Positions 1 through 59,567 of a DNA stretch of 59,567 nucleotides are shown piece after piece; position 1 is the stretch's first letter, and each line of letters begins with the position of its first letter. A model generated the notes under the pieces. That model ran no database searches. It had not been told where the DNA came from and saw only the letters and a list, made by a program, of their open reading frames with translations. Location: contig JAEIOG010000021.1 of the NCBI GenBank assembly GCA_016342495.1, positions 1 through 59,567 of the forward strand, written 5' to 3'. This stretch comes from Phycisphaerae bacterium. Lineage in GTDB: Bacteria > Planctomycetota > Phycisphaerae > Sedimentisphaerales > SM23-30. A program made the position numbers and the translations under genes.

Positions 1-94
1 CCATGCCAATACAATGAAAATCATACAAATAAATATTTCCTGAACCATTTATTGCGTTTTTGAGCAAGCCCTAAATAACTGCGATATGACAAGC

Positions 95-129
95 AAAGGG
101 CAAGGAACCTCATGAGTCCTTGCCCTTTT
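95..129 (+). terminator. Rho-independent terminator
   Basis: Perfect 12-bp stem (95-106 with 117-128), 10-nt loop, followed by a short T run. It points rightward, so it probably ends a gene lying left of the window. The rest of 1-339 holds no open frame I can support. Confidence 0.7.
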
Positions 130-339
130 CTTACTATAAAAATTTGTAGCATTTTAGTCATCTGAAGCGAATTACCAAGATAATCCGTTTTTATCGATTC
201 AGCAGTCTTGATTTTTCTAAAAAACCATCATAAACCACTTGGATTTTCAGGGTGGCTATGACAATTTTAATACCAGAAAGCTACTGGCAAAAACCAAAGC
301 AGTAATAATCCGCTAAAATCCGTGACTAATATATTATTA

Positions 340-2109
340 TCAACGACGTCTTTGTCTTCCTTTGCTTTTGGAAAAGCCGCCACTGTTTCTATCCTTGGCT
401 TTACCTTTACCGCCACCGCTTCTGCGGCCTCTAAAGCCCTGGCCCTGCTGATCCTTGCTTTGGCCCACCCGGGCAATATTCAAAGCAAAACCATCAATTG
501 TCACCGATTTGAGATGTTTTAGCAATTCAGCAGGCATTCCCGAAGGCAAATCTACTGTCGTATAATCATCATTGATATCGATATGACCTACATGCTTAGG
601 ACTTAAACCGGCTTCCTGGGCAATCACATCAACAATTGCCCGAGGCCCGACGCTATGGCTATAGCCCACTTCTATTCTGAAGCGATCCATACCCCTGTCG
701 ATGCGACGACCACCGCCACCAGGTGTTTCTTTTTCCATCAATTCACTGAATTTTTCTTCGTATTTCTTGCCCCGGCCTGCAGGTTTATCAGCCAGCAGCA
801 AAGGCTGGTCGCCCTGAACTAATTTGGCCATCGCCGCAGCTATCTCGATTGCCGGAACATTGTGCTCGGCTTGATATTGCTCGACAATCTGATAATAAAA
901 ACCTAATTCCTCGACAGCTAAAGTATCAGTTATCCGCTGCTTAAAAGCGGCGATACGCTTATCATTAATAGCTTCGGTCGTGGGCAGCTGCATCAATTCA
1001 ATTTTCTTACGAGTCGCCTTTTCTATCATATTGAGCATACGCTTTTCACGCGGGGCAACAAACAATATCGCTTCACCGATATTGCCAGCCCGGCCAGTTC
1101 TGCCTACCCGATGAATATAAGATTCAGTATCATAAGGAATATCATAATTAACAACATGGCTAACCCGGTCAACATCTAAGCCACGGGCGGCGACATCGGT
1201 AGCAACTAAGATATCAATCTTGCCGGATTTCAATTGATTAATCGTGCGCTCCCGATGTTGTTGAGCAATATCACCATTAAGCGGTGCGGCATTGAAACCA
1301 CGGGCTTGCAACTTTTCAGACAGCTCCATCGTCGCGGTTTTGGTGCGGACAAAAATAATCATTCCATCGAAAGTCTCAGCTTCCAGTATCCGCGTTAAAG
1401 CATCTAATTTATGCAATCCCGAAACCATCCAGTAACGCTGATTAATAGTATCGGCGGTCACGGTCTTAGCTTCAATAATAACCTGTACCGGGGAATTAAG
1501 ATATTTCTGGGAAATCTTGCGGATCAAAGTTGGCATTGTCGCCGAAAATAATACTATCTGGCGTTCTGCGGGACATTGGGACATTACCCATTCAACATCT
1601 TCGATGAAGCCCATTCTCAGCATTTCATCAGCTTCATCCAATACCAGACATTCTAAGCTGTCCAATATCAGCGTCCCGCGTTTCATATGGTCCATAACTC
1701 GACCGGGGGTACCAACTACAACATGAACGCCACGCTTTAATTGCCGCAGTTGCGTGCCATAATCCTGGCCACCATAAATCGGAGCGACATGAAAGCCTTT
1801 CAGATGAGCAGCATAAGTTTGAAATGCCTCAGCTACCTGAATAGCCAATTCACGTGTAGGCGCTAGAACCAGCACCTGGGGATTTTTACATTTCAGATCA
1901 ATTCGTGACAGCAAAGGCAATGCAAAAGCAGCGGTCTTACCTGTACCTGTCTGGGCCTGACCCAGCAGGTCCTGACCATGAAGAATTGGAATAATTGTTT
2001 GGGCCTGGATCGGTGTTGGTTTTTCATAACCTACATCTTTTAAGGCATCAAGGATGGCAGGGGCAAGTTCCAGTTCATCGAAACTGGCAAAAGTTTTTGT
2101 TTCAGACAT
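340..2109 (-). CDS. deaD: DEAD-box ATP-dependent RNA helicase (DeaD/CsdA type)
   Basis: A 589-residue helicase that unwinds RNA duplexes, expected in ribosome assembly, mRNA decay and cold adaptation. Visible motifs in order: the Q-motif region at the N-terminus, AQTGTGKT (Walker A), PTRELA, GTPGR, DEAD within VLDEADEML, SAT, then the second RecA lobe with ATDVAARGLD and HRVGRTGRAG. After the core comes a DbpA-type RNA-binding domain (around 'IEVGYSHSVGPRAIVDVIAQEAGL') and a basic Gly/Arg/Lys tail, the layout of DeaD. I start it at 2109 (MSETKTF) because an AGGA Shine-Dalgarno lies 7 nt upstream; the frame is open 12 codons further. It is divergent from the small heat-shock genes and has a long leader. 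Confidence 0.95.
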   Translation of the reverse strand: MSETKTFASFDELELAPAILDALKDVGYEKPTPIQAQTIIPILHGQDLLGQAQTGTGKTAAFALPLLSRIDLKCKNPQVLVLAPTRELAIQVAEAFQTYAAHLKGFHVAPIYGGQDYGTQLRQLKRGVHVVVGTPGRVMDHMKRGTLILDSLECLVLDEADEMLRMGFIEDVEWVMSQCPAERQIVLFSATMPTLIRKISQKYLNSPVQVIIEAKTVTADTINQRYWMVSGLHKLDALTRILEAETFDGMIIFVRTKTATMELSEKLQARGFNAAPLNGDIAQQHRERTINQLKSGKIDILVATDVAARGLDVDRVSHVVNYDIPYDTESYIHRVGRTGRAGNIGEAILFVAPREKRMLNMIEKATRKKIELMQLPTTEAINDKRIAAFKQRITDTLAVEELGFYYQIVEQYQAEHNVPAIEIAAAMAKLVQGDQPLLLADKPAGRGKKYEEKFSELMEKETPGGGGRRIDRGMDRFRIEVGYSHSVGPRAIVDVIAQEAGLSPKHVGHIDINDDYTTVDLPSGMPAELLKHLKSVTIDGFALNIARVGQSKDQQGQGFRGRRSGGGKGKAKDRNSGGFSKSKGRQRRR

Positions 2110-2345
2110 TAAGTATCCTGTTTTTAGAGAATTCAGGACAGACATACCTGTCCCGATGGTAATCTGGGCTTACCCCAGTTAAATTAGCGTGCTGACCATT
2201 TCAACAGTTCAGCAATAGCAACGATACAATCTGCTATTGGACGCTAATAATTACTATTGGCCAACTAATTTAGTTGACGTTACGTCTCTAAACGGATTGC
2301 ATTTATAATGCGACAATGGCCCAAGCCATCGATGCATAGCCCTGT

Positions 2346-2373
2346 AGTATAGCAGATATATTTTTTTTTGCAA
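2346..2373 (-). promoter_or_regulatory. Sigma-70-type promoter for the DEAD-box helicase
   Basis: On the minus strand, TTGCAA (2368-2373) and TATACT (2346-2351) are separated by 16 nt. Transcription from here would give a leader of about 230 nt before the ATG at 2109, containing self-complementary stretches. Long structured leaders are known for cold-shock genes in other bacteria; here that is only inferred. Confidence 0.5.
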
Positions 2374-2598
2374 GAAATTTAATTTTTTGAGTATGCAAAA
2401 ACAAACAAAGCCATCTTAAAAAATAGAGCACACATAATGGCCTCAAATACAAAAACACCAATGAAACTGCCAATAAAGCAGATTATAAGAGGAAAAATGC
2501 CATTCTGACAGCAATCGCCAGAATCAGCCTAAAACAAAAAAACACCTAAACACTTGGAAATAAATATTTTATATAATTCAAAAAACATGTCTCATTTT

Positions 2599-2614
2599 TG
2601 GCATATTTTTTGCT
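2599..2614 (+). promoter_or_regulatory. Sigma-54 (-24/-12) type promoter before the Hsp20 genes
   Basis: TGGCA followed by TTGCT, with GG at 2600-2601 and GC at 2612-2613, exactly 10 nt apart as required for RpoN promoters. It lies 74 nt upstream of the first Hsp20 start and points at it. I see no clear sigma-32 or CIRCE site in 2400-2687. The call rests on a single match; no enhancer-binding site was identified. Confidence 0.5.
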
Positions 2615-2687
2615 TTTTAGTTCTATTGATAGATTTACCATAACGAAAAGTATTGTTTCTTAATTATTTTTTGAAAGGAGGTGCTCT

Positions 2688-3128
2688 ATGTTTGGCACTG
2701 AATACAGACGATATGGAAGTTGGTACCCATGGCAGAATTTCCACAGACTCCAAAACCAGATTAACAGCCTTTTTGGCAATTTCCCTGATCACTATTCCGG
2801 GCAATATCCCGCAATCAATGTATGGCAAAACCACGATGACACCATCATAACAGCGGAAATTCCGGGGGTCAAATCCGAAGATCTGGATATTGATGTTCAA
2901 GGAGAAACATTGACCATACGGGGCCAAAGAAAAATCCATGAACTACAGGATGACGAAAAATATCATCGTCAGGAACGTGAAAATTCAAGTTTTGTCAGGG
3001 CTATCCAACTACCCTATCATATTGATGTTGACAAAGTGAGAGCGAAATTGGAAAAAGGATTATTGCAACTTACTTTGCCTCGTGCTCAAAGTGATAAACC
3101 CAAAAAAGTAAAGGTCTTAAATGCATAG
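2688..3128 (+). CDS. Small heat-shock protein, Hsp20/alpha-crystallin family
   Basis: A 146-residue ATP-independent holdase that binds unfolding proteins in the cytoplasm. The alpha-crystallin domain spans roughly residues 42-138, with the family signature 'AEIPGVKSEDLDIDV' and 'LEKGLLQLTLPRA'. The C-terminus carries VKV, a V-x-V variant of the I-x-I/V anchoring motif. The N-terminal arm is short and aromatic-rich. The start has a very strong Shine-Dalgarno (AAAGGAGG, 8 nt upstream). It is followed after 17 nt by a second Hsp20 gene, so the two are co-transcribed and may form mixed oligomers. Confidence 0.95.
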   Translation: MFGTEYRRYGSWYPWQNFHRLQNQINSLFGNFPDHYSGQYPAINVWQNHDDTIITAEIPGVKSEDLDIDVQGETLTIRGQRKIHELQDDEKYHRQERENSSFVRAIQLPYHIDVDKVRAKLEKGLLQLTLPRAQSDKPKKVKVLNA

Positions 3129-3145
3129 AAAGGTGGTGATTTAAA

Positions 3146-3562
3146 ATGGCAAATATTACTCTAAAAAAAGATTCGCAATCACCGGAAAAACAAACTCAGG
3201 ACCCAATGCAAATTGAACGTACATATCAGCAAAATGTCTTTGCTCCCAAAACTGATATTTACGAGCAAAAAGATACGCTGGTTCTGATAGCGGATATGCC
3301 TGGTATTGATGAAAACAATGTTAATATCGATATTGAACGTCGCATTTTGACTATCTCTGGAAATCCTCAACCCCAGCAATTCAAAGATTACCGCATGGTA
3401 TACAATGAATATGAGTATGGGCAATTTGAACGATCTTTTACTCTAAGTGACAATGTTGATATCGAAAACATTAAGGCAACCGTAAAAGATGGGGTATTAA
3501 AAATCATTCTACCCAAAGCTAAAAACGCTTTACCCAAAAAAATCAGCGTTAAAGCTGGATAA
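3146..3562 (+). CDS. Small heat-shock protein, Hsp20 family (second copy)
   Basis: A 138-residue paralogue of the preceding gene, clearly diverged. The alpha-crystallin domain covers about residues 32-135, with 'ADMPGIDENNVNIDI' and 'VKDGVLKIILPKA'. The C-terminal ISV fits the I-x-V motif that docks into neighbouring subunits. A Shine-Dalgarno (AAAGGTGG) precedes the ATG. A strong terminator follows at 3573, so these two genes form one transcript, while the protease gene downstream needs read-through or its own promoter. Confidence 0.95.
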   Translation: MANITLKKDSQSPEKQTQDPMQIERTYQQNVFAPKTDIYEQKDTLVLIADMPGIDENNVNIDIERRILTISGNPQPQQFKDYRMVYNEYEYGQFERSFTLSDNVDIENIKATVKDGVLKIILPKAKNALPKKISVKAG

Positions 3563-3572
3563 ACCCGACTCA

Positions 3573-3610
3573 GGGACAGAAGGGCTTATATTCCTTCTGT
3601 CCCACTTTTA
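3573..3610 (+). terminator. Rho-independent terminator after the Hsp20 pair
   Basis: Perfect 11-bp stem (3573-3583 with 3593-3603), 9-nt loop, followed by a T-rich stretch. It separates the Hsp20 pair from the HtrA gene. Confidence 0.85.
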
Positions 3611-3643
3611 ATTTTTAATTTATCATTCTATGGAGATACAACA

Positions 3644-5062
3644 ATGAAATACTCAAAGAAAATAGTTCCACTCAGTTTAATTGTAGTAATTTTAGTTGCA
3701 AACCTCGCTATTGCCAATGGCATAGACAACCTGCAGGAATCATCCAAAGCATTTTCCAAAATCGCCCAAAAAGCCATTCCCGCTGTAGTTTTCATTCAGG
3801 TTGAAAAAACTATTGAATCAGCTTCAGCCCAATCACCCTTTGGCAACAGCCCGCGTGATTTCTTTGGCAATGATTTATTCGATCATTTTTTCCGGGACCA
3901 AACCCCCCGTCAACCTCGCAGTCAGAAATACAAACAACAAGGCCAGGGCTCTGGCTTTATTATCAGCTCCGATGGCTACATAATGACCAATCACCACGTC
4001 GTTGGTGATGCTGATGAAATCACTGTCAGACTAAATGATTCCAGAGAATTCAAGGCCAAAGTCATAGGCTCTGATGAAAAATCCGATGTAGCTCTGATTA
4101 AAATTGATGCTAAAAATCTTCCAACCATCGAACTTGGAGATTCAGACAAAATTGATATCGGTGAATGGGTTTTTGCCATTGGCAACCCTTTTGGACTCTC
4201 CGAAACGATTACCTTTGGTATCATTAGCGCTAAAGGTCGTAGCAATGTAAATATCGCTGACTATGAAGATTTCATTCAAACCGATGCCGCTATCAATCCC
4301 GGTAATTCCGGTGGTCCATTGATTAATCTTGATGGCCAGGTAATTGGCCTGAACACTGCTATCTTCAGCCGCAGCGGGGGATATATGGGAATTGGCTTTG
4401 CCATCCCGGTTAACATGGCCAAATATGTCAAAGATCAGCTAATCAAAACCGGCACCGTTAATCGCGGTCAACTTGGCGTGCTGATTGGCCCGGTCGAACA
4501 AGAACTGGCTGATTACTTCAATCTTGACAAATCCAAAGGTGCAGTTATAACCGAAGTAGTAAAAGATTCTCCAGCCGATAAAGCCAAACTAAAAGCTGGT
4601 GACATCATTCTAAAATATAATGAAAAAGAAGTTACCGATCCCGGTCAACTGAAAAACCTTGTTGGCATGACCCCACCCGGACAAAAAGCAACTATAACCA
4701 TTTTCCGGGATGGCAAACAACAGAAAATTACTGTCAAAATTGAAAAAATTGATGAATCTGTTATTGCAAGCAAAACGTCAGATATCGCCAGGCAACTGGG
4801 CCTTACCGTTCAGGACATCAATGAAGATACTTTTGGCACCGATAATACTCAGGGTGTACTGGTAACTATGGTCCAGACCGACAGCCCCGCTGCCCAGGCA
4901 GGCATCCAACCGGGCAATGTCATCGCCAGCGTCAATCAAAAAGACATTGATTCTGTCAAAGAATTCAATAAAGCGATAGCCGAATCGAAAAAAACAAAAA
5001 AGGCCTTGCTCCTGATAAAGGATAAAAACTTCTCAAGATTTGTCGTGCTGCCCGTAAAATAA
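3644..5062 (+). CDS. degP: Periplasmic serine protease HtrA/DegP
   Basis: A 472-residue exported protease and chaperone for misfolded envelope proteins. There is a signal peptide (residues 1-25, cleavage near AIA-NG), a trypsin-like domain with catalytic triad His118 (TNHHVV), Asp148 (KSDVAL) and Ser222 (NPGNSGGP), then two PDZ domains (about 275-365 and 390-465). Length and architecture match DegP/MucD. It sits directly after two Hsp20 genes, giving a cytoplasmic plus periplasmic protein-quality-control cluster, although a terminator lies between. Confidence 0.95.
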   Translation: MKYSKKIVPLSLIVVILVANLAIANGIDNLQESSKAFSKIAQKAIPAVVFIQVEKTIESASAQSPFGNSPRDFFGNDLFDHFFRDQTPRQPRSQKYKQQGQGSGFIISSDGYIMTNHHVVGDADEITVRLNDSREFKAKVIGSDEKSDVALIKIDAKNLPTIELGDSDKIDIGEWVFAIGNPFGLSETITFGIISAKGRSNVNIADYEDFIQTDAAINPGNSGGPLINLDGQVIGLNTAIFSRSGGYMGIGFAIPVNMAKYVKDQLIKTGTVNRGQLGVLIGPVEQELADYFNLDKSKGAVITEVVKDSPADKAKLKAGDIILKYNEKEVTDPGQLKNLVGMTPPGQKATITIFRDGKQQKITVKIEKIDESVIASKTSDIARQLGLTVQDINEDTFGTDNTQGVLVTMVQTDSPAAQAGIQPGNVIASVNQKDIDSVKEFNKAIAESKKTKKALLLIKDKNFSRFVVLPVK

Positions 5063-5076
5063 CGCAAACATCAGCC

Positions 5077-6948
5077 TTAATCGGATTGACGTTTACGTTT
5101 TGACAACAGAATCAGATTACGTATATCAGATGGATCTTTTGCGGCAAACCACCGGGATTCAAATTTATCTTCTTGAGAAATTTGAGCAATGGTCATAAGA
5201 GCCCGCAGATGATAGTTACGTTGATCCCGTGAACCCACCAGAACAAACATGACCTTCACGGGATCTTCTGATTCTGGAAATTTAATCCCTGAAATACAAC
5301 GTACCGGCAAAATATCAAAAATATTTTCACCATCAACAATTATATGAGGTATTGACATACCCGGTTGGATAATTGTACTGCCCTGCTCTTGACGATCGAG
5401 AAATTTCTCATAAAGTTTTGCTGGACTTATATTAAGTCTGGGTGAAAGAAGCTCTGCTATTACATGGAAAGCCTCATCTGCTGTTTGTTCATAAGAAATA
5501 TCAAGTATTTCACAATCTCTGACTAATTGGTCAAAACGATCTTCAATAATTTCATCACGCTCGAGCACTATATTGCGAAGTTCATCTTCAAGACTTTCGG
5601 TTTTTAATTCCCGGGATGTTATACGATTGACGATATGCATGACCGCAGATGTACGCGATGCTCTTTTGGCTATATAAATGTAATACCATGTTATACTGAA
5701 CAGAGCAAAACCTACCGCAATTAATAATGTCGCCATCCCCATATCAATAATAAGAATCACATAAAGGACAATGGCAATAATATGGACATATGGATATAAT
5801 GGCGACTTAAATTTTGGGCGATAACTTTGCAACTTGCTCTCACGCATCACAATAACACTAATATTGGCAAGAATAAAAAGCAATATCATAATTGTAGAAG
5901 CGGTCTTAACAAGTGCCTCAAGATCAAGCAGAATAATAACCGCTGCCATACTCAAACCAGTCAAAACTATGCTGACATGTGGAGTATTGAAACGTTTGTT
6001 GATATTTCCGACAACTGAAGGTAAAAGCTGGTCTCTGGCCATCGCCATCGGCGCACGAGAAGCAGATAAAATTCCACCATTTGCAGTAGTTGCAAAAGCT
6101 GCTATAGCAGCAACACTGAGAATAACAAAACCAGGAATACCCATAATGTTTTGAGCCGCATGCGAAACCGGCAACTGAGATTGGCTCAGCTGGTCAGCAG
6201 GCATTACTCCCACTATTATTGTCACAATAGCAAGGTAAAATACCGATGCTACTGTCCAGGCTAAGAACACACCCAAAGGAATATTTCGACCTGGATTCTT
6301 AACTTCTTCGGCTATGCTGTCCGCTTTGGTTAAACCGCCAAAACTGACAAATACCATGCCTGATGTTGCGAATATTGCTGGCCAGCCTTTATCAAAAAAA
6401 CCTTGATAATATTTAGTATTGATCTGGACAAAACCATAGCAGATAAATACCAGCAAAATTGAAAGCAAAATAAATACCAGCCAGTTTTGCAGGCGACTTG
6501 TATGTTCTACACTGAAAAGATTTATAGCCGTAAAACCCAGACAGCAAAGCGATGCGATTATCTTTAAATGCCAGGAATCCAGTTCAAATGGACTTATCAT
6601 AGGCAAAACGATCTGAACCAGTATCGCCAGCCCCAAAACCGCAAAAGAACTTTTTAGCGTCAGGGAAAACCAGCCAGTCAAACCCACAAAAAGACCTAAC
6701 ATAGAACCTAATGATCGCTCGACATGAAAATAAATCCCGCCCGCTTTGGGCATTGCTGTGGTCAACTCAGCATTACTGAGAACACTGGGTAAAATCATAA
6801 TAGAAGCAAAAAGATATGAAAAAATCATTGCTGGACCTGCTTTTGAAAAAGCAAGAGCAGGCAATATAAACAAACCTGAACTTATCATTGCACCTGTTGC
6901 AACAGAAAAAACGTGCAGCAATCCTAATTGTTTTTTAAGATCTGACAT
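5077..6948 (-). CDS. APC-family amino-acid permease fused to a PTS EIIA-like domain
   Basis: A 623-residue membrane protein. Residues about 1-435 form the 12-helix amino acid-polyamine-organocation transporter fold, with the N-terminal 'GAMISSGLFILP' signature. After a linker, the C-terminal part (about 485-615) resembles PTS EIIA type 2 (fructose/nitrogen class): 'IIQPGMSIPHII' contains the position of the phosphorylatable His, followed by 'VKVMFVLVGSRDQRNYHLRAL'. The substrate is not predictable. The start at 6948 (MSDLKKQLG) follows a GAGAG site and matches transporter N-termini; the frame is open 11 codons upstream. It converges with degP, 14 bp away. EIIA-like domains on transporters are usually read as regulatory. 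Confidence 0.85.
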   Translation of the reverse strand: MSDLKKQLGLLHVFSVATGAMISSGLFILPALAFSKAGPAMIFSYLFASIMILPSVLSNAELTTAMPKAGGIYFHVERSLGSMLGLFVGLTGWFSLTLKSSFAVLGLAILVQIVLPMISPFELDSWHLKIIASLCCLGFTAINLFSVEHTSRLQNWLVFILLSILLVFICYGFVQINTKYYQGFFDKGWPAIFATSGMVFVSFGGLTKADSIAEEVKNPGRNIPLGVFLAWTVASVFYLAIVTIIVGVMPADQLSQSQLPVSHAAQNIMGIPGFVILSVAAIAAFATTANGGILSASRAPMAMARDQLLPSVVGNINKRFNTPHVSIVLTGLSMAAVIILLDLEALVKTASTIMILLFILANISVIVMRESKLQSYRPKFKSPLYPYVHIIAIVLYVILIIDMGMATLLIAVGFALFSITWYYIYIAKRASRTSAVMHIVNRITSRELKTESLEDELRNIVLERDEIIEDRFDQLVRDCEILDISYEQTADEAFHVIAELLSPRLNISPAKLYEKFLDRQEQGSTIIQPGMSIPHIIVDGENIFDILPVRCISGIKFPESEDPVKVMFVLVGSRDQRNYHLRALMTIAQISQEDKFESRWFAAKDPSDIRNLILLSKRKRQSD

Positions 6949-7026
6949 GACAGAAACTCTCTTGCTAATGACCTGAAACAAATTAAACTGACTGCCTGGG
7001 AAATCAGGTTAACAATACAGAATATA

Positions 7027-7443
7027 CTAGTTTAGAAAACTATGAGCATGCTCTTGAAGAGCTTTATCGATTATATTGGTCAGGTATTTAGCATCCCAGG
7101 GTTTGCAAATGCATTCATATAAATTAGCATTTTCCCGGGCGTTTTTGACTGCAGATGGGTCAGCATGGCCCGTAAGCATGATATTTATGGTTTTGGGGAG
7201 CCTGCGATGCACTTCGATAAGAAACTCATCGCCACGCATCCCCGGCATAAGCCAATCAGAAATGACTACTACAATATAATGGCCAGAACTGCTAAGCTCA
7301 TCAAGGACTTCTATGCCTTCATTGGCATTTTCGGCAAATTCAAGCTGATATTTATGACCATAATAGCTGCGAAGTTGGGTTTCAAGGCTATTAAGTACAA
7401 TTCTCTCATCATCAACACATAAAATAGCCATATTGGTTGTCAT
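7027..7443 (-). CDS. Single-domain response regulator (CheY-like receiver)
   Basis: A 138-residue receiver domain without an output domain. Acidic pair Asp11-Asp12, phosphoacceptor Asp63 (ISDWLMPGMRGDE), Thr91 and Lys114 (CKPWD) are all present. The sequence style resembles receivers of RpfG-type and hybrid-kinase proteins. A GGAGA Shine-Dalgarno lies 7 nt before the ATG at 7443. No sensor kinase gene lies beside it; the HD-GYP protein at the right end is a possible but unproven partner type. Confidence 0.9.
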   Translation of the reverse strand: MTTNMAILCVDDERIVLNSLETQLRSYYGHKYQLEFAENANEGIEVLDELSSSGHYIVVVISDWLMPGMRGDEFLIEVHRRLPKTINIMLTGHADPSAVKNARENANLYECICKPWDAKYLTNIIDKALQEHAHSFLN

Positions 7444-7646
7444 AAGTCGTCTCCGAGTGCAAAATAACAGTAATTATCATCTCTACTATATTATACATCG
7501 TCAAATAATTTAGTCAAACAATACATTTTTCCCTCAAACATAGTCATAATTTGCTTTATTTAAGTTTTAGGTGAGGGAAATACCCCCTAAACAGGCCCGA
7601 TTAATATCCATTGCCATATAAAAAAACCGCGAAAAACCGGTATTTA

Positions 7647-9647
7647 TTACCTAATTTGCCCGATTTCATCGATAGCAATGGCCTTAAATCCCTTGATTTC
7701 CCCAAATAATGGCGAATCCGGGGCCAAAACAAATGAACCATCACCCTTTTGCTGAATAAAAGCATCAACCTTATCAGACTTGAAATTATTATCTATGGTG
7801 CCGGTCTGGCGAACTTCTTTAGCCAGGTTAAAATCTGGGCTCCCCAGCAAGGCATTGTTCCTGAGCACATTATATTTAGGCCAGGCGGGCTGATCTTCGG
7901 CGATTTTAACTAAATTCGGATATTTATCAGCCCATGGCTTGCTCTGATATGGCATGGCATTGAGTCTTTGCCACATGGTTCCATTGGGTTTTTCTACATG
8001 GAACTTCGCCCAGCCCAGGGCCCGGGCATCAATCCGGATAGATTCCCTACAGCGAATCATGATATTATTGTCAATAACATTGTCCCGGCCCCCGCCAATG
8101 AGCATAGCCGAAGAAGTGTCGGCGATAATATTACCAAAGACCCTGGTACCGCAGGCCATATCATCGAGATAGACCGCATAATTGCCAAAATACTGGGAAG
8201 CACCCAGATGATGGAAATAATTAAACTTAATAACCGTGCCACGCACCGTCCAATCCCGCCCGGTATAGATCGCCCCGGCATCGGCGGTGTTCAGACAGAC
8301 ATGATGAATGTGATTATATTCGATCAGGTGATCATTACCGCCAAAGCCGATGGCCATATGGGGTGCATCATGGATCTCATTATGGCTGGCGACACAGCCC
8401 ACCCCCGAAAGCTGCACCGCTGACTGATAAGTCATCACATTGCGGGCGAAATGATGGATATGATTATTATTAGCAGAGTTATTACAGGCTGTCAAACTCT
8501 GACGCTTCCCCCCGCTAAGGCTGATACCGCCGGAACCCATATTATAAATCTCACAGGAATCCACGCAATTATCTTTGCCATTGGCGATAACAACAGCATT
8601 CTTTCCAGAATTACGGATAATACAATCTTTAATAATAATCTGATGGCAATCTTTAATCGATGCAATCAGAGTCGTGCTGCATTCAAAGATGATACCGCTA
8701 AAATTAATATTCTTAGCCCCATTAATATCCAGCATAGGCTGATTCAAAGCCGAGATAGAGATTTCCTTTTGCCCAAAATCATCCGGCAGCCAGCAATAAA
8801 TTTTCCCATTGGCCCGGTCAATGGCATATTCACCGGGGCTATCGATTTCTTCGATGAGATTAAAGGCATAATAAAGTCCCCCGGCATGGCCGCCGATGCC
8901 ATAATGATGCGGGGCGGCCAGCTTAATAACTTTATCAGCATAATTTATGCTCTCAACCAGCAGAGCTTCATCATACCACTTGTGACACCAGTAGCCATTG
9001 AGATAAATTTCCCCGGCCGCTTTCCACCTTTGGGGCCGATCACCTGCATATTGAAAACTACCGGGCCGCTTAGTCTTATCGGCATCGCTGGAACTGGAGC
9101 CTTTCTCGATGACTTTGGCTATTTTAGCGAAATTATCATTGGGCCAGCGGGCCATAGTCAACGGTTCATTATCAATAAACAGTTCCGGCCAGCCGGCATA
9201 GCCGCGAAAGGCCCCGGGCCAGTCCTTTGCCAGAATCAATCCCGGAAAACTGGCGGCCAGATCCAGCATCAGAACCTGCGATTTGGCTTTGGGGTCCAGC
9301 CGGGCAATAATTGCTTTATCATTTACTGGCTGAAAGTCCGAACTTTTTAATATTCGTCCGCCATGGAAGCGCACCTGATGCCGGTTTTTCGCTTTAAATG
9401 TGATATCAGCAGCGGTTGCACCCAGCATAATTGTTTTATCCAGATAATAAATCCCATCATCGATATAAACCGTATGGCTATCGGGCCCATCTAGATCTTC
9501 GAGATGGGCCACAGCCCCAGCCAGAGATGCCCAGGGCTGCGATTCACTGCCGGGATTGGCATCTTTGCCGCTATTAGCGATATAAAAGACCTCAGCGCTG
9601 GCCAATTGCCCCAGCAAAGCCAGAGCTATAATCAATTTTGATATCAT
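7647..9647 (-). CDS. Secreted right-handed parallel beta-helix protein, possible polysaccharide lyase or hydrolase
   Basis: A 666-residue protein with a signal peptide (1-18, cleavage after ASA). 'YIANSGKDANPGSESQPWASLAGAV' is the usual opening of pectate-lyase-like beta-helix proteins (DUF1565/PbH1 type). Many repeating coils follow, with H/N-rich turns such as 'NNHIHHFARNV' and 'IEYNHIHHVCLNTADAGAIYTGRDW', the latter typical of planctomycete beta-helix enzymes acting on plant or algal glycans. The exact substrate cannot be read off. Shine-Dalgarno GGAGGG is 7 nt upstream. A long open frame on the opposite strand (8451-9350) is a shadow. Confidence 0.85.
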   Translation of the reverse strand: MISKLIIALALLGQLASAEVFYIANSGKDANPGSESQPWASLAGAVAHLEDLDGPDSHTVYIDDGIYYLDKTIMLGATAADITFKAKNRHQVRFHGGRILKSSDFQPVNDKAIIARLDPKAKSQVLMLDLAASFPGLILAKDWPGAFRGYAGWPELFIDNEPLTMARWPNDNFAKIAKVIEKGSSSSDADKTKRPGSFQYAGDRPQRWKAAGEIYLNGYWCHKWYDEALLVESINYADKVIKLAAPHHYGIGGHAGGLYYAFNLIEEIDSPGEYAIDRANGKIYCWLPDDFGQKEISISALNQPMLDINGAKNINFSGIIFECSTTLIASIKDCHQIIIKDCIIRNSGKNAVVIANGKDNCVDSCEIYNMGSGGISLSGGKRQSLTACNNSANNNHIHHFARNVMTYQSAVQLSGVGCVASHNEIHDAPHMAIGFGGNDHLIEYNHIHHVCLNTADAGAIYTGRDWTVRGTVIKFNYFHHLGASQYFGNYAVYLDDMACGTRVFGNIIADTSSAMLIGGGRDNVIDNNIMIRCRESIRIDARALGWAKFHVEKPNGTMWQRLNAMPYQSKPWADKYPNLVKIAEDQPAWPKYNVLRNNALLGSPDFNLAKEVRQTGTIDNNFKSDKVDAFIQQKGDGSFVLAPDSPLFGEIKGFKAIAIDEIGQIR

Positions 9648-9774
9648 CGGAACCCTCCATCAGTTTAACAGTTTTATGATTCGGACCGGATGATGGCCGA
9701 ATTTTGAGATTAATAGCTACAAAAAGACCGCTGGAGCCCATCGGGCAGAAATAAACTCCCAAATAACAGCAAAT

Positions 9775-10428
9775 CTAATATCTTTTCCGGATAAAACCCA
9801 ATACACCCAGAGCCAGTAAGCCAATGCCAGCCGGTTCAGGAACCATGACCGCCTGCCCATTGGCTACAGTAAAGGTAAATGTTTCTGAATTCATGCAGCC
9901 GGAAGGACAATCACCCCATTTTTTGACAAATGTATAGCTGGGTGGAAATGCCATAATTGTACTGCCATCTCCTAAATAGTAATTTGGATTGGCATACAAT
10001 AAATCATCGCCCAGACTCTGCTGGTAAATATCGGCAAGTCGCAGTATATTATACACTTTAGCGAATTCCAGTTTGAAATAACTGCTGGTGACTCTGGCCA
10101 CTGTACCGCCGTAAATCTCATTGATATCGGCTAAGGCCTCAAAGCCGCCATTGTCATAATCATCCCGGGCCGCCTGACTGGGTACTATCAGCATTTAACT
10201 GGGAACATATCTGAAGCGATAACTAATATCGGCAACCTGAGGGTATCTGGTTCGGATCAGGTCCAGATCGGTCTCTATCTGCCTTGCCAAAGCCATATCA
10301 GGAACCAGCCACGGGCCAAGTGCCATCATCTGGGCTTCAACCGATGGCTCTGGGTCCACTCCGGCATATGCTGAATAAGAATTGAACCCTAAACCAAGTA
10401 ATGTAATAATAACCAGACAATATTTCAT
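9775..10428 (-). pseudogene. PEP-CTERM exported protein interrupted by an in-frame TAA
   Basis: Two halves lie in the same frame, separated by one stop codon (TAA at 10195-10197). The 5' half (10195-10428, 77 residues) has a signal peptide ending near AYA and a good AAGGAG site. The 3' half (9775-10194, 139 residues) has no signal peptide but ends in the sorting motif 'VPEPAGIGLLALGVLGF' plus a basic tail. A PEP-CTERM protein needs both ends, so the ancestral product was about 217 residues. Possible readings are a nonsense mutation, a sequencing error, or stop-codon read-through; an ATG directly follows the stop, so a restart is conceivable but its product would not be exported. Confidence 0.75.
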
Positions 10429-10565
10429 AACTTTCTCCTTGTTAATAGCTAATCTTATTATATTACCAAAGCTTTACCTTTGTCAAATTAATCCTCATTG
10501 GCCACCGGTGGCCCATTATCATAACTATCGGAGCCAATAACCCCGCCAGCTGCACAAAGTCCACC

Positions 10566-10612
10566 AGATCGACACTGCCAGCTTTTGGTTTTACGCCGAT
10601 TAACACCGATTA
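10566..10612. repeat. Dispersed 47-bp repeat, copy A
   Basis: About 47 bp with near identity to 11572-11618. The shared core reads through a 'CTTTTGGTTTTACGCCGATT' segment. Both copies flank the TPR gene as a direct repeat. Confidence 0.6.
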
Positions 10613-10655
10613 ATGGGATATGCCGGAGATAAATTTATTCATTTATCCCAGCCGA

Positions 10656-11294
10656 TTACTTAGCCAGCTCTGGATCAAGGGCGATAGCCCTGGCCCGGTC
10701 GGCATCAGCGGCGTCATGGTCGCCCTTTTGATCATATAGCTGGGCCCGATTGAAATAAGATTCGGCAAGAGAAACATTATCAGCTTCACTTACTGACTTA
10801 ATCTCAATGATATGGGTATAATCAGCCAGGGCTTTTTCATTTTCGCCTAGCGCTTGATATGCCCGGGCCCGCAAAAGATATCCCGAGGTTTCATCAGGAT
10901 CAAATTCAATGCATTTATTACAATCTGCAATAGCTTTATCATACTGACCGGTTAAATAATAGGCCCCCCCTCGGTTCAAATAGACGACAGATATCTCCGG
11001 GGCAAGTTTGATCACTTCAGTGTAATCGCTGATAGCCTCATCATATTTTTTGGTGGCAGCATATAGAAAGCCACGACACTTATAAGCCTCTACACAACTG
11101 ACATCACAATCAATCGCCTTGCTATAATAATCAATGGCGGCATCTGAGTCACCATCTAGATAAGCCTGCTTCCCTTGCTCGCAGTATTTCTCGCTATCTA
11201 GATGGTATTTTTCATAATTAAGGAACACCAACCACGTTATACAAGGAACAACCAAAGCATATAAAAACATTAGCAGCTTATTTTTCATAATCAT
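10656..11294 (-). CDS. Membrane-anchored tetratricopeptide-repeat protein
   Basis: A 212-residue protein with an N-terminal transmembrane segment (about 6-24) and about four TPR units from residue 33 on, e.g. 'AAIDYYSKAIDCDVSCVEAY', 'EAISDYTEVIKLAPEISVVY', 'KAIADCNKCIEFDPDETSGY', 'KALADYTHIIEI'. TPRs mediate protein-protein contacts; no partner is evident. Two in-frame ATGs (MIM) are near a GGAG site; the first is used here. It is flanked by gene-free repeat-bearing sequence on both sides, so it is probably monocistronic. Confidence 0.85.
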   Translation of the reverse strand: MIMKNKLLMFLYALVVPCITWLVFLNYEKYHLDSEKYCEQGKQAYLDGDSDAAIDYYSKAIDCDVSCVEAYKCRGFLYAATKKYDEAISDYTEVIKLAPEISVVYLNRGGAYYLTGQYDKAIADCNKCIEFDPDETSGYLLRARAYQALGENEKALADYTHIIEIKSVSEADNVSLAESYFNRAQLYDQKGDHDAADADRARAIALDPELAK

Positions 11295-11471
11295 CGCACT
11301 CCAGGAATCATTAAAATATTTCCATTTGACTTACTACCCCAATTTTAACCGGAGATACTATCCCTGTCAAAGTCAAAACCCATCAAAACCAGCTGCTAGC
11401 TGGCAAAAGTGAGTAGCTGGCAAATTATTCCACATCGGCACTGCCAGTAACTGGCCCTACGCCTGGTAGAA

Positions 11472-11503
11472 GTGAGTAAGTGAGCAAGCGAGTAAGCGAG
11501 AAA
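11472..11503. repeat. Degenerate 8-bp tandem repeat (four units)
   Basis: Units GTGAGTAA, GTGAGCAA, GCGAGTAA, GCGAGAAA follow one another without gaps. No coding or regulatory role is apparent. Confidence 0.6.
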
Positions 11504-11571
11504 GAGGAAGATATAGAACGCAGATGACGCGGATTTGGCGGATTTTCGCTGATAAGATCAAAAGCTTTATA

Positions 11572-11618
11572 CAGACCGACACTGCCGGCTTTTGGTTTTA
11601 CGCCGATTTACAACGATT
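11572..11618. repeat. Dispersed 47-bp repeat, copy B
   Basis: Second copy of the repeat at 10566-10612, differing at only a few positions. It abuts a 21-bp tandem array. Confidence 0.6.
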
Positions 11619-11710
11619 CGAAGCTCACATCTGTCTATTCGAAGCTTACATCTGTCTCTTTGAAGCTTACATTTGACTATTCGAAGCTCACATCTGTCTC
11701 TTTGAAGTCG
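11617..11710. repeat. 21-bp tandem repeat, four full units plus a partial one
   Basis: Units begin at 11617, 11638, 11659 and 11680, each a variant of TTCGAAGCTCACATCTGTCTA, with a truncated fifth at 11701. Unit length is a multiple of three and one frame stays open (11660-11953), but there is no credible start and no family resemblance. The interval 11295-12227 otherwise holds only scattered 'TCTGCGGATA'-type patches (for example 12090-12112) and no gene I can support. Confidence 0.75.
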
Positions 11711-12227
11711 CTTATCGGCGGTTATGATTTTATTATTGGACATTGCCAGGGGGTAACTGGCAAAAATATCTTTGATTTATCCGGGGCGGGCCCTGATGCC
11801 AAAAGTTATAAATTCGTTTTTATCAGTATTGATAACCCCGAAAACCGGCCCGAAGCTGCTGGGGGCCGCTGGGGCCATGCAAAAAATTTATGGGAATCAC
11901 CAAATCCCTCAGGTATGGCATTGGCGAGTAATACCGTCAGTGCGGTCTTGTAACGATGATGTGAATCAAGAATTTTTGGCCGCAGACCGACATAGCCGGT
12001 TTCACGAAGACGCAGATAAGAGCTACATACCAGCTGCTAAAGATATATATAATATATTTTTGTATTTCATCGGCGGACGCCGATGTCTTATCTGCGGATA
12101 TCTGCGGATAATATGTATTGTTTCTATTTGGCCTGTGTCTCTCGCTTATGACATCCAGCCTGATGCAGGCGGCAACGACGCCGGAAAACCCACCAACCAG
12201 TGATCCTTATGTAAGCTGGGTGCAGGC

Positions 12228-13235
12228 TCAGCCTGCGGCGGGTAGAGCCAGCTCCATTTCGGCGACTACGGCATCTCTTGCCGCGATTATATCGCTGCCG
12301 CTGATAGTCAGGCCCGCTGCCCGGGCATGGCCGCCGCCATCGAACTTATTAGCGATGACATTGACATCGATTATATCTTTACTGCGGAGGCTGCCACGGA
12401 TATCGCCGTTTTCCTGCCGGACAAATAAACCGCATCCAATGACAGTTCCAATCTGCATCGGTTCATTAACAATGTTTTCGATCAGGCTGCGCGCTGCACC
12501 GCAGTCTTTGAGCATCTCATTAGTGATATACATCGAAGCTATCCGGCCTGCGGCATGAAATTCAAGGGTTGCCAGCACCGCCGCCAGCAAGGCCATCCGC
12601 TCGGGTGGATTACTCAAATATAATTGCTGATACAAAATATCCGGTTCGGCCCCGCAGGCGATCAGATCGCCGGCAATAAACAAGGTTTGGGCAGCAGTAT
12701 TGGAAAACCTGAACCAGCCGGTATCAGTGGCAATGGCGACAAATAAGGCATTGGCCGCCATTTCATCAATATCCCAGTCGGCGGCATCAATTAGCTGATA
12801 AACCAGCTGACCGGCGGCGGCACAATCGCTATCTATGATGCGGCAATTGCCAATTTCATCACCGCTGAGATGATGATCAATGACAATTACCGGCAGTTTA
12901 CCGGCCCGGGTCCGTTCCAGCAGATAATCACCAATGCCGGGCAGCTGGCGAATCGCTGAGGTATCCACGATAATCACCAGATCATAGTCATCCAGCTGGG
13001 CCGGGCCATCGATATCCCTGTCCCACAGCAGATAATCATTAACTAAGAACCTATAGCTATCGCCCGGCTCACTTAACATCAGAATATCAACCTGTTCAGG
13101 GTCGCAATTCTGGCTGATCGCCATCTTCAAAGCCACCATCGAGCCCACCGAATCACCATCGGGGCGAACATGGGAGCCAATCAAAACCTTTTTAGCACCA
13201 TTAATTATCTCTATCGCTTCATTATATTTATTCAT
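12228..13235 (-). CDS. nrnA: DHH-family phosphoesterase, NrnA-like oligoribonuclease / pAp phosphatase
   Basis: A 335-residue cytoplasmic enzyme expected to degrade nanoRNA and/or dephosphorylate pAp. Motifs of the DHH superfamily are in order: 'HVRPDGDSVGS' (motif I), 'IIVDTSA' (motif II), 'VIDHHLSGDE' (motif III, the DHH), 'ATDTGWFRF' (motif IV), and the DHHA1 RNA-binding signature 'GGGHARAAG' near the C-terminus. I chose the ATG at 13235 because GAGAG lies 7 nt before it; two further in-frame ATGs lie upstream (13247, 13265). RecJ would be longer, so NrnA is preferred. Confidence 0.9.
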   Translation of the reverse strand: MNKYNEAIEIINGAKKVLIGSHVRPDGDSVGSMVALKMAISQNCDPEQVDILMLSEPGDSYRFLVNDYLLWDRDIDGPAQLDDYDLVIIVDTSAIRQLPGIGDYLLERTRAGKLPVIVIDHHLSGDEIGNCRIIDSDCAAAGQLVYQLIDAADWDIDEMAANALFVAIATDTGWFRFSNTAAQTLFIAGDLIACGAEPDILYQQLYLSNPPERMALLAAVLATLEFHAAGRIASMYITNEMLKDCGAARSLIENIVNEPMQIGTVIGCGLFVRQENGDIRGSLRSKDIIDVNVIANKFDGGGHARAAGLTISGSDIIAARDAVVAEMELALPAAG

Positions 13236-13449
13236 AATATCTCTCATATCATGGGATCGGCCCATACCAATAAAACTAAACTGTCAAACTATCAGAACCC
13301 TGAGCCTAAGCGATGGGTCTCGTTGAAGTTTACCAGATATAAAATCACAATCCAATACTTTATCATCTGCCAGAGCAATATCCTATACCAATGACAATAA
13401 AACATAACACAAACCAAACTCTCACACATCAAATCTGAATTCAAAAATA

Positions 13450-14790
13450 TCAATTCAATTGCCGCTGGACCACAAATACAATATCATCTTCTTCATTTCC
13501 CCCATCATCTGTCATATCATAGCCCACTGAATAAAGCATATATCCGTCATCCAGCTTCACATATTTCAGTTCTGCCCCGCTGAAGAGATCAACCGGAATC
13601 TCAGATATATATCCAGGTGTCAACAGCTCCAGTGTATCAGGAAATCTCCCCTTATCCAAGCAATACAATTCCATCTTAGCGGCCATCTGAACCATAGTCA
13701 TCTGCATAATCAACTTCCCATGAATCCAAAACAGACCAGAATCCAATTTAGCCTGTAAAGTTGATAACTGATTGATAAAACGTTCATATCCATTATATCT
13801 TTTAGCCATATCAGGCATCGACAATGCCCGATGCATCTTTTTCCAGTCCAAATCATCTGCACAATCAATAAAAACCTGATTCATATCGAAGCTTTGTACC
13901 AGATCATTATCATCAGCCAAAGCATGATATGCTCTCCATTCCCATTCCTTGGTGTTATAAAGGTAATCTTGCTTGAGATTGTCATTTATCGCTGCATCGG
14001 CCAAAATGGCACGCTCTAAAATATAAGTATCTTTCGGCGATGACATATTTATCCTGGCATCAGCAAATATCACAATTAAATCATTTAGCTGCTCTGGATT
14101 AAGCTGACACAAATTCAAACATTCTGCAGCCATTTCAATAGCTATCGCCTGTATGGACATTGAAACCAATTTACAAATCATTAATCGATCATTATCAAGT
14201 AAAGATGCCAATTCAAATACTTTCTTTATTCCCAAAATCCCTTCATCAATTCTACCTTGTTGAATATCCACCTTGGCTTTAAGCCATAATAATTTAACCA
14301 GAGTTCGCATATCAGATAAATATTCCGGTACTCCTAAATTTACCCAAACCTCAGTAAGCATATAACACTGCCTTGGATCATTCAATAATTCATATAATAT
14401 GTCCAGTGTTTGTTTATTATCATCGAGAAATTCAATCGATCTTTCGAGTTGCTCCTGCGTCATCCACTGCCTCCGATCCAGTGTGGCAGAGCCCACAACC
14501 GGAACAATATCCAGCCTGCCAATATTATTGCTAGAATTCCATATATCAATAGCAGCAATAGCTTCTCTGACCATATCCGCTTTATTTGGCAAATCTTTGA
14601 CATTCTTATAGAAGTATTCATTAGCTTCTTCAATCGACATCGGATATCCCAAATCCCGATAATGCTCTATCCGGTTGTTCAGCATCTGTCTGGTCACCGC
14701 TTTATATACAAGTAAGCCCACAACCATCATAGCAAAAACAATACCAACAAAAACCAAAACCCGTTTATAACCTTTTATTTTCTTCAACAA
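13450..14790 (-). CDS. Membrane-anchored protein of unknown function (tandem paralogue 2), pseudopilin-like C-terminus
   Basis: A 446-residue protein not recognised as a characterised family. One N-terminal transmembrane helix (about 11-30) is followed by a mostly helical, probably extracytoplasmic region. The last 70 residues ('LDKGRFPDTLELLTPGYI', then 'DDGYMLYSVGYDMTDDGG') resemble the C-terminal part of GspG-type pseudopilins and related planctomycete proteins, where Asp-rich loops bind calcium. The frame begins with TTG at 14790, with AAGG about 12 nt upstream; the first internal ATG lies inside the membrane helix, so TTG is the likely start. It is paralogous to the next gene upstream (14864-16225), about 73 bp away. 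Confidence 0.8.
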   Translation of the reverse strand: MLKKIKGYKRVLVFVGIVFAMMVVGLLVYKAVTRQMLNNRIEHYRDLGYPMSIEEANEYFYKNVKDLPNKADMVREAIAAIDIWNSSNNIGRLDIVPVVGSATLDRRQWMTQEQLERSIEFLDDNKQTLDILYELLNDPRQCYMLTEVWVNLGVPEYLSDMRTLVKLLWLKAKVDIQQGRIDEGILGIKKVFELASLLDNDRLMICKLVSMSIQAIAIEMAAECLNLCQLNPEQLNDLIVIFADARINMSSPKDTYILERAILADAAINDNLKQDYLYNTKEWEWRAYHALADDNDLVQSFDMNQVFIDCADDLDWKKMHRALSMPDMAKRYNGYERFINQLSTLQAKLDSGLFWIHGKLIMQMTMVQMAAKMELYCLDKGRFPDTLELLTPGYISEIPVDLFSGAELKYVKLDDGYMLYSVGYDMTDDGGNEEDDIVFVVQRQLN

Positions 14791-14863
14791 GTGAATCTAC
14801 CTTCAAAATAAATAATCATTACCACAGGTGATACCTCAAAGCTAAACTTTCACATCTGAATTA

Positions 14864-16225
14864 TTAATTCAATTGCCGTTTAACCAAAAATACAACATCA
14901 TCTTCTTCATCACCGCCATCATCTGTCATATCATCGCCCACCGAATAAATCTCATATCCATCATCCAGCTTCTTATACTTCAGCTCTACTCCGCTGAAGA
15001 TATCAACCGGAACCTCAGAAACATACTCAGGTGTCAACTGCTTAATTTTATCAGGAAATGAACCATTATCCAAGCAATATAATTCCAGACAAACCGCAAC
15101 CTGCGCTTCTCTCAGATCAGTAATGACTCTTCCACAACTACTGATCATAATATCATTGAGACATAAACCCTCGGATGCCATATAATCGCTATATCCTCTC
15201 TGAAAAAGCACAGTAAAAGCATCTCTGGGTTTATCCCCTACTAGCTCCCTTGCTTCTTTCATGCTTTGATAGTCAAGCGATTCAGCATAACCGATATATT
15301 TTTCAGTAATATCAAACAGTTTAATTATATCTCTATCCATCGTGAGCATTTCATAAACCTTCCAGTCCCATTGCCTGGCATTACTCATAAAATTCTGCCT
15401 CATCCTCCCCTTCAACAGGGCATTTGAAACACGTGCCCTCTCCATTATATAGCTATTTTTCATCGACGGCAACTGTGATTCAGCCACATCAAAGACCTCA
15501 TACAGATACAACAATTCTTCCCGGTTCAATTGACATAAATTCAAACATCTCTCAGCCATATGAACTGCCAGATTTCTTATAGACATCGATACTATTTGAT
15601 TTATCATATAATAATCATTATTCAACAAATCAGCCAGAAACAACATCTGCCTGATCGTTACAAGCCCATGACCTATATCACCCTGCTGCAAATGCACTAA
15701 AGACTTTAATGCTAAAACTTTAGCCATAAACCGCATATCTTTTAACCAAATCATAGAGACAACTTCGAAATTGATCGATACTTCTTTTATTAAATAGCAT
15801 TCCCGTGGATCATCAAAGACTTGACCAAAAAGTTTCAGTGCATGCATATTATCATTAATAAAATCAAGTGAAGCTTCCAGCTGCTGATCGCTCATCCACT
15901 GGCCTGTTTCAGGTGTTATAACACTACCCAGAAAAGGGAGGATATCAGCTTTTTCGCTTTGCCAGTCTTTATCCCATTGGTCAATAAGTGCAAAAGCTTC
16001 CCTGACCATGTCCGCTTTATTCGGCAAATCACTTACACCTTTAAAGAAATATTCATTAGCTTCTTCCCGGTCCATCGGATAACCCTGTTCCCGATAATAT
16101 TCAATCCGGTTATGCAGCATCTTACTTGTGATAGCTTTATACCCAAACAAAGCCCCAGCTGCCAGCACTATAAAAACAGCAAAACCGGCCAGAACCCTTT
16201 TCATTTTCTTTTTCTTCTTAGCCAT
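14864..16225 (-). CDS. Membrane-anchored protein of unknown function (tandem paralogue 1), pseudopilin-like C-terminus
   Basis: A 453-residue paralogue of 13450-14790. Shared blocks include 'KMLHNRIEYYREQGYPMDRE' after the membrane helix, 'DLPNKADMVREA', 'ECLNLCQLN'-type segments and the C-terminal 'PVDIFSGVELKYKKLDDGY' and 'SVGDDMTDDGGDEEDD'. A very basic cytoplasmic start (MAKKKKKMKR) precedes one transmembrane helix. Shine-Dalgarno GGGAGAG is 7-8 nt before the ATG. The pair arose by an old tandem duplication: synteny is clean but the middle regions differ widely. Function is unknown; the C-terminus suggests a calcium-binding pseudopilin-like module. Confidence 0.85.
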   Translation of the reverse strand: MAKKKKKMKRVLAGFAVFIVLAAGALFGYKAITSKMLHNRIEYYREQGYPMDREEANEYFFKGVSDLPNKADMVREAFALIDQWDKDWQSEKADILPFLGSVITPETGQWMSDQQLEASLDFINDNMHALKLFGQVFDDPRECYLIKEVSINFEVVSMIWLKDMRFMAKVLALKSLVHLQQGDIGHGLVTIRQMLFLADLLNNDYYMINQIVSMSIRNLAVHMAERCLNLCQLNREELLYLYEVFDVAESQLPSMKNSYIMERARVSNALLKGRMRQNFMSNARQWDWKVYEMLTMDRDIIKLFDITEKYIGYAESLDYQSMKEARELVGDKPRDAFTVLFQRGYSDYMASEGLCLNDIMISSCGRVITDLREAQVAVCLELYCLDNGSFPDKIKQLTPEYVSEVPVDIFSGVELKYKKLDDGYEIYSVGDDMTDDGGDEEDDVVFLVKRQLN

Positions 16226-16288
16226 ATCAAGCTCTCCCTGAAAAAAACAAATTTACCTCTGCCGCCGGGGGCATATTAACTTTCAAAG

Positions 16289-17287
16289 CTAAACTTTCAA
16301 ATCCAAATCGCCAATTATCTTTGCTGTTCTTCGGCAATCTTCCTTTATTTTACTGACCAGTTCATCGACATCATTGAATTTTTCCTGTCCTCTAAGTTTT
16401 TCGACAAGGCTTATCAGCATATGTTTGCCGGTCAAAATATCCCGCTTACCGGAAAAGCCTAAAATGTGGGCTTCGATCTGCCATTGGCCATCGGCAAAAG
16501 TTGAACAGGGGCCGATACTGACAGCTGCCCCGTGATAATCAGCGCTGGCCCAGGCAGCATCAAAGCTATCGCCCCAGCGGACAAAGCCGGCGAAAACGCC
16601 ATCACCGGGTATCAGCTGTTTTTTATCATATAATTGAAGATTAGCAGTCGGAAAGCCCAGTTCATGGCCCCGACCCCGGGTTGGTTCAATGACTCCGGCC
16701 AGAGAATAATAACGGCCCAGCGCGGTTTTGACCGCAGCAAAGCGTGACTGCTGTAATAGCTGACGCACTAAGGTACTGCTGATATCTGTTTTTTCGCCAT
16801 CGATGACTTCTGCATGGGCTTGGACCAGTTCCACGCCAAAACCAAAGTCAGCCCCCCAGCCAATCAGCCCGGGTATATCGCCTTTGGCCTTATGACCAAA
16901 ATTAAAGGTGCTTCCCTCAACGATATACTTCATATTGAGAGCCCCGAGCATGATATCTTTTAAAAATTGTTCAGCTGGAATATCCAGCAGGCCCCTGGTA
17001 GTATCCAGCACAATCAGTGCATCAATATCCATCTCGCCCAATAGTTTGCGTTTCATTATCAGCGGGGTTATCAGCTTCGGTGCGATATCCGGGGCCAGCA
17101 CCTGTAAGGGCAAAGGCTTAAATGTCATAGCCACCAGCGGCATTCCATGGGCATCGGCAAAGGCCCGGGCCCGTCTGATTATGGCTCGATGGCCATTGTG
17201 CAGACCATCGAAATTGCCCGCGGTCAGGATACAGCCATTTTTGGGCCTATCAAATTGTTTCAAGTCTTCGTATATCTTCATTTTCAT
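16289..17287 (-). CDS. ribF: Bifunctional riboflavin kinase / FAD synthetase
   Basis: A 332-residue enzyme that phosphorylates riboflavin to FMN and adenylates FMN to FAD. The N-terminal nucleotidyltransferase has 'TAGNFDGLHNGHRAII' (HxGH-like motif); the 'ISSTLVRQLL' segment is the ISSTxxR signature. The C-terminal kinase domain starts near residue 195 with 'GVIEPTRGRGHELGFPTANL' (PTAN motif) and 'PGDGVFAG'. Two in-frame ATGs (MKM) are possible; neither has a strong Shine-Dalgarno. It may be transcribed with the two paralogues downstream (63 bp gap). Confidence 0.95.
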   Translation of the reverse strand: MKMKIYEDLKQFDRPKNGCILTAGNFDGLHNGHRAIIRRARAFADAHGMPLVAMTFKPLPLQVLAPDIAPKLITPLIMKRKLLGEMDIDALIVLDTTRGLLDIPAEQFLKDIMLGALNMKYIVEGSTFNFGHKAKGDIPGLIGWGADFGFGVELVQAHAEVIDGEKTDISSTLVRQLLQQSRFAAVKTALGRYYSLAGVIEPTRGRGHELGFPTANLQLYDKKQLIPGDGVFAGFVRWGDSFDAAWASADYHGAAVSIGPCSTFADGQWQIEAHILGFSGKRDILTGKHMLISLVEKLRGQEKFNDVDELVSKIKEDCRRTAKIIGDLDLKV

Positions 17288-17739
17288 TCATTATTAATTA
17301 TGTTTTTGGCTGGCAGCTACTAATACCATTACCGCAAAATCAGCTGCCGGCCCACTTTTTTTTCAATTAAGGCCGCCCAGGCCGCCTGTTAGTTAATTAT
17401 AGCAGTTTTTTGTGGCTGGTATGCTGGTATTTTAGCCCATTTCCAATTTAAACCGGCCCGCTTGGCAGGCTTTTACTGTTATTAATGCTATTTTATCCTC
17501 AAACAAATAAAACACCAGATAAGAATAGTAGCCAACCGGCCAGCCATCAAGGGAAAAATCAGCCGCCGGCCATTTATCTAAAGCTCAAACCGGATATTTC
17601 ACCCCCAAACCAGCACCCAAACGACCCAAACCAGCGCAAAACCGACCCAAAACAAAATATTTCAGGTTTAAAACAAGATATACCACACCTGCATGGCCAT
17701 CCTGCTGACAGCGGGACAATTATTCTGCCAGCAGCAGCA

Positions 17740-17899
17740 TTATGCTGGCATCATCACGATTATGCTGGCAGCATAACGATTCTGCTGTGAGCATAACGAT
17801 TCTGCTGTGAGCATAGCGATTATGCTGGCATCAGGAAGCTTCTGCTGGCAGCAGAAGAGTTCTGCTGAGTGCAGGAAGATGATTCCACTGTGCAGGAGC
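17740..17899. repeat. Array of seven to eight 20-bp units (direct)
   Basis: Units start every 20 bp from 17740: TTATGCTGGCATCATCACGA, TTATGCTGGCAGCATAACGA, TTCTGCTGTGAGCATAACGA and variants, ending with a degenerate unit at 17880. Each unit is itself nearly palindromic around TGCTGGCAGCA. There are no spacers, so it is not a CRISPR. The surrounding interval 17288-18519 contains no gene I can support. Confidence 0.75.
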
Positions 17900-18021
17900 C
17901 CAAAGTAAGTCAACTTTATCGAAATTCGGACCTTAATCAGAGCATTTCACACCAGAAATGGAACAAAGTAAGCCTGCAGCAGCATAATTCGGACGTGAAT
18001 AAGCCTAAAGTAAGCCGGAAT

Positions 18022-18101
18022 AACTCTCCTGCTGCCAGCAGAACGCTCCTGATGCCAGCAGGACGCTCCTGATGCCAGCAGAATCGTCCCGCACGCCCGA
18101 T
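18022..18101. repeat. Inverted array of 20-bp units
   Basis: Three clear units and a degenerate fourth, again with a 20-bp period (18022, 18042, 18062, 18082), of the type AACGCTCCTGATGCCAGCAG. Their reverse complement matches the units at 17740-17899, so the two arrays face each other across about 120 bp that carries three AAAGTAAG motifs. Confidence 0.7.
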
Positions 18102-18328
18102 AACAGGATAATAAAACGTCCAATAACAACCAATCGACCTTATCAGTAGCATTAGAGGCATTTTTATACAAATTGCAGGTTTGCAGCGAGATTGAGCAGT
18201 TATCGGATGTGAAATAGCAGATAAGATTGCACGCAAAGCCGCCAAGGCGCAAAGAACAGGTGTCAATTTTGACTATGTCTGTAGCCTGAAATGATGTTTT
18301 TATAATATTATCAGAAGGAGAAAAGGTA

Positions 18329-18377
18329 GGTCAGATGAGACTTTCGAACTGTATTAGCCTACCAGTATCATCTGACC
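18329..18377. repeat. Perfect 10-bp inverted repeat, possible RNA stem downstream of the template repeat
   Basis: GGTCAGATGA (18329-18338) pairs with TCATCTGACC (18368-18377) around a 29-nt interior. It lies about 140 bp downstream of the template repeat in its direction of reading. In characterised retroelements the RNA 3' of the template is structured and needed for cDNA synthesis, so this could mark the end of that RNA; this is inference. Confidence 0.45.
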
Positions 18378-18519
18378 TGTCATATCATTCGGCTCCAGCT
18401 CTATTGGCGAGCTGACAGCTCAGGAACAAGGCCAGGACTTACATTTTGCCACGCTGGCATAATCCGTAAATTATGTCATTCAGGGCGAATAAAATCACGA
18501 TTATATTCATTTGTAAGTG

Positions 18520-18657
18520 CAGGCCAGAAACGACGACAACGCACACACGAAAACCGTTGTTGTTGTTACGGTTGTCGGGGTCATTGTTGTTGCGATTGGC
18601 AACCCGGCAGTTAGAAGCACTATTGTTCCAACTGCCGCCGCGAATAAGACGCCGGGT
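18520..18657 (-). other. Template repeat (TR) of a diversity-generating retroelement
   Basis: A 138-bp stand-alone segment with gap-free homology to the 3' ends of the two genes at 18770 and 19923. Read on the minus strand it would encode '[11 protein letters not shown]', '[16 protein letters not shown]' and 'GFRVC': twelve AAC/AAT/GAC codons sit exactly where the two genes vary. I count 16 differences from VR1 and 10 from VR2 at template adenines, plus one non-adenine difference (18539 versus VR1). The 37 bases at its 3' end contain no adenine and carry no mutagenised site. There is no gene body upstream of it, so it is not a third full gene. Confidence 0.88.
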
Positions 18658-18713
18658 TGAACGGCCCTGCCCCTTTTGGGAAAACTCTATTATTATATTT
18701 TAAATCGGCCCTC

Positions 18714-18729
18714 GCTACGCTCGGGTAGC
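18714..18729. repeat. Short hairpin between TR and VR1
   Basis: GCTAC/GTAGC, 5-bp stem with a 6-nt loop, lies about 47 bp beyond the VR1 3' end. Some DGR targets need a hairpin just after the VR, but this one is short and not tight against the VR. Confidence 0.25.
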
Positions 18730-18769
18730 AAAAAAGGGTAAAAAGACAAAGTATAAAGGGTAACTAATA

Positions 18770-19570
18770 TCAGTCCAGGCCAGAAACGACGACATCGCAC
18801 ACACGAAAACCGCCGCTGAAGCTACGGAGGTCGGGGCCACTGGTGTCGCGATTGGCAACCCGGCAGAGAGAAGCACTATCGTACCAACTGCCGCCGCGAA
18901 TAAGACGCCGGGTGCTACTGGAAGGCCCTTTCGGGTCTTTACTGGCCAGATTGCGATAACTATCCTGATAATAATCCTGACACCATTCCCAGACATTGCC
19001 ATGCATATCATATAGCCCAAATTTATTAGGCTTTTTCTGGCCCACCGGATGGGTTTTATCGCCACTGTTATCTTTATACCAGCAGTAATCACCTAAATCG
19101 TTTTCACTATCACCAAAACTAAACCTGCTCTGGCTTTCGCCACGTGCGGCATATTCCCATTGAGCCTCGGTGGGCAAAGTTACCTGCATCTTAGTGATTT
19201 CACTGAGCTTTTTACAGAACTTTTGAGCATCATACCATGAAACACACTCGACGGGATTCTTTAAGCCACTGAAATAACTGGGGTTCTTGCCCATGACAGC
19301 TATGTATTGCTCCTGAGTAACTTCAAACTTGCCCATTAAAAAAGGCTTACTTATCTCAACTTTGCGAACCGGGCTTTGAGACATATATCCGCCGGCTTCA
19401 TTATCGGGACTTCCCATCATAAAACTACCGGCAGGGATCTTGACAAATTCTATTTGCACACCATTGCCCAGATCATAGACCAGCTGAACCTTGGGGCTTT
19501 GGCAACCACTAAAGATCAAAACCAATCCTGGCAATAATACCAGCAATATCCTGCTAATAATCTTCTGCAT
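18770..19570 (-). CDS. DGR target 1: variable lipoprotein with FGE/C-type-lectin-like fold
   Basis: A 266-residue surface lipoprotein. Signal peptide ends in lipobox FSG-Cys23. The rest is a formylglycine-generating-enzyme-like (SUMF1) domain: 'VKIPAGSFMMGS', 'PVECVSWYDAQKFCKKLSE', 'LPTEAQWEYAARG', 'GLYDMHGNVWEWCQD', 'RGGSW', 'GFRVC'. FGE proper needs a Cys pair near RGGSF/W; only one Cys (SASLCRVANR) is present, so enzymatic activity is doubtful. Residues about 220-265 are the variable segment. I start at 19570 because AAGGA lies 7 nt before it; an in-frame ATG five codons upstream is less likely. Outside the variable segment it matches the second copy. FGE-like folds are known DGR display scaffolds (e.g. 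the Treponema lipoprotein TvpA). Confidence 0.9.
   Translation of the reverse strand: MQKIISRILLVLLPGLVLIFSGCQSPKVQLVYDLGNGVQIEFVKIPAGSFMMGSPDNEAGGYMSQSPVRKVEISKPFLMGKFEVTQEQYIAVMGKNPSYFSGLKNPVECVSWYDAQKFCKKLSEITKMQVTLPTEAQWEYAARGESQSRFSFGDSENDLGDYCWYKDNSGDKTHPVGQKKPNKFGLYDMHGNVWEWCQDYYQDSYRNLASKDPKGPSSSTRRLIRGGSWYDSASLCRVANRDTSGPDLRSFSGGFRVCDVVVSGLD
18776..18913 (-). other. Variable repeat 1 (VR1)
   Basis: 138 bp aligned to the template without gaps. Differences: 16 at template adenines (coding strand), giving the residues YD, L, DTSG, L and SFSG where the template has Asn or Asp; one further change (18795) is a template T, giving CDVVV instead of CVVVV. It ends one codon before the stop. 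Confidence 0.88.
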
Positions 19571-19922
19571 AACTTTTCCTTTCATCTAAAACTCACCGAT
19601 TTTTAACTCAAAATCAAAACATTAACAGACCACAGAAGCATTTTAAGGCAATAAAAACTATAAATCAACGACTTTATCCTCTAATTATGCCATAAATAAG
19701 AACTTTTAAAGCAATATTAACAATATCAAAACCCCCTGAACCCAAAAGCACAGCCAATAAACTCGCCTGGCTCTCATCCAGTAAATCCTGTTAATCCTGT
19801 CTAAAAATTCTTATATTATCTTCGTGCCCTTCGCGCCTTCATAGTGAATATTTTAAAGCATCCCTCGCCCTGGCCGGGAACAATTAAAGCCTAACAGCAC
19901 AAATTACAAAGGGTTATTAATA

Positions 19923-20723
19923 TCAGTCCAGGCCAGAAACGACGACAACGCACACACGAAAACCGTTGCCGATGTTACGGTTGTCGGGGACATTGCCGTA
20001 GCGATTGGCAACCCGGCAGTAAGAAGCACTATGGCTCCAACTGCCGCCGCGAATAAGACGCCGGGTGCTACTGGAAGGCCCTTTCGGGTCTTTACTGGCC
20101 AGATTGCGATAACTATCCTGATAATAATCCTGACACCATTCCCAGACATTGCCATGCATATCATATAGCCCAAATTTATTAGGCTTTTTCTGGCCCACCG
20201 GATGGGTTTTATCGCCACTGTTATCTTTATACCAGCAGTAATCACCTAAATCGTTTTCACTATCACCAAAACTAAACCTGCTCTGGCTTTCGCCACGTGC
20301 GGCATATTCCCATTGAGCCTCGGTGGGCAAAGTTACCTGCATCTTAGTGATTTCACTGAGCTTTTTACAGAACTTTTGAGCATCATACCATGAAACACAC
20401 TCGACGGGATTCTTTAAGCCACTGAAATAACTGGGGTTCTTGCCCATGACAGCTATGTATTGCTCCTGAGTAACTTCAAACTTGCCCATTAAAAAAGGCT
20501 TACTTATCTCAACTTTGCGAACCGGGCTTTGAGACATATATCCGCCGGCTTCATTATCGGGACTTCCCATCATAAAACTACCGGCAGGGATCTTGACAAA
20601 TTCTATTTGCACACCATTGCCCAGATCATAGACCAGCTGAACCTTGGGGCTTTGGCAACCACTAAAGATCAAAACCAATCCTGGCAATAATACCAGCAAT
20701 ATCCTGCTAATAATCTTCTGCAT
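19923..20723 (-). CDS. DGR target 2: variable lipoprotein with FGE/C-type-lectin-like fold
   Basis: A 266-residue twin of the gene at 18770-19570. Residues 1 to about 224 are identical, including lipobox and FGE-like motifs, and the DNA looks identical through 20871. The variable segment has its own residues: SH, Y, YGNV and NIGN at positions where the template has Asn or Asp. Start at 20723 on the same AAGGA argument. The copies arose by a recent tandem duplication of about 950 bp and then received different variable segments. Expected location: outer surface, as a ligand-binding display protein; the ligand is unknown. Confidence 0.9.
   Translation of the reverse strand: MQKIISRILLVLLPGLVLIFSGCQSPKVQLVYDLGNGVQIEFVKIPAGSFMMGSPDNEAGGYMSQSPVRKVEISKPFLMGKFEVTQEQYIAVMGKNPSYFSGLKNPVECVSWYDAQKFCKKLSEITKMQVTLPTEAQWEYAARGESQSRFSFGDSENDLGDYCWYKDNSGDKTHPVGQKKPNKFGLYDMHGNVWEWCQDYYQDSYRNLASKDPKGPSSSTRRLIRGGSWSHSASYCRVANRYGNVPDNRNIGNGFRVCVVVVSGLD
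19929..20066 (-). other. Variable repeat 2 (VR2)
   Basis: 138 bp aligned gap-free to the template. All 10 differences fall at template adenines (coding strand); no other base differs. Fewer changes than VR1 suggest a different or more recent homing event. Confidence 0.88.
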
Positions 20724-21241
20724 AACTTTTCCTTTCATCTAAAACTCACCGATTTTTAACTCAAAATCAAAACATTAACAGACCACAGAAGCATTTTAAG
20801 GCAATAAAAACTATAAATCAACGACTTTATCCTCTAATTATGCCATAAATAAGAACTTTTAAAGCAATATTTGTCCGCAGATGCCCGCCGATGGCCGCCG
20901 ATAATGGTGATTGTCTATTTGCCGGGTCTTGAATATTTAACAAGAAGGCATCAAGGTCACGAGGAAAATTTTGAAATTATAAGATAAGACCATCTAAATA
21001 ATTCTGTATTCAACTAAACAGCCGGCAGCTGTCCTGTCTAATAATTCTTATATTACCTTCATGAACTTCATGCCTTCATGGTGAATATTTTAAAGCATAA
21101 TAAAGCCAAACCCTCTCATCTGCGTATATCTGCGAATATCGGCGGACAAAACCTGCTCTGAAAATCTGCCAAACCGGTGCATACTCTGGTTTTCTCCGGC
21201 TGACAAGCCAATAAAAAAAACCGCACCGCCAAGGTAAACCC

Positions 21242-21270
21242 TTGACGTATCGCCTTTGATAGCTTAGAGT
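21242..21270 (+). promoter_or_regulatory. Sigma-70-type promoter for ispG
   Basis: TTGACG (21242-21247), 17-nt spacer, TAGAGT (21265-21270). It lies 47 nt before the ispG start and points at it. Confidence 0.55.
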
Positions 21271-21316
21271 TACATGGGTTTTTGTAATAATAATTCTATC
21301 AAAGAGAAATTCATAT

Positions 21317-22423
21317 ATGCATGACAATAAACAATTAAACCTAAGGCGCATTTGTCGCCTGATTCAGGCCGGGAAGCTCATAATAGGGTCATCTGAGCCG
21401 GTTTCAGTGCAGTCTATGACCAATATCGCCACCAGTGATGTCGATGGCTGTGTCAAACAGATCAATGAACTGGCCAATGCCGGCTGTGAAATCGTGAGAG
21501 TGGCAGTACCAGGAGCAAAAGACACCGCCGCATTGCCCGATATTATCAAACAAATCAATATCCCGATAGTGGCAGATGTCCATTTTCACTTTGCCCGGGC
21601 GCTGGAAGCCATCGAAGCCGGTGTCAATAAAATCCGGCTCAATCCCGGCAATATCAAAGACCGCCAACAGGTCAAAACCGTTGTCGATGCCTGCAAAGCC
21701 AATCAGGTCGCTATCCGTGTGGGGGTCAATGAAGGCAGTATTGTCGACCTGAAAGACAATGGCAGGCATCAGCACGAAAAAGATATGCCCATGGCCCAGC
21801 TTATGCTGGATAAGATGACCGATTATGTCCGCATCTTCGAAGATAATGACTTTTCTAATCTGGTTCTATCGGCCAAATGCCATGATGCAGCCCGAACCAT
21901 TGAAGTTAATCGCCTGATAGCCCATAATTTTGATTATCCAATCCATCTGGGTGTTACCCATGCCGGTACAGTTCAGACCGGATCGATCCGATCAGCGGTG
22001 GCACTGGGGACCCTGCTGGCCGAAGGTATTGGCGATACCATCAGAGTATCTCTGGCAGGTGATCCGGTCACAGAAGTTGGCGTTGCCTGGGAAATATTAA
22101 CCAGCTTAAAGCTGCGCCAACAGCGAGGTATCGAACTTATCGCCTGCCCGACCTGTGGCAGAACCGAAATCGACCTGCTGGCAATGGTCAATCAGGTCAG
22201 TGAAGCCATCAAAGAGATTAAATATCCCATGACCGTGGCAGTGATGGGCTGCGTGGTCAATGGCCCCGGCGAAGCTGACAATGCCGATGTCGCCCTCTGC
22301 GGCGGCAAAGACAAGGTTGTTATCTATCGTAGCGGCAAAAAGACAGCGACCATCCCGGCAACTCAGGCGGTGGCGGCATTACTGCAGCAGATTAACTTGT
22401 TCATCAAAGAAAACAACGGTTAA
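21317..22423 (+). CDS. ispG: 4-hydroxy-3-methylbut-2-en-1-yl diphosphate synthase (IspG/GcpE)
   Basis: A 368-residue [4Fe-4S] enzyme of the MEP isoprenoid pathway converting MEcPP to HMBPP. The N-terminal TIM barrel has 'PVSVQSMTN', 'GCEIVRVAVPG', 'PIVADVHFH' and 'IRLNPGNI'. Cluster ligands are the CPTC motif ('ACPTCGRTEID') and the Cys of 'MGCVVNGPGE', whose Glu is also catalytic. Length matches the short bacterial form. The AsmA-like gene starts 14 bp after its stop, so the two are co-transcribed. A second MEP gene, ispE, is at 43702. Confidence 0.97.
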   Translation: MHDNKQLNLRRICRLIQAGKLIIGSSEPVSVQSMTNIATSDVDGCVKQINELANAGCEIVRVAVPGAKDTAALPDIIKQINIPIVADVHFHFARALEAIEAGVNKIRLNPGNIKDRQQVKTVVDACKANQVAIRVGVNEGSIVDLKDNGRHQHEKDMPMAQLMLDKMTDYVRIFEDNDFSNLVLSAKCHDAARTIEVNRLIAHNFDYPIHLGVTHAGTVQTGSIRSAVALGTLLAEGIGDTIRVSLAGDPVTEVGVAWEILTSLKLRQQRGIELIACPTCGRTEIDLLAMVNQVSEAIKEIKYPMTVAVMGCVVNGPGEADNADVALCGGKDKVVIYRSGKKTATIPATQAVAALLQQINLFIKENNG

Positions 22424-22437
22424 ACCCTTAAGGTTAT

Positions 22438-25400
22438 ATGGCCAGACATACCAAAACATTAAAAGATAAACTTCTATGGCTTAGCCAGATGATACAATCA
22501 AAGCATCCCCGCCAGCACAGCCCGCGCCTGCGCTGGCGTCGGCGGATCGCCGCTTCTGTTATGCTTATCTTTTTAATCAGCGTGGTCAGCTTCACCTGGT
22601 ATCAGCTGGACAATACCCAGATTCGCAACCTTACCATCAAAATCGTCGAAGACCTTACCGGAGGTGAAGCGGAAATTGAAGAAATTTCTTTTAATTTACT
22701 GAATCAAACCCGGATCAAAGGCCTGAAACTCTATTTACCTCAACAGCAACACACAGAAGATAATCTGGTATTTCAGGCCAATGATGTTATTTTGCAGCAT
22801 GATCCATCCGGACTGCTGAAAAAGCAATATCGACTCACCAAAATCATCGCCGAACAGGCAACCTTAAATATCCGTTATGACAGCCAAAGCAATACTACCA
22901 ATCTCCAGCAGTTAAACTTCATCGATAAAAACAAAACCGACCGCAAATCCGCCCCGATCATAATCATCCGCAATGCCAGAGTTCAATACTGGCAGATACA
23001 AGATGGACTGGCAACCAGTCCGGGCCATCAAAACATTTCCGGCACAGTCAAACCCGACCCTGCCAACCAGAACTGCTATAGTTTCAATATGCATAGCGCC
23101 AGCGATGGTCTGCTGCAGGGATTAGAACTTTTCGGAAGCTATGACAAAGCCGCCGGTCAGGTCCAGGCAGAACTAAAGATGGACATCAGCAAAATCGATT
23201 GCGATCAACTGCCCCTGAGTCTGCAGCGCTGGCATCAAATGTATATCGCAGCGACCCCGCAGGGACAGTTAACTGTCAACAGTTTGTATCAGCGAGATAA
23301 AAATATTGAACTGACAATAAAGCTTGCTGATGCTTCCTATAATTTAGCGGCCTTCGATGACCAGCTCAATTTCCCGCTGGAAAATGTTAACGCCGATATT
23401 GCTATTAAAAACCAGATCATTCATATCAAAAATATAATCAGTGATTTTGGCAATAATACCAAATTATCCATTAATGGCCAAATCAATGGTCTCAATAAAG
23501 ACTCTGGCTTCGATCTCAATATCGCAACAGAAAATTTTGCTATACCAGCCAACCAATGGGACAGTCAGCAGGGTCAGATTCTCTTGAATAAAGATGATGA
23601 TAATGCTTTAAAGCGGACTCTCAATTCTTTTTTGGCGATGATACCGGTTAAATCCCGTCAGGAAATCATTTCTTATAATCCCAGCGGCAAAGCCGATGTC
23701 AATCTGAAGATAACCCGCCAAGATCAAAAAGAAACACAATCAAAAATTCAAAGCAGCGGCACCATAACCATCTACGATATGGCTTTTTCTTATGACAAAC
23801 TGCCCTATCCCCTGGAAAAAGCCCAAGGGAAAATCGTTTTTGGCAATAACAAGATGCATATCGGCCCGATTAGCACTGTTCGGGTGATGCCCGGCGGTCA
23901 AAAAGAGGTTTCAGCTGTACTGGAAAGCGATATGAGCTTTGGCCCGCAGCCGAGCTGGTCGATGACAACAACGTTTATGAATCTGCCAACCGATAAGGTT
24001 CTCTATGACAGCCTTGACCCTAATCTGCAGAACACCTGGGACAATATCAGCCCGCAGGGAATCTTAAGCGGGGTATATAAATTCAGCAAAATCACTGACA
24101 AAAACAATAATTTCACAAAGGATTTTTTGTTGACTCTGGATTTCACGGATTTCAAGGCCACCTTGAAAGATTTCCCCTTGCCATTAACTAATATGACCGG
24201 GCAGTTCATCAGTCATAATGATTCACTTAAATTAGATAATATCATCGCCAGGGCCGCCGGAGGCCAACTGAAGATTAATGCTCATGTCAATCAAATGGAA
24301 TCGGCCATGCCGGATATGTATTGCCAGATTGACTTTAAAAATGTTTATTTTGATAAAGCATTAGCCGATCAATTGCAAAACGGTATCGATAAACTTCAAA
24401 ACCAGACTGGCCTTGAAACCAGACTTGATGGCCAGGCGATATTAAAAAGCATTTACGACAAAGATTATCGCAGCGATAAAAGCCAAAATAATGCCTTTGC
24501 GATTATCCAAAAGAATATGGATTTAGCTGTTGAGCTGAATCTGGCCGATGGCAAAGCTAATTTGCCGGCTTATCCTTATCCTCTTAGTGATATTAAAGGT
24601 CATTGCCTGTTCCATAATGGCGAAATTAATATCAAAGAAATCTCAGCTGCCAACGGCCCAAGCAAAATCAACATCAATGGCAATATAAACGGGCAAGGTC
24701 AGCTGAATATGACTCTGGAAGCTGACCGGCTTAGCCTGGATGAAAATGTAACAAAGCTTGTCCATCTGGATGACCAATGTTCACTGGCAGGCAAAGCCAA
24801 GGTCACTGTCAAAATCAACAGTAACGCCAGTGAGCAATCTCTAAACTATAATGCGGTAATAGAACCCCTGCAATGCGCTTTGACTTTGAAAAAATACGAT
24901 TACACTTTCGGCAATATCCAGGGGACCGCTACCATAAACAATGAACAGTTTGATATCGCCAACCTCAACAGCTTCACCGATCAGGGCAATATATCTGTCA
25001 AAGGTAAAATCAAACGAAATAAACAAACAAAAGACCCAACAGCTGATCTGCAAATCACAACCCGGAATTTCAGAATTAATGATAAGCTCCTTGATTCAGT
25101 TTCCACCATCGAAAAGCTGGCAATATTCAAACAAGAGCTTCGCCCCAATGGCAGTATCGATTGCGATTTAAAACTGACCAAAAATGATCTCCCTGAAAAT
25201 AATTCATTATGGAAAGTGCAAGGCCAGGTTCACCTCAATAATATGACCTTGCCAGAACCGGCCTCTGTCGATAATTTAAATTGTACGCTTAATGACATTG
25301 ACGCAGTCTATAATACCGCATCTGCATCTACCTCTTTTGACGCAAAGATGTCTGAAACCAGACTGCTGCTCTTTGATAAACCTTTCAACCAACTGAATTC

Positions 25401-26118
25401 ATCTTTACATTTTGACAATAAAACATATTTCTTTAACATTAATAATATTGATGGGCAATTCTGTGATGGCAAAATAGCCGGTGATATTATCGCTAAATTT
25501 GATGACCAGAAAACCTATGAACTGGATATAAGATTCTTAAAATGTGATATCCCTACATTAATGAACGCTGGCAAGCCACTAGATCAACATCTCAAAAATC
25601 TCAAAGGCCGATTTGAAGGTAAATTAAAACTTAGTAAATCATTTATCTACAAGCCCGAAGATTTCGCACGGGGCTATTGCACTTTAATGATCGACAAAGC
25701 CGAACTGGGTCAACTGCCTATCATCGCTGAACTGCTTAATTTCGTAAACCTCAAGCTCCCCAAAAAAGGCGCTTTCAATGATGCTGAAATCACAGGATAT
25801 ATAATTGATAATAAAACCATACTCGAGAAAATCACACTGGGCGGAACAGCCATCTCACTTGATGGCGATGGCTATATCGAGAACTGGCCTTTTGCCCTGA
25901 TTAACGAAAAGTATGAAAAACTGGAAGACAAAATTGATCTGACATTTGTCATCAAACCAATTGAACTGTTTGAGCCAATACCAGTGTTAACCAGTTTTTA
26001 TAAAGCCATCCGACAGGAAATGGTCCGGGTCTATGTCAAAGGCAATATCAGCAAGCCTCAAATATCATCTTCAGCTTTTCCGTCAATATTAGAAGCCCTC
26101 GGTGGCCCACAAAAATAG
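22438..26118 (+). CDS. Large AsmA/TamB-like envelope protein
   Basis: A 1226-residue protein with a basic cytoplasmic N-terminus (residues 1-37), one transmembrane helix (about 38-57) and a very long beta-rich extracytoplasmic region. The C-terminal part ('GHCLFHNGEINIKEISA', 'RGYCTLMIDKAELGQLPI', 'NFVNLKLPKKGAFNDAEI', 'GDGYIENWPFALINEKY') has the look of AsmA-C/DUF3971-type repeats. Members of this superfamily form hydrophobic grooves moving lipids between membranes or modulating outer-membrane assembly. It follows ispG closely. Family assignment is by sequence character and size, not by a precise motif. Confidence 0.75.
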   Translation: MARHTKTLKDKLLWLSQMIQSKHPRQHSPRLRWRRRIAASVMLIFLISVVSFTWYQLDNTQIRNLTIKIVEDLTGGEAEIEEISFNLLNQTRIKGLKLYLPQQQHTEDNLVFQANDVILQHDPSGLLKKQYRLTKIIAEQATLNIRYDSQSNTTNLQQLNFIDKNKTDRKSAPIIIIRNARVQYWQIQDGLATSPGHQNISGTVKPDPANQNCYSFNMHSASDGLLQGLELFGSYDKAAGQVQAELKMDISKIDCDQLPLSLQRWHQMYIAATPQGQLTVNSLYQRDKNIELTIKLADASYNLAAFDDQLNFPLENVNADIAIKNQIIHIKNIISDFGNNTKLSINGQINGLNKDSGFDLNIATENFAIPANQWDSQQGQILLNKDDDNALKRTLNSFLAMIPVKSRQEIISYNPSGKADVNLKITRQDQKETQSKIQSSGTITIYDMAFSYDKLPYPLEKAQGKIVFGNNKMHIGPISTVRVMPGGQKEVSAVLESDMSFGPQPSWSMTTTFMNLPTDKVLYDSLDPNLQNTWDNISPQGILSGVYKFSKITDKNNNFTKDFLLTLDFTDFKATLKDFPLPLTNMTGQFISHNDSLKLDNIIARAAGGQLKINAHVNQMESAMPDMYCQIDFKNVYFDKALADQLQNGIDKLQNQTGLETRLDGQAILKSIYDKDYRSDKSQNNAFAIIQKNMDLAVELNLADGKANLPAYPYPLSDIKGHCLFHNGEINIKEISAANGPSKININGNINGQGQLNMTLEADRLSLDENVTKLVHLDDQCSLAGKAKVTVKINSNASEQSLNYNAVIEPLQCALTLKKYDYTFGNIQGTATINNEQFDIANLNSFTDQGNISVKGKIKRNKQTKDPTADLQITTRNFRINDKLLDSVSTIEKLAIFKQELRPNGSIDCDLKLTKNDLPENNSLWKVQGQVHLNNMTLPEPASVDNLNCTLNDIDAVYNTASASTSFDAKMSETRLLLFDKPFNQLNSSLHFDNKTYFFNINNIDGQFCDGKIAGDIIAKFDDQKTYELDIRFLKCDIPTLMNAGKPLDQHLKNLKGRFEGKLKLSKSFIYKPEDFARGYCTLMIDKAELGQLPIIAELLNFVNLKLPKKGAFNDAEITGYIIDNKTILEKITLGGTAISLDGDGYIENWPFALINEKYEKLEDKIDLTFVIKPIELFEPIPVLTSFYKAIRQEMVRVYVKGNISKPQISSSAFPSILEALGGPQK

Positions 26119-26143
26119 CCCCTGATTCTATATCAGAGGCTAT
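26115..26143. terminator. Bidirectional hairpin between convergent genes
   Basis: 11 bp of stem with one mismatch (ATAGCC-CTGAT with ATCAG-GGCTAT), 5-nt loop. It lies between the convergent ends of the AsmA-like gene and galM; no long T run, so efficiency is uncertain. Confidence 0.5.
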
Positions 26144-26161
26144 CACAATGAATCATTTATT

Positions 26162-27211
26162 TTATTGAGTTACTGAAAATTTATAAACGGTAGTGGTGTC
26201 ATAAGTTTCGCCAGGATTTAAGCGAACTGTCGGGAACTGAGGTTGATTAGGCGAATCGGGGAAATGCTGGGTTTCCAGGCAAAAGCCATAGCGTCTCTGA
26301 TATGCAAAACAGCCTTTGCCGATATCGCTGCCATCGAGGAAATTAGCGGAATAAAACTGCACGCCCGGCTCGGTGGTCAGCACTTCCATGATTCTGCCTG
26401 ATTTAGAGTCGATTGCCGTCGCTGCCAACACTAAACCAGGGGCCTGACGGTCTATCACGAAATTATGATCATAGCCAGCGGCCAGTTTCAATTGCTCAAA
26501 ATCATCATCAATGCGATCGCCAATGACTGCGGGACTGGTAAAATCTAATGGAGTACCGGTAACTGCGGCTATTTCGCCAGTGGGGATAAGATTTTCATCT
26601 ATGGGGGTATAGTTGGAGGCATTAATCTGCATAATTTGGTCCAGCATCGAACCGCTATTGTGTCCGGCCAGATTGAAATAGCTGTGATTGGTCATATTGA
26701 CGACCGTTGGCTTATCGGTTATGGCCTTATAATTAATTTTCAGCTCATTAGCTTCAGTTAAGGTATAAGTTACCGTGATATCAAGTTTACCAGGATAGCC
26801 TTCGTCGCCATCAGGGCTGGTATGTTTTAATTCTACGCCATTTTCGATTTCCATGGCATTCCAGAGGACTTTATCAAAGCCAACTGAACCACCATGGAGA
26901 CTGTTAGGGCCATTATTAATCGCTAAGCTATATTCATTGTCGTCAATGACAAATAAGCCATTAGCGATACGATTAGCATAGCGTCCAATGACGGCTGAAA
27001 AATATGGCGGATTTTTTGCCCATTTTTTTATATCATCAAAGCCTAATATAATGTCAGCAAAATTGCCTTTGCTGTCAGGTACTTCCAGACTAACCAGACA
27101 GCAGCCCCAATTAATGATTTTCGCTTTGACACCGTTGGCATTGGTTAAAGTAAAAACGTGAACTTCTGTACCGCTTTCAAGTTTGCCATAAATATCTGTG
27201 GTTACAGCCAT
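26162..27211 (-). CDS. galM: Aldose 1-epimerase (mutarotase)
   Basis: A 349-residue cytoplasmic enzyme interconverting alpha and beta aldohexoses. Substrate-binding and catalytic motifs: 'GRYANRIANG', 'NNGPNSLHGG', 'VNMTNHSYFNLAGH' (catalytic His), 'DHNFVID' and the C-terminal 'CLETQHFPDSPNQPQFP' carrying the catalytic Glu. AGGAG lies 7 nt before the ATG. It has no signal peptide and is not in an obvious operon. Confidence 0.95.
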   Translation of the reverse strand: MAVTTDIYGKLESGTEVHVFTLTNANGVKAKIINWGCCLVSLEVPDSKGNFADIILGFDDIKKWAKNPPYFSAVIGRYANRIANGLFVIDDNEYSLAINNGPNSLHGGSVGFDKVLWNAMEIENGVELKHTSPDGDEGYPGKLDITVTYTLTEANELKINYKAITDKPTVVNMTNHSYFNLAGHNSGSMLDQIMQINASNYTPIDENLIPTGEIAAVTGTPLDFTSPAVIGDRIDDDFEQLKLAAGYDHNFVIDRQAPGLVLAATAIDSKSGRIMEVLTTEPGVQFYSANFLDGSDIGKGCFAYQRRYGFCLETQHFPDSPNQPQFPTVRLNPGETYDTTTVYKFSVTQ

Positions 27212-27366
27212 TATATTCTCCTGTTTATATTAATTATTGATTAAGGGCTTATAATAACATTTTTTGGCGAAAAATAAAATATAAAAAACATACCACAAGT
27301 TGACTTAGTTCTGGAATATTGACAATCTGGATGATATGATCTTATATTAACTGAAAGGGAAATACG

Positions 27367-27735
27367 ATGGCCAATAAATGTTGTGCAGCAAAAAAAGATA
27401 AGCTGATTTTCTCATGTAGCGGAGCCGCTGATGTGGGCGAGTTGTCGGACCGGGTTGCCCGAAAGATGACCAGCGATGGCATTGGTAAAATGTTCTGCTT
27501 AGCTGGCATAGGCGGAAAAGTAGCACCCATTATGCAAACTACGGTAAATGCCGCGGCTATTCTGGCAATTGATGGCTGTGGCTTAAACTGTGTCAAAAAT
27601 TCACTGAAAGAAGCTGGAATCTACGACTTCCAGCATCTGCTGGTAACAGATCTGGGTTTTGTCAAGGGCGAAACCGATGTCTGCGACGCCAATATTGAAA
27701 AGCTGGTCACAGCCGGAACTGCCAAACTGGGTTAA
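27367..27735 (+). CDS. Putative zinc-binding protein with DGC domain
   Basis: A 122-residue protein of the DGC family (PF08859-like), with the name-giving 'DGCGLNCVKNSL' and an N-terminal 'FSCSGAADVGELSDRVAR'. Cysteines at the N-terminus (CC), in SCSG, FCL, DGCGLNC and VCD fit metal binding. The biochemical role is not established. It starts downstream of galM in the divergent direction and shares a terminator with metY. Confidence 0.8.
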   Translation: MANKCCAAKKDKLIFSCSGAADVGELSDRVARKMTSDGIGKMFCLAGIGGKVAPIMQTTVNAAAILAIDGCGLNCVKNSLKEAGIYDFQHLLVTDLGFVKGETDVCDANIEKLVTAGTAKLG

Positions 27736-27747
27736 AATTGAAAGCAA

Positions 27748-27776
27748 CCCCCAACACAATGTTGGGGGCCATTTTA
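27748..27776. terminator. Bidirectional terminator between the DGC gene and metY
   Basis: Perfect 9-bp stem CCCCCAACA/TGTTGGGGG with a 3-nt loop, placed between convergent gene ends. T-rich tails are short in both directions. Confidence 0.7.
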
Positions 27777-27781
27777 GCGCT

Positions 27782-29053
27782 TTACTTATTAAGTGCCTGG
27801 TCAAAATCGGCGATAATATCTTCAATACTTTCCAAACCAACTGAGACACGGATAAATTCGGGATTTATGCCGGATTCAATTTGCTGGGCCTCGGAAAGTT
27901 GTCGGTGGGTTGTCGATGCCGGATGAATTACCAGCGTTCTGACATCACCAACATTTGCCAGATGGCTGGCTAATTCTACCGAATCAATAAATCTCTGCCC
28001 TGCCGCACAACCACCTTTAATGCCAAAGCAAAGAACCGCACCATATCCACCCTTGAAATATTTTTGGGCTTGGTTGTAGGTTGGATGTTCCGGCAAACCC
28101 GCGTATTTAACCCATTGGACTTTATCATGGGCCTGTAAAAACTTTGCTAATTCTAATGTATTGGCACAATGCTGTTTAATACGCAAAGGCAAAGTTTCAA
28201 TGCCCTGAATTAACTGGAATGAATTAAACGGGCTGGGACACGGGCCAATATTTCTCATGCCATCAACTCGAATCTTGGTCACAAAGGCAATTTCACCCAA
28301 AGCCTCATAATATTTCAAACCATGATAACTCGGATCAGGTTCGGTAAAACCGGGGAATTTGCCATTGGCCCAGTTAAATTTCCCGTTTTCAATTATTACC
28401 CCGCCAATAGATGTGCCATGGCCGCCAATCCATTTGGTACAGGAATGCACCACAACGTCAGCACCATATTCAAAAGGTTTGCAAATCAAAGGAGCAAAGG
28501 TATTGTCGATAATCAAAGGTACGCCATTTCCATGGGCAACATCCGCTATCGCCTGAATATCGGCAACATCACAACTGGGGTTTCCAATCGACTCAATATA
28601 AACCGCCTTAGTATTAGGCTTGATCGCGGCCTGAATTGTTTCAGGGTTTAAATCAACAGCAAATGTTGTTTCAATTCCCATACGTGGTAGGGTATATCTA
28701 AATAAGGTATCCGTACCGCCATAAACAAATGGACTTGATACAATATGATCACCCACTTGGGCTATATTATGAATCGCCAGGAATATTGCCGACATCCCGC
28801 TGGCAGTAGCAATAGCTGCAGTGCCGCCCTCCAGAGCTGCAATTCTTTTTTCAAATACGTCGGTAGTAGGATTCATCAGCCGGGTATAGATATTACCAAA
28901 CTCTTTCAAATCAAAAAGGTTAGCGGCATGTTCGGTATCCTTAAATACATAAGCAGTGGTTTGGTATATTGGTACTGCACGTGAACCAGTCGGGTCGATT
29001 TCGTGGCCTGCATGCAAGGATAAGGTTTCATCTTTTAAATTTTCATTGGTCAT
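27782..29053 (-). CDS. metY: O-acetylhomoserine sulfhydrylase (Cys/Met metabolism PLP enzyme)
   Basis: A 423-residue PLP enzyme expected to make homocysteine from O-acetylhomoserine and sulfide. '[27 protein letters not shown]' is the classic MetY opening; '[25 protein letters not shown]' and '[20 protein letters not shown]' (PLP Lys in CTKW) follow. The length (about 425) favours MetY over MetB/MetZ (about 385-400). CAGGAG lies upstream of the ATG. No SAM riboswitch is recognised in the 370-bp leader region, but a promoter and a perfect palindrome are present there. Confidence 0.9.
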
Positions 29054-29109
29054 TTTATTAAGCTCCTGATGGGATTGAATATTTATTTTTTCTGTCGAAT
29101 TAGTCTACT

Positions 29110-29139
29110 ATTATAGTCTCTTAAAGGAAGTTAAGGCAA
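29110..29139 (-). promoter_or_regulatory. Sigma-70-type promoter for metY
   Basis: On the minus strand, TTGCCT (29134-29139), 18-nt spacer, TATAAT (29110-29115), about 56 nt upstream of the metY ATG. Confidence 0.6.
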
Positions 29140-29167
29140 GAAAATTCACTTCATGTGCGGACCTGCC

Positions 29168-29190
29168 ATTTCTAACAGCCTGTTAGAAAT
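29168..29190. promoter_or_regulatory. Perfect palindrome, possible operator upstream of metY
   Basis: ATTTCTAACA-GCC-TGTTAGAAAT, 10-bp arms with a 3-bp centre, 28 bp upstream of the metY -35 box. It could be a regulator site or a dispersed palindromic element. Confidence 0.4.
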
Positions 29191-29314
29191 CACTGACCCT
29201 CTTCATAAACCCCTATAAAACAACAACATAGACAATAAAAAGCATAAAACCAATACAATCCTAACAGCTTTGCAATATACTTTTAATTATTTCAATAGAA
29301 TGCTTGATTATTTC

Positions 29315-29342
29315 TTGTTCAAAGCGATAATAGTTGTAAAAT
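29315..29342 (+). promoter_or_regulatory. Sigma-70-type promoter for the cold-shock gene
   Basis: TTGTTC (29315-29320), 16-nt spacer, TAAAAT (29337-29342). The transcript would have a leader of about 75 nt with a small hairpin (GTCTG/CAGAC). Confidence 0.45.
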
Positions 29343-29422
29343 ACTTTTTCATCTTTTGTGTCTGAGTTGCCAGACTTAAATAGATGCCTTGAACAATCAT
29401 AGCTGACAAATAGGAGTATGTA

Positions 29423-29623
29423 ATGGAAAACGGTACCATTAAATGGTTCAATCCCAAAAAAGGTTTTGGCTTTATCGCTAACGATAGTGGCAATGACGTA
29501 TTTGTTCATCATAGCCAAGTCGAAGAAAAAGCCATACTTACCCAAGGCGACCAGGTACTTTACGAAACCGTCCAGGGTGAAATGGGGCCAAAAGCAACCC
29601 ATGTAACTAAAAATAATAGCTAG
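29423..29623 (+). CDS. Cold-shock protein, CspA family
   Basis: A 66-residue single cold-shock domain, an RNA/ssDNA chaperone. RNP1 'KGFGFIAND' and RNP2 'DVFVHHSQV' are intact, and the start 'MENGTIKWFNPKKGFGFI' is canonical. TAGGAG lies upstream of the ATG. Together with the DEAD-box helicase at the left end it is a typical RNA-structure-remodelling protein. Confidence 0.95.
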   Translation: MENGTIKWFNPKKGFGFIANDSGNDVFVHHSQVEEKAILTQGDQVLYETVQGEMGPKATHVTKNNS

Positions 29624-29842
29624 CTTCGCAAAAATCACAGCGTTACATTTCTTACTTATTCGCTGTTTTATCTCTTTTGAACTATCGTCGCACTAACAAC
29701 GAACGGATGTGTGTTTACGCGCTTTTTTTTACAAATAAACTAATCCGTCGTAAAACCCGATATAAAACTTTTCACTTTAATATTAGCGCCACTACCTGTA
29801 TAATTACCTTCATAATGCAATATTTAATATCGGAGTGCAATT

Positions 29843-30505
29843 ATGACTGCAAAAACCTACACTGTAGAAAAAATCAAAGCCCCCTTCACTCATACCGGAG
29901 ATATCGATTCAGGCATATGGCTGGATATCCCGATAATAGAAATCAATAATTACATGGGCGATGAACCAGAACATAAACCCAGATGCCAGGCCAAGATGGT
30001 TTATGACAGCGACAATCTCTATATTATTTTCAGTGTAAGAGATAATTACATTCTCTCCACCAGAACCCAAAACCAGCAGGATATCTGGAATGACAGCTGC
30101 GTGGAATTCTTCTTCAGCCACGACATCACCAAAGGCTATCTGGCTATTGAAATGAACTGTGGTGGCCGTTTTCTGCTGTACTATAAAGCCAACCCCCAGA
30201 CAGCCAACACCCTTTTCACCTATGATCAGTGCAATCAGGTCGAAGTCTTTCATTCCATGCCCAAAACAGTCAACCCCGAACTGCGTAAAGAAACTACCTG
30301 GACTGTCGAATATAAACTCCCTTTAGCTATGTGTAACGAATACCTCAATATCGGCAACCCACAGCCCGGAACCGTCTGGCAAGGAAACTTCTACAAATGT
30401 GCTGATGAATGTTCCAGACCCCATTGGCTAACCTGGTCACCTATTGATTGGCCTAAACCAAATTTCCATAAACCCGAATTCTTTGGTAATCTCATCTTTG
30501 AATAA
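29843..30505 (+). CDS. Carbohydrate-binding family 9-like (CBM9-like) protein
   Basis: A 220-residue beta-sandwich protein. 'YDSDNLYIIFSVRDNYI', 'DIWNDSCVEFFFS' and the C-terminal 'GTVWQGNFYKCADECSRPHWLTWSP' are typical of CBM9-like stand-alone proteins of the Bacteroidetes/planctomycete glycan context. No signal peptide is visible, so it is either cytoplasmic or the start lies elsewhere. A sugar-binding role is inferred from the fold only. Confidence 0.75.
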   Translation: MTAKTYTVEKIKAPFTHTGDIDSGIWLDIPIIEINNYMGDEPEHKPRCQAKMVYDSDNLYIIFSVRDNYILSTRTQNQQDIWNDSCVEFFFSHDITKGYLAIEMNCGGRFLLYYKANPQTANTLFTYDQCNQVEVFHSMPKTVNPELRKETTWTVEYKLPLAMCNEYLNIGNPQPGTVWQGNFYKCADECSRPHWLTWSPIDWPKPNFHKPEFFGNLIFE

Positions 30506-30551
30506 ATCACAAAGCCTTAATACTCTCAGTATAATTTTTTTACAAATCCAT

Positions 30552-30584
30552 AAAAAAAACCAGTCCAATAGAACTGGTTTTTTT
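30552..30584. terminator. Bidirectional terminator
   Basis: 12-bp stem (30553-30564 with 30573-30584) whose outer part is A7/T7, so it can act on both strands. It lies between the CBM9-like gene and the convergent lipoprotein gene. Confidence 0.85.
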
Positions 30585-30603
30585 ATTCATTTCAAAAAAG
30601 CAA

Positions 30604-30918
30604 TTATTCAGGAATTTTAACGCCTTCAAGTGCTTTTTTGGTTTCTTCAACTTTTTCTTCAGTGGTTTCTTTTACTTCTTCCACCATATCTTCAACCTTT
30701 TCTTTAGCGTCTTCAACAGTTCCTTCGACTTTATCCTTAGCGTCTTCTACTGCATCTTTAACTTTTTCTGTATCAGTGGCAGGATCTTTGTCCCCGCCGC
30801 AAGTGCCACAGCAACCTTCATCATTGCCAGCTCCAGCCGTGCCAGCTTCATCTTTTGCGCATCCAACTACAAAAGCAAACATTGCCATACACATTACTAT
30901 TGCCAAAATCTTTTTCAT
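30604..30918 (-). CDS. Small lipoprotein with Cys-rich head and amphipathic helical tail
   Basis: A 104-residue lipoprotein: signal peptide with lipobox VVG-Cys20, then 'GCCGTCGG', a compact cysteine cluster that could bind a metal, then about 60 residues of Lys/Glu/Val-rich 11-mer-like repeats ('KVKDAVEDAKDKVEGTVEDA') resembling YtxH/apolipoprotein-type helices. No known function. GGAG lies upstream of the ATG. It is the last gene of the leftward glycan-locus run. Confidence 0.75.
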   Translation of the reverse strand: MKKILAIVMCMAMFAFVVGCAKDEAGTAGAGNDEGCCGTCGGDKDPATDTEKVKDAVEDAKDKVEGTVEDAKEKVEDMVEEVKETTEEKVEETKKALEGVKIPE

Positions 30919-30973
30919 TTAAAATACTCCTAAAAATTTTATTTGTAAAACCTATACTATGACTTATTCAGTC

Positions 30974-31819
30974 TTAACTTTTGTTTTTCATTGGCGTGAC
31001 TTCCTTTTGCCAGCCAGCACCAATATTTTCATCAATTATAAAAATATCGGCGGCTATTCCTTTCTTATCATCTATCTTTATATCTGTCCATAAAACCGTG
31101 GTAATTTCACAACGATCGCCACCTTTTTCATAGCGAATCTGAACCGGCAGATAATTTTTAACATCCATCCAGAGTTCTAATTTCACATATTCTTTTGCAT
31201 AGACACTCTCTTTTAGCGGAATAAGCTCGATATGTACAGTATTTTTTAGCTCTTTTGCTTCCAATTTCTTATCTACTATTATTTTAATTCCAAAATATTT
31301 GATCAGATCATCTTTTTTTATCGAAAAAGGCAGCGGAAACGGGCCTTTACCGATTCTAAATGCATCACGATCCTTTTTATCCTTGGCAACCTGCCATTTT
31401 TGAATCATTTTGGTCCGGTCGTTTCGGCGGGTAAGCCACATGCCGTCAAAAACATAGTCATCATTGAATTTCACTGGCTTAGCCCAATCGGCCGGGTCGT
31501 CCTCCAGTTCATCGACATCCTGCTGGAGCATATCATCAAAGTTCATTCTTGCCAAGATGGCATCTTTTTCGACTTTGTAAAAGATCGATCCATTCTGAGT
31601 AGTAACAATCTCCAGCTCAGGCTGAGCCATGGTATATTTCATTTTTGCCTGATAAGTCTTTAGCTTCCCAGCAGCCAACTCTACTTTATCCAGTAAATCA
31701 TTAGCTTCCTTGGAAATCTCAACCTTTTTCTCTATTTTTTCGGTCTGCCCAGCTTCCTCTGTCGCCCAGCTGACACCAGCAAAGCCAAAAACTACAATTA
31801 AAACTAATAATTTTTTCAT
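30974..31819 (-). CDS. LolA-like periplasmic protein
   Basis: A 281-residue exported protein with signal peptide (1-19, cleavage after SWA). The remainder is beta-rich with a long charged helix at its start ('ANDLLDKVELAAGKLKTYQA'), the pattern of planctomycete LolA-like/outer-membrane lipoprotein-sorting folds. 'RIGKGPFPLPFSIKKDDLIKYF' near residue 170 is a recurrent feature in that group as I recall it. A lipid or lipoprotein carrier role is inferred from the fold. I start at 31819 (MKKLLVL), with TTGGAG upstream; the open frame extends 10 codons further. Confidence 0.65.
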   Translation of the reverse strand: MKKLLVLIVVFGFAGVSWATEEAGQTEKIEKKVEISKEANDLLDKVELAAGKLKTYQAKMKYTMAQPELEIVTTQNGSIFYKVEKDAILARMNFDDMLQQDVDELEDDPADWAKPVKFNDDYVFDGMWLTRRNDRTKMIQKWQVAKDKKDRDAFRIGKGPFPLPFSIKKDDLIKYFGIKIIVDKKLEAKELKNTVHIELIPLKESVYAKEYVKLELWMDVKNYLPVQIRYEKGGDRCEITTVLWTDIKIDDKKGIAADIFIIDENIGAGWQKEVTPMKNKS

Positions 31820-31905
31820 AACATACTCCAATTTTAAAAAATGCTGCAAAGCAACACTGAAACATTCTTACTCGCTTACACAATTATAGACGCTAAAACA
31901 GGCAT

Positions 31906-32493
31906 TTACTTGCACATAATCCCTGTTATTATTCCTGGCAGCTCACCTAATGAATCTATTACATAGTCCGCTTCATGCTTAAATTCATCACTATCGGGGC
32001 TGGTGGTCAATAAAACCGTATAAGCCCCGGCATCGCGGCCACTGATTATATCAAACAGGAAATCCCCCACCATAACCGCATTTTTCGGATCAACACCTAA
32101 CCTTTCACAGGCTAACTGCACTGGATAAGGATCTGGTTTGGGCGGCCCATCTTCGCGGGTTACTATTGTGTCAAAAAATAAATCATGCAAATCGCAAACT
32201 ATTTCGACATTTTTGAGGTTATTTCGGGTAACAATCCCGGTTTTTATCCCGGTTTCCTTAAAAAAAGCCATCATCTCATAAACACCACTATTCAATTCCG
32301 ACTTGTTTGCTGCCAATGCTTCATGCTTAAGCAATATCTCATGGGCACGCCGATACTCATCCGGGCTCATTTTTTCCATTGCTTCCAAAATTGGCCCGCT
32401 AATCCCGCCAATTTCTTCCCGGATAGCGTCAAAATCAAAGTGTGGCACCGTCAATGTGCCATCCATATCAAATATCGCCGCTTGAATTGTCAT
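31906..32493 (-). CDS. HAD-superfamily hydrolase (phosphatase-like)
   Basis: A 195-residue HAD-IA hydrolase. 'AIFDMDGTLTVP' holds the nucleophile Asp and acid/base Asp, 'TGIVTRNN' is motif II, Lys in 'PPKPDPYP' is motif III and 'VMVGDFLFDIISGRDAGAYT' motif IV. Resembles phosphoglycolate/beta-phosphoglucomutase-like phosphatases; substrate unknown. The start at 32493 is 4 nt after the GH16 stop with AAAGG upstream, so the two are translated from one message; 46 extra upstream codons overlap GH16 and are not used. Confidence 0.85.
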   Translation of the reverse strand: MTIQAAIFDMDGTLTVPHFDFDAIREEIGGISGPILEAMEKMSPDEYRRAHEILLKHEALAANKSELNSGVYEMMAFFKETGIKTGIVTRNNLKNVEIVCDLHDLFFDTIVTREDGPPKPDPYPVQLACERLGVDPKNAVMVGDFLFDIISGRDAGAYTVLLTTSPDSDEFKHEADYVIDSLGELPGIITGIMCK

Positions 32494-32497
32494 AAAT

Positions 32498-33367
32498 CTA
32501 CCTTTTTTCCTTTTTGGTATTATCATATTGTTTTGCTTTAAAGGCAACCTTGTCATCCTTGTCATATAATTGATAAACCCGAACATAATCAACGACAAAT
32601 TCATCGGGCAAAGTCGCTTTTGCAATATCACCGCCCCAGGTTCCCTTTTCCGCAGATATTTTTAGATAAACCGGCACCTGGCAAACATCTCCAGCACTGG
32701 TTCGCCAGGTTTCCTTGCCATCGATATAAAAGACATATTCATCAGGTGTCCAGAGCAAACCAAAATCATGATAGCCTTTCATTACCCCAGGAACCTTTGG
32801 GACATGGCCTTTGCTTTTATGTTCTTTACCATAGCCATCCCAATGCAGAGTATGCTGAACCCGATCATCCAGAGAAAATTTTTCAAAAATATCCAGTTCG
32901 GTCCCATCCATGCCAGCATTTTTCGTCGAGCTAATACCACCTTTGACAGGCATGGCCCAAAATGCCGTCCAGAACCCTTCCTGAGTATGCATTTTAGCTC
33001 GAATTTCATAATATCCGAATATCTGGCCAAACTTACCCAGAGTTCGCAGACAAGCAGTATCATGCCAACCTTTTTTATCAGGGCTCTCCCGGGTAATCAT
33101 TTTCAATTTACCCTTGCCATCTAGCTTGGCACAATCACGATGCCAGAAATTTTTATCACGACAAGTCCGGTCGGCATGGACAACATACCATTTATTTGGA
33201 TCAATAACCTTGCCATCAAATTCATCATTAAACGTCAATTTCCATTTAGCCCCGGCAATTGGGGACTTTGGTATTTTAACTTCAATCTTTTTTGCCGGTT
33301 TGGCAGTATCTGCCCATACTGTTATTGAAAACGCCAACAAAGCTACAATTATATAATATTTTTTCAT
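32498..33367 (-). CDS. Secreted glycoside hydrolase family 16
   Basis: A 289-residue exported endo-glycanase with signal peptide (cleavage near VWA-DT). The GH16 catalytic signature ExDxxE is seen as 'GTELDIFEKF', with both Glu and the Asp present. 'KLTFNDEFDG' is the typical start of the jelly-roll domain and 'HDFGLLWTPDEYVFYIDG' its later strand. GH16 enzymes cut laminarin, agar, carrageenan or porphyran; nearby sulfatases favour a sulfated algal galactan, but this is inference. GGAG precedes the ATG. Confidence 0.9.
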   Translation of the reverse strand: MKKYYIIVALLAFSITVWADTAKPAKKIEVKIPKSPIAGAKWKLTFNDEFDGKVIDPNKWYVVHADRTCRDKNFWHRDCAKLDGKGKLKMITRESPDKKGWHDTACLRTLGKFGQIFGYYEIRAKMHTQEGFWTAFWAMPVKGGISSTKNAGMDGTELDIFEKFSLDDRVQHTLHWDGYGKEHKSKGHVPKVPGVMKGYHDFGLLWTPDEYVFYIDGKETWRTSAGDVCQVPVYLKISAEKGTWGGDIAKATLPDEFVVDYVRVYQLYDKDDKVAFKAKQYDNTKKEKR

Positions 33368-33393
33368 AGAAAAACTCCATTAATTATTGTCAA

Positions 33394-34725
33394 TCATTTT
33401 TTAATAACAATACCAACAACATCTAATTCATATTTTATAAAAGAAGGAAAACTGCCTCTTAACCAAAGCAATGCATAATTCTGACCATCACTTTTTGGCA
33501 CAACCGGCCTGATATTGTCCTGCTGAGAATTGGCGGTGATTGCAGTCCAAACCCAGCTTGCGCCATAGTCAGCTGTCACACCTTTATAAATCTCATGCTT
33601 GCCAGTGCCAATTTTTTCACCCGTTTCAGGATTCACATTAGTTGAAACATAAACAACATTTACATCTGTCGGATCAATCGTAATCAAACCGGTATAATCA
33701 TTTTCATGTGGCCAGAAACAACCGCCGCCAAAGGCAGCCTGATGATTATGCCAGCGACTGCCATCCCATCGAGTATAGCAATAACGATGATCTTCATTGC
33801 TGTGATAAACAGTATAGCCTATACATGGATAGCCATTATCATCTAAACGAATTGAGCTTGTCCAGCCGCGATCTTCACGTTTTGAACCTTTATAAAGCAA
33901 ATCCGCTTCTTGAGGGATTAACGGACCATCTTTTAAATCTTTAATATAAGTGTCATCAACTTTATAAAATTTTCCATCCCTAAACTTAGCAAAAAATACA
34001 CTATTATTGCATACTCGAGGATGCCCTTCTGTAAAGGTTATATAAACCGTATCTTTGTTATTTGTGCAATAACGTGCATAAGGCCGCTGTCTTCGGTCTG
34101 GGTTGCCATCATCAATAAACTGCCCTCCGGCGACCCAGCTTTTACCCAAATCATCAGAATAAATAAAATGCGGGGTGTAAATCCTCCCATCTCGATAAAA
34201 ATTATACATCCGCTTTTCATATGGCATATAATAGACATTGGCATAGGTCAGCCATTGACCCTGGCCATGATGATAAGTATATTCCTCGCCCCATTTTGTT
34301 GTATCATTAACTTCGCTTAAACGGAAATAATGATAAGGGTCTTGAGTTCTAAAATGCTTTTCATATGTTACTAAAACTCTTCCATCAGGCCGAACACAGA
34401 AAACCGGTGCATCATGATCGTCAGCCTCAAAATCCTCATGCAATACAATTGTACCAAGATGCTTTTCCCCTGCCATATCGTAGTTCGCAACTTTAATATC
34501 ACCACCTTCGGTTCCGCTGACAGCGCCTACTACCAGCTTGCCATCATGCATAATTACCCGTTCATCCTGGAACCAGCACCAACCACCATTATCAATAAAA
34601 GTAATCAAGTTTTCAGGAACAGTCTGCCCCTTATCGTCAACTATCATTACAATTGAATTATGGTCGGCACAACCAGCAAAACTAAAACTTAAAGCAATTA
34701 ACAACGCTGCGACTTTATTCATCAT
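33394..34725 (-). CDS. BNR_4-type beta-propeller protein, possible polysaccharide lyase
   Basis: A 443-residue lipoprotein-like exported protein (lipobox FAG-Cys). 'LITFIDNGGWCWFQDERVIMHDGKL' is the hallmark opening of BNR_4-repeat proteins, the seven-bladed propeller fold shared with ulvan lyases PL24/PL25. Later blades show 'RVLVTYEKHF', 'DDGNPDRRQRPYARYC' and 'YTVYHSNEDHRYCYTRWDG'. Whether it has lyase activity cannot be said from sequence. AGAGG is 8 nt before the first of two adjacent ATGs. It sits between GH16 and the metallophosphoesterase in one leftward run. Confidence 0.8.
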   Translation of the reverse strand: MMNKVAALLIALSFSFAGCADHNSIVMIVDDKGQTVPENLITFIDNGGWCWFQDERVIMHDGKLVVGAVSGTEGGDIKVANYDMAGEKHLGTIVLHEDFEADDHDAPVFCVRPDGRVLVTYEKHFRTQDPYHYFRLSEVNDTTKWGEEYTYHHGQGQWLTYANVYYMPYEKRMYNFYRDGRIYTPHFIYSDDLGKSWVAGGQFIDDGNPDRRQRPYARYCTNNKDTVYITFTEGHPRVCNNSVFFAKFRDGKFYKVDDTYIKDLKDGPLIPQEADLLYKGSKREDRGWTSSIRLDDNGYPCIGYTVYHSNEDHRYCYTRWDGSRWHNHQAAFGGGCFWPHENDYTGLITIDPTDVNVVYVSTNVNPETGEKIGTGKHEIYKGVTADYGASWVWTAITANSQQDNIRPVVPKSDGQNYALLWLRGSFPSFIKYELDVVGIVIKK

Positions 34726-34740
34726 TAAACAGACCTCTTT

Positions 34741-35616
34741 CTATTTTCCCAATCTAATAATCGTATTGGTATTTTCTAATTCAATTTCTTTGCCATTAAT
34801 TTCTACAATGCCAAAGGCGTTATTGTCAAGCCCCGGCCCTTCAACCATCCCTTTAACCGTGAAATATTCGATGCCATTAATCTTTGAATAATCACCAGCA
34901 TGATGATGACCTTGAAAAACAGCTATTACCCTGCCTGATTTTTCCAGAATATTTCTTACCTGAGCAGCATTGTTAACATAAACAGCTCCGCTGCCATCTA
35001 AAAGCTGATGCACAAAGACAATAGTTTTAGATTGGTCAGCACCGAGGTCATTTTCCAGCCAACTCAATTGTTTTTCAGTGATATTGGCATCGGTCCAGTC
35101 GAAATTACCGTTGGCATAATCACTGGAATCACTATTAAAATTCGCGTCAAGCACTACAAAATGCACACCTTTAACATCAAAAGAATAATAAGTCTTATTT
35201 GCATCAATACCGCTATTGACTATATTTGACAGAAATTGCGTTTTTGTAATACAATCCATATCATGATTGCCTAAAACATGATAACGCGGACCATTAAATT
35301 CCGCCATCTGCTTTTCAGCCCGCTGCAAATACTTTATTGCTTCTTGAGGGTCTTTGCTGTCAGACATATCTTTCAGATCACCTAGCTCAATTATAAAATC
35401 GACATTGCTATTGTTCATACATACAACAAACTCGCTTATCTTAGCCAGTGAATCACGATAATTTCGTGTACCACGGTTATCGACATCAGCATAATGAGCA
35501 TCTGTAAATACACCAAATCGAACATTAGAGTCTTGTCCGTTCATAATATTCATATTCGAACAAGAACTCAGACCCGCTAACATAAAGACAAGAGTTAAGA
35601 GAAATATATTTTTCAT
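34741..35616 (-). CDS. Lipoprotein metallophosphoesterase
   Basis: A 291-residue calcineurin-like phosphoesterase. Lipobox LSS-Cys19 anchors it outside the cytoplasm. Metal ligands are in order: 'FTDAHYAD' (DxH), 'IELGDLKD' (GDxxD), 'LGNHDMD' (GNHD), 'VFVHQL' and 'FQGHHHAGDY' (GHxH). The substrate is unknown; an export role in removing phosphate esters from glycans or organophosphate is plausible. AAGGAG is 6 nt upstream. Only 15 bp separate it from the BNR_4 gene. Confidence 0.9.
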   Translation of the reverse strand: MKNIFLLTLVFMLAGLSSCSNMNIMNGQDSNVRFGVFTDAHYADVDNRGTRNYRDSLAKISEFVVCMNNSNVDFIIELGDLKDMSDSKDPQEAIKYLQRAEKQMAEFNGPRYHVLGNHDMDCITKTQFLSNIVNSGIDANKTYYSFDVKGVHFVVLDANFNSDSSDYANGNFDWTDANITEKQLSWLENDLGADQSKTIVFVHQLLDGSGAVYVNNAAQVRNILEKSGRVIAVFQGHHHAGDYSKINGIEYFTVKGMVEGPGLDNNAFGIVEINGKEIELENTNTIIRLGK

Positions 35617-35758
35617 GTATGGCTCCTTGGTTAATTATTTTAAAATAATAACAGCATAAAACATTAATAGCAAACCAAAACCACCACTATGGCAGTAAAA
35701 TCGCTATTAGCATTTTATGCTGCTTATCATTTTATCAACAAAGCCAAAAGCTGTTGGC

Positions 35759-37123
35759 TTATTTTTCAGACTTAAATGGGAATAATTCCGATTTTTCATG
35801 AGCCTGAGCCAAGAATTCTTTTGCTTTTTTGACCAGTTCAGGTTTGCTTGAAGCAATGTCTTTTTCTTCAAACTTATCATTTTCCAGATCAAAAAGCTCT
35901 ATTGGCTGGTCAAAACCCTTATGGACCTCTGAGCGAACCGCTTTATAATTGCCAAACCGCACTGCCTGAGTTCCTTTGCCAGCAGTAAATTCCCAATAGA
36001 GATATTCATGCTGTCGTTGATCATCTTGACCAAAAAGCGTTGGCAAAAATGAAATACCATCAATACCGGTAGGTGCCTTTGCCTCTGCCAATTCGGCAAA
36101 GGTTGGCAGGACATCCCAAAATGCCGAAACATGACTGGTTTGACTGCCAGGTTTAATTTTACCGGGGAAACGAGCAATCATCGGCACCCGGATACCACCT
36201 TCGTACAAACTCATTTTCCGTCCGCGTAAGCCACCTGCACCATTAAAATGCGGTATAGTTTTGCCACTGCCATGGGGGCCATTATCACTGGTAAAAATAA
36301 CCAGAGTATTATCATCAATTCCAAATTCTTTCAGCAAAGCCATGATTTTACCAACATCGCCATCCATGCGAGTAATCATCGCGGCCTGAGTTTTTTGATC
36401 TTCGGTCCATTTTTTTTCCTTGTATTGACCTAAATCAGGAACCTGAAAAGCAGTATGAGGGATCGTAAAAGGCACATACAGAAAAAATGATTCATCCTTA
36501 TGCTTTTTGACAAATTCCAGAGCTTCATTGGCGATTTCGTCATGGGAATAATTCGTACCCGATTTCAATTTATTGCCCGGATACATGACCTTTTCATCAT
36601 TGCGCCATAGATGATCCGGATAATAGCTATGGGCCTGCCGCTGACAATTATAACCAAAGAAATAGTCAAAACCTTGATTATTCGGATCACCTTCGCTACC
36701 GGGATAGCCAATGCCCCATTTACCAAAAGCTCCGGTTGCATAACCCTGATTTTTCAGAACTTCAGCAACAGTAACTTCTTCTTTTTTTATGGGTTCATTA
36801 CCTTCAAATTTCAGAGCTTTATTGTTTCTGATAGTACAATGGCCTGTATGTCTACCAGTCATCAGCGAACAACGAGATGGAGCACAAACCGTTGAACCGG
36901 AATAATGATCGGTAAATTTCATCCCTTCCTGTGCCAGTTTATCGATATTGGGTGTCTTAATCAGTTTTTGGCCATAGCAACCGAGTTCGCCATAGCCCAG
37001 ATCGTCGGCTAATATATAAATAATATTGGGCCTACGTCTTCCTGCCGCCAAAACCCGACCTCCGGCGACCATAGAAACTGCCACAAAACCCGCTGTTTTA
37101 AGAAAATCACGTCTACAAATCAT
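35759..37123 (-). CDS. Tat-exported arylsulfatase (family S1), copy 1
   Basis: A 454-residue sulfatase hydrolysing sulfate esters. Tat signal 'CRRDFLKTAGFVAVSM' at the N-terminus. Maturation motif C-A-P-S-R at Cys80 (to become formylglycine), followed by 'LMTGRHTGH'. Metal ligands are visible as 'ILADDLGYGE' and 'FTSDNGPHG'. Arylsulfatase A-like length. The start at 37123 has AGAGG 5 nt upstream; the frame is open 12 codons further. The maturase (anSME) is not in the window. Confidence 0.95.
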   Translation of the reverse strand: MICRRDFLKTAGFVAVSMVAGGRVLAAGRRRPNIIYILADDLGYGELGCYGQKLIKTPNIDKLAQEGMKFTDHYSGSTVCAPSRCSLMTGRHTGHCTIRNNKALKFEGNEPIKKEEVTVAEVLKNQGYATGAFGKWGIGYPGSEGDPNNQGFDYFFGYNCQRQAHSYYPDHLWRNDEKVMYPGNKLKSGTNYSHDEIANEALEFVKKHKDESFFLYVPFTIPHTAFQVPDLGQYKEKKWTEDQKTQAAMITRMDGDVGKIMALLKEFGIDDNTLVIFTSDNGPHGSGKTIPHFNGAGGLRGRKMSLYEGGIRVPMIARFPGKIKPGSQTSHVSAFWDVLPTFAELAEAKAPTGIDGISFLPTLFGQDDQRQHEYLYWEFTAGKGTQAVRFGNYKAVRSEVHKGFDQPIELFDLENDKFEEKDIASSKPELVKKAKEFLAQAHEKSELFPFKSEK

Positions 37124-37346
37124 AAAAGCCTCTTTTTTTCTAAAAATTTGTCGATTCAAGCTAGGCCAGAACTATTAACTTATTAGCCATCTGACACAAT
37201 ATGATATCTTTGAATTCATTGAAGTCTGACATAAAAAGTAAAAATATATGAAAAAAACTATATTTTCGAGGCATAATTTCTGCACTAGCTGGGAATAACA
37301 GTATAGAAATTAAAACTAAAATTAACTCTTAACAGGAGAAATACAA

Positions 37347-38171
37347 ATGAAAATATCTAAAGGCAAAAACGCTTTTACCCTTATTGAATTATTGGTAGTA
37401 ATTTCCATCATCGCACTACTGGTATCTATCCTGATGCCAGCCCTAAGCAAAGCTCGCGCCACCGCCAGAGCTACGGTTTGTAAATCTAATTTAAAGCAGT
37501 GGGGTTTATATTTTGAACTCTATGCCAACGATAATGAAGGTAAAATTGTCTCTTATGGCCCTTACAGTCCTACTAATGCTGGCGGCCCTGGTGCAGACAC
37601 ATGGGTTGTTGGACTCTATGATTACTATAAAAGTGGAGGAGAAGCACTTCGCCTTTGCCCCGAAGCGGAAAAACTAAATGACCCCGAAATCGCAAAACGG
37701 GCCTGGTCTAATGCCGGTACTGATGGATTAGGCAATGATTTAGATAGCGATGGCATTAAAGACAAACCAATTATAAGCAGTTATTCAATTAATAACTGGT
37801 GCTATTCTAAAAACCCTAAAGTTTCCAGCATGTGGGGAACCAACCCCGACCCGTACAACTGGCAAAAAACCAGCGGCATACCCGGGTCACCAGCCGAAGT
37901 TCCTCTTTTCCTTGAAGGATATCGCTGGGGCGGAGCACCCTGGTCACGCAATGACCCAGCCCCACCAACTAATACAGAAACACACAATACTGGTTTTGGG
38001 AGATATTGTATCCAACGCCATGGGGATACAGTCAACATTGTATATCTTGATACCCATGTTGACAGAATTGGGTTAAAAGCTTTATGGAATCAACGTTGGC
38101 ACAAGAAATACCAAAGAAGCGCTCCGTTGCCAACATGGCCTGCATGGATGCAGGATATGCCTGAAGAATAA
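37347..38171 (+). CDS. Prepilin-type (GspG-like) protein with H-X9-DG-like C-terminus
   Basis: A 274-residue protein with the type IV pilin N-terminus '[16 protein letters not shown]' after a short basic leader, so it is cleaved by prepilin peptidase and methylated. The following '[20 protein letters not shown]' is typical of planctomycete/Lentisphaerae pseudopilin-like proteins. '[18 protein letters not shown]' near the C-terminus corresponds to the H-X9-DG processing-associated motif, here with Thr in place of Gly. Such genes sit beside sulfatases, as here. AGGAG precedes the ATG. Role unproven. Confidence 0.85.
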
Positions 38172-38206
38172 TCATAAGACAATTAATCTCACTTAAAGTT
38201 CATTCG

Positions 38207-38249
38207 TAGTCACAATAGCTTCTGGATTGCTATTGTGACTATCTTTTTT
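38207..38249 (+). terminator. Strong rho-independent terminator
   Basis: Perfect 13-bp stem (38207-38219 with 38229-38241), 9-nt loop and T6 tail. Confidence 0.9.
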
Positions 38250-38341
38250 ATAAAATAATTAAAATCTCACTCCAATTTAAACAATAAAAGAGATACAATA
38301 ATGGCAAGATTACAATTCACTCATCTAAAAGGAATACAAAA

Positions 38342-39856
38342 ATGAACAGACGCAACTTCCTGAAAAACTGCGTTTTATCTTTAGGGACAGTTGCCTTTAC
38401 TGGCTGTAAAGCCAGTGCCACAGGCCTTAACTTAAAAAATAACTCTGTCAGCTTAGCGATTGGCAAACGTAAACCAAATATCATTTTCTTCCTCGTTGAC
38501 GATATGGGATGGCGTGACTGCGGATTTATGGGCAGTAAATATTATGAAACTCCAAATATGGACAAACTGGCAAGCCAGGGCATGATTTTCACCAATGCTT
38601 ATGCCAACGCCGCCAACTGCGCACCGACCCGTGCATGTTTCCTATCCGGAAAATTCCCTATGACCCATGGTATCTACACCGTTGGTTCTTCTTCTCGAGG
38701 CAAAAGCAACACCCGCAGACTTATTCCCGTTACCAATAACGACACACTCGCCACCAGCCACACAACTATCGCCGAAGCTCTCAAACCTGCTGGATACACC
38801 TCGCTCAGCATCGGCAAATGGCACATGGGCACCAACGAATATAGCCCCACCGGTCAAGGCTTTGATTATAATGTCGCAGGCAACGAAACCGGCTCGCCAA
38901 AAGGCGGCTATTTCAGCCCCTACAATAACCCGCAGCTGCCCGATGGCCCTGACGGAGAATATCTCCCTGACCGCCTTACTGATGAAGCGATTAAATTTAT
39001 CGACAAACACAAAGAAAAACCTTTCTTTTTGTATTTCCCACATTATTCTGTTCATACGCCCATTCAGGCTAAAGATGACCTCAAAGCGAAATACCAGGCC
39101 AAAACTGGCGATGAAAACCATTTCAACCCAACCTATGCCGCAATGCTCGATAGTACCGACCAGAGCCTGGGTCGAATAATGAATAGACTAAAAGAACTAA
39201 AACTCACCGAAAACACTATTATTATCTTTAGCAGCGACAACGGTGGCTATGGCCCGGCAACCCTGATGAAGCCCCTGCGTGGTTCCAAAGGTATGCCATA
39301 TGAAGGTGGCATTCGCGAACCAACAGTTATCGCCTGGCCTGGTAAAATCAAACCCGGAACTAAATGCGATACGCCAATACAAACTTTTGATTTCTATCCG
39401 ACAATACTGGATCTTGCCAGCACCAGAAAACCAGCTGACAAGAAACTCGATGGTGTTAGCCTTTGGCCATTACTGCAAGGGAAAACTATCGACCGCGAGG
39501 CAATTTATTGGCATAGTCCTGTATATCTCCAAAAATATAGCGGGAATATGGAAGATGCCCGTGATCCGCTTTTCAGAACCCGACCGGTTTCGATTATCCG
39601 CAAGGGTGATTTTAAACTATTAATGTTCTTTGAAGAATGGCTGCTGGATGGTGGTCGCGAGGCAATTGCTACAAACAATTCTGTCGAACTATACGATCTT
39701 AAAAACGACATTGGCGAAACAAATAATCTGGTCAACAACCCGTCATATATCGCCAATCGTGATGAGCTACTCGATCAGCTACTGGCCTGGCAAGAAACCA
39801 ACAATGCTCCCAACAAAATTACGGACATGCCAAAAAATCCTGATTATGTTGGCTAA
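38342..39856 (+). CDS. Tat-exported lipoprotein sulfatase (family S1), copy 2
   Basis: A 504-residue sulfatase. 'MNRRNFLKNCVLSLGTVAFTGC' combines a twin-arginine motif with a lipobox (FTG-Cys22), so it is probably anchored as a lipoprotein. The maturation motif C-A-P-T-R is at Cys93 ('NAANCAPTRACFLSG'). Metal-site segments: 'FLVDDMGWRD', 'SIGKWHMG', 'IFSSDNGGYG'. It differs strongly from the other two sulfatases, suggesting different ester positions. Own terminator at 39880. Confidence 0.95.
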   Translation: MNRRNFLKNCVLSLGTVAFTGCKASATGLNLKNNSVSLAIGKRKPNIIFFLVDDMGWRDCGFMGSKYYETPNMDKLASQGMIFTNAYANAANCAPTRACFLSGKFPMTHGIYTVGSSSRGKSNTRRLIPVTNNDTLATSHTTIAEALKPAGYTSLSIGKWHMGTNEYSPTGQGFDYNVAGNETGSPKGGYFSPYNNPQLPDGPDGEYLPDRLTDEAIKFIDKHKEKPFFLYFPHYSVHTPIQAKDDLKAKYQAKTGDENHFNPTYAAMLDSTDQSLGRIMNRLKELKLTENTIIIFSSDNGGYGPATLMKPLRGSKGMPYEGGIREPTVIAWPGKIKPGTKCDTPIQTFDFYPTILDLASTRKPADKKLDGVSLWPLLQGKTIDREAIYWHSPVYLQKYSGNMEDARDPLFRTRPVSIIRKGDFKLLMFFEEWLLDGGREAIATNNSVELYDLKNDIGETNNLVNNPSYIANRDELLDQLLAWQETNNAPNKITDMPKNPDYVG

Positions 39857-39879
39857 AAAAATTATTGCATATTCGATGT

Positions 39880-39911
39880 AAAGGCGATCTGAACAGACAG
39901 GTCGCCTTTTT
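39880..39911 (+). terminator. Rho-independent terminator
   Basis: Stem AAAGGCGA/TCGCCTTT (39880-39887 with 39902-39909) extended by an inner CTG/CAG, followed by Ts. Confidence 0.8.
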
Positions 39912-40084
39912 CATCCCCCTATACAATTGCCTAAATTACCCAAACAGAACAATCACCCCGTCCAATAAAAAATTTCTTGCTTATCAGTATATATTTCAAA
40001 ATTATTGTCAAAAAAAACCATGCAAAACTATTACCCTAAACTGTAGTTCATCTTGCTAAAATTGGTGAATTCTCGCTAAAAAGC

Positions 40085-40113
40085 TTGTATTTTTATCTTT
40101 TTTAGTCTATAAT
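40085..40113 (+). promoter_or_regulatory. Sigma-70-type promoter for the PEP-CTERM gene
   Basis: TTGTAT (40085-40090), 17-nt spacer, perfect TATAAT (40108-40113), 78 nt before the ATG at 40192. The rest of 39912-40084 holds nothing recognisable. Confidence 0.65.
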
Positions 40114-40191
40114 GGTTTTGTTCTTTGGCTATGGGACAGAATGAATCTATTGGGGAAAATGCATAGCTGTATACTTTAAGAAGGAGTTGTT

Positions 40192-41139
40192 ATGATAAAG
40201 GAAAATGTATTGAAGGTTTTATTAATTGGTTTGTTAATTTCAGTTTCGGCTAATGCCGCAACAGTTTTTAACAATACCGCAGGCGACAATGATTTTAACA
40301 ATGCCGCCAACTGGGACAATGGCCTACCCGTTAAAGGTGGCGGACACGATGGCGTTATTAATGCCGATGCAACCATGACCGCCAGCCACGAAATGGTAAC
40401 CGCTATTGACTGGCATCTGGTAATCAATGCTACTGTCAATACTGGGGCTAATGAGCTACAATTACGTTCCGGGTCAAAAGGCACAAATCCTATTGGCACA
40501 CCTGGCGATTTAATTGTTGGAGACAACGCTACTGGAGTATTCAATGTAGATAATGGCGGCACACTGGATATTGCAGGTATTGGCGCTGATTTGATTATTG
40601 GACAAAACGGAGGTACCGGCACAGTTAACTTTCTGAGTGGCTCATCTTCATCTCTTTCCAAAACCATTGAAATCCTTAATGGTTCACTTAATTATGCTTC
40701 AGATGTAAATGGACTGGGGCATCTTGGTGACGAATTGGTTGTTGGAAATAATGGAATTTTAAGTATGGGCATCAATGCCGACACTGACACCCACTTCGTC
40801 TTCGGGAACAGATTTGATCTTGAACTGGCAACCGATTCGACCTTAAAATTAAACTTCACTGGTTCAGCCTCTATCGGTGACAGTTGGACACTTATGCAAA
40901 CCATCTCAAGTTTCAATGGCGTAGTTGACAGCTCAGTTGACGCTGGCGATGGAACTGGAGTATTTGGCAATCTCATCGTCAATGGCCTGACGGATGACCA
41001 GCAGATTCAATTGATATATAATGCCCCAGTTGCTGGCGACGATGGCTCTCTCGTAGCTACCGTAGTACCTGAACCTGCCACTTTAGCTCTTTTAGGACTG
41101 GGCAGCTTAATTTCATTAAAGCGACGCAGAAAAAATTAA
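40192..41139 (+). CDS. PEP-CTERM exported beta-solenoid protein
   Basis: A 315-residue protein with signal peptide (cleavage near ANA-AT) and the C-terminal sorting motif 'VPEPATLALLGLGSLISL' followed by the basic stretch KRRRKN, the substrate signature for an exosortase. The middle consists of beta-helical segments with 'GVFNVDNGGTLDIAGIGADLIIGQNGGTGTVNF'. These proteins are surface or exopolysaccharide-associated. No exosortase gene is in the window. AGAAGGAG precedes the ATG. Confidence 0.9.
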   Translation: MIKENVLKVLLIGLLISVSANAATVFNNTAGDNDFNNAANWDNGLPVKGGGHDGVINADATMTASHEMVTAIDWHLVINATVNTGANELQLRSGSKGTNPIGTPGDLIVGDNATGVFNVDNGGTLDIAGIGADLIIGQNGGTGTVNFLSGSSSSLSKTIEILNGSLNYASDVNGLGHLGDELVVGNNGILSMGINADTDTHFVFGNRFDLELATDSTLKLNFTGSASIGDSWTLMQTISSFNGVVDSSVDAGDGTGVFGNLIVNGLTDDQQIQLIYNAPVAGDDGSLVATVVPEPATLALLGLGSLISLKRRRKN

Positions 41140-41157
41140 TTTTAGATTCAAAAAATT

Positions 41158-41194
41158 AAAGGCGGGCCGTAAATAAACGACCCGCCTTATTTTA
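41158..41194. terminator. Bidirectional terminator
   Basis: Stem AAGGCGGG-CCGT with ACG-CCCGCCTT (about 41159-41188), between the convergent PEP-CTERM gene and sulfatase copy 3. Confidence 0.8.
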
Positions 41195-41210
41195 TGCGTA
41201 TTAATACAAT

Positions 41211-42722
41211 CTATCTGCTGCGGCCACTGTCAATATATTGCTGTAGTGTCTTTTCCATCTCGGCGATCAATTCTTTATGCTCTGGTTTATCTACCAAATT
41301 ATTCGTCTCAATGATATCTTTTTCAAGATCATACAACTGATAAGGTTTACTCCAGGGCTTACTGCCAGGCTTGCCACGCCCGCCTGAACCCATGCCAAAA
41401 ATTAATTTCCATTTTCCTTGCCGCAAAGCAAAAGTTCCATTGGCTGAATGATTTACCACGCCCGCCCTTTTAAATTCCGATTCTTTGCCCAGCAATAAAC
41501 TTAAGATGCTAAAACCATCCTCCCCAGCATTTTCAGGCAATTCCAGATCAACTACATCCCCACAGGTAGCCATCAAATCAGTCAAACAAATTGTCCTGTC
41601 GCACTTGGCCCCTGCTTTAACCTTATCCGGCCAGCGAACCAGGTAAGGCACATGATGACCACCTTCCCACACATCAGCGTTGGTGCCGCGAAAAACATAA
41701 TTGGCGGTATGATTGCCCGCTTTAAAACCTTGAACTTTTTCATCTTCGACATGGTCTTTTTCGTCAGGATTTAACTTATACATATAGGAAGCATTATCGC
41801 TGGTAAAGATAAACAAAGTATTGTCACCCTGGCCACTCTGGTCTACAGCCTTGATAATCTGACCTACCGCCCAATCTGTCTGAATGATAAAATCGCCATA
41901 AGGACCCAAACCACTCTTACCTTGGAAACGCTCAGCTGGCATGGTTGGCTTATGCGGTGCGGTCAAAGGCAAATATAAAAAATATGGCTCTGCTTTCTTT
42001 GCCGCTTCCTTAATAAAACTTGCTCCCTTAGCGACTAACTGGTCTAAAGCATCGATATGCTTGAAACTTTTGCCAATATCACCTGGCCTTATATATTTTG
42101 GAAAACCACTACCGCCGAAATGTTGATCGCCTGCCTCTGTGAAACTATCATTTTCCACAAAGACATAAGGCGGCATATCAAGCGATGCTGTTACACCATA
42201 AAAATAATCAAACCCATTGACATTAGGACTATTTTTTATCTTACCGGCATAATCAATTTTTTTCTTATCAGTCATAGGCAAATCCATCCCCAGGTGCCAC
42301 TTGCCAATACATGCCGTCTGATACTTTGCCTGCTTTAATAATGAGGCAACCGTTAGACGCTGAGTATCTATCAAATGCTGAGAAGTGCCACTTAGCACCC
42401 CGCTTTTCAGCCGGGTTCGCCAGCAATATCGACCAGTTACCACGCCATATCGCGTTGGCGTACAAACCGCCGAACCAGAATGGGCATCAGTAAAAGTCAT
42501 ACCCTGTTTTGCCAAACTGTCTAGATTGGGCGTTGGAATCTTTGATTTGTTATTTAAGCATTGAACATCGCCATAACCCATATCATCTGCTAATACAAAA
42601 ACAATATTAGGTTTTTTAACATTAGCTTTATCAGCAAATATATTTGCCCGACAGCCACCCGTAGCTAACAAACTTGAACCACCAATCAAAACCGCATGTC
42701 TCAAAAAAACTCGTCGATTCAT
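41211..42722 (-). CDS. Tat-exported lipoprotein sulfatase (family S1), copy 3
   Basis: A 503-residue sulfatase. 'MNRRVFLRHAVLIGGSSLL' is a Tat signal and 'TGGC' (Cys24) a lipobox. The maturation motif is C-T-P-T-R at Cys87 ('GSAVCTPTRYGVVTGRYCW'). 'FVLADDMGYGD', 'CIGKWHLGMD' and 'IFTSDNASYM' are metal-site segments. The motif pattern differs from copies 1 and 2, so substrates probably differ. It faces the PEP-CTERM gene across a shared terminator. Confidence 0.95.
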   Translation of the reverse strand: MNRRVFLRHAVLIGGSSLLATGGCRANIFADKANVKKPNIVFVLADDMGYGDVQCLNNKSKIPTPNLDSLAKQGMTFTDAHSGSAVCTPTRYGVVTGRYCWRTRLKSGVLSGTSQHLIDTQRLTVASLLKQAKYQTACIGKWHLGMDLPMTDKKKIDYAGKIKNSPNVNGFDYFYGVTASLDMPPYVFVENDSFTEAGDQHFGGSGFPKYIRPGDIGKSFKHIDALDQLVAKGASFIKEAAKKAEPYFLYLPLTAPHKPTMPAERFQGKSGLGPYGDFIIQTDWAVGQIIKAVDQSGQGDNTLFIFTSDNASYMYKLNPDEKDHVEDEKVQGFKAGNHTANYVFRGTNADVWEGGHHVPYLVRWPDKVKAGAKCDRTICLTDLMATCGDVVDLELPENAGEDGFSILSLLLGKESEFKRAGVVNHSANGTFALRQGKWKLIFGMGSGGRGKPGSKPWSKPYQLYDLEKDIIETNNLVDKPEHKELIAEMEKTLQQYIDSGRSR

Positions 42723-42862
42723 CTGAACTCCATGTCTAATTTTAGATACTCATTTCCAAAACAACTCGCATATACTATTATTTCATAAAACTAAATAATT
42801 TGGAAATAAAAAAAAGCATAGTTTAGCTATGCCTCATATAAATATAAATTGATCACCCCACC

Positions 42863-43046
42863 CAGGGCTAACGCATGAAATTTAATTATGTCATTCCCGC
42901 AAAGGCGGGAATTCAGTTTTCGAGCCAAAATCAGGGTTTGCATTTTCTGGATCCCCCGCCTGCGCGGGGATGACAAGGTCATCCTTTTTGACTTAGCATC
43001 GATTTTGGGCCACAAGCAAGGATGAAAATTTCATGCGATTGCCCTG
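42863..43046. mobile_element. MITE-like element with terminal inverted repeats
   Basis: 184 bp bounded by near-perfect 21-bp inverted repeats, CAGGGC-CGCATGAAATTT at 42863-42883 and its complement at 43026-43046, with 'GTCATTCCCGC' and its inverted counterpart ('GCGGGGATGAC') in between. It carries no gene. An 11-bp direct repeat, TCACCCCACCC, flanks it (42853-42863 and 43047-43057), as expected for a target-site duplication. The interval 42723-43143 otherwise holds a C10 run at 43105-43114. Confidence 0.65.
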
Positions 43047-43143
43047 TCACCCCACCCCTCAATCAGCGCAGAAAAATATCCTCTAAAATGACAATCTTCT
43101 TACTCCCCCCCCCCTTACCATCCCTGGCAAATATATAACTCTT

Positions 43144-43614
43144 TCATGCGTGATCTTCGTTAGCCCCAGACGATTCAGCATAATGTTCAGCTTCGCTATA
43201 GTCATCATCAAAATCCAAAAATGATGGGACATAGCCAGGCTGTTGGGATTTTTCATATTCCAAATCATATGCTTTTTGAATTTCCTTCTGAATCATTTGG
43301 CGGCAGTCTGAATTAATCGGATGGGCAATGTCGGCATGAAGCTTCAATCTTCTTCCGCGACTGTCAGCCCGGGATTCACCCAGTCTTGCCCCACATTCAT
43401 TGCAATGCCGGGCACGCAGATGATTCTTGGCTCGACAGGAACTGCAACGGTCGGTCAACTTGCGGCTGGGCATCGCTACAAATACACCGTTGGTCCCTTC
43501 GATCACCTTCAAATCGCGAATAACAAAACAATTGTCAAACGTAATTGAACAAAAAGCCTTCAGCCTGTCCTTGTTGTTCTCCACTAGTTTGATACGTACT
43601 TCAGTAATCTTCAT
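43144..43614 (-). CDS. spoVG: SpoVG family protein with an inserted zinc ribbon
   Basis: A 156-residue protein. The SpoVG core is clear: '[21 protein letters not shown]', '[24 protein letters not shown]' and, after a break, '[15 protein letters not shown]'. Between residues 52 and 93 an extra segment carries four cysteines (57, 60, 71, 74) as CxxC-x10-CxxC, a zinc ribbon absent from Bacillus SpoVG. An acidic tail follows. SpoVG binds RNA/DNA and acts in septation and gene regulation in other phyla. Start at 43614 chosen by homology; the longer frame adds nine residues. It is followed upstream by ispE, the widespread spoVG-ispE neighbourhood. Confidence 0.85.
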
Positions 43615-43701
43615 GATGCACCTCCAGCATTTAAGCACCAAAGCCCGATTGACATAAACACATGCCCATCAACTATTTAGCTCTAATGCCAACAACAAAA
43701 T

Positions 43702-44634
43702 TTACCTTTGGCTGGCAATCTCTGTTATACAAGTCTCTGCCAGCTTTTTTTCCACAATCAGCTTACTCCATCGTTTCAGCTGATCGATATCTTCACTTGT
43801 TACAAACAATGTCGATCCACTGCCCGACATAAATACCGGGCCTATACCCAATTGTTCAAGTTTATCACGGAGGTTTCTCAAAGGTGCAAACAATGACATA
43901 GTCACTTCAGTTAAACTATTTATACCAAGGCTTATCAATTTATCAAGATCACCTTGGCCTAGACAAATATCCACAGATTCCATCTGCTTTGTCGTTTTTT
44001 CTTCATCATACTGATAATTTTTATATATCAAAGGTGTTGCTACATGCAATCCTGATAATACCAACATTATATGCCTGCTCATCTTCAAAGGCAAGCTTTC
44101 GACAATTTCGCCACGCCCTTTACATAAAGCCACAGAATTATTTAAGAAAAATGGAACATCACTACCCAATTCACCAGCTAATTCCGCCAGATCTATTAGT
44201 GTTAAACCTAAATTCATCAAACGATTTACCGCCAACAGACATATCGCAGCATCGGAACTTGCCCCGCCAAGGCCAGCACCACTGGGAATCCGTTTTTCCA
44301 GTTCAATATCGACAGCTAATTCCTTGCCAACATAATTTGCCAACAATTCCACAGCGCGGAAAACCAGATTTTCCGGTCCATCTGGAGCATCCCCACCAAA
44401 ACATCTTAAAAATATACCCTTACCGTTATTTTTGCGAACTGTCAACTGGTCACAAAGACCAATTGGCGCCATAATAGTATGCAATTCATGGAATCCGTCC
44501 GCTCGCTTTCCGAAAACCACTAAAGAAACATTTACTTTTGCATATGCTGGCATGGTTATAACATTACCATCATCTTGCCCGTTTTCTTTATCAGAATACG
44601 GCTCTTTTTCGGTCTCTGCCTTATCATTGATCAT
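43702..44634 (-). CDS. ispE: 4-diphosphocytidyl-2-C-methyl-D-erythritol kinase (IspE)
   Basis: A GHMP kinase of the MEP pathway, phosphorylating CDP-ME at the 2-position. 'MPAYAKVNVSLVVFGKRADGFHELHT' is the family opening; 'IPSGAGLGGASSDAAICLLAV' is the GHMP phosphate-binding motif; 'MSGSGSTLFVTSE' is the late motif. About 310 residues from the ATG used here; a TTG nine codons upstream and an ATG 27 codons downstream (44553), closest to the family start, are alternatives. The N-terminal 27 residues are acidic and low-complexity. Upstream neighbour of spoVG. Confidence 0.93.
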   Translation of the reverse strand: MINDKAETEKEPYSDKENGQDDGNVITMPAYAKVNVSLVVFGKRADGFHELHTIMAPIGLCDQLTVRKNNGKGIFLRCFGGDAPDGPENLVFRAVELLANYVGKELAVDIELEKRIPSGAGLGGASSDAAICLLAVNRLMNLGLTLIDLAELAGELGSDVPFFLNNSVALCKGRGEIVESLPLKMSRHIMLVLSGLHVATPLIYKNYQYDEEKTTKQMESVDICLGQGDLDKLISLGINSLTEVTMSLFAPLRNLRDKLEQLGIGPVFMSGSGSTLFVTSEDIDQLKRWSKLIVEKKLAETCITEIASQR

Positions 44635-44889
44635 CGGGGTTGGCCTTATAATACCCGCCAAAGCTAAAAAAATGTCACTACCTGCCCCAATTATCAGCCA
44701 AAAATAGCAATTTAAATAAAATCTGACGGCAAAATACTTTCTTGTTGAATATTAAACCGATATTATAGATAACTTATTAGGGTAAACCCCAGTTACCCTA
44801 TTAATTGTAACAGCACTATTGATATTGTCAAGATAGATTACTATCTAATATTTAAAATTAATTTTACATTACATCAGGAATAACACTTA

Positions 44890-45564
44890 ATGACTATCAA
44901 TAATAACTCTAATAATTCTAGCGAAAATCCCAGTATTAGCCATTGGCATCTGCATCGCAGATTATACGACTGGGTTCTCCATTGGGCCGACAGCACCCAT
45001 GCAAAAACCGCCTTATTTGCCCTTTCTTTTGCTGAATCTTCTTTTTTCCCTGTCCCCCCGGATGTACTTCTTGCCCCATTAACTCTTGGAAATCGCAAAA
45101 AATGGTGGAAATTTGCTCTTAACTGCTCCATCGCCAGTGTTTTAGGCGCAGTTCTTGGCTATATAATTGGCCATTTCCTCTGGTATAAGACCGGAACCAG
45201 CGAATACACCTCATTAGCTAACTTTTTCTTTGAGCATATTCCAGGCTTCACCCAGGACAAATTCAATTCCATGGGCGAAAGCTATGAAAAATACAATTTC
45301 TGGATAGTCTTTACTGCTGGCTTTACCCCGATACCATTTAAACTTATTACAATCACTTCTGGTGTTTTCAAAATCAACCCGGTAATGTTTATCATCGCTT
45401 CTGCTACTAGTCGGTCAGCTCGGTTTTTCCTGGTTTCAGGTCTTTTTGCCCGCTATGGCGAATCCATAAAACCATTTATCGACAAATATTTCAATTGGCT
45501 CTGCCTGGCCCTGTTGGCCCTGATAATCGGTGGCTTTGCCGCACTGAAACTCTTCCATCACTAA
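44890..45564 (+). CDS. VTT-domain membrane protein, YqaA-like (DedA superfamily)
   Basis: A 224-residue inner-membrane protein with several hydrophobic helices. 'SFAESSFFPVPPDVLLAPLTLG' carries the E-x-x-x-x-P(V/I)PP motif near residue 50 and 'FTAGFTPIPFKLITITSGVF' is the second re-entrant loop typical of YqaA/DedA proteins. The superfamily includes lipid scramblases and flippases; the substrate of YqaA-type members is unclear. Located divergently from ispE. A terminator follows at 45571. Confidence 0.85.
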   Translation: MTINNNSNNSSENPSISHWHLHRRLYDWVLHWADSTHAKTALFALSFAESSFFPVPPDVLLAPLTLGNRKKWWKFALNCSIASVLGAVLGYIIGHFLWYKTGTSEYTSLANFFFEHIPGFTQDKFNSMGESYEKYNFWIVFTAGFTPIPFKLITITSGVFKINPVMFIIASATSRSARFFLVSGLFARYGESIKPFIDKYFNWLCLALLALIIGGFAALKLFHH

Positions 45565-45570
45565 AACCAT

Positions 45571-45600
45571 AAAGGGCAGTCCTACTAGGCTGCCCTTTCA
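45571..45600 (+). terminator. Rho-independent terminator
   Basis: Stem AAAGGGCAG/CTGCCCTTT (45571-45579 with 45590-45598) with a small internal AGG-CCT extension. Confidence 0.75.
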
Positions 45601-45786
45601 ATAATCTACCGCATAACAATTATGGGACCACCTGGCATCTCAGGTCCTATAAAAGACAGCTTAAGATTACGAAAACAAATTCCCACAAAACAATTTAAAA
45701 CTGCTATTAACAGGCTATCAAATTTCGCCGATGTCTTTCATAACGAGGGGATCTTTTTTGATCGACTTTTTTTTGGAGATACAACG

Positions 45787-46107
45787 ATGGCTGTTATGCA
45801 CGATACCAAAACCGAATGGTTAACTAGTCAAGCTCAAAGCAACACAACTCTTGCTTCTTATTTTGAAGATTTCACCAAAATCTATCAATCGCTTGGCCCC
45901 AGCGAAACTGTTCAAAAACTGACACGCAAATGTCAGAAGATTCATGATGAAATCAGGTATCTCAGCCAGGGCATTAATTTCTTCGAAAATGTTTTATTCA
46001 AAACAAATCAGGAAATGCCCGAAATCCAAAAATTCAAAGCTCGGCTTCAGGACGCTAAAAAAGAAGAAAAAGCTTTAGAATTAACTATCAACTGCATTTC
46101 AAAATAA
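45787..46107 (+). CDS. Small helical protein of unknown function
   Basis: A 106-residue soluble protein, predicted mostly helical with a coiled-coil-like Lys/Glu-rich C-terminus ('KARLQDAKKEEKALELTINC'). No family recognised. I prefer the ATG at 45787, which has GGAG nine nt upstream; the frame is open to an ATG at 45622 but that has no Shine-Dalgarno. No neighbours suggest a role. Confidence 0.55.
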   Translation: MAVMHDTKTEWLTSQAQSNTTLASYFEDFTKIYQSLGPSETVQKLTRKCQKIHDEIRYLSQGINFFENVLFKTNQEMPEIQKFKARLQDAKKEEKALELTINCISK

Positions 46108-46254
46108 TATAGTTTTATACCCATTTTCCATCAGAAAAAACAGCATGGAATGATAGTGACATGTTAGGGGTTTTATATTTTATTCAATGCTAGTTAAAAC
46201 AATTTTAACATTCAAATCCATATCACTTTTATCGGGCCGCTGTTTTGTTAACTT

Positions 46255-46860
46255 TCAAAGCCCCACCGTCACCATTTTTTGAACTTCAAAACTTCGTCCC
46301 GTCATCGCGTCCACAAACTTGCACTTTACTGTAATATTTTTATTAGCGGGCACCTTGCCATCTGGCCATAGGATCACAAATTTATAATTGCGATTTAGCA
46401 CCCCGGAAATCCAGTATTTACGAATTTCATCAATTCCATGTTCATGCCGCACGATCAATTGCTGACCCGCCACTGCCGATAGATCCCAAAGTTCAATTAC
46501 TACCGAACCATATGCTTTAATCGAATCTCCCATGTCATCAATCAGCAAAAGATAAATATTAACACCTTCATCGATGCCATCATTATTCTTATCGAATCCA
46601 TGCGTATAACGCCCCAGCTCTATCGAATCGACAAACACCAGCTTTTCGAGCCTGTCGGCTGGCAAAGCCCGCAAATTCTCAACCAACTCGGTGGCAACAG
46701 CCAGCATCTCGTTGGCCATAGCCAGGTCATCCTGTATCTGCTTTTTATCTTTTTCCAGCTGGCCATTTTCACTTATTAACCGTCGAATCACCGCCCCATC
46801 GCCACAGCCGCTGACAAACCCCATTAATACCAATACAACTAAAAATTTCATAATATTCAT
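46255..46860 (-). CDS. Lipoprotein with coiled coil and beta domain
   Basis: A 201-residue lipoprotein: signal peptide with lipobox VSG-Cys19, a short coiled coil (about 27-65, 'SENGQLEKDKKQIQDDLAMA') and a beta-rich domain with 'YTHGFDKNNDGIDEG', an EF-like Asp/Asn turn that could bind calcium. The family is not recognised. It faces a gene-poor region on both sides. Confidence 0.7.
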   Translation of the reverse strand: MNIMKFLVVLVLMGFVSGCGDGAVIRRLISENGQLEKDKKQIQDDLAMANEMLAVATELVENLRALPADRLEKLVFVDSIELGRYTHGFDKNNDGIDEGVNIYLLLIDDMGDSIKAYGSVVIELWDLSAVAGQQLIVRHEHGIDEIRKYWISGVLNRNYKFVILWPDGKVPANKNITVKCKFVDAMTGRSFEVQKMVTVGL

Positions 46861-47095
46861 AGTTAACCCTGCCTGTATATTTAAACTAAATCATTTGGAT
46901 TACCACACCCACACTGTCAATAAACCATAAAGTCAACCCTAATAGTATAACCATTGCCCACTTCCAACGCAACCACCTTTCCAGCTGCCAAAACTACCGA
47001 GGTAATCTTCAAACAGGCAATTTTATCCATTGAACCTGGCTTGGAACTGTTTTTCATTGACTTTCAATCTGCTTAAGCTTATTCTGTATTTTAAT

Positions 47096-48079
47096 ATGAC
47101 AAATAACAATAAAAACTTCATTATCAAGACCTATATAGGCTTAGTTGTGGCGGTTCTGATTATTGGCGGGCTAATCTGGTTGGCTAACAAGGATAAAAAC
47201 AAGGTATTAAATGATCCGACCAGCGGTGCTCCGGCAGTTTTGATCGCCGATGAGGTTAACAGTATAGATACCGACTGTGTCAATAATTACTCTATTGCCT
47301 TTAATAATAAAAGTCTGAATCTGCTGGGCGACAATAAGCTTATCCGTTACGATGATAAGCTTGGCGGTGACTCTGGTGGCAGCTTTAATGATAATCAGCA
47401 ACGTCGCTGTATCGCCTTTGATGATGTTGGCGGATTGTATATGGGTGGTAATAACATTGAGGTTATTACTGGCGAACCTGATTTTGCCTCTATCAGCCTG
47501 AAATGCCCTACTGATGCGATTATAACCTCTATCGCAATCAGCGAAGACTTCATTTATGCCGCCGATGCCGGGCATCGCTGTATCCTGCGGTTCAAAAGGG
47601 ATGGCCTGAGCAATGAAACAAAGCCGGAAATGTTCCAGAAAGACTTCGATATCAAAAGCCCTTACTTTGATCTGGCCTTCGCTAATGATAAACTCTTTGC
47701 CGCAGATCCGGGTCGGCATAAAATCAAAGTATTTGATGAAATGGGATGTGAGCTTTCCAGCTGGGGTCGCGGGGCCAACTGCGATGAAGGCTTCTTTGGC
47801 TGCTGCAACCCGGCAAATTTCGCATTATTGAGCGATGGTAGCTTTGTGACAATCGAAAAAGGCAAAGTACGGGTCAAATTATACAGCCCGGAAGGTAATT
47901 ATATCGGGATGATCGCCGACCCGGAACTGTTCAAGGACCATCGGTTAGCCATCCAAACCAAAGATACCGCCGCCAACCATATCGCTCTGGATGTCGCAGT
48001 TGACAAAGCTGACAATATCTATATTATGGAACCATTAACCGGTAAGATAAGGATTTTCAAGCTTAAAAATGGACAATAA
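47096..48079 (+). CDS. Membrane-anchored NHL-type beta-propeller
   Basis: A 327-residue protein with one N-terminal transmembrane helix (about 10-28) followed by NHL/propeller blades: 'IAISEDFIYAADAGHRCILRFKRDG', 'FANDKLFAADPGRHKIKVFDEMG', 'DKADNIYIMEPLTGKIRIF'. The ATG at 47096 is used because the longer frame would need a TTG and adds an unlikely hydrophobic leader. It overlaps the next tiny gene by 11 bp, implying translational coupling. A periplasmic redox or maturation accessory role has been seen for such pairs; here it is inference. Confidence 0.75.
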   Translation: MTNNNKNFIIKTYIGLVVAVLIIGGLIWLANKDKNKVLNDPTSGAPAVLIADEVNSIDTDCVNNYSIAFNNKSLNLLGDNKLIRYDDKLGGDSGGSFNDNQQRRCIAFDDVGGLYMGGNNIEVITGEPDFASISLKCPTDAIITSIAISEDFIYAADAGHRCILRFKRDGLSNETKPEMFQKDFDIKSPYFDLAFANDKLFAADPGRHKIKVFDEMGCELSSWGRGANCDEGFFGCCNPANFALLSDGSFVTIEKGKVRVKLYSPEGNYIGMIADPELFKDHRLAIQTKDTAANHIALDVAVDKADNIYIMEPLTGKIRIFKLKNGQ

Positions 48080-48254
48080 ACCGACAAGTCGCAGACAAAT
48101 AATTAAGACCATCGCCCGCTTTGGCTCCATCGCCGCTATCGCCGGTGGCCTTACCTGTTTAATTATCAAGGGTCAGGTAAAAATCGACCAATCAGGCCCT
48201 TGTGCTAGCCCATGTGGCAATTGTCCGAACCGCAAAACCTGCACGAAACAATAG
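48069..48254 (+). CDS. Tiny Tat-signal Cys-rich protein
   Basis: A 61-residue protein beginning with a twin-arginine motif (SRRQIIK, Arg8-Arg9) and one hydrophobic segment (about 18-33), then 'CASPCGNCPNRKTC', four closely spaced cysteines suited to an iron-sulfur cluster or other metal site. The Tat signal fits export of a folded, cofactor-loaded domain. It overlaps the upstream propeller gene by 11 bp. Function unknown; possibly an electron-transfer partner of the propeller. Confidence 0.7.
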   Translation: MDNKPTSRRQIIKTIARFGSIAAIAGGLTCLIIKGQVKIDQSGPCASPCGNCPNRKTCTKQ

Positions 48255-48294
48255 AAACCGCCCATAAATAATCATATCTGCCTTGCGTACATGC

Positions 48295-49452
48295 TCACTT
48301 GCTGTCTTTCCCGCTTTTATCTCCATCAAACCAGCTCAAATCCCACTGGTCCTGCCATTGCACGATAAGCCTGCCATCTTCGATAATAGCCGGCAGCCAC
48401 AGGTATCTGCTGTCACGCTGATTAGAAGGACGCCAGATATCAAACATAGCGATAAAAGCTCCATCTTTGCCCGAAACCGGCAATATATAAGTGCTCTGAG
48501 CACCAAAAGTCTTTTCCGGCCCCAGCTTATTATGCGGATTAACACCCCGACAAGGGTTACCCAATGGTTTCCAGGGCCCCAGAATATTTTTAGCCATCGC
48601 CGAACGCGCTTCATTAGCCGCCCAGCCGGTACAACCCGAGCTGAGCATATAATATTTGCCCTTATACTTGCATATCGCGGGCGCTTCATTGGACTGGCCA
48701 ATAAGAACCCGACTGTATCTGCCGGTGAAACTGAGATAATCATCACTTAATTGACAAATATGAAGAGTCTGGTTTTCCTCAGAAGCACTGATATGATAGG
48801 CCTTACCATCATCATCGACAAACAGAGTCATATCACGAGCCATCTGGCCTTCGGTAAAATCCCTTTGCAGAAGATATTCAGTTTTACCTAATTGCCAATG
48901 TTCTTTACCTGCGGTTATTGCGGCAAATTCAGCTTTGCTCAGAGCCTGCCTTTTATCCTTGTCCAAATCCACAGGCCAATGCCCTGCTACCGGTCGATAT
49001 GACTTAATATACTTAAAAGGCCCGGTCGCCTTATCGCTTATCGCCACACCAGTTCGGGCCGCATCATAGCCACGGCCTTTCAATTCCAGATGAAACCACA
49101 TCACAAACTTTTTAGTCTTTGAATTATAGATCACCTTGGGCCGTTCCATCACACAGCCCTTTTCGATTTCACTGCCACGAGAACCGACTTTCAGGACTAT
49201 CCCACAATTTTTCCAGTTATACAGATCTTTGGAGCTATAACATGCGATGCCATAATTGGCTTTACTGCCTCTGTCCTTAAATTCGCCATACCAGTAATAC
49301 AAACCACCATGAGATAATACCCCGCCACCATGAGCATTGATATGCAATCCATCTGTGTCAGGCCAAAGTTCATAAGGCTTGAAAACATCTTTAGCTTCCG
49401 CCTGTCCAATAAACAGAATCAGCAACATAATTAATAAATTTAATCGCTTCAT
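48295..49452 (-). CDS. Secreted GH43-like five-bladed propeller enzyme
   Basis: A 385-residue exported protein with signal peptide (MKRLNLLIMLLILF, cleavage near AEA). 'WPDTDGLHINAHGGGVLSHGGLYYWYGEF' is the start characteristic of a GH43 subgroup often annotated as galactan galactosidase-like; 'KGCVMERPKVIYNSKTKKFVMWFH' and 'SNEAPAICKYKGKYYMLSSGCTGW' match later blades with candidate acidic residues. Start at 49452 by signal peptide and a GGTG site; the open frame continues nine codons. Downstream partner of the propeller gene at 49486 (33 bp apart). Confidence 0.8.
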   Translation of the reverse strand: MKRLNLLIMLLILFIGQAEAKDVFKPYELWPDTDGLHINAHGGGVLSHGGLYYWYGEFKDRGSKANYGIACYSSKDLYNWKNCGIVLKVGSRGSEIEKGCVMERPKVIYNSKTKKFVMWFHLELKGRGYDAARTGVAISDKATGPFKYIKSYRPVAGHWPVDLDKDKRQALSKAEFAAITAGKEHWQLGKTEYLLQRDFTEGQMARDMTLFVDDDGKAYHISASEENQTLHICQLSDDYLSFTGRYSRVLIGQSNEAPAICKYKGKYYMLSSGCTGWAANEARSAMAKNILGPWKPLGNPCRGVNPHNKLGPEKTFGAQSTYILPVSGKDGAFIAMFDIWRPSNQRDSRYLWLPAIIEDGRLIVQWQDQWDLSWFDGDKSGKDSK

Positions 49453-49485
49453 AATCACCATCCATATTTCTTCTTGCATTACAAT

Positions 49486-50451
49486 TTATCTCAGCAATTC
49501 AAATTTATGCGGATCACCTTTTTCGTCAAGGATCTGAATCACATTAATATTCTTCCATTTATCGGTATTTACCTGCCAAACGACTTTTTTCTTATCACGG
49601 GTTATTTCAAATACATGTGGGAAATCACCTTTGCCATAACCTGCGCCATGGCGGGTATTGGTAACAACAATATTACCGTTTTTAAGCACCTGAACGCCGC
49701 AGATCATCGAAATTTTTAGCTTCAGATTATCAATATCTTTTTTGGTAAGTTCCCAGGTAACCTTGCCCTTCTTGTCATATTCGACAAGATATCCACCGGT
49801 TACAGTGCCATCCTTAGATTTCTTGTAATCTCCGGAGATAAGTGTATTCCCATTGGGTAAGCGAACCGCTACGAATCGGCCATTGGGAAATGTCCGAATC
49901 AGCTTTCCATTTTTGTCCCACTCACAGGTCTGGTTACGAAACATCACTATGCCAAGATATGTGCCTTCGGAGGTCTTGCGGAATTGGCGGAAGACATGAT
50001 CAAGATGGCCTTTACAATCTTTCAGTTCCAGCTTAACCTTTTTGGTTTCCTTGCCATTTTTATCAAGCTCAATAGCATAATGCTCATCAGAATCGACGCT
50101 CAAACCCAAAAGAAACCCACCATCTTTCAAAGGCTGACAGGCATGATTGAAGCCTTTAGGAAATGAATATGTCCATTTTTCTTTTTTGTCAGCATCGAGC
50201 CGGACAACTTTCCTGTCGCGGCTATAAATAACACCATTATCTGGTAAATACCAGGCGTCCATGCAGGTTGGCATGGGCAATTCCCACTCGATATTGCCCT
50301 TTTTATCAACAATAGCTATCGACTGAGAGTTCCAACCTGTTTTCAAAAAACGATGACTGACCGGACCGCTCTGGGTTACCGGGGCGACATCTTCAGCTAA
50401 AGCAGTAACACAAAAAACAGTTAAACAGAATACTAATAACATCTTACGCAT
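49486..50451 (-). CDS. Secreted beta-propeller protein, PQQ-dehydrogenase-like repeats
   Basis: A 321-residue exported protein with signal peptide (cleavage near LAE-DV). Repeating 'KKGNIEWELPMP', 'KKEKWTYSF', 'KNGKETKKVKL', 'KKGKVTWELT', 'KKVVWQVNT' with W at fixed positions indicates a six-bladed propeller of the PQQ_2/pyrrolo-quinoline-like repeat type, without the cofactor site. In planctomycetes such proteins flank glycan-degradation genes; role unknown. AAAGG lies nine nt before the ATG. Likely co-transcribed with the GH43-like gene. Confidence 0.75.
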   Translation of the reverse strand: MRKMLLVFCLTVFCVTALAEDVAPVTQSGPVSHRFLKTGWNSQSIAIVDKKGNIEWELPMPTCMDAWYLPDNGVIYSRDRKVVRLDADKKEKWTYSFPKGFNHACQPLKDGGFLLGLSVDSDEHYAIELDKNGKETKKVKLELKDCKGHLDHVFRQFRKTSEGTYLGIVMFRNQTCEWDKNGKLIRTFPNGRFVAVRLPNGNTLISGDYKKSKDGTVTGGYLVEYDKKGKVTWELTKKDIDNLKLKISMICGVQVLKNGNIVVTNTRHGAGYGKGDFPHVFEITRDKKKVVWQVNTDKWKNINVIQILDEKGDPHKFELLR

Positions 50452-50539
50452 TTGAATGACCTTTCATTATTATTTCAAAATTGCTGATTTCATATTGATT
50501 ATGCTTGAATTCTTATTCAATGTCAATAATTTCTATATT

Positions 50540-51733
50540 TTATATTTCATCTACAACACAACAGCCATCCAGAATTGGAACATTAAGAAAATCCGCAAAT
50601 CTTTTCACATCTGACTTGAATTTCTTCAATTTCCGAGTGGTGTAAACATTAATCCTGTTACTGTCAGATAAAATAACATTCATTTCCAATATTTGCCTGT
50701 TTCCTGTAACACCAGCATCTCCCAAACTATAGCAGACCTGCACAGCTACGATGTCATACAAATTCAGAAGTTTTTTCCCACCTCTGTATTTTATTAGCCA
50801 AGCTCGACGAAATAAAGCTCCTCTGCGTTTATCAGCGACTATATATTCATTCACAATACTGTGGTACCAAAGATAAAAAATCATAATCTGGGCTGTGCCA
50901 CAAATTCCAACTAGCACCCAATACCAAAAACTTCCTTTTTCTAAAACAAATATCACAAACCACATCAACAACAAAAGCAGATTCACAAAAAAAGGTATAT
51001 ACAATTTACTTAAACCGGCTTTAAATATTGCATAATCACCTTTCTGTTGATAGCGACGATCAAATACATCTATAGTTTTGACCGCAACAGCAGGTCCAAC
51101 CGGAATATCATATATTTGCCCATCTGGAAATTCAACCGGACATAACGACTCATCAATACAATGCTGATGCCCCAAAAAATCAACAAAAGCATTATACATT
51201 TCAATTATCTTTTTACGTCTAATATTTGCTAATAAAACTTTTTCAACACCATTATATTTTAATGATAAAATAACTACCCCTGGCACAACATTTAAATTTT
51301 CAGCCATCAAAGCATTGCTATTCCACAACCGCACTGACAAATCTTTGCTATCCAGACAAAAATAATATCTGCGAAAAACATTCCCATAATAAAACAATGC
51401 TTTGCCATTACTTTCATCCAGCACGATACGCCCCGCCGAAAGAGCCGCATTCAGATAACGCAACGCATTTCCTCCCAACACCAGTCCCAAAAACAACAGA
51501 ACATATGGTCGTTCTTTTCCTTTCAAAAAAGCCATTAATGTCACCCATACTACCAAACAAAACAATATAGAAAATACTATTGCAGCCAGATAACGACCAG
51601 CAGAGTGTCTTAACTCATAACCCATCTCTGTATGCTTAACTTTAACCAACGGCGAACGAATCGAGTGAAAAAATGGAATATTTCGCTGCAAATCATCCCT
51701 GACCAAATAATCCCAATGAGCTTGGTTAGACAT
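50540..51733 (-). CDS. Integral membrane protein of unknown function
   Basis: A 397-residue protein with about four transmembrane helices in two pairs (roughly residues 48-70, 75-92 and 232-250, 254-280). Soluble portions are beta-rich ('GRIVLDESNGKALFYYGNVFRRYYF', 'DKRRGALFRRAWLIKYRGGKKLL'), each following a helix pair, so the protein looks like an internal duplication of a two-helix plus PH-like module. No family recognised. GAGG precedes the ATG. It is downstream of rpsA but separated by a terminator. Confidence 0.7.
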   Translation of the reverse strand: MSNQAHWDYLVRDDLQRNIPFFHSIRSPLVKVKHTEMGYELRHSAGRYLAAIVFSILFCLVVWVTLMAFLKGKERPYVLLFLGLVLGGNALRYLNAALSAGRIVLDESNGKALFYYGNVFRRYYFCLDSKDLSVRLWNSNALMAENLNVVPGVVILSLKYNGVEKVLLANIRRKKIIEMYNAFVDFLGHQHCIDESLCPVEFPDGQIYDIPVGPAVAVKTIDVFDRRYQQKGDYAIFKAGLSKLYIPFFVNLLLLLMWFVIFVLEKGSFWYWVLVGICGTAQIMIFYLWYHSIVNEYIVADKRRGALFRRAWLIKYRGGKKLLNLYDIVAVQVCYSLGDAGVTGNRQILEMNVILSDSNRINVYTTRKLKKFKSDVKRFADFLNVPILDGCCVVDEI

Positions 51734-51762
51734 TGTTATATACCTCTTGAATTACCACAAAA

Positions 51763-51802
51763 CAAAAAAAAGCCATCAGCAATACTACATCACCAATGGC
51801 TT
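51763..51802 (-). terminator. Terminator after rpsA
   Basis: About a 12-bp stem with several G-T wobble pairs between 51770-51781 and 51791-51802, ending in T8 on the minus strand. Confidence 0.65.
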
Positions 51803-51861
51803 AATTTCAACTATATATTTCTTAAATCATCTGCAACCTAAAGTTCACCGCACGCACATCG

Positions 51862-53520
51862 CTACCAGCTCAAGCCGCCACGCAGATTTTTCTTTTTGCG
51901 TTTAACTGCTTTTTTAGGAGCCTCAAAGCGACTAGGCATATCTGGTGCCGGTTCTGCATTGGCCGATGCCTGACCTTGATTTTCAGCCTTGCTGTAATCC
52001 TTCTTCATGGTCAACGAGATTTTCTTATTGACAGTATCGATGCTCTGAATCCGAACCTGAACTTCCTGGCCCTTCTTTAAGGCATCGCTTACCCGTTCAA
52101 TTCTCAAATCAGAAATCTGGGAAATATGGACAAGGCCATCAATACCAGGTTCCAATTCTACAAATGCACCAAAGTCTGCTAAACGCACAACTGTTCCGGT
52201 ACAAGTCTGATCAACAGAATATTTACTTTCAACATCTGACCAAGGATTTCCCTGAATAGCTTTCATACTCATCGAAATACGACGGGTATCATTTTCAAAC
52301 TTCAAGATTTGAACCTGAACCAGTTGACCTTCACTTACCACCGCAGATGGATGATTAATGCGACCACCCCAGGTCATTTCGCTAATTGGGATCAGGCCAT
52401 CAATGCCAGGTTCCAATTCAGCAAAAGCACCAAAATCCTGTAAACGAACAACCTTGGCCTGATGCATTGAACCAGGCTGATATTTATCAGCCGCCAATGT
52501 CCATGGGTCCGATTGTGCTTGTTTCATAGAAAGAGATATCTTTTTCTTTTCTTTGTCGATGCTCTTGATAACAACATCAACGTTCTGGCCCACAATAACA
52601 ACTTCAGCTGGATTCTGTACACGTGACCAGGCCATTTCACTTACATGGACAAGACCATCAACGCCACCTATATCAACAAATGCACCATAGTCTGCAACGC
52701 TACGAACTTTACCAGCGAAACGTTGGCCCGCTTCAAGGGTATCCCAAAGTTCAGTGGCCTGATGTTCACGTTCAGCCATCATAACATTACGACGGCTGAC
52801 AACGATATTCTTATCACCACGTTCAACCTGAGTAACTTCGCATATCATACGCTGGTTTACAAGAGCTTCGGTATCTTCAATTCTACCAACATCAATTTGC
52901 GATACTGGCATAAAAGCTTTCAAGCCGCCTTTGATAACGACTTCAAGCCCACCTTTATTTGTTCCGGAAACACGTACTTCGACATGATCTCCAGCTTTAA
53001 GATTACTGCGAAGAAGCTGCTGTGTCGCGGCATTTCGGGAAAGAATAACCATGCCATTTTTGGAATCATAGCGAACAATACAAACATCAACTATATCACC
53101 AGGCGTCATTACTTCGCCTTCTTCAAATTCCTCCGCTGGCAAAAAGCCTTCGCTTCGACCACCCAAACCAGAAATAAAGACACCATCATCAGCTACTTTA
53201 TAAACCGTGCCACGCAGGACACCGGGAATTGGCTGTTCAGAAGATTTTCCCTCATTTTTTTTAGGTTCTTCTTCAGCCATGCCATACATATCGACCAGCG
53301 AGACATCACCAAGGGCTTCGGCAACTTCCCTTTCCAGTTCATCATTTATTTCAGGGCCAGGAACAGCCACCTCCTGTGGAACGGTTTCCTTTGGAGCTGT
53401 ACGAATCAACTCAGGTTCGACAGCAGGCATCGACGGCTCGACAACTTTGGCTGCTTCCTGAGGTGCTTCTACGGTTTCATTCTGTTCATTAGGATTTACG
53501 TTTTGTGACTGATCGTTCAT
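51862..53520 (-). CDS. rpsA: 30S ribosomal protein S1
   Basis: A 552-residue RNA-binding protein with five S1 domains (about 101-170, 188-255, 273-340, 360-430, 447-515), e.g. '[27 protein letters not shown]' and '[28 protein letters not shown]'. E. coli S1 has six; here a long acidic Pro/Glu-rich N-terminus (1-95) replaces the first. The basic C-terminus ends in [13 protein letters not shown]. It bridges mRNA and the 30S subunit during initiation. The Shine-Dalgarno is weak, as often for rpsA. Promoter at 53596-53624. Confidence 0.93.
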
Positions 53521-53595
53521 GGCAACTGTTACTCAAAATATTTCTACATAAGTTAATGTTTCGATTTACCCACAATGGTAAATTTAGAGTGTGGT

Positions 53596-53624
53596 ATTCT
53601 AATGTTTTATAGGCTTTTTGTCTA
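53596..53624 (-). promoter_or_regulatory. Sigma-70-type promoter for rpsA
   Basis: On the minus strand, TAGACA (53619-53624), 17-nt spacer, TAGAAT (53596-53601), about 75 nt upstream of the rpsA ATG. Confidence 0.65.
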
Positions 53625-53802
53625 GGGTTCAAAAGAACAAAATCAACAGGATAATTACCAAAAAAACCCGTAATTCCCATAAAGTCATACACGACAAGGC
53701 TTTAAGAAAATCAACCTACTAATAAACCCACGTAGATTATTGTCATCAAAGTAATATTTCACAGTCAAACCACCACTCCATATCTCCCATTTTAACAGTT
53801 CG

Positions 53803-53845
53803 ACTAAAAAAATAAAGGCGACAGATACAAATGCACCTGTCGCCT
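53803..53845 (-). terminator. Rho-independent terminator after the large surface protein
   Basis: Perfect 10-bp stem AAGGCGACAG/CTGTCGCCTT (53814-53823 with 53836-53845) and a T-rich tail on the minus strand. A 63-codon frame running across it is not a gene. Confidence 0.9.
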
Positions 53846-53932
53846 TAAACCAGAAATGTTTTCGGTAATCTTCCATTGAGTTTCAAATTTTCATTCTGAG
53901 GAGCTATACCAACAGGTTTTGTACCAGAAAAC

Positions 53933-56900
53933 CTAGATAATATTTATCATAAAATCATCTTGTTCATATTGACCCAGAACTTTTTTGCCCTGGATTTTCA
54001 TTTTACCAATGCTGTCGCTGGCCGATAATCCAAAAGTCTGGCCATCATTGCTTGTCTGTACATTAGCAATATTAATCGCATCAATATTACCCGTTGTCGC
54101 AATTGCAGTGCCATCCAGTTCTATGCCAACAGCAACATTGGAGCCGCTGAAAGTTCCTTTGACATTTAATTTGCCCAGAAACGCATCGACGCTTATACCA
54201 CGATAAGAACCATTAGAAAACGCCGCACTATTGCCAACAGTGATATCACTGTCTATCATATTATTGACAGCTACATTATTGATGCCGCTAAGAGCTGTTA
54301 TGTCAGCTTCATTTAGATTCCACGCTTTAATTTTATTAATAATCGTACCAGAATTAATCGAACCTCTGATATCGCCTTTAGCTTTAATCATATTTATATC
54401 TCCAGCAGAATCAACACTGCCAGTGAGATCACCATCTTTAATCATTAACTTGCCGATACCGCCAACGCCAGCAGCAATATCACCTTCGAGTGAATCAACT
54501 TTCACATTGCCCATACCATTAGCTTCCAGTTGGCCATCAAATTCTATCGCGGTGAAACTTCTTAAAATGCCATCTATTTTAATTGCACTGTTTTGAGTTA
54601 CATTACCAGCCTTGACAGATGCCCCCTTAAGGTCAGAGTCAAAATTCACGCTGGCCTGAATGTCACCTATCTTCAATGAACCTATAACCGCATCATAATC
54701 AATACCATCACCAACTATATCGATATTTTTAGCTTTTAATGTCTTCAAATTAATATCACCGGTCAAAGCGTTCAATTCTGTCGAACCTGAAGTCTTAACC
54801 GTCAGTGAAGTATTTGTTCCACCAATGACATTAATAGATTCGATATCAGCATCACCCATTTGACCCAGCATAACTTCAGCACTGCCATCGCCTGACATTG
54901 AAACAGTTACCAGATCACCATCCTGATCGACAAAGCGATATTTATCGCCACGGCTGACTAAAGCATATCCCTGCCCTTCTACATCAAGAGTTGCTATACT
55001 TGAACTTTCCAATGCGGTAGCCGTAACAGTATTTCCAATAGCCCTGGCATCATAACAGTTCAATCTCAATGAAACATCATAACTCTGGCCCGGAGCAAGA
55101 ATAATTGTTGATGGGCCATTTATCGCCACACCACTCCCAAGGCCAACGGCCAATTCTATAGTCAATAATTCATTGCCGTCATTTTCCAAAGTCCAGGCAT
55201 TTACATAAATGACCGAACCAACACGAACTCTACCAGCATCAAATACCCCATCATCTGCGCCATCTGCTTCTGTTACTAAAAGCGGATCAGAAGCACCATC
55301 AGCAGCTAAGGTAATTGTGCTGTTTGGTGATTCGATATTATCTGTTGTAATCGTTATGGCACCATTGATAGATTCTATCTGTTCAGGGCTGTAGCTGACT
55401 TCTATATCTAAGCTTTCACCCGGTTGTAAAACAATATCATCATTAATATCAGCCATAGTTAAAACATTATCGAGCTCAAAATTGCTGTTAACATCTATAG
55501 CTGATACTGTCAAAACATCATCACCATCATTTTTCAATGTAACAGCTTTAGTTATGTTCTGACCGATATAAACATTATCAAAATCAATAGAGGCATCATT
55601 AACTGTCTGATAGTGTTCTTCGATTGCCAGGACCCCCCCGACAATCTGAGCTTCAAGTGAAACCGTTGAAACCGGTTCATCGGGATCATTGCTTCTAATT
55701 ACCATTGAACCATCAATTTCGCCACGATATTGACTGCTGACACTTACTACAACTTCCAATTGCCCATCCGGTGCAATTGTAGCTGTATCATCAAAACCAC
55801 TTACCAGCACAAAAGGTGCACTAAGGGCAATGTCACTGATTGTCAAATCCAGAGTACCATTATTATTTATAGTTATGGTTTGCTGGCCCTGGACATTTCT
55901 GCTGAGTTGGCCAAAATCTACAGCTGAATCCGCTGAAATATCCCCTTGCCGAGCAACCGCTTCACCTGCAACCGTAATAACTGTAGAAGCAGAATCCTGA
56001 TCATTGCTGATCAGGGTAATTGTTCCATTATCGATGCCCTGACTTACCGGGCTATATGTAACATTAAAAGTTTTGCTTTGGCCATTGGCTAATATAAAGG
56101 CCCCACTGCCACCCTCGGCTGCTTCTACCACAAAATCGCCATGAACCAGTATTTCACTTACAATAAGATTTTCTGAACCATTATTGCTGACGGTGAAAGC
56201 TTCTGTTATCAGCTGACCGGTTTGCACTGTCCCCATATCCATGCTCATATCATCCGACAGTCCACAACTGTCGCATATCGATATTTCAGGCCCACATTCG
56301 ATATCACCCAGGGCCAGAGTATATGTCCCGGATGAATTCTCACTTGAACTGCTTACCACAACAGTATATACTCCTGCTGCAACTGCATCAAATTCGACCT
56401 GCGGGTCTACACTGCCATTATAATTATCATTAGTCGCAACCATCTGGCCATTGCTATTATAGACATTCAGCACGCCATTGAGATTACCAAAATCCGTTGT
56501 TGCCAAATTAATTGTCATTTCACCGCTGGCATTGGCGACAAAACGAAAAGCATCTGAATCATCACGAGCTTCAAGAATACCTGAAATAACAGTATTGGCA
56601 GTTACCACTTCAGCCGAAGCAATACTATCACCATAATCATCAGAAACCCCGTTTTTATACCCTACATATCTACCCATTAAAGTTTCAGTATCCTGCGATG
56701 AATCTGAACCAAATGAACTGGTTACCGGGTTAAGTGCCAGATAAGGGTTCATCAATGCTTCAGGATTATTCACATGGCCCATTCCAAAAGTATGGGCCGC
56801 TTCATGAGAAATTAAATTAGCTAAATATTCGCTAAAAACTTCAAGGTTACCATGACTGTAATTGGCGTAATAACTCAGGCTCTCGCTAAAAGCAAAACCA

Positions 56901-57529
56901 TAATTTGACTCCGATGAATTAAAATAATCCATCGTCGCTACGCCAATATAAGATGTGTTTTCAAACCACCCGCTACCACCAACATGTAATGTTGTATAAC
57001 TGCCGCTGGTTGGCTTGATATCAGTAACTGCTACATTATATGCGGCATAATCTTCGGTGACAAATTCCATTATATAATCAATCGACTGCTGTTCCTGCCC
57101 GGCAAAGCCCAGGTTAGTCAATGAATAAGCCGGAATGTCACGATAAGCACTGCCAAGATAAAAATCTGTAGGAGAGTTATATACTCGAGCACCATCAAAA
57201 TCTATATATAAAGTCTGAATATTTACACCACTTGCCGGAAGAATGGTATAAACACCATCTGATTCCGAAATTATCTCATTATGATCATTTGCAATCTGAG
57301 CCTCGATATCCATTCCATAGAGATTGCTTAAAGCTGGATCAGCAAAAAAGAAATCTGCTTGAGGTTGCTCAACTTGCTCATCAACAAAATCAACAGCACC
57401 CAGATAATCTGTGCTGGCACTTAAAAGTACTCTTTTGTCTAAGGATTCAAGAACGAATTGATTTCTGCGTGAACGTAAACGTTTACGGTTATTTGAATTG
57501 TCATCTTTACGATTTGACCGAAATAGCAT
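53933..57529 (-). CDS. Large surface protein: LEPR-XLL-like N-terminus, metzincin protease, PPC and choice-of-anchor domains
   Basis: A 1198-residue protein. The N-terminus has a basic leader and 'FVLESLDKRVLLSAS', a LEPR-XLL-like motif found on planctomycete surface proteins. Residues about 100-290 form a zinc metalloprotease domain: HEAAHTFGMGH at His242, His246 and His252 with catalytic Glu243, and a Met-turn-like 'ALMNPYL' at 259-265, as in metzincins. Then comes a pre-peptidase C-terminal domain (about 315-415), several ASH/choice-of-anchor-D beta-sandwiches (to about 850) and a C-terminal beta-solenoid with repeated 'GDI' and 'LKIGDI' segments. GGAGGG precedes the ATG. It is probably cell-surface or secreted; its protein substrate is unknown. 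Confidence 0.85.
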   Translation of the reverse strand: MLFRSNRKDDNSNNRKRLRSRRNQFVLESLDKRVLLSASTDYLGAVDFVDEQVEQPQADFFFADPALSNLYGMDIEAQIANDHNEIISESDGVYTILPASGVNIQTLYIDFDGARVYNSPTDFYLGSAYRDIPAYSLTNLGFAGQEQQSIDYIMEFVTEDYAAYNVAVTDIKPTSGSYTTLHVGGSGWFENTSYIGVATMDYFNSSESNYGFAFSESLSYYANYSHGNLEVFSEYLANLISHEAAHTFGMGHVNNPEALMNPYLALNPVTSSFGSDSSQDTETLMGRYVGYKNGVSDDYGDSIASAEVVTANTVISGILEARDDSDAFRFVANASGEMTINLATTDFGNLNGVLNVYNSNGQMVATNDNYNGSVDPQVEFDAVAAGVYTVVVSSSSENSSGTYTLALGDIECGPEISICDSCGLSDDMSMDMGTVQTGQLITEAFTVSNNGSENLIVSEILVHGDFVVEAAEGGSGAFILANGQSKTFNVTYSPVSQGIDNGTITLISNDQDSASTVITVAGEAVARQGDISADSAVDFGQLSRNVQGQQTITINNNGTLDLTISDIALSAPFVLVSGFDDTATIAPDGQLEVVVSVSSQYRGEIDGSMVIRSNDPDEPVSTVSLEAQIVGGVLAIEEHYQTVNDASIDFDNVYIGQNITKAVTLKNDGDDVLTVSAIDVNSNFELDNVLTMADINDDIVLQPGESLDIEVSYSPEQIESINGAITITTDNIESPNSTITLAADGASDPLLVTEADGADDGVFDAGRVRVGSVIYVNAWTLENDGNELLTIELAVGLGSGVAINGPSTIILAPGQSYDVSLRLNCYDARAIGNTVTATALESSSIATLDVEGQGYALVSRGDKYRFVDQDGDLVTVSMSGDGSAEVMLGQMGDADIESINVIGGTNTSLTVKTSGSTELNALTGDINLKTLKAKNIDIVGDGIDYDAVIGSLKIGDIQASVNFDSDLKGASVKAGNVTQNSAIKIDGILRSFTAIEFDGQLEANGMGNVKVDSLEGDIAAGVGGIGKLMIKDGDLTGSVDSAGDINMIKAKGDIRGSINSGTIINKIKAWNLNEADITALSGINNVAVNNMIDSDITVGNSAAFSNGSYRGISVDAFLGKLNVKGTFSGSNVAVGIELDGTAIATTGNIDAINIANVQTSNDGQTFGLSASDSIGKMKIQGKKVLGQYEQDDFMINII

Positions 57530-57772
57530 AGCCTGCCCTCCGAAAACATATTTTTTGGTTTATGCGTTCGAGGTCAGGAGCTTCACTGGTACTCAGCTCA
57601 GGCCATGCATTCTAGTGCAACGCTTGATTACAATTAAATATGCAAATAAATCAACTAAAATGCAAATATAACTGAAATTTTAATTTAGTATAAATGAAAA
57701 AAATCGTTAAGAATTAACGATTATGAGGATTAAACCTGACATGATATATAAGAACAGCTCCACCCTTACCAC

Positions 57773-59191
57773 TCAATAACGGGTAGATTCTTGCAGAAAT
57801 GCAATCTGCCTTAATTTACTGATAAATTGCTCATCACGGATTTTAATAAATTTTACCCCAACAGTAAACCAGCCATCATGATGACTATCGCACCTTACTA
57901 TCTTTGCAATAACATTAATCAGCCCTTCATTATTACCAACTGGTAAAGTTAGACATATATTATTGCCTGTTTCTTTCTTTCTGGGACATAATAAACCAGC
58001 ACCACAACGAGAAATATTGTGAACAATAATTGTTTCATCTGCCCCTAATTCCAGTTGATTACTGACTTGTCTCAATTCCCTGGCACGAATCTGCATGCGA
58101 AAGAAATACCGCTCATGCTGACGCATATCTATTCCAGAACCAGGCATAACTTTGCCAATAGAAAAGCCTTTTATGCTCTTTTTCACTTCTGATTTGCCAA
58201 AAATCACCCTTTTAATATGCTCAGAAAAACATTTCGATAACACTTCATCATATTTATCGGACGCTCCTGTTATATGCGCCAAGGCTTCTTCTACCGACAA
58301 AGTCTTTTCTCGATAGGGCCGTACACTTGTCATCGCTTCAAAAGTATCTATAATTGCAACTAAACGTCCTAAAAAAGATATTTCTTTGCCTTTAAGCCCT
58401 CGAGGGTAACCACTGCCATCTAATCGTTCATGATGCTCATATGCGACCTGCAAAGCTTCCTCTGGCACCCCGCCTATCGATTTAAGATGTTGATAGCCCT
58501 TTTCCACATGAGTCTGGATTACTTTATATTGTTCGTCTGTCAACTTGCGACATTCATTTAACAGCTCATTTGGAACAAAAAGCTTCCCTATATCATGCAG
58601 CATAGAGCCCATGCCAAGGTTCTGCAAGGTGTTTTTATCATCAACACCCATCTTCCCAGCTAAAAATATTGCATTTGAACATACATTTACCATGTGCGTA
58701 GCAGTATAATAATCATGATTTGATATTTCGCATAAATGTTTGAATGCATTGCCATCCTGCATTATCATTTCTACTGAAGAACGGGCAATATTCTTGGTTT
58801 GATCTATTTGTTTCTTTGTAGGAGGTGATTCCATTAACTGATTAGCCAACTCTAAACTGGTCGAATAGAGAATCTCTGCCTTCTTTTCCTGATGTATTCG
58901 AGGATCTCGCACAATGTCTAATAACACCATCTCAATTCGTTCATTAAATTTTTGATGCTGCTTGACCGAAATATAAACATATGCTACTCCAGAATCCAGC
59001 AAACGTTTATAATCATCTTTGGTAAAACCCAGTTTTGCTTCTCGATACAAACTATAACCGTTACTTGTTGCTATATATAATTCAAAATCCACCAGTAGTT
59101 TCGGCGGTACACAAAGCAGAGGAACCGGAATATAACCAACTTGATAGCAGGCCTGACGTTTATTAATGTTTTGTACTGTATTATTTTCCAT
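57773..59191 (-). CDS. HD-GYP phosphodiesterase with C-terminal PilZ domain
   Basis: A 472-residue c-di-GMP signalling protein. The HD-GYP core (about 157-340) has 'HD' at 199-200 (LHDIGK), 'HHERLDGSGYPRGLKGKE' (GYP at 261-263) and 'IIDTFEAMTSVRPYR'. The N-terminal part (30-140) resembles the DUF3391 region of HD-GYP proteins. The PilZ domain (about 363-460) begins 'RQHERYFFRM' (RxxxR-like) with '(D/N)xSxxG'-type 'HNISRCGAG'. Thus it can both hydrolyse and sense c-di-GMP. No operon partner. Confidence 0.92.
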   Translation of the reverse strand: MENNTVQNINKRQACYQVGYIPVPLLCVPPKLLVDFELYIATSNGYSLYREAKLGFTKDDYKRLLDSGVAYVYISVKQHQKFNERIEMVLLDIVRDPRIHQEKKAEILYSTSLELANQLMESPPTKKQIDQTKNIARSSVEMIMQDGNAFKHLCEISNHDYYTATHMVNVCSNAIFLAGKMGVDDKNTLQNLGMGSMLHDIGKLFVPNELLNECRKLTDEQYKVIQTHVEKGYQHLKSIGGVPEEALQVAYEHHERLDGSGYPRGLKGKEISFLGRLVAIIDTFEAMTSVRPYREKTLSVEEALAHITGASDKYDEVLSKCFSEHIKRVIFGKSEVKKSIKGFSIGKVMPGSGIDMRQHERYFFRMQIRARELRQVSNQLELGADETIIVHNISRCGAGLLCPRKKETGNNICLTLPVGNNEGLINVIAKIVRCDSHHDGWFTVGVKFIKIRDEQFISKLRQIAFLQESTRY

Positions 59192-59389
59192 TTATATTCT
59201 TTATCATAGTTAACAAAATATTTTCGCTATATTTATTATCGCCATTTCTTATGGCACACTTTTATATAATTTATATAATTTATATTATAGTAATAAATAT
59301 CTAAAACTACACAAAACTACCATAAAACTACTTGAGGTTAAACATACTACAATAATCTTATTTTATTTTCAAAAACTCCATAAAAATTA

Positions 59390-59418
59390 TTGACAGCCTG
59401 TTTTTTAATCGCTAAAGT
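59390..59418 (+). promoter_or_regulatory. Promoter of tRNA-Val
   Basis: Perfect TTGACA (59390-59395), 17-nt spacer, TAAAGT (59413-59418). Transcription would begin near 59425, a few bases before the mature tRNA. The region 59192-59389 is very A/T-rich and otherwise empty. Confidence 0.75.
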
Positions 59419-59432
59419 ATTCTTTCTCTAGC

Positions 59433-59506
59433 GGGCGATTAGCTCAGTTGGCTAGAGCGCCTGGTCGACATCCAGGAGGTCACAGGTTCAAGTCCTGTAT
59501 CGCCCA
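59433..59506 (+). tRNA. tRNA-Val (anticodon GAC)
   Basis: Complete 74-nt cloverleaf: acceptor GGGCGAT/ATCGCCC, D-arm GCTC/GAGC, anticodon stem CCTGG/CCAGG with loop TCGACAT, T-arm ACAGG-TTCAAGT-CCTGT, discriminator A. The anticodon GAC reads GUC and GUU (Val). Position 33 is C rather than the almost invariant T. CCA is not encoded. A terminator follows. Confidence 0.93.
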
Positions 59507-59508
59507 TT

Positions 59509-59539
59509 CCTGCGGTTCGCATAGAACCGCAGGTTTTTT
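59509..59539 (+). terminator. Rho-independent terminator of the tRNA
   Basis: Perfect stem CCTGCGGTT/AACCGCAGG (59509-59517 with 59525-59533) extended by C-G, 5-nt loop, then T6. Confidence 0.9.
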
Positions 59540-59567
59540 ATTGCGCTCGCATAAACTCCTATTCAAC

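What the first reader, a model, noticed from the sequence alone, without database searches (positions are those of the whole stretch)
18520..20066. Diversity-generating retroelement cassette: one template repeat and two variable lipoprotein genes
Seen: three gap-free 138-bp segments (18520-18657, 18776-18913, 19929-20066). The first lies outside any gene and is rich in AAC/AAT codons. Against it VR1 differs at 17 bases and VR2 at 10; 26 of these 27 differences are at adenines of the template (coding strand), and they hit 19 of its 30 adenines. The two targets are otherwise identical, so variation is concentrated in the last 47 codons. Known: this A-specific pattern, a C-terminal VR on an FGE/C-type-lectin fold, and a lipoprotein anchor match DGR targets such as TvpA of Treponema. 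Inference: the cell displays two mutable binders on its surface.
Basis: partly seen in the sequence, partly recalled or inferred. Interest (0 to 1): 0.95.

Follow-up and report, generated by a model that had tools for sequence, protein, structure and literature searches.

The report
DGR cassette lacking its reverse transcriptase
A planctomycete carries two twin surface-type protein genes whose tails have been rewritten only where a nearby template has the letter A, but the enzyme that does this is not next to them, so a machine encoded elsewhere in the genome probably drives this stand-alone template and its targets.

Summary
26 of 27 TR-VR differences are at template adenines, and the two target genes are identical outside the VR. 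This is a genuine diversity-generating retroelement (DGR) template/target set; the target's best solved relative is TvpA of Treponema. The genome holds two complete DGRs on other contigs (C78, C80), and the window keeps their RNA/DNA signals. A ~200-nt structured RNA follows the TR; a covariance model built without the window finds it at 105 bits, E 1.6e-29, and 37 of 45 pairs show two-sided changes. A VR-adjacent hairpin occurs exactly six times in 5.4 Mb, always at DGR loci. A remote VR on a third contig matches the C80 template with 28 of 30 changes at A. Best reading: an RT-less, non-autonomous cassette served in trans by the C78 or C80 RT-Avd. Main rival: a recently frozen remnant. RT-less loci have been seen before, so this is a new variant of a known kind.

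The parts
18520..18657 (-). Template repeat (TR)
   Evidence: 26/27 TR-VR differences at TR adenines; 18 variable codons, none stop-capable
18324..18523 (-). Structured RNA directly 3' of the TR (Sp-like element)
   Evidence: Held-out covariance model R2: 105.3 bits, E 1.6e-29, only hit in the window; 37 of 45 pairs with two-sided changes across 13 TRs; sub-threshold Rfam RT-3 match at 18332-18439
18770..19585 (-). Target gene 1, FGE-sulfatase/C-type-lectin-fold lipoprotein (271 aa; internal ATG at codon 6 may be the true start)
   Evidence: PF03781; PDB 2y3c TvpA E 5e-43
18776..18913 (-). Variable repeat VR1
   Evidence: 17 differences from TR, 16 at A
19923..20738 (-). Target gene 2, twin of gene 1
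   Evidence: Identical to gene 1 outside the VR
19929..20066 (-). Variable repeat VR2
   Evidence: 10 differences from TR, all at A
18709..18725 (-). VR1-adjacent hairpin CCCGAGCGTAGCGAGGG
   Evidence: Core CCGAGCGWAGCGAGG occurs 6 times in 5.4 Mb; five sit just 3' of DGR VRs, the sixth upstream of avd on C80 in a repeat of a VR 3' flank; reversed control 0
19862..19878 (-). Degenerate counterpart of the hairpin after VR2 (CCCGGCCAGGGCGAGGG)
   Evidence: Position and GC-rich ends by eye; not an exact match
18765..19718 (-). Tandem-duplicated tract, first copy (second copy at +1153)
   Evidence: All differences lie in the VR
18658..18708 (-). Gap between hairpin and TR where C78/C80-type loci carry avd and RT; weak trace of an RT 3' end (CAAAAGGGGC)
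   Evidence: Local alignment to the C78 RT tail reached by 5 of 500 shuffles; suggestive only

Best explanation
A non-autonomous DGR cassette. The TR and its 3' structured RNA are transcribed, probably by read-through from the target genes on the same strand. The RT-Avd complex encoded at the C78 and/or C80 DGR binds the conserved 3' RNA in trans, copies the TR with errors at adenines, and the cDNA replaces the 3' end of one of the two lipoprotein genes, guided by the TR/VR boundary and the hairpin after the VR. Shown by sequence: TR, VRs, adenine specificity, intact conserved RNA, conserved hairpin, two complete DGRs elsewhere, and a remote target matching the C80 template. Inferred: transcription, binding of this RNA by either RT, and present activity. 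The cassette probably arose from a complete DGR of the C78/C80 layout by loss of the avd-RT block.
For: No RT/Avd in the 59.6-kb contig (all RTs of the genome). Two DGR RTs elsewhere with YxDD and the GxxxSQ signature and bAvd partners (PF22296). The window TR RNA is found by a model trained only on RT-linked TRs, and the genome has exactly three such RNAs, at C78, C80 and the window. Paired positions where window and C80/C78 differ include 9 and 7 two-sided compensatory changes. The same C->G boundary change at the end of the TR/VR match (TR CTGCA, VR CTGGA) occurs at window, C80 and C78. The hairpin is shared by window, C78 and C80 and restricted to DGR flanks. VRs diverged after the gene duplication with no other change in 954 bp, so mutagenesis is recent. 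Trans targeting in this genome: the C132 VR matches the C80 TR with 28/30 differences at A and no TR/RT beside it. The VRs cannot come from the C80 or C78 TR, which are only 80% and 72% alike to the window TR. Similar RT-less TR+RNA+VR loci occur at G332:C86 (8/9 and 8/9 at A) and G442:C1 (19/22 at A).
Against: No reads, transcripts or strain comparisons. RNA pairing in the window is slightly poorer than average in some helices (H2a 4/5, H3 6/8), with 5 broken pairs relative to C80 and to C78. VR2's hairpin is degenerate. One non-A difference. No DGR-type RT was recognised in G442 among those checked, so RT-less loci can also be remnants. Which RT would serve the window is unresolved (TR closer to C80, 3' RNA and hairpin loop closer to C78).
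Confidence: 0.68

Rival explanations
1. Frozen remnant: a complete DGR lost avd and RT after diversifying the two genes, fixing two useful variants; TR and RNA are decaying leftovers.
For: RT-less TR-VR remnants have been read this way in Nostoc (all3226, PMC7517822), and leftover targets in T. denticola (PMC4891356). VR2 hairpin is degenerate; C141 shows an avd remnant beside a VR, so decay happens in this genome.
Against: The TR RNA is intact at full length (105 bits held out) with compensatory changes relative to C80/C78. Duplication and VR divergence are so recent that no substitution separates the copies outside the VR, while RT and avd are already gone apart from at most a 10-bp trace. 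Two compatible RTs remain.
Confidence: 0.24
2. The RT is really in cis in part of the population: the assembled contig is a structural variant or mis-assembly around the near-identical target copies.
For: In Thiohalocapsa PB-PSB1, intact and disrupted versions of a DGR locus coexist (PMC10907252). The genome is in 221 contigs with a 1-kb tandem repeat here.
Against: The TR, RNA and VR1 flank lie in unique sequence with core genes on both sides. The RT reading frame that is open through the TR at C78 and C80 has stops in the window TR, though that overlap is not universal.
Confidence: 0.07
3. Not a DGR: a third, decayed copy of the lipoprotein gene with chance adenine bias.
For: The VR frame is open through the TR.
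Against: p 8e-19 for adenine bias, no stop-capable variable codon, conserved DGR RNA after the TR, same layout at two RT-bearing loci.
Confidence: 0.01

Closest known systems
Bordetella phage BPP-1 DGR (TR, Avd, bRT, Mtd)
   Same: Adenine-specific TR->VR transfer, structured RNA 3' of the TR that recruits RT-Avd (stated in PMC12875486), boundary mismatch at the end of the repeat (own knowledge for BPP-1), hairpin after the VR (PMC3240598)
   Different: BPP-1 has RT and Avd in cis; here neither is. The hairpin here has a GNA-type triloop with flanking G-A steps (by eye) instead of a 7-10 bp stem with a 4-nt GRNA loop.
Treponema denticola TvpA DGR
   Same: FGE/C-type-lectin-fold lipoprotein with C-terminal VR; 2y3c is the best solved relative; remote targets known (PMC4891356)
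   Different: There one core module serves remote VRs; here a second, different TR also lacks its RT.
Degenerate DGR loci of Thiohalocapsa PB-PSB1
   Same: Loci lacking RT, with diversification best explained in trans for some (PMC10907252)
   Different: Its clear trans loci (DGR 4, 5) use another locus's TR; the window uses its own TR with its own 3' RNA.
Nostoc all3226 remnant
   Same: TR-VR homology without a nearby RT (PMC7517822)
   Different: Described as a remnant; conservation of a TR RNA is not reported in the passage read.
Rfam RT-3 RNA (RF03068)
   Same: Same position and strand, shared GGUAG...UCGAA hairpin
   Different: 20 bits against a gathering score of 40.5; not a member by Rfam's cut-off.

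Membership tests
Diversity-generating retroelement | TR/VR pair with substitutions at template adenines | tested here: met
   26/27 at A
Diversity-generating retroelement | VR at the 3' end of a C-type-lectin-type target gene | tested here: met
   PF03781; VR covers codons 225-270 of 271; 2y3c TvpA best PDB match
Diversity-generating retroelement | DGR-type reverse transcriptase in the cassette | tested here: not met
   No RT in the contig; two DGR RTs on other contigs. So: TR and VRs of DGR type, but not a complete autonomous DGR.
Diversity-generating retroelement | Accessory Avd gene in the cassette | tested here: not met
   None in the window; bAvd at C78 and C80
Diversity-generating retroelement | Structured RNA 3' of TR recognised by RT-Avd | tested here: inconclusive
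   Structure conserved and present; recognition not testable here
Diversity-generating retroelement | Hairpin/cruciform after the VR | tested here: met
   VR1 exact; VR2 degenerate
Diversity-generating retroelement | Adenine-directed variation among cells | not testable with these tools
   Needs reads or strains
Rfam RT-3 (RF03068) | Score at or above the gathering threshold | tested here: not met
   20 vs 40.5 bits

The most novel reading that the evidence does not exclude
RT-less TR-RNA-VR cassettes form a real class of non-autonomous DGRs: one RT-Avd serves several different templates in a genome because all carry the same 3' RNA fold, so new targets gain diversification without their own enzyme. 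Surveys that anchor on the RT cannot see them.
Probability: 0.45. Interest if true: 0.72.

Novelty: new variant of a known kind. Interest (0 to 1): 0.55.

Why it matters
If an RT can be shared by separate templates through a common RNA fold, DGR repertoires are modular, and surveys such as Roux et al. 2021, which required an imperfect repeat within 20 kb of an RT with one copy within 1 kb of the RT gene (PMC8144416), miss part of them. The covariance model gives a direct way to find such cassettes, and the three TR RNAs of this genome make template sharing testable. For protein diversification tools, the conserved 3' RNA suggests what a template must carry.

Tried and rejected
RT or avd remnant in the window by tblastn: none. 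Weak 10-bp RT-tail match 5' of the TR: kept as suggestive only. Rfam identity with RT-3: sub-threshold and not repeated at the other TR RNAs; RT-7/RT-15 weak at one locus. Structure prediction of the target with a 6-sequence alignment: mean pLDDT 37, not used. Assigning the partner RT by similarity: contradictory (TR closer to C80; 3' RNA and hairpin loop closer to C78). Phage origin: no phage match; plasmid hits only short cyanobacterial matches inside the TR. Other candidate RT-less hits (G262, G374, G555, G580, G626) were partial or had no clear TR/VR set and were not counted.

Full report
OBSERVATION. TR against VR1 differs at 17 bases, TR against VR2 at 10; 26 of 27 are at template adenines and 19 of 30 adenines are hit; Fisher p = 8e-19. 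The two target genes differ only inside the VR, 18 positions, in a 954-bp tract that is otherwise identical (18765-19718 against 19918-20871); with uniform placement the probability is about 8e-16. So the VRs changed after a recent duplication. The template has 18 codons that can vary, none of which can become a stop. The finding is real.

TARGETS. Both 271-aa proteins are FGE-sulfatase-domain proteins (PF03781) whose closest solved relative is TvpA, the DGR variable protein of Treponema denticola (2y3c, E 5e-43). The N-terminus reads as a lipoprotein signal (LVLIFSGC; by eye, not tested). Surface display is therefore plausible, not shown. A structure prediction failed (mean pLDDT 37).

WHAT IS MISSING. 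The window is a whole contig (C169, 59,567 bases) of a 5.42-Mb, 221-contig genome. It has no RT and no Avd. The genome has four RVT_1 genes. Two are DGR RTs, on C80 and C78, with YCDD and GNLTSQ motifs, adjoining bAvd genes (PF22296), TRs overlapping the 3' end of the RT gene, and target genes. C80 TR to VR: 19 of 20 differences at A, the exception being at the boundary. C78: 18 of 20 for one target, both exceptions at the boundary. The second C78 target has a shorter VR, so its ungapped count beyond the indel is not meaningful. The other two RTs look like a group II intron type (QGGPLSP) and a retron-like RT (inference from motifs).

THE RNA AFTER THE TEMPLATE. Aligning the regions 3' of the three TRs showed conservation beyond the repeat. 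RT relatives were collected from other genomes, nearly all of the close ones Planctomycetota, and their TRs found by profile; ten of eleven had a VR in the same locus with mostly A-directed differences, L053 being weaker. The post-TR regions of window, C80, C78 and ten of these loci fold into a common structure starting directly at the end of the TR: 45 pairs, 37 with a change on both sides, covariation score 0.631 against 0.249 in shuffles and at most 0.154 when slid. As a held-out test a model was built from the 12 RT-linked sequences only; it finds window 18324-18523 minus with 105.3 bits, E 1.6e-29, and nothing else in the window. The full model finds exactly three copies in the genome: C78, C80 and the window. 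Between the window and C80 there are 9 two-sided compensatory pairs, 5 broken; between the window and C78, 7 and 5. In the BPP-1 system the corresponding spacer folds and recruits RT-Avd (PMC12875486), so the same role is inferred here. Rfam RT-3 matches the place weakly (20 bits, cut-off 40.5).

DNA SIGNALS. At window, C78 and C80 the TR/VR match ends in CTGCA in the template and CTGGA in the target. A hairpin follows the VRs (compare PMC3240598). Its core CCGAGCGWAGCGAGG occurs six times in 5.4 Mb, reversed control zero: after both C78 VRs, after the C80 VR, after the C141 VR, after window VR1, and once upstream of avd on C80 at the contig end, inside a repeat of the C80 VR 3' flank, which suggests a second, truncated target there. 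After VR2 the element is degenerate.

TRANS ACTION. C132 carries a VR that matches the C80 TR with 28 of 30 differences at A, with no TR or RT beside it; C141 carries a VR identical to that of C80. So a DGR of this genome has acted on remote targets, or the targets moved after being mutated. The window goes further: its VRs fit only its own TR (80% identity to the C80 TR, 72% to the C78 TR), so an enzyme from elsewhere must use a separate template. The intact 3' RNA is what such use would need.

ORIGIN. C78 has the order target, hairpin, avd, RT, TR, RNA, and C80 appears to have the same with the first target cut by the contig end. The window has target, hairpin, about 51 bp, TR, RNA. The simplest origin is loss of the avd-RT block; a 10-bp match to the C78 RT tail at the expected place is suggestive (5 of 500 shuffles). 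The RT frame through the TR, open at C78 and C80, has stops in the window, as expected if that frame is no longer used, but other relatives do not overlap RT and TR at all.

OTHER CASES. The model matched 8 of 298 genomes of the class and 24 of 392 of the phylum. Most full-length strong matches lie beside an RT. Two more do not: G332:C86 (two VRs, 8/9 and 8/9 at A; that genome has other DGR RTs, but 8% contamination) and G442:C1 (19/22 at A, a NACHT-FGE target, no RT within 20 kb and none with the DGR signature among the two checked). RT-less loci therefore recur, and at least G442 may be a remnant.

KNOWN OR NEW. Remote targets (PMC4891356, PMC7517822), degenerate RT-less loci and trans diversification (PMC10907252) are published. 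What I did not find in the papers read is an RT-less cassette with its own template and a covariation-supported 3' RNA shared with the RT-bearing loci of the same genome. The literature search was limited to open papers. I rate it a new variant of a known kind.

LIMITS. Host: class Phycisphaerae is inferred because the TR RNA of a named Phycisphaeraceae record (L050) has the same coordinates as in G039, listed as same class. Activity, transcription and the partner RT are not shown. The genome is 95% complete, so a third RT elsewhere cannot be excluded.

Noticed in passing
L122 (G199:C62) 357-559 minus and the gene upstream: An FGE-domain gene runs directly into a full-length TR-type 3' RNA (E 8e-33), with the template-type boundary (TGCACTT): a target gene fused to, or overwriting, the template.
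   Followed up: partly
L058 2451-2661: The TR beside an RT has lost many adenines (GGCAGCGTT..., TACTACTACGG), as if the template itself had been partly overwritten by a mutated copy.
   Followed up: no
L035 11572-13017 and L036 4017-5429: RT reading frames run on through the TR in another frame, giving a glutamine-rich tail (RRQLEQQ...QQQ); template and enzyme tail share DNA.
   Followed up: partly
L102 6625-9918 (G442): RT-less DGR target is a NACHT-FGE protein next to a calcineurin-like phosphoesterase, resembling the putative conflict systems reported for Thiohalocapsa PB-PSB1.
   Followed up: partly
L037 4928-6849: C141 carries a VR identical to the C80 target, followed by the hairpin, a short avd remnant and a transposase-like ORF (by eye): a DGR locus apparently broken by an insertion element.
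   Followed up: partly
window 17700-18090: Arrays of about 20-bp units (TGCTGGCAGCAG..., AACGCTCCTGATGCCAGCAG) fill the gap between ribF and the TR RNA.
   Followed up: no
L071 205-280: A TR RNA in G212 overlaps weak Rfam RT-7 and RT-15 matches, hinting that several Rfam RT-n motifs may be DGR template RNAs.
   Followed up: no
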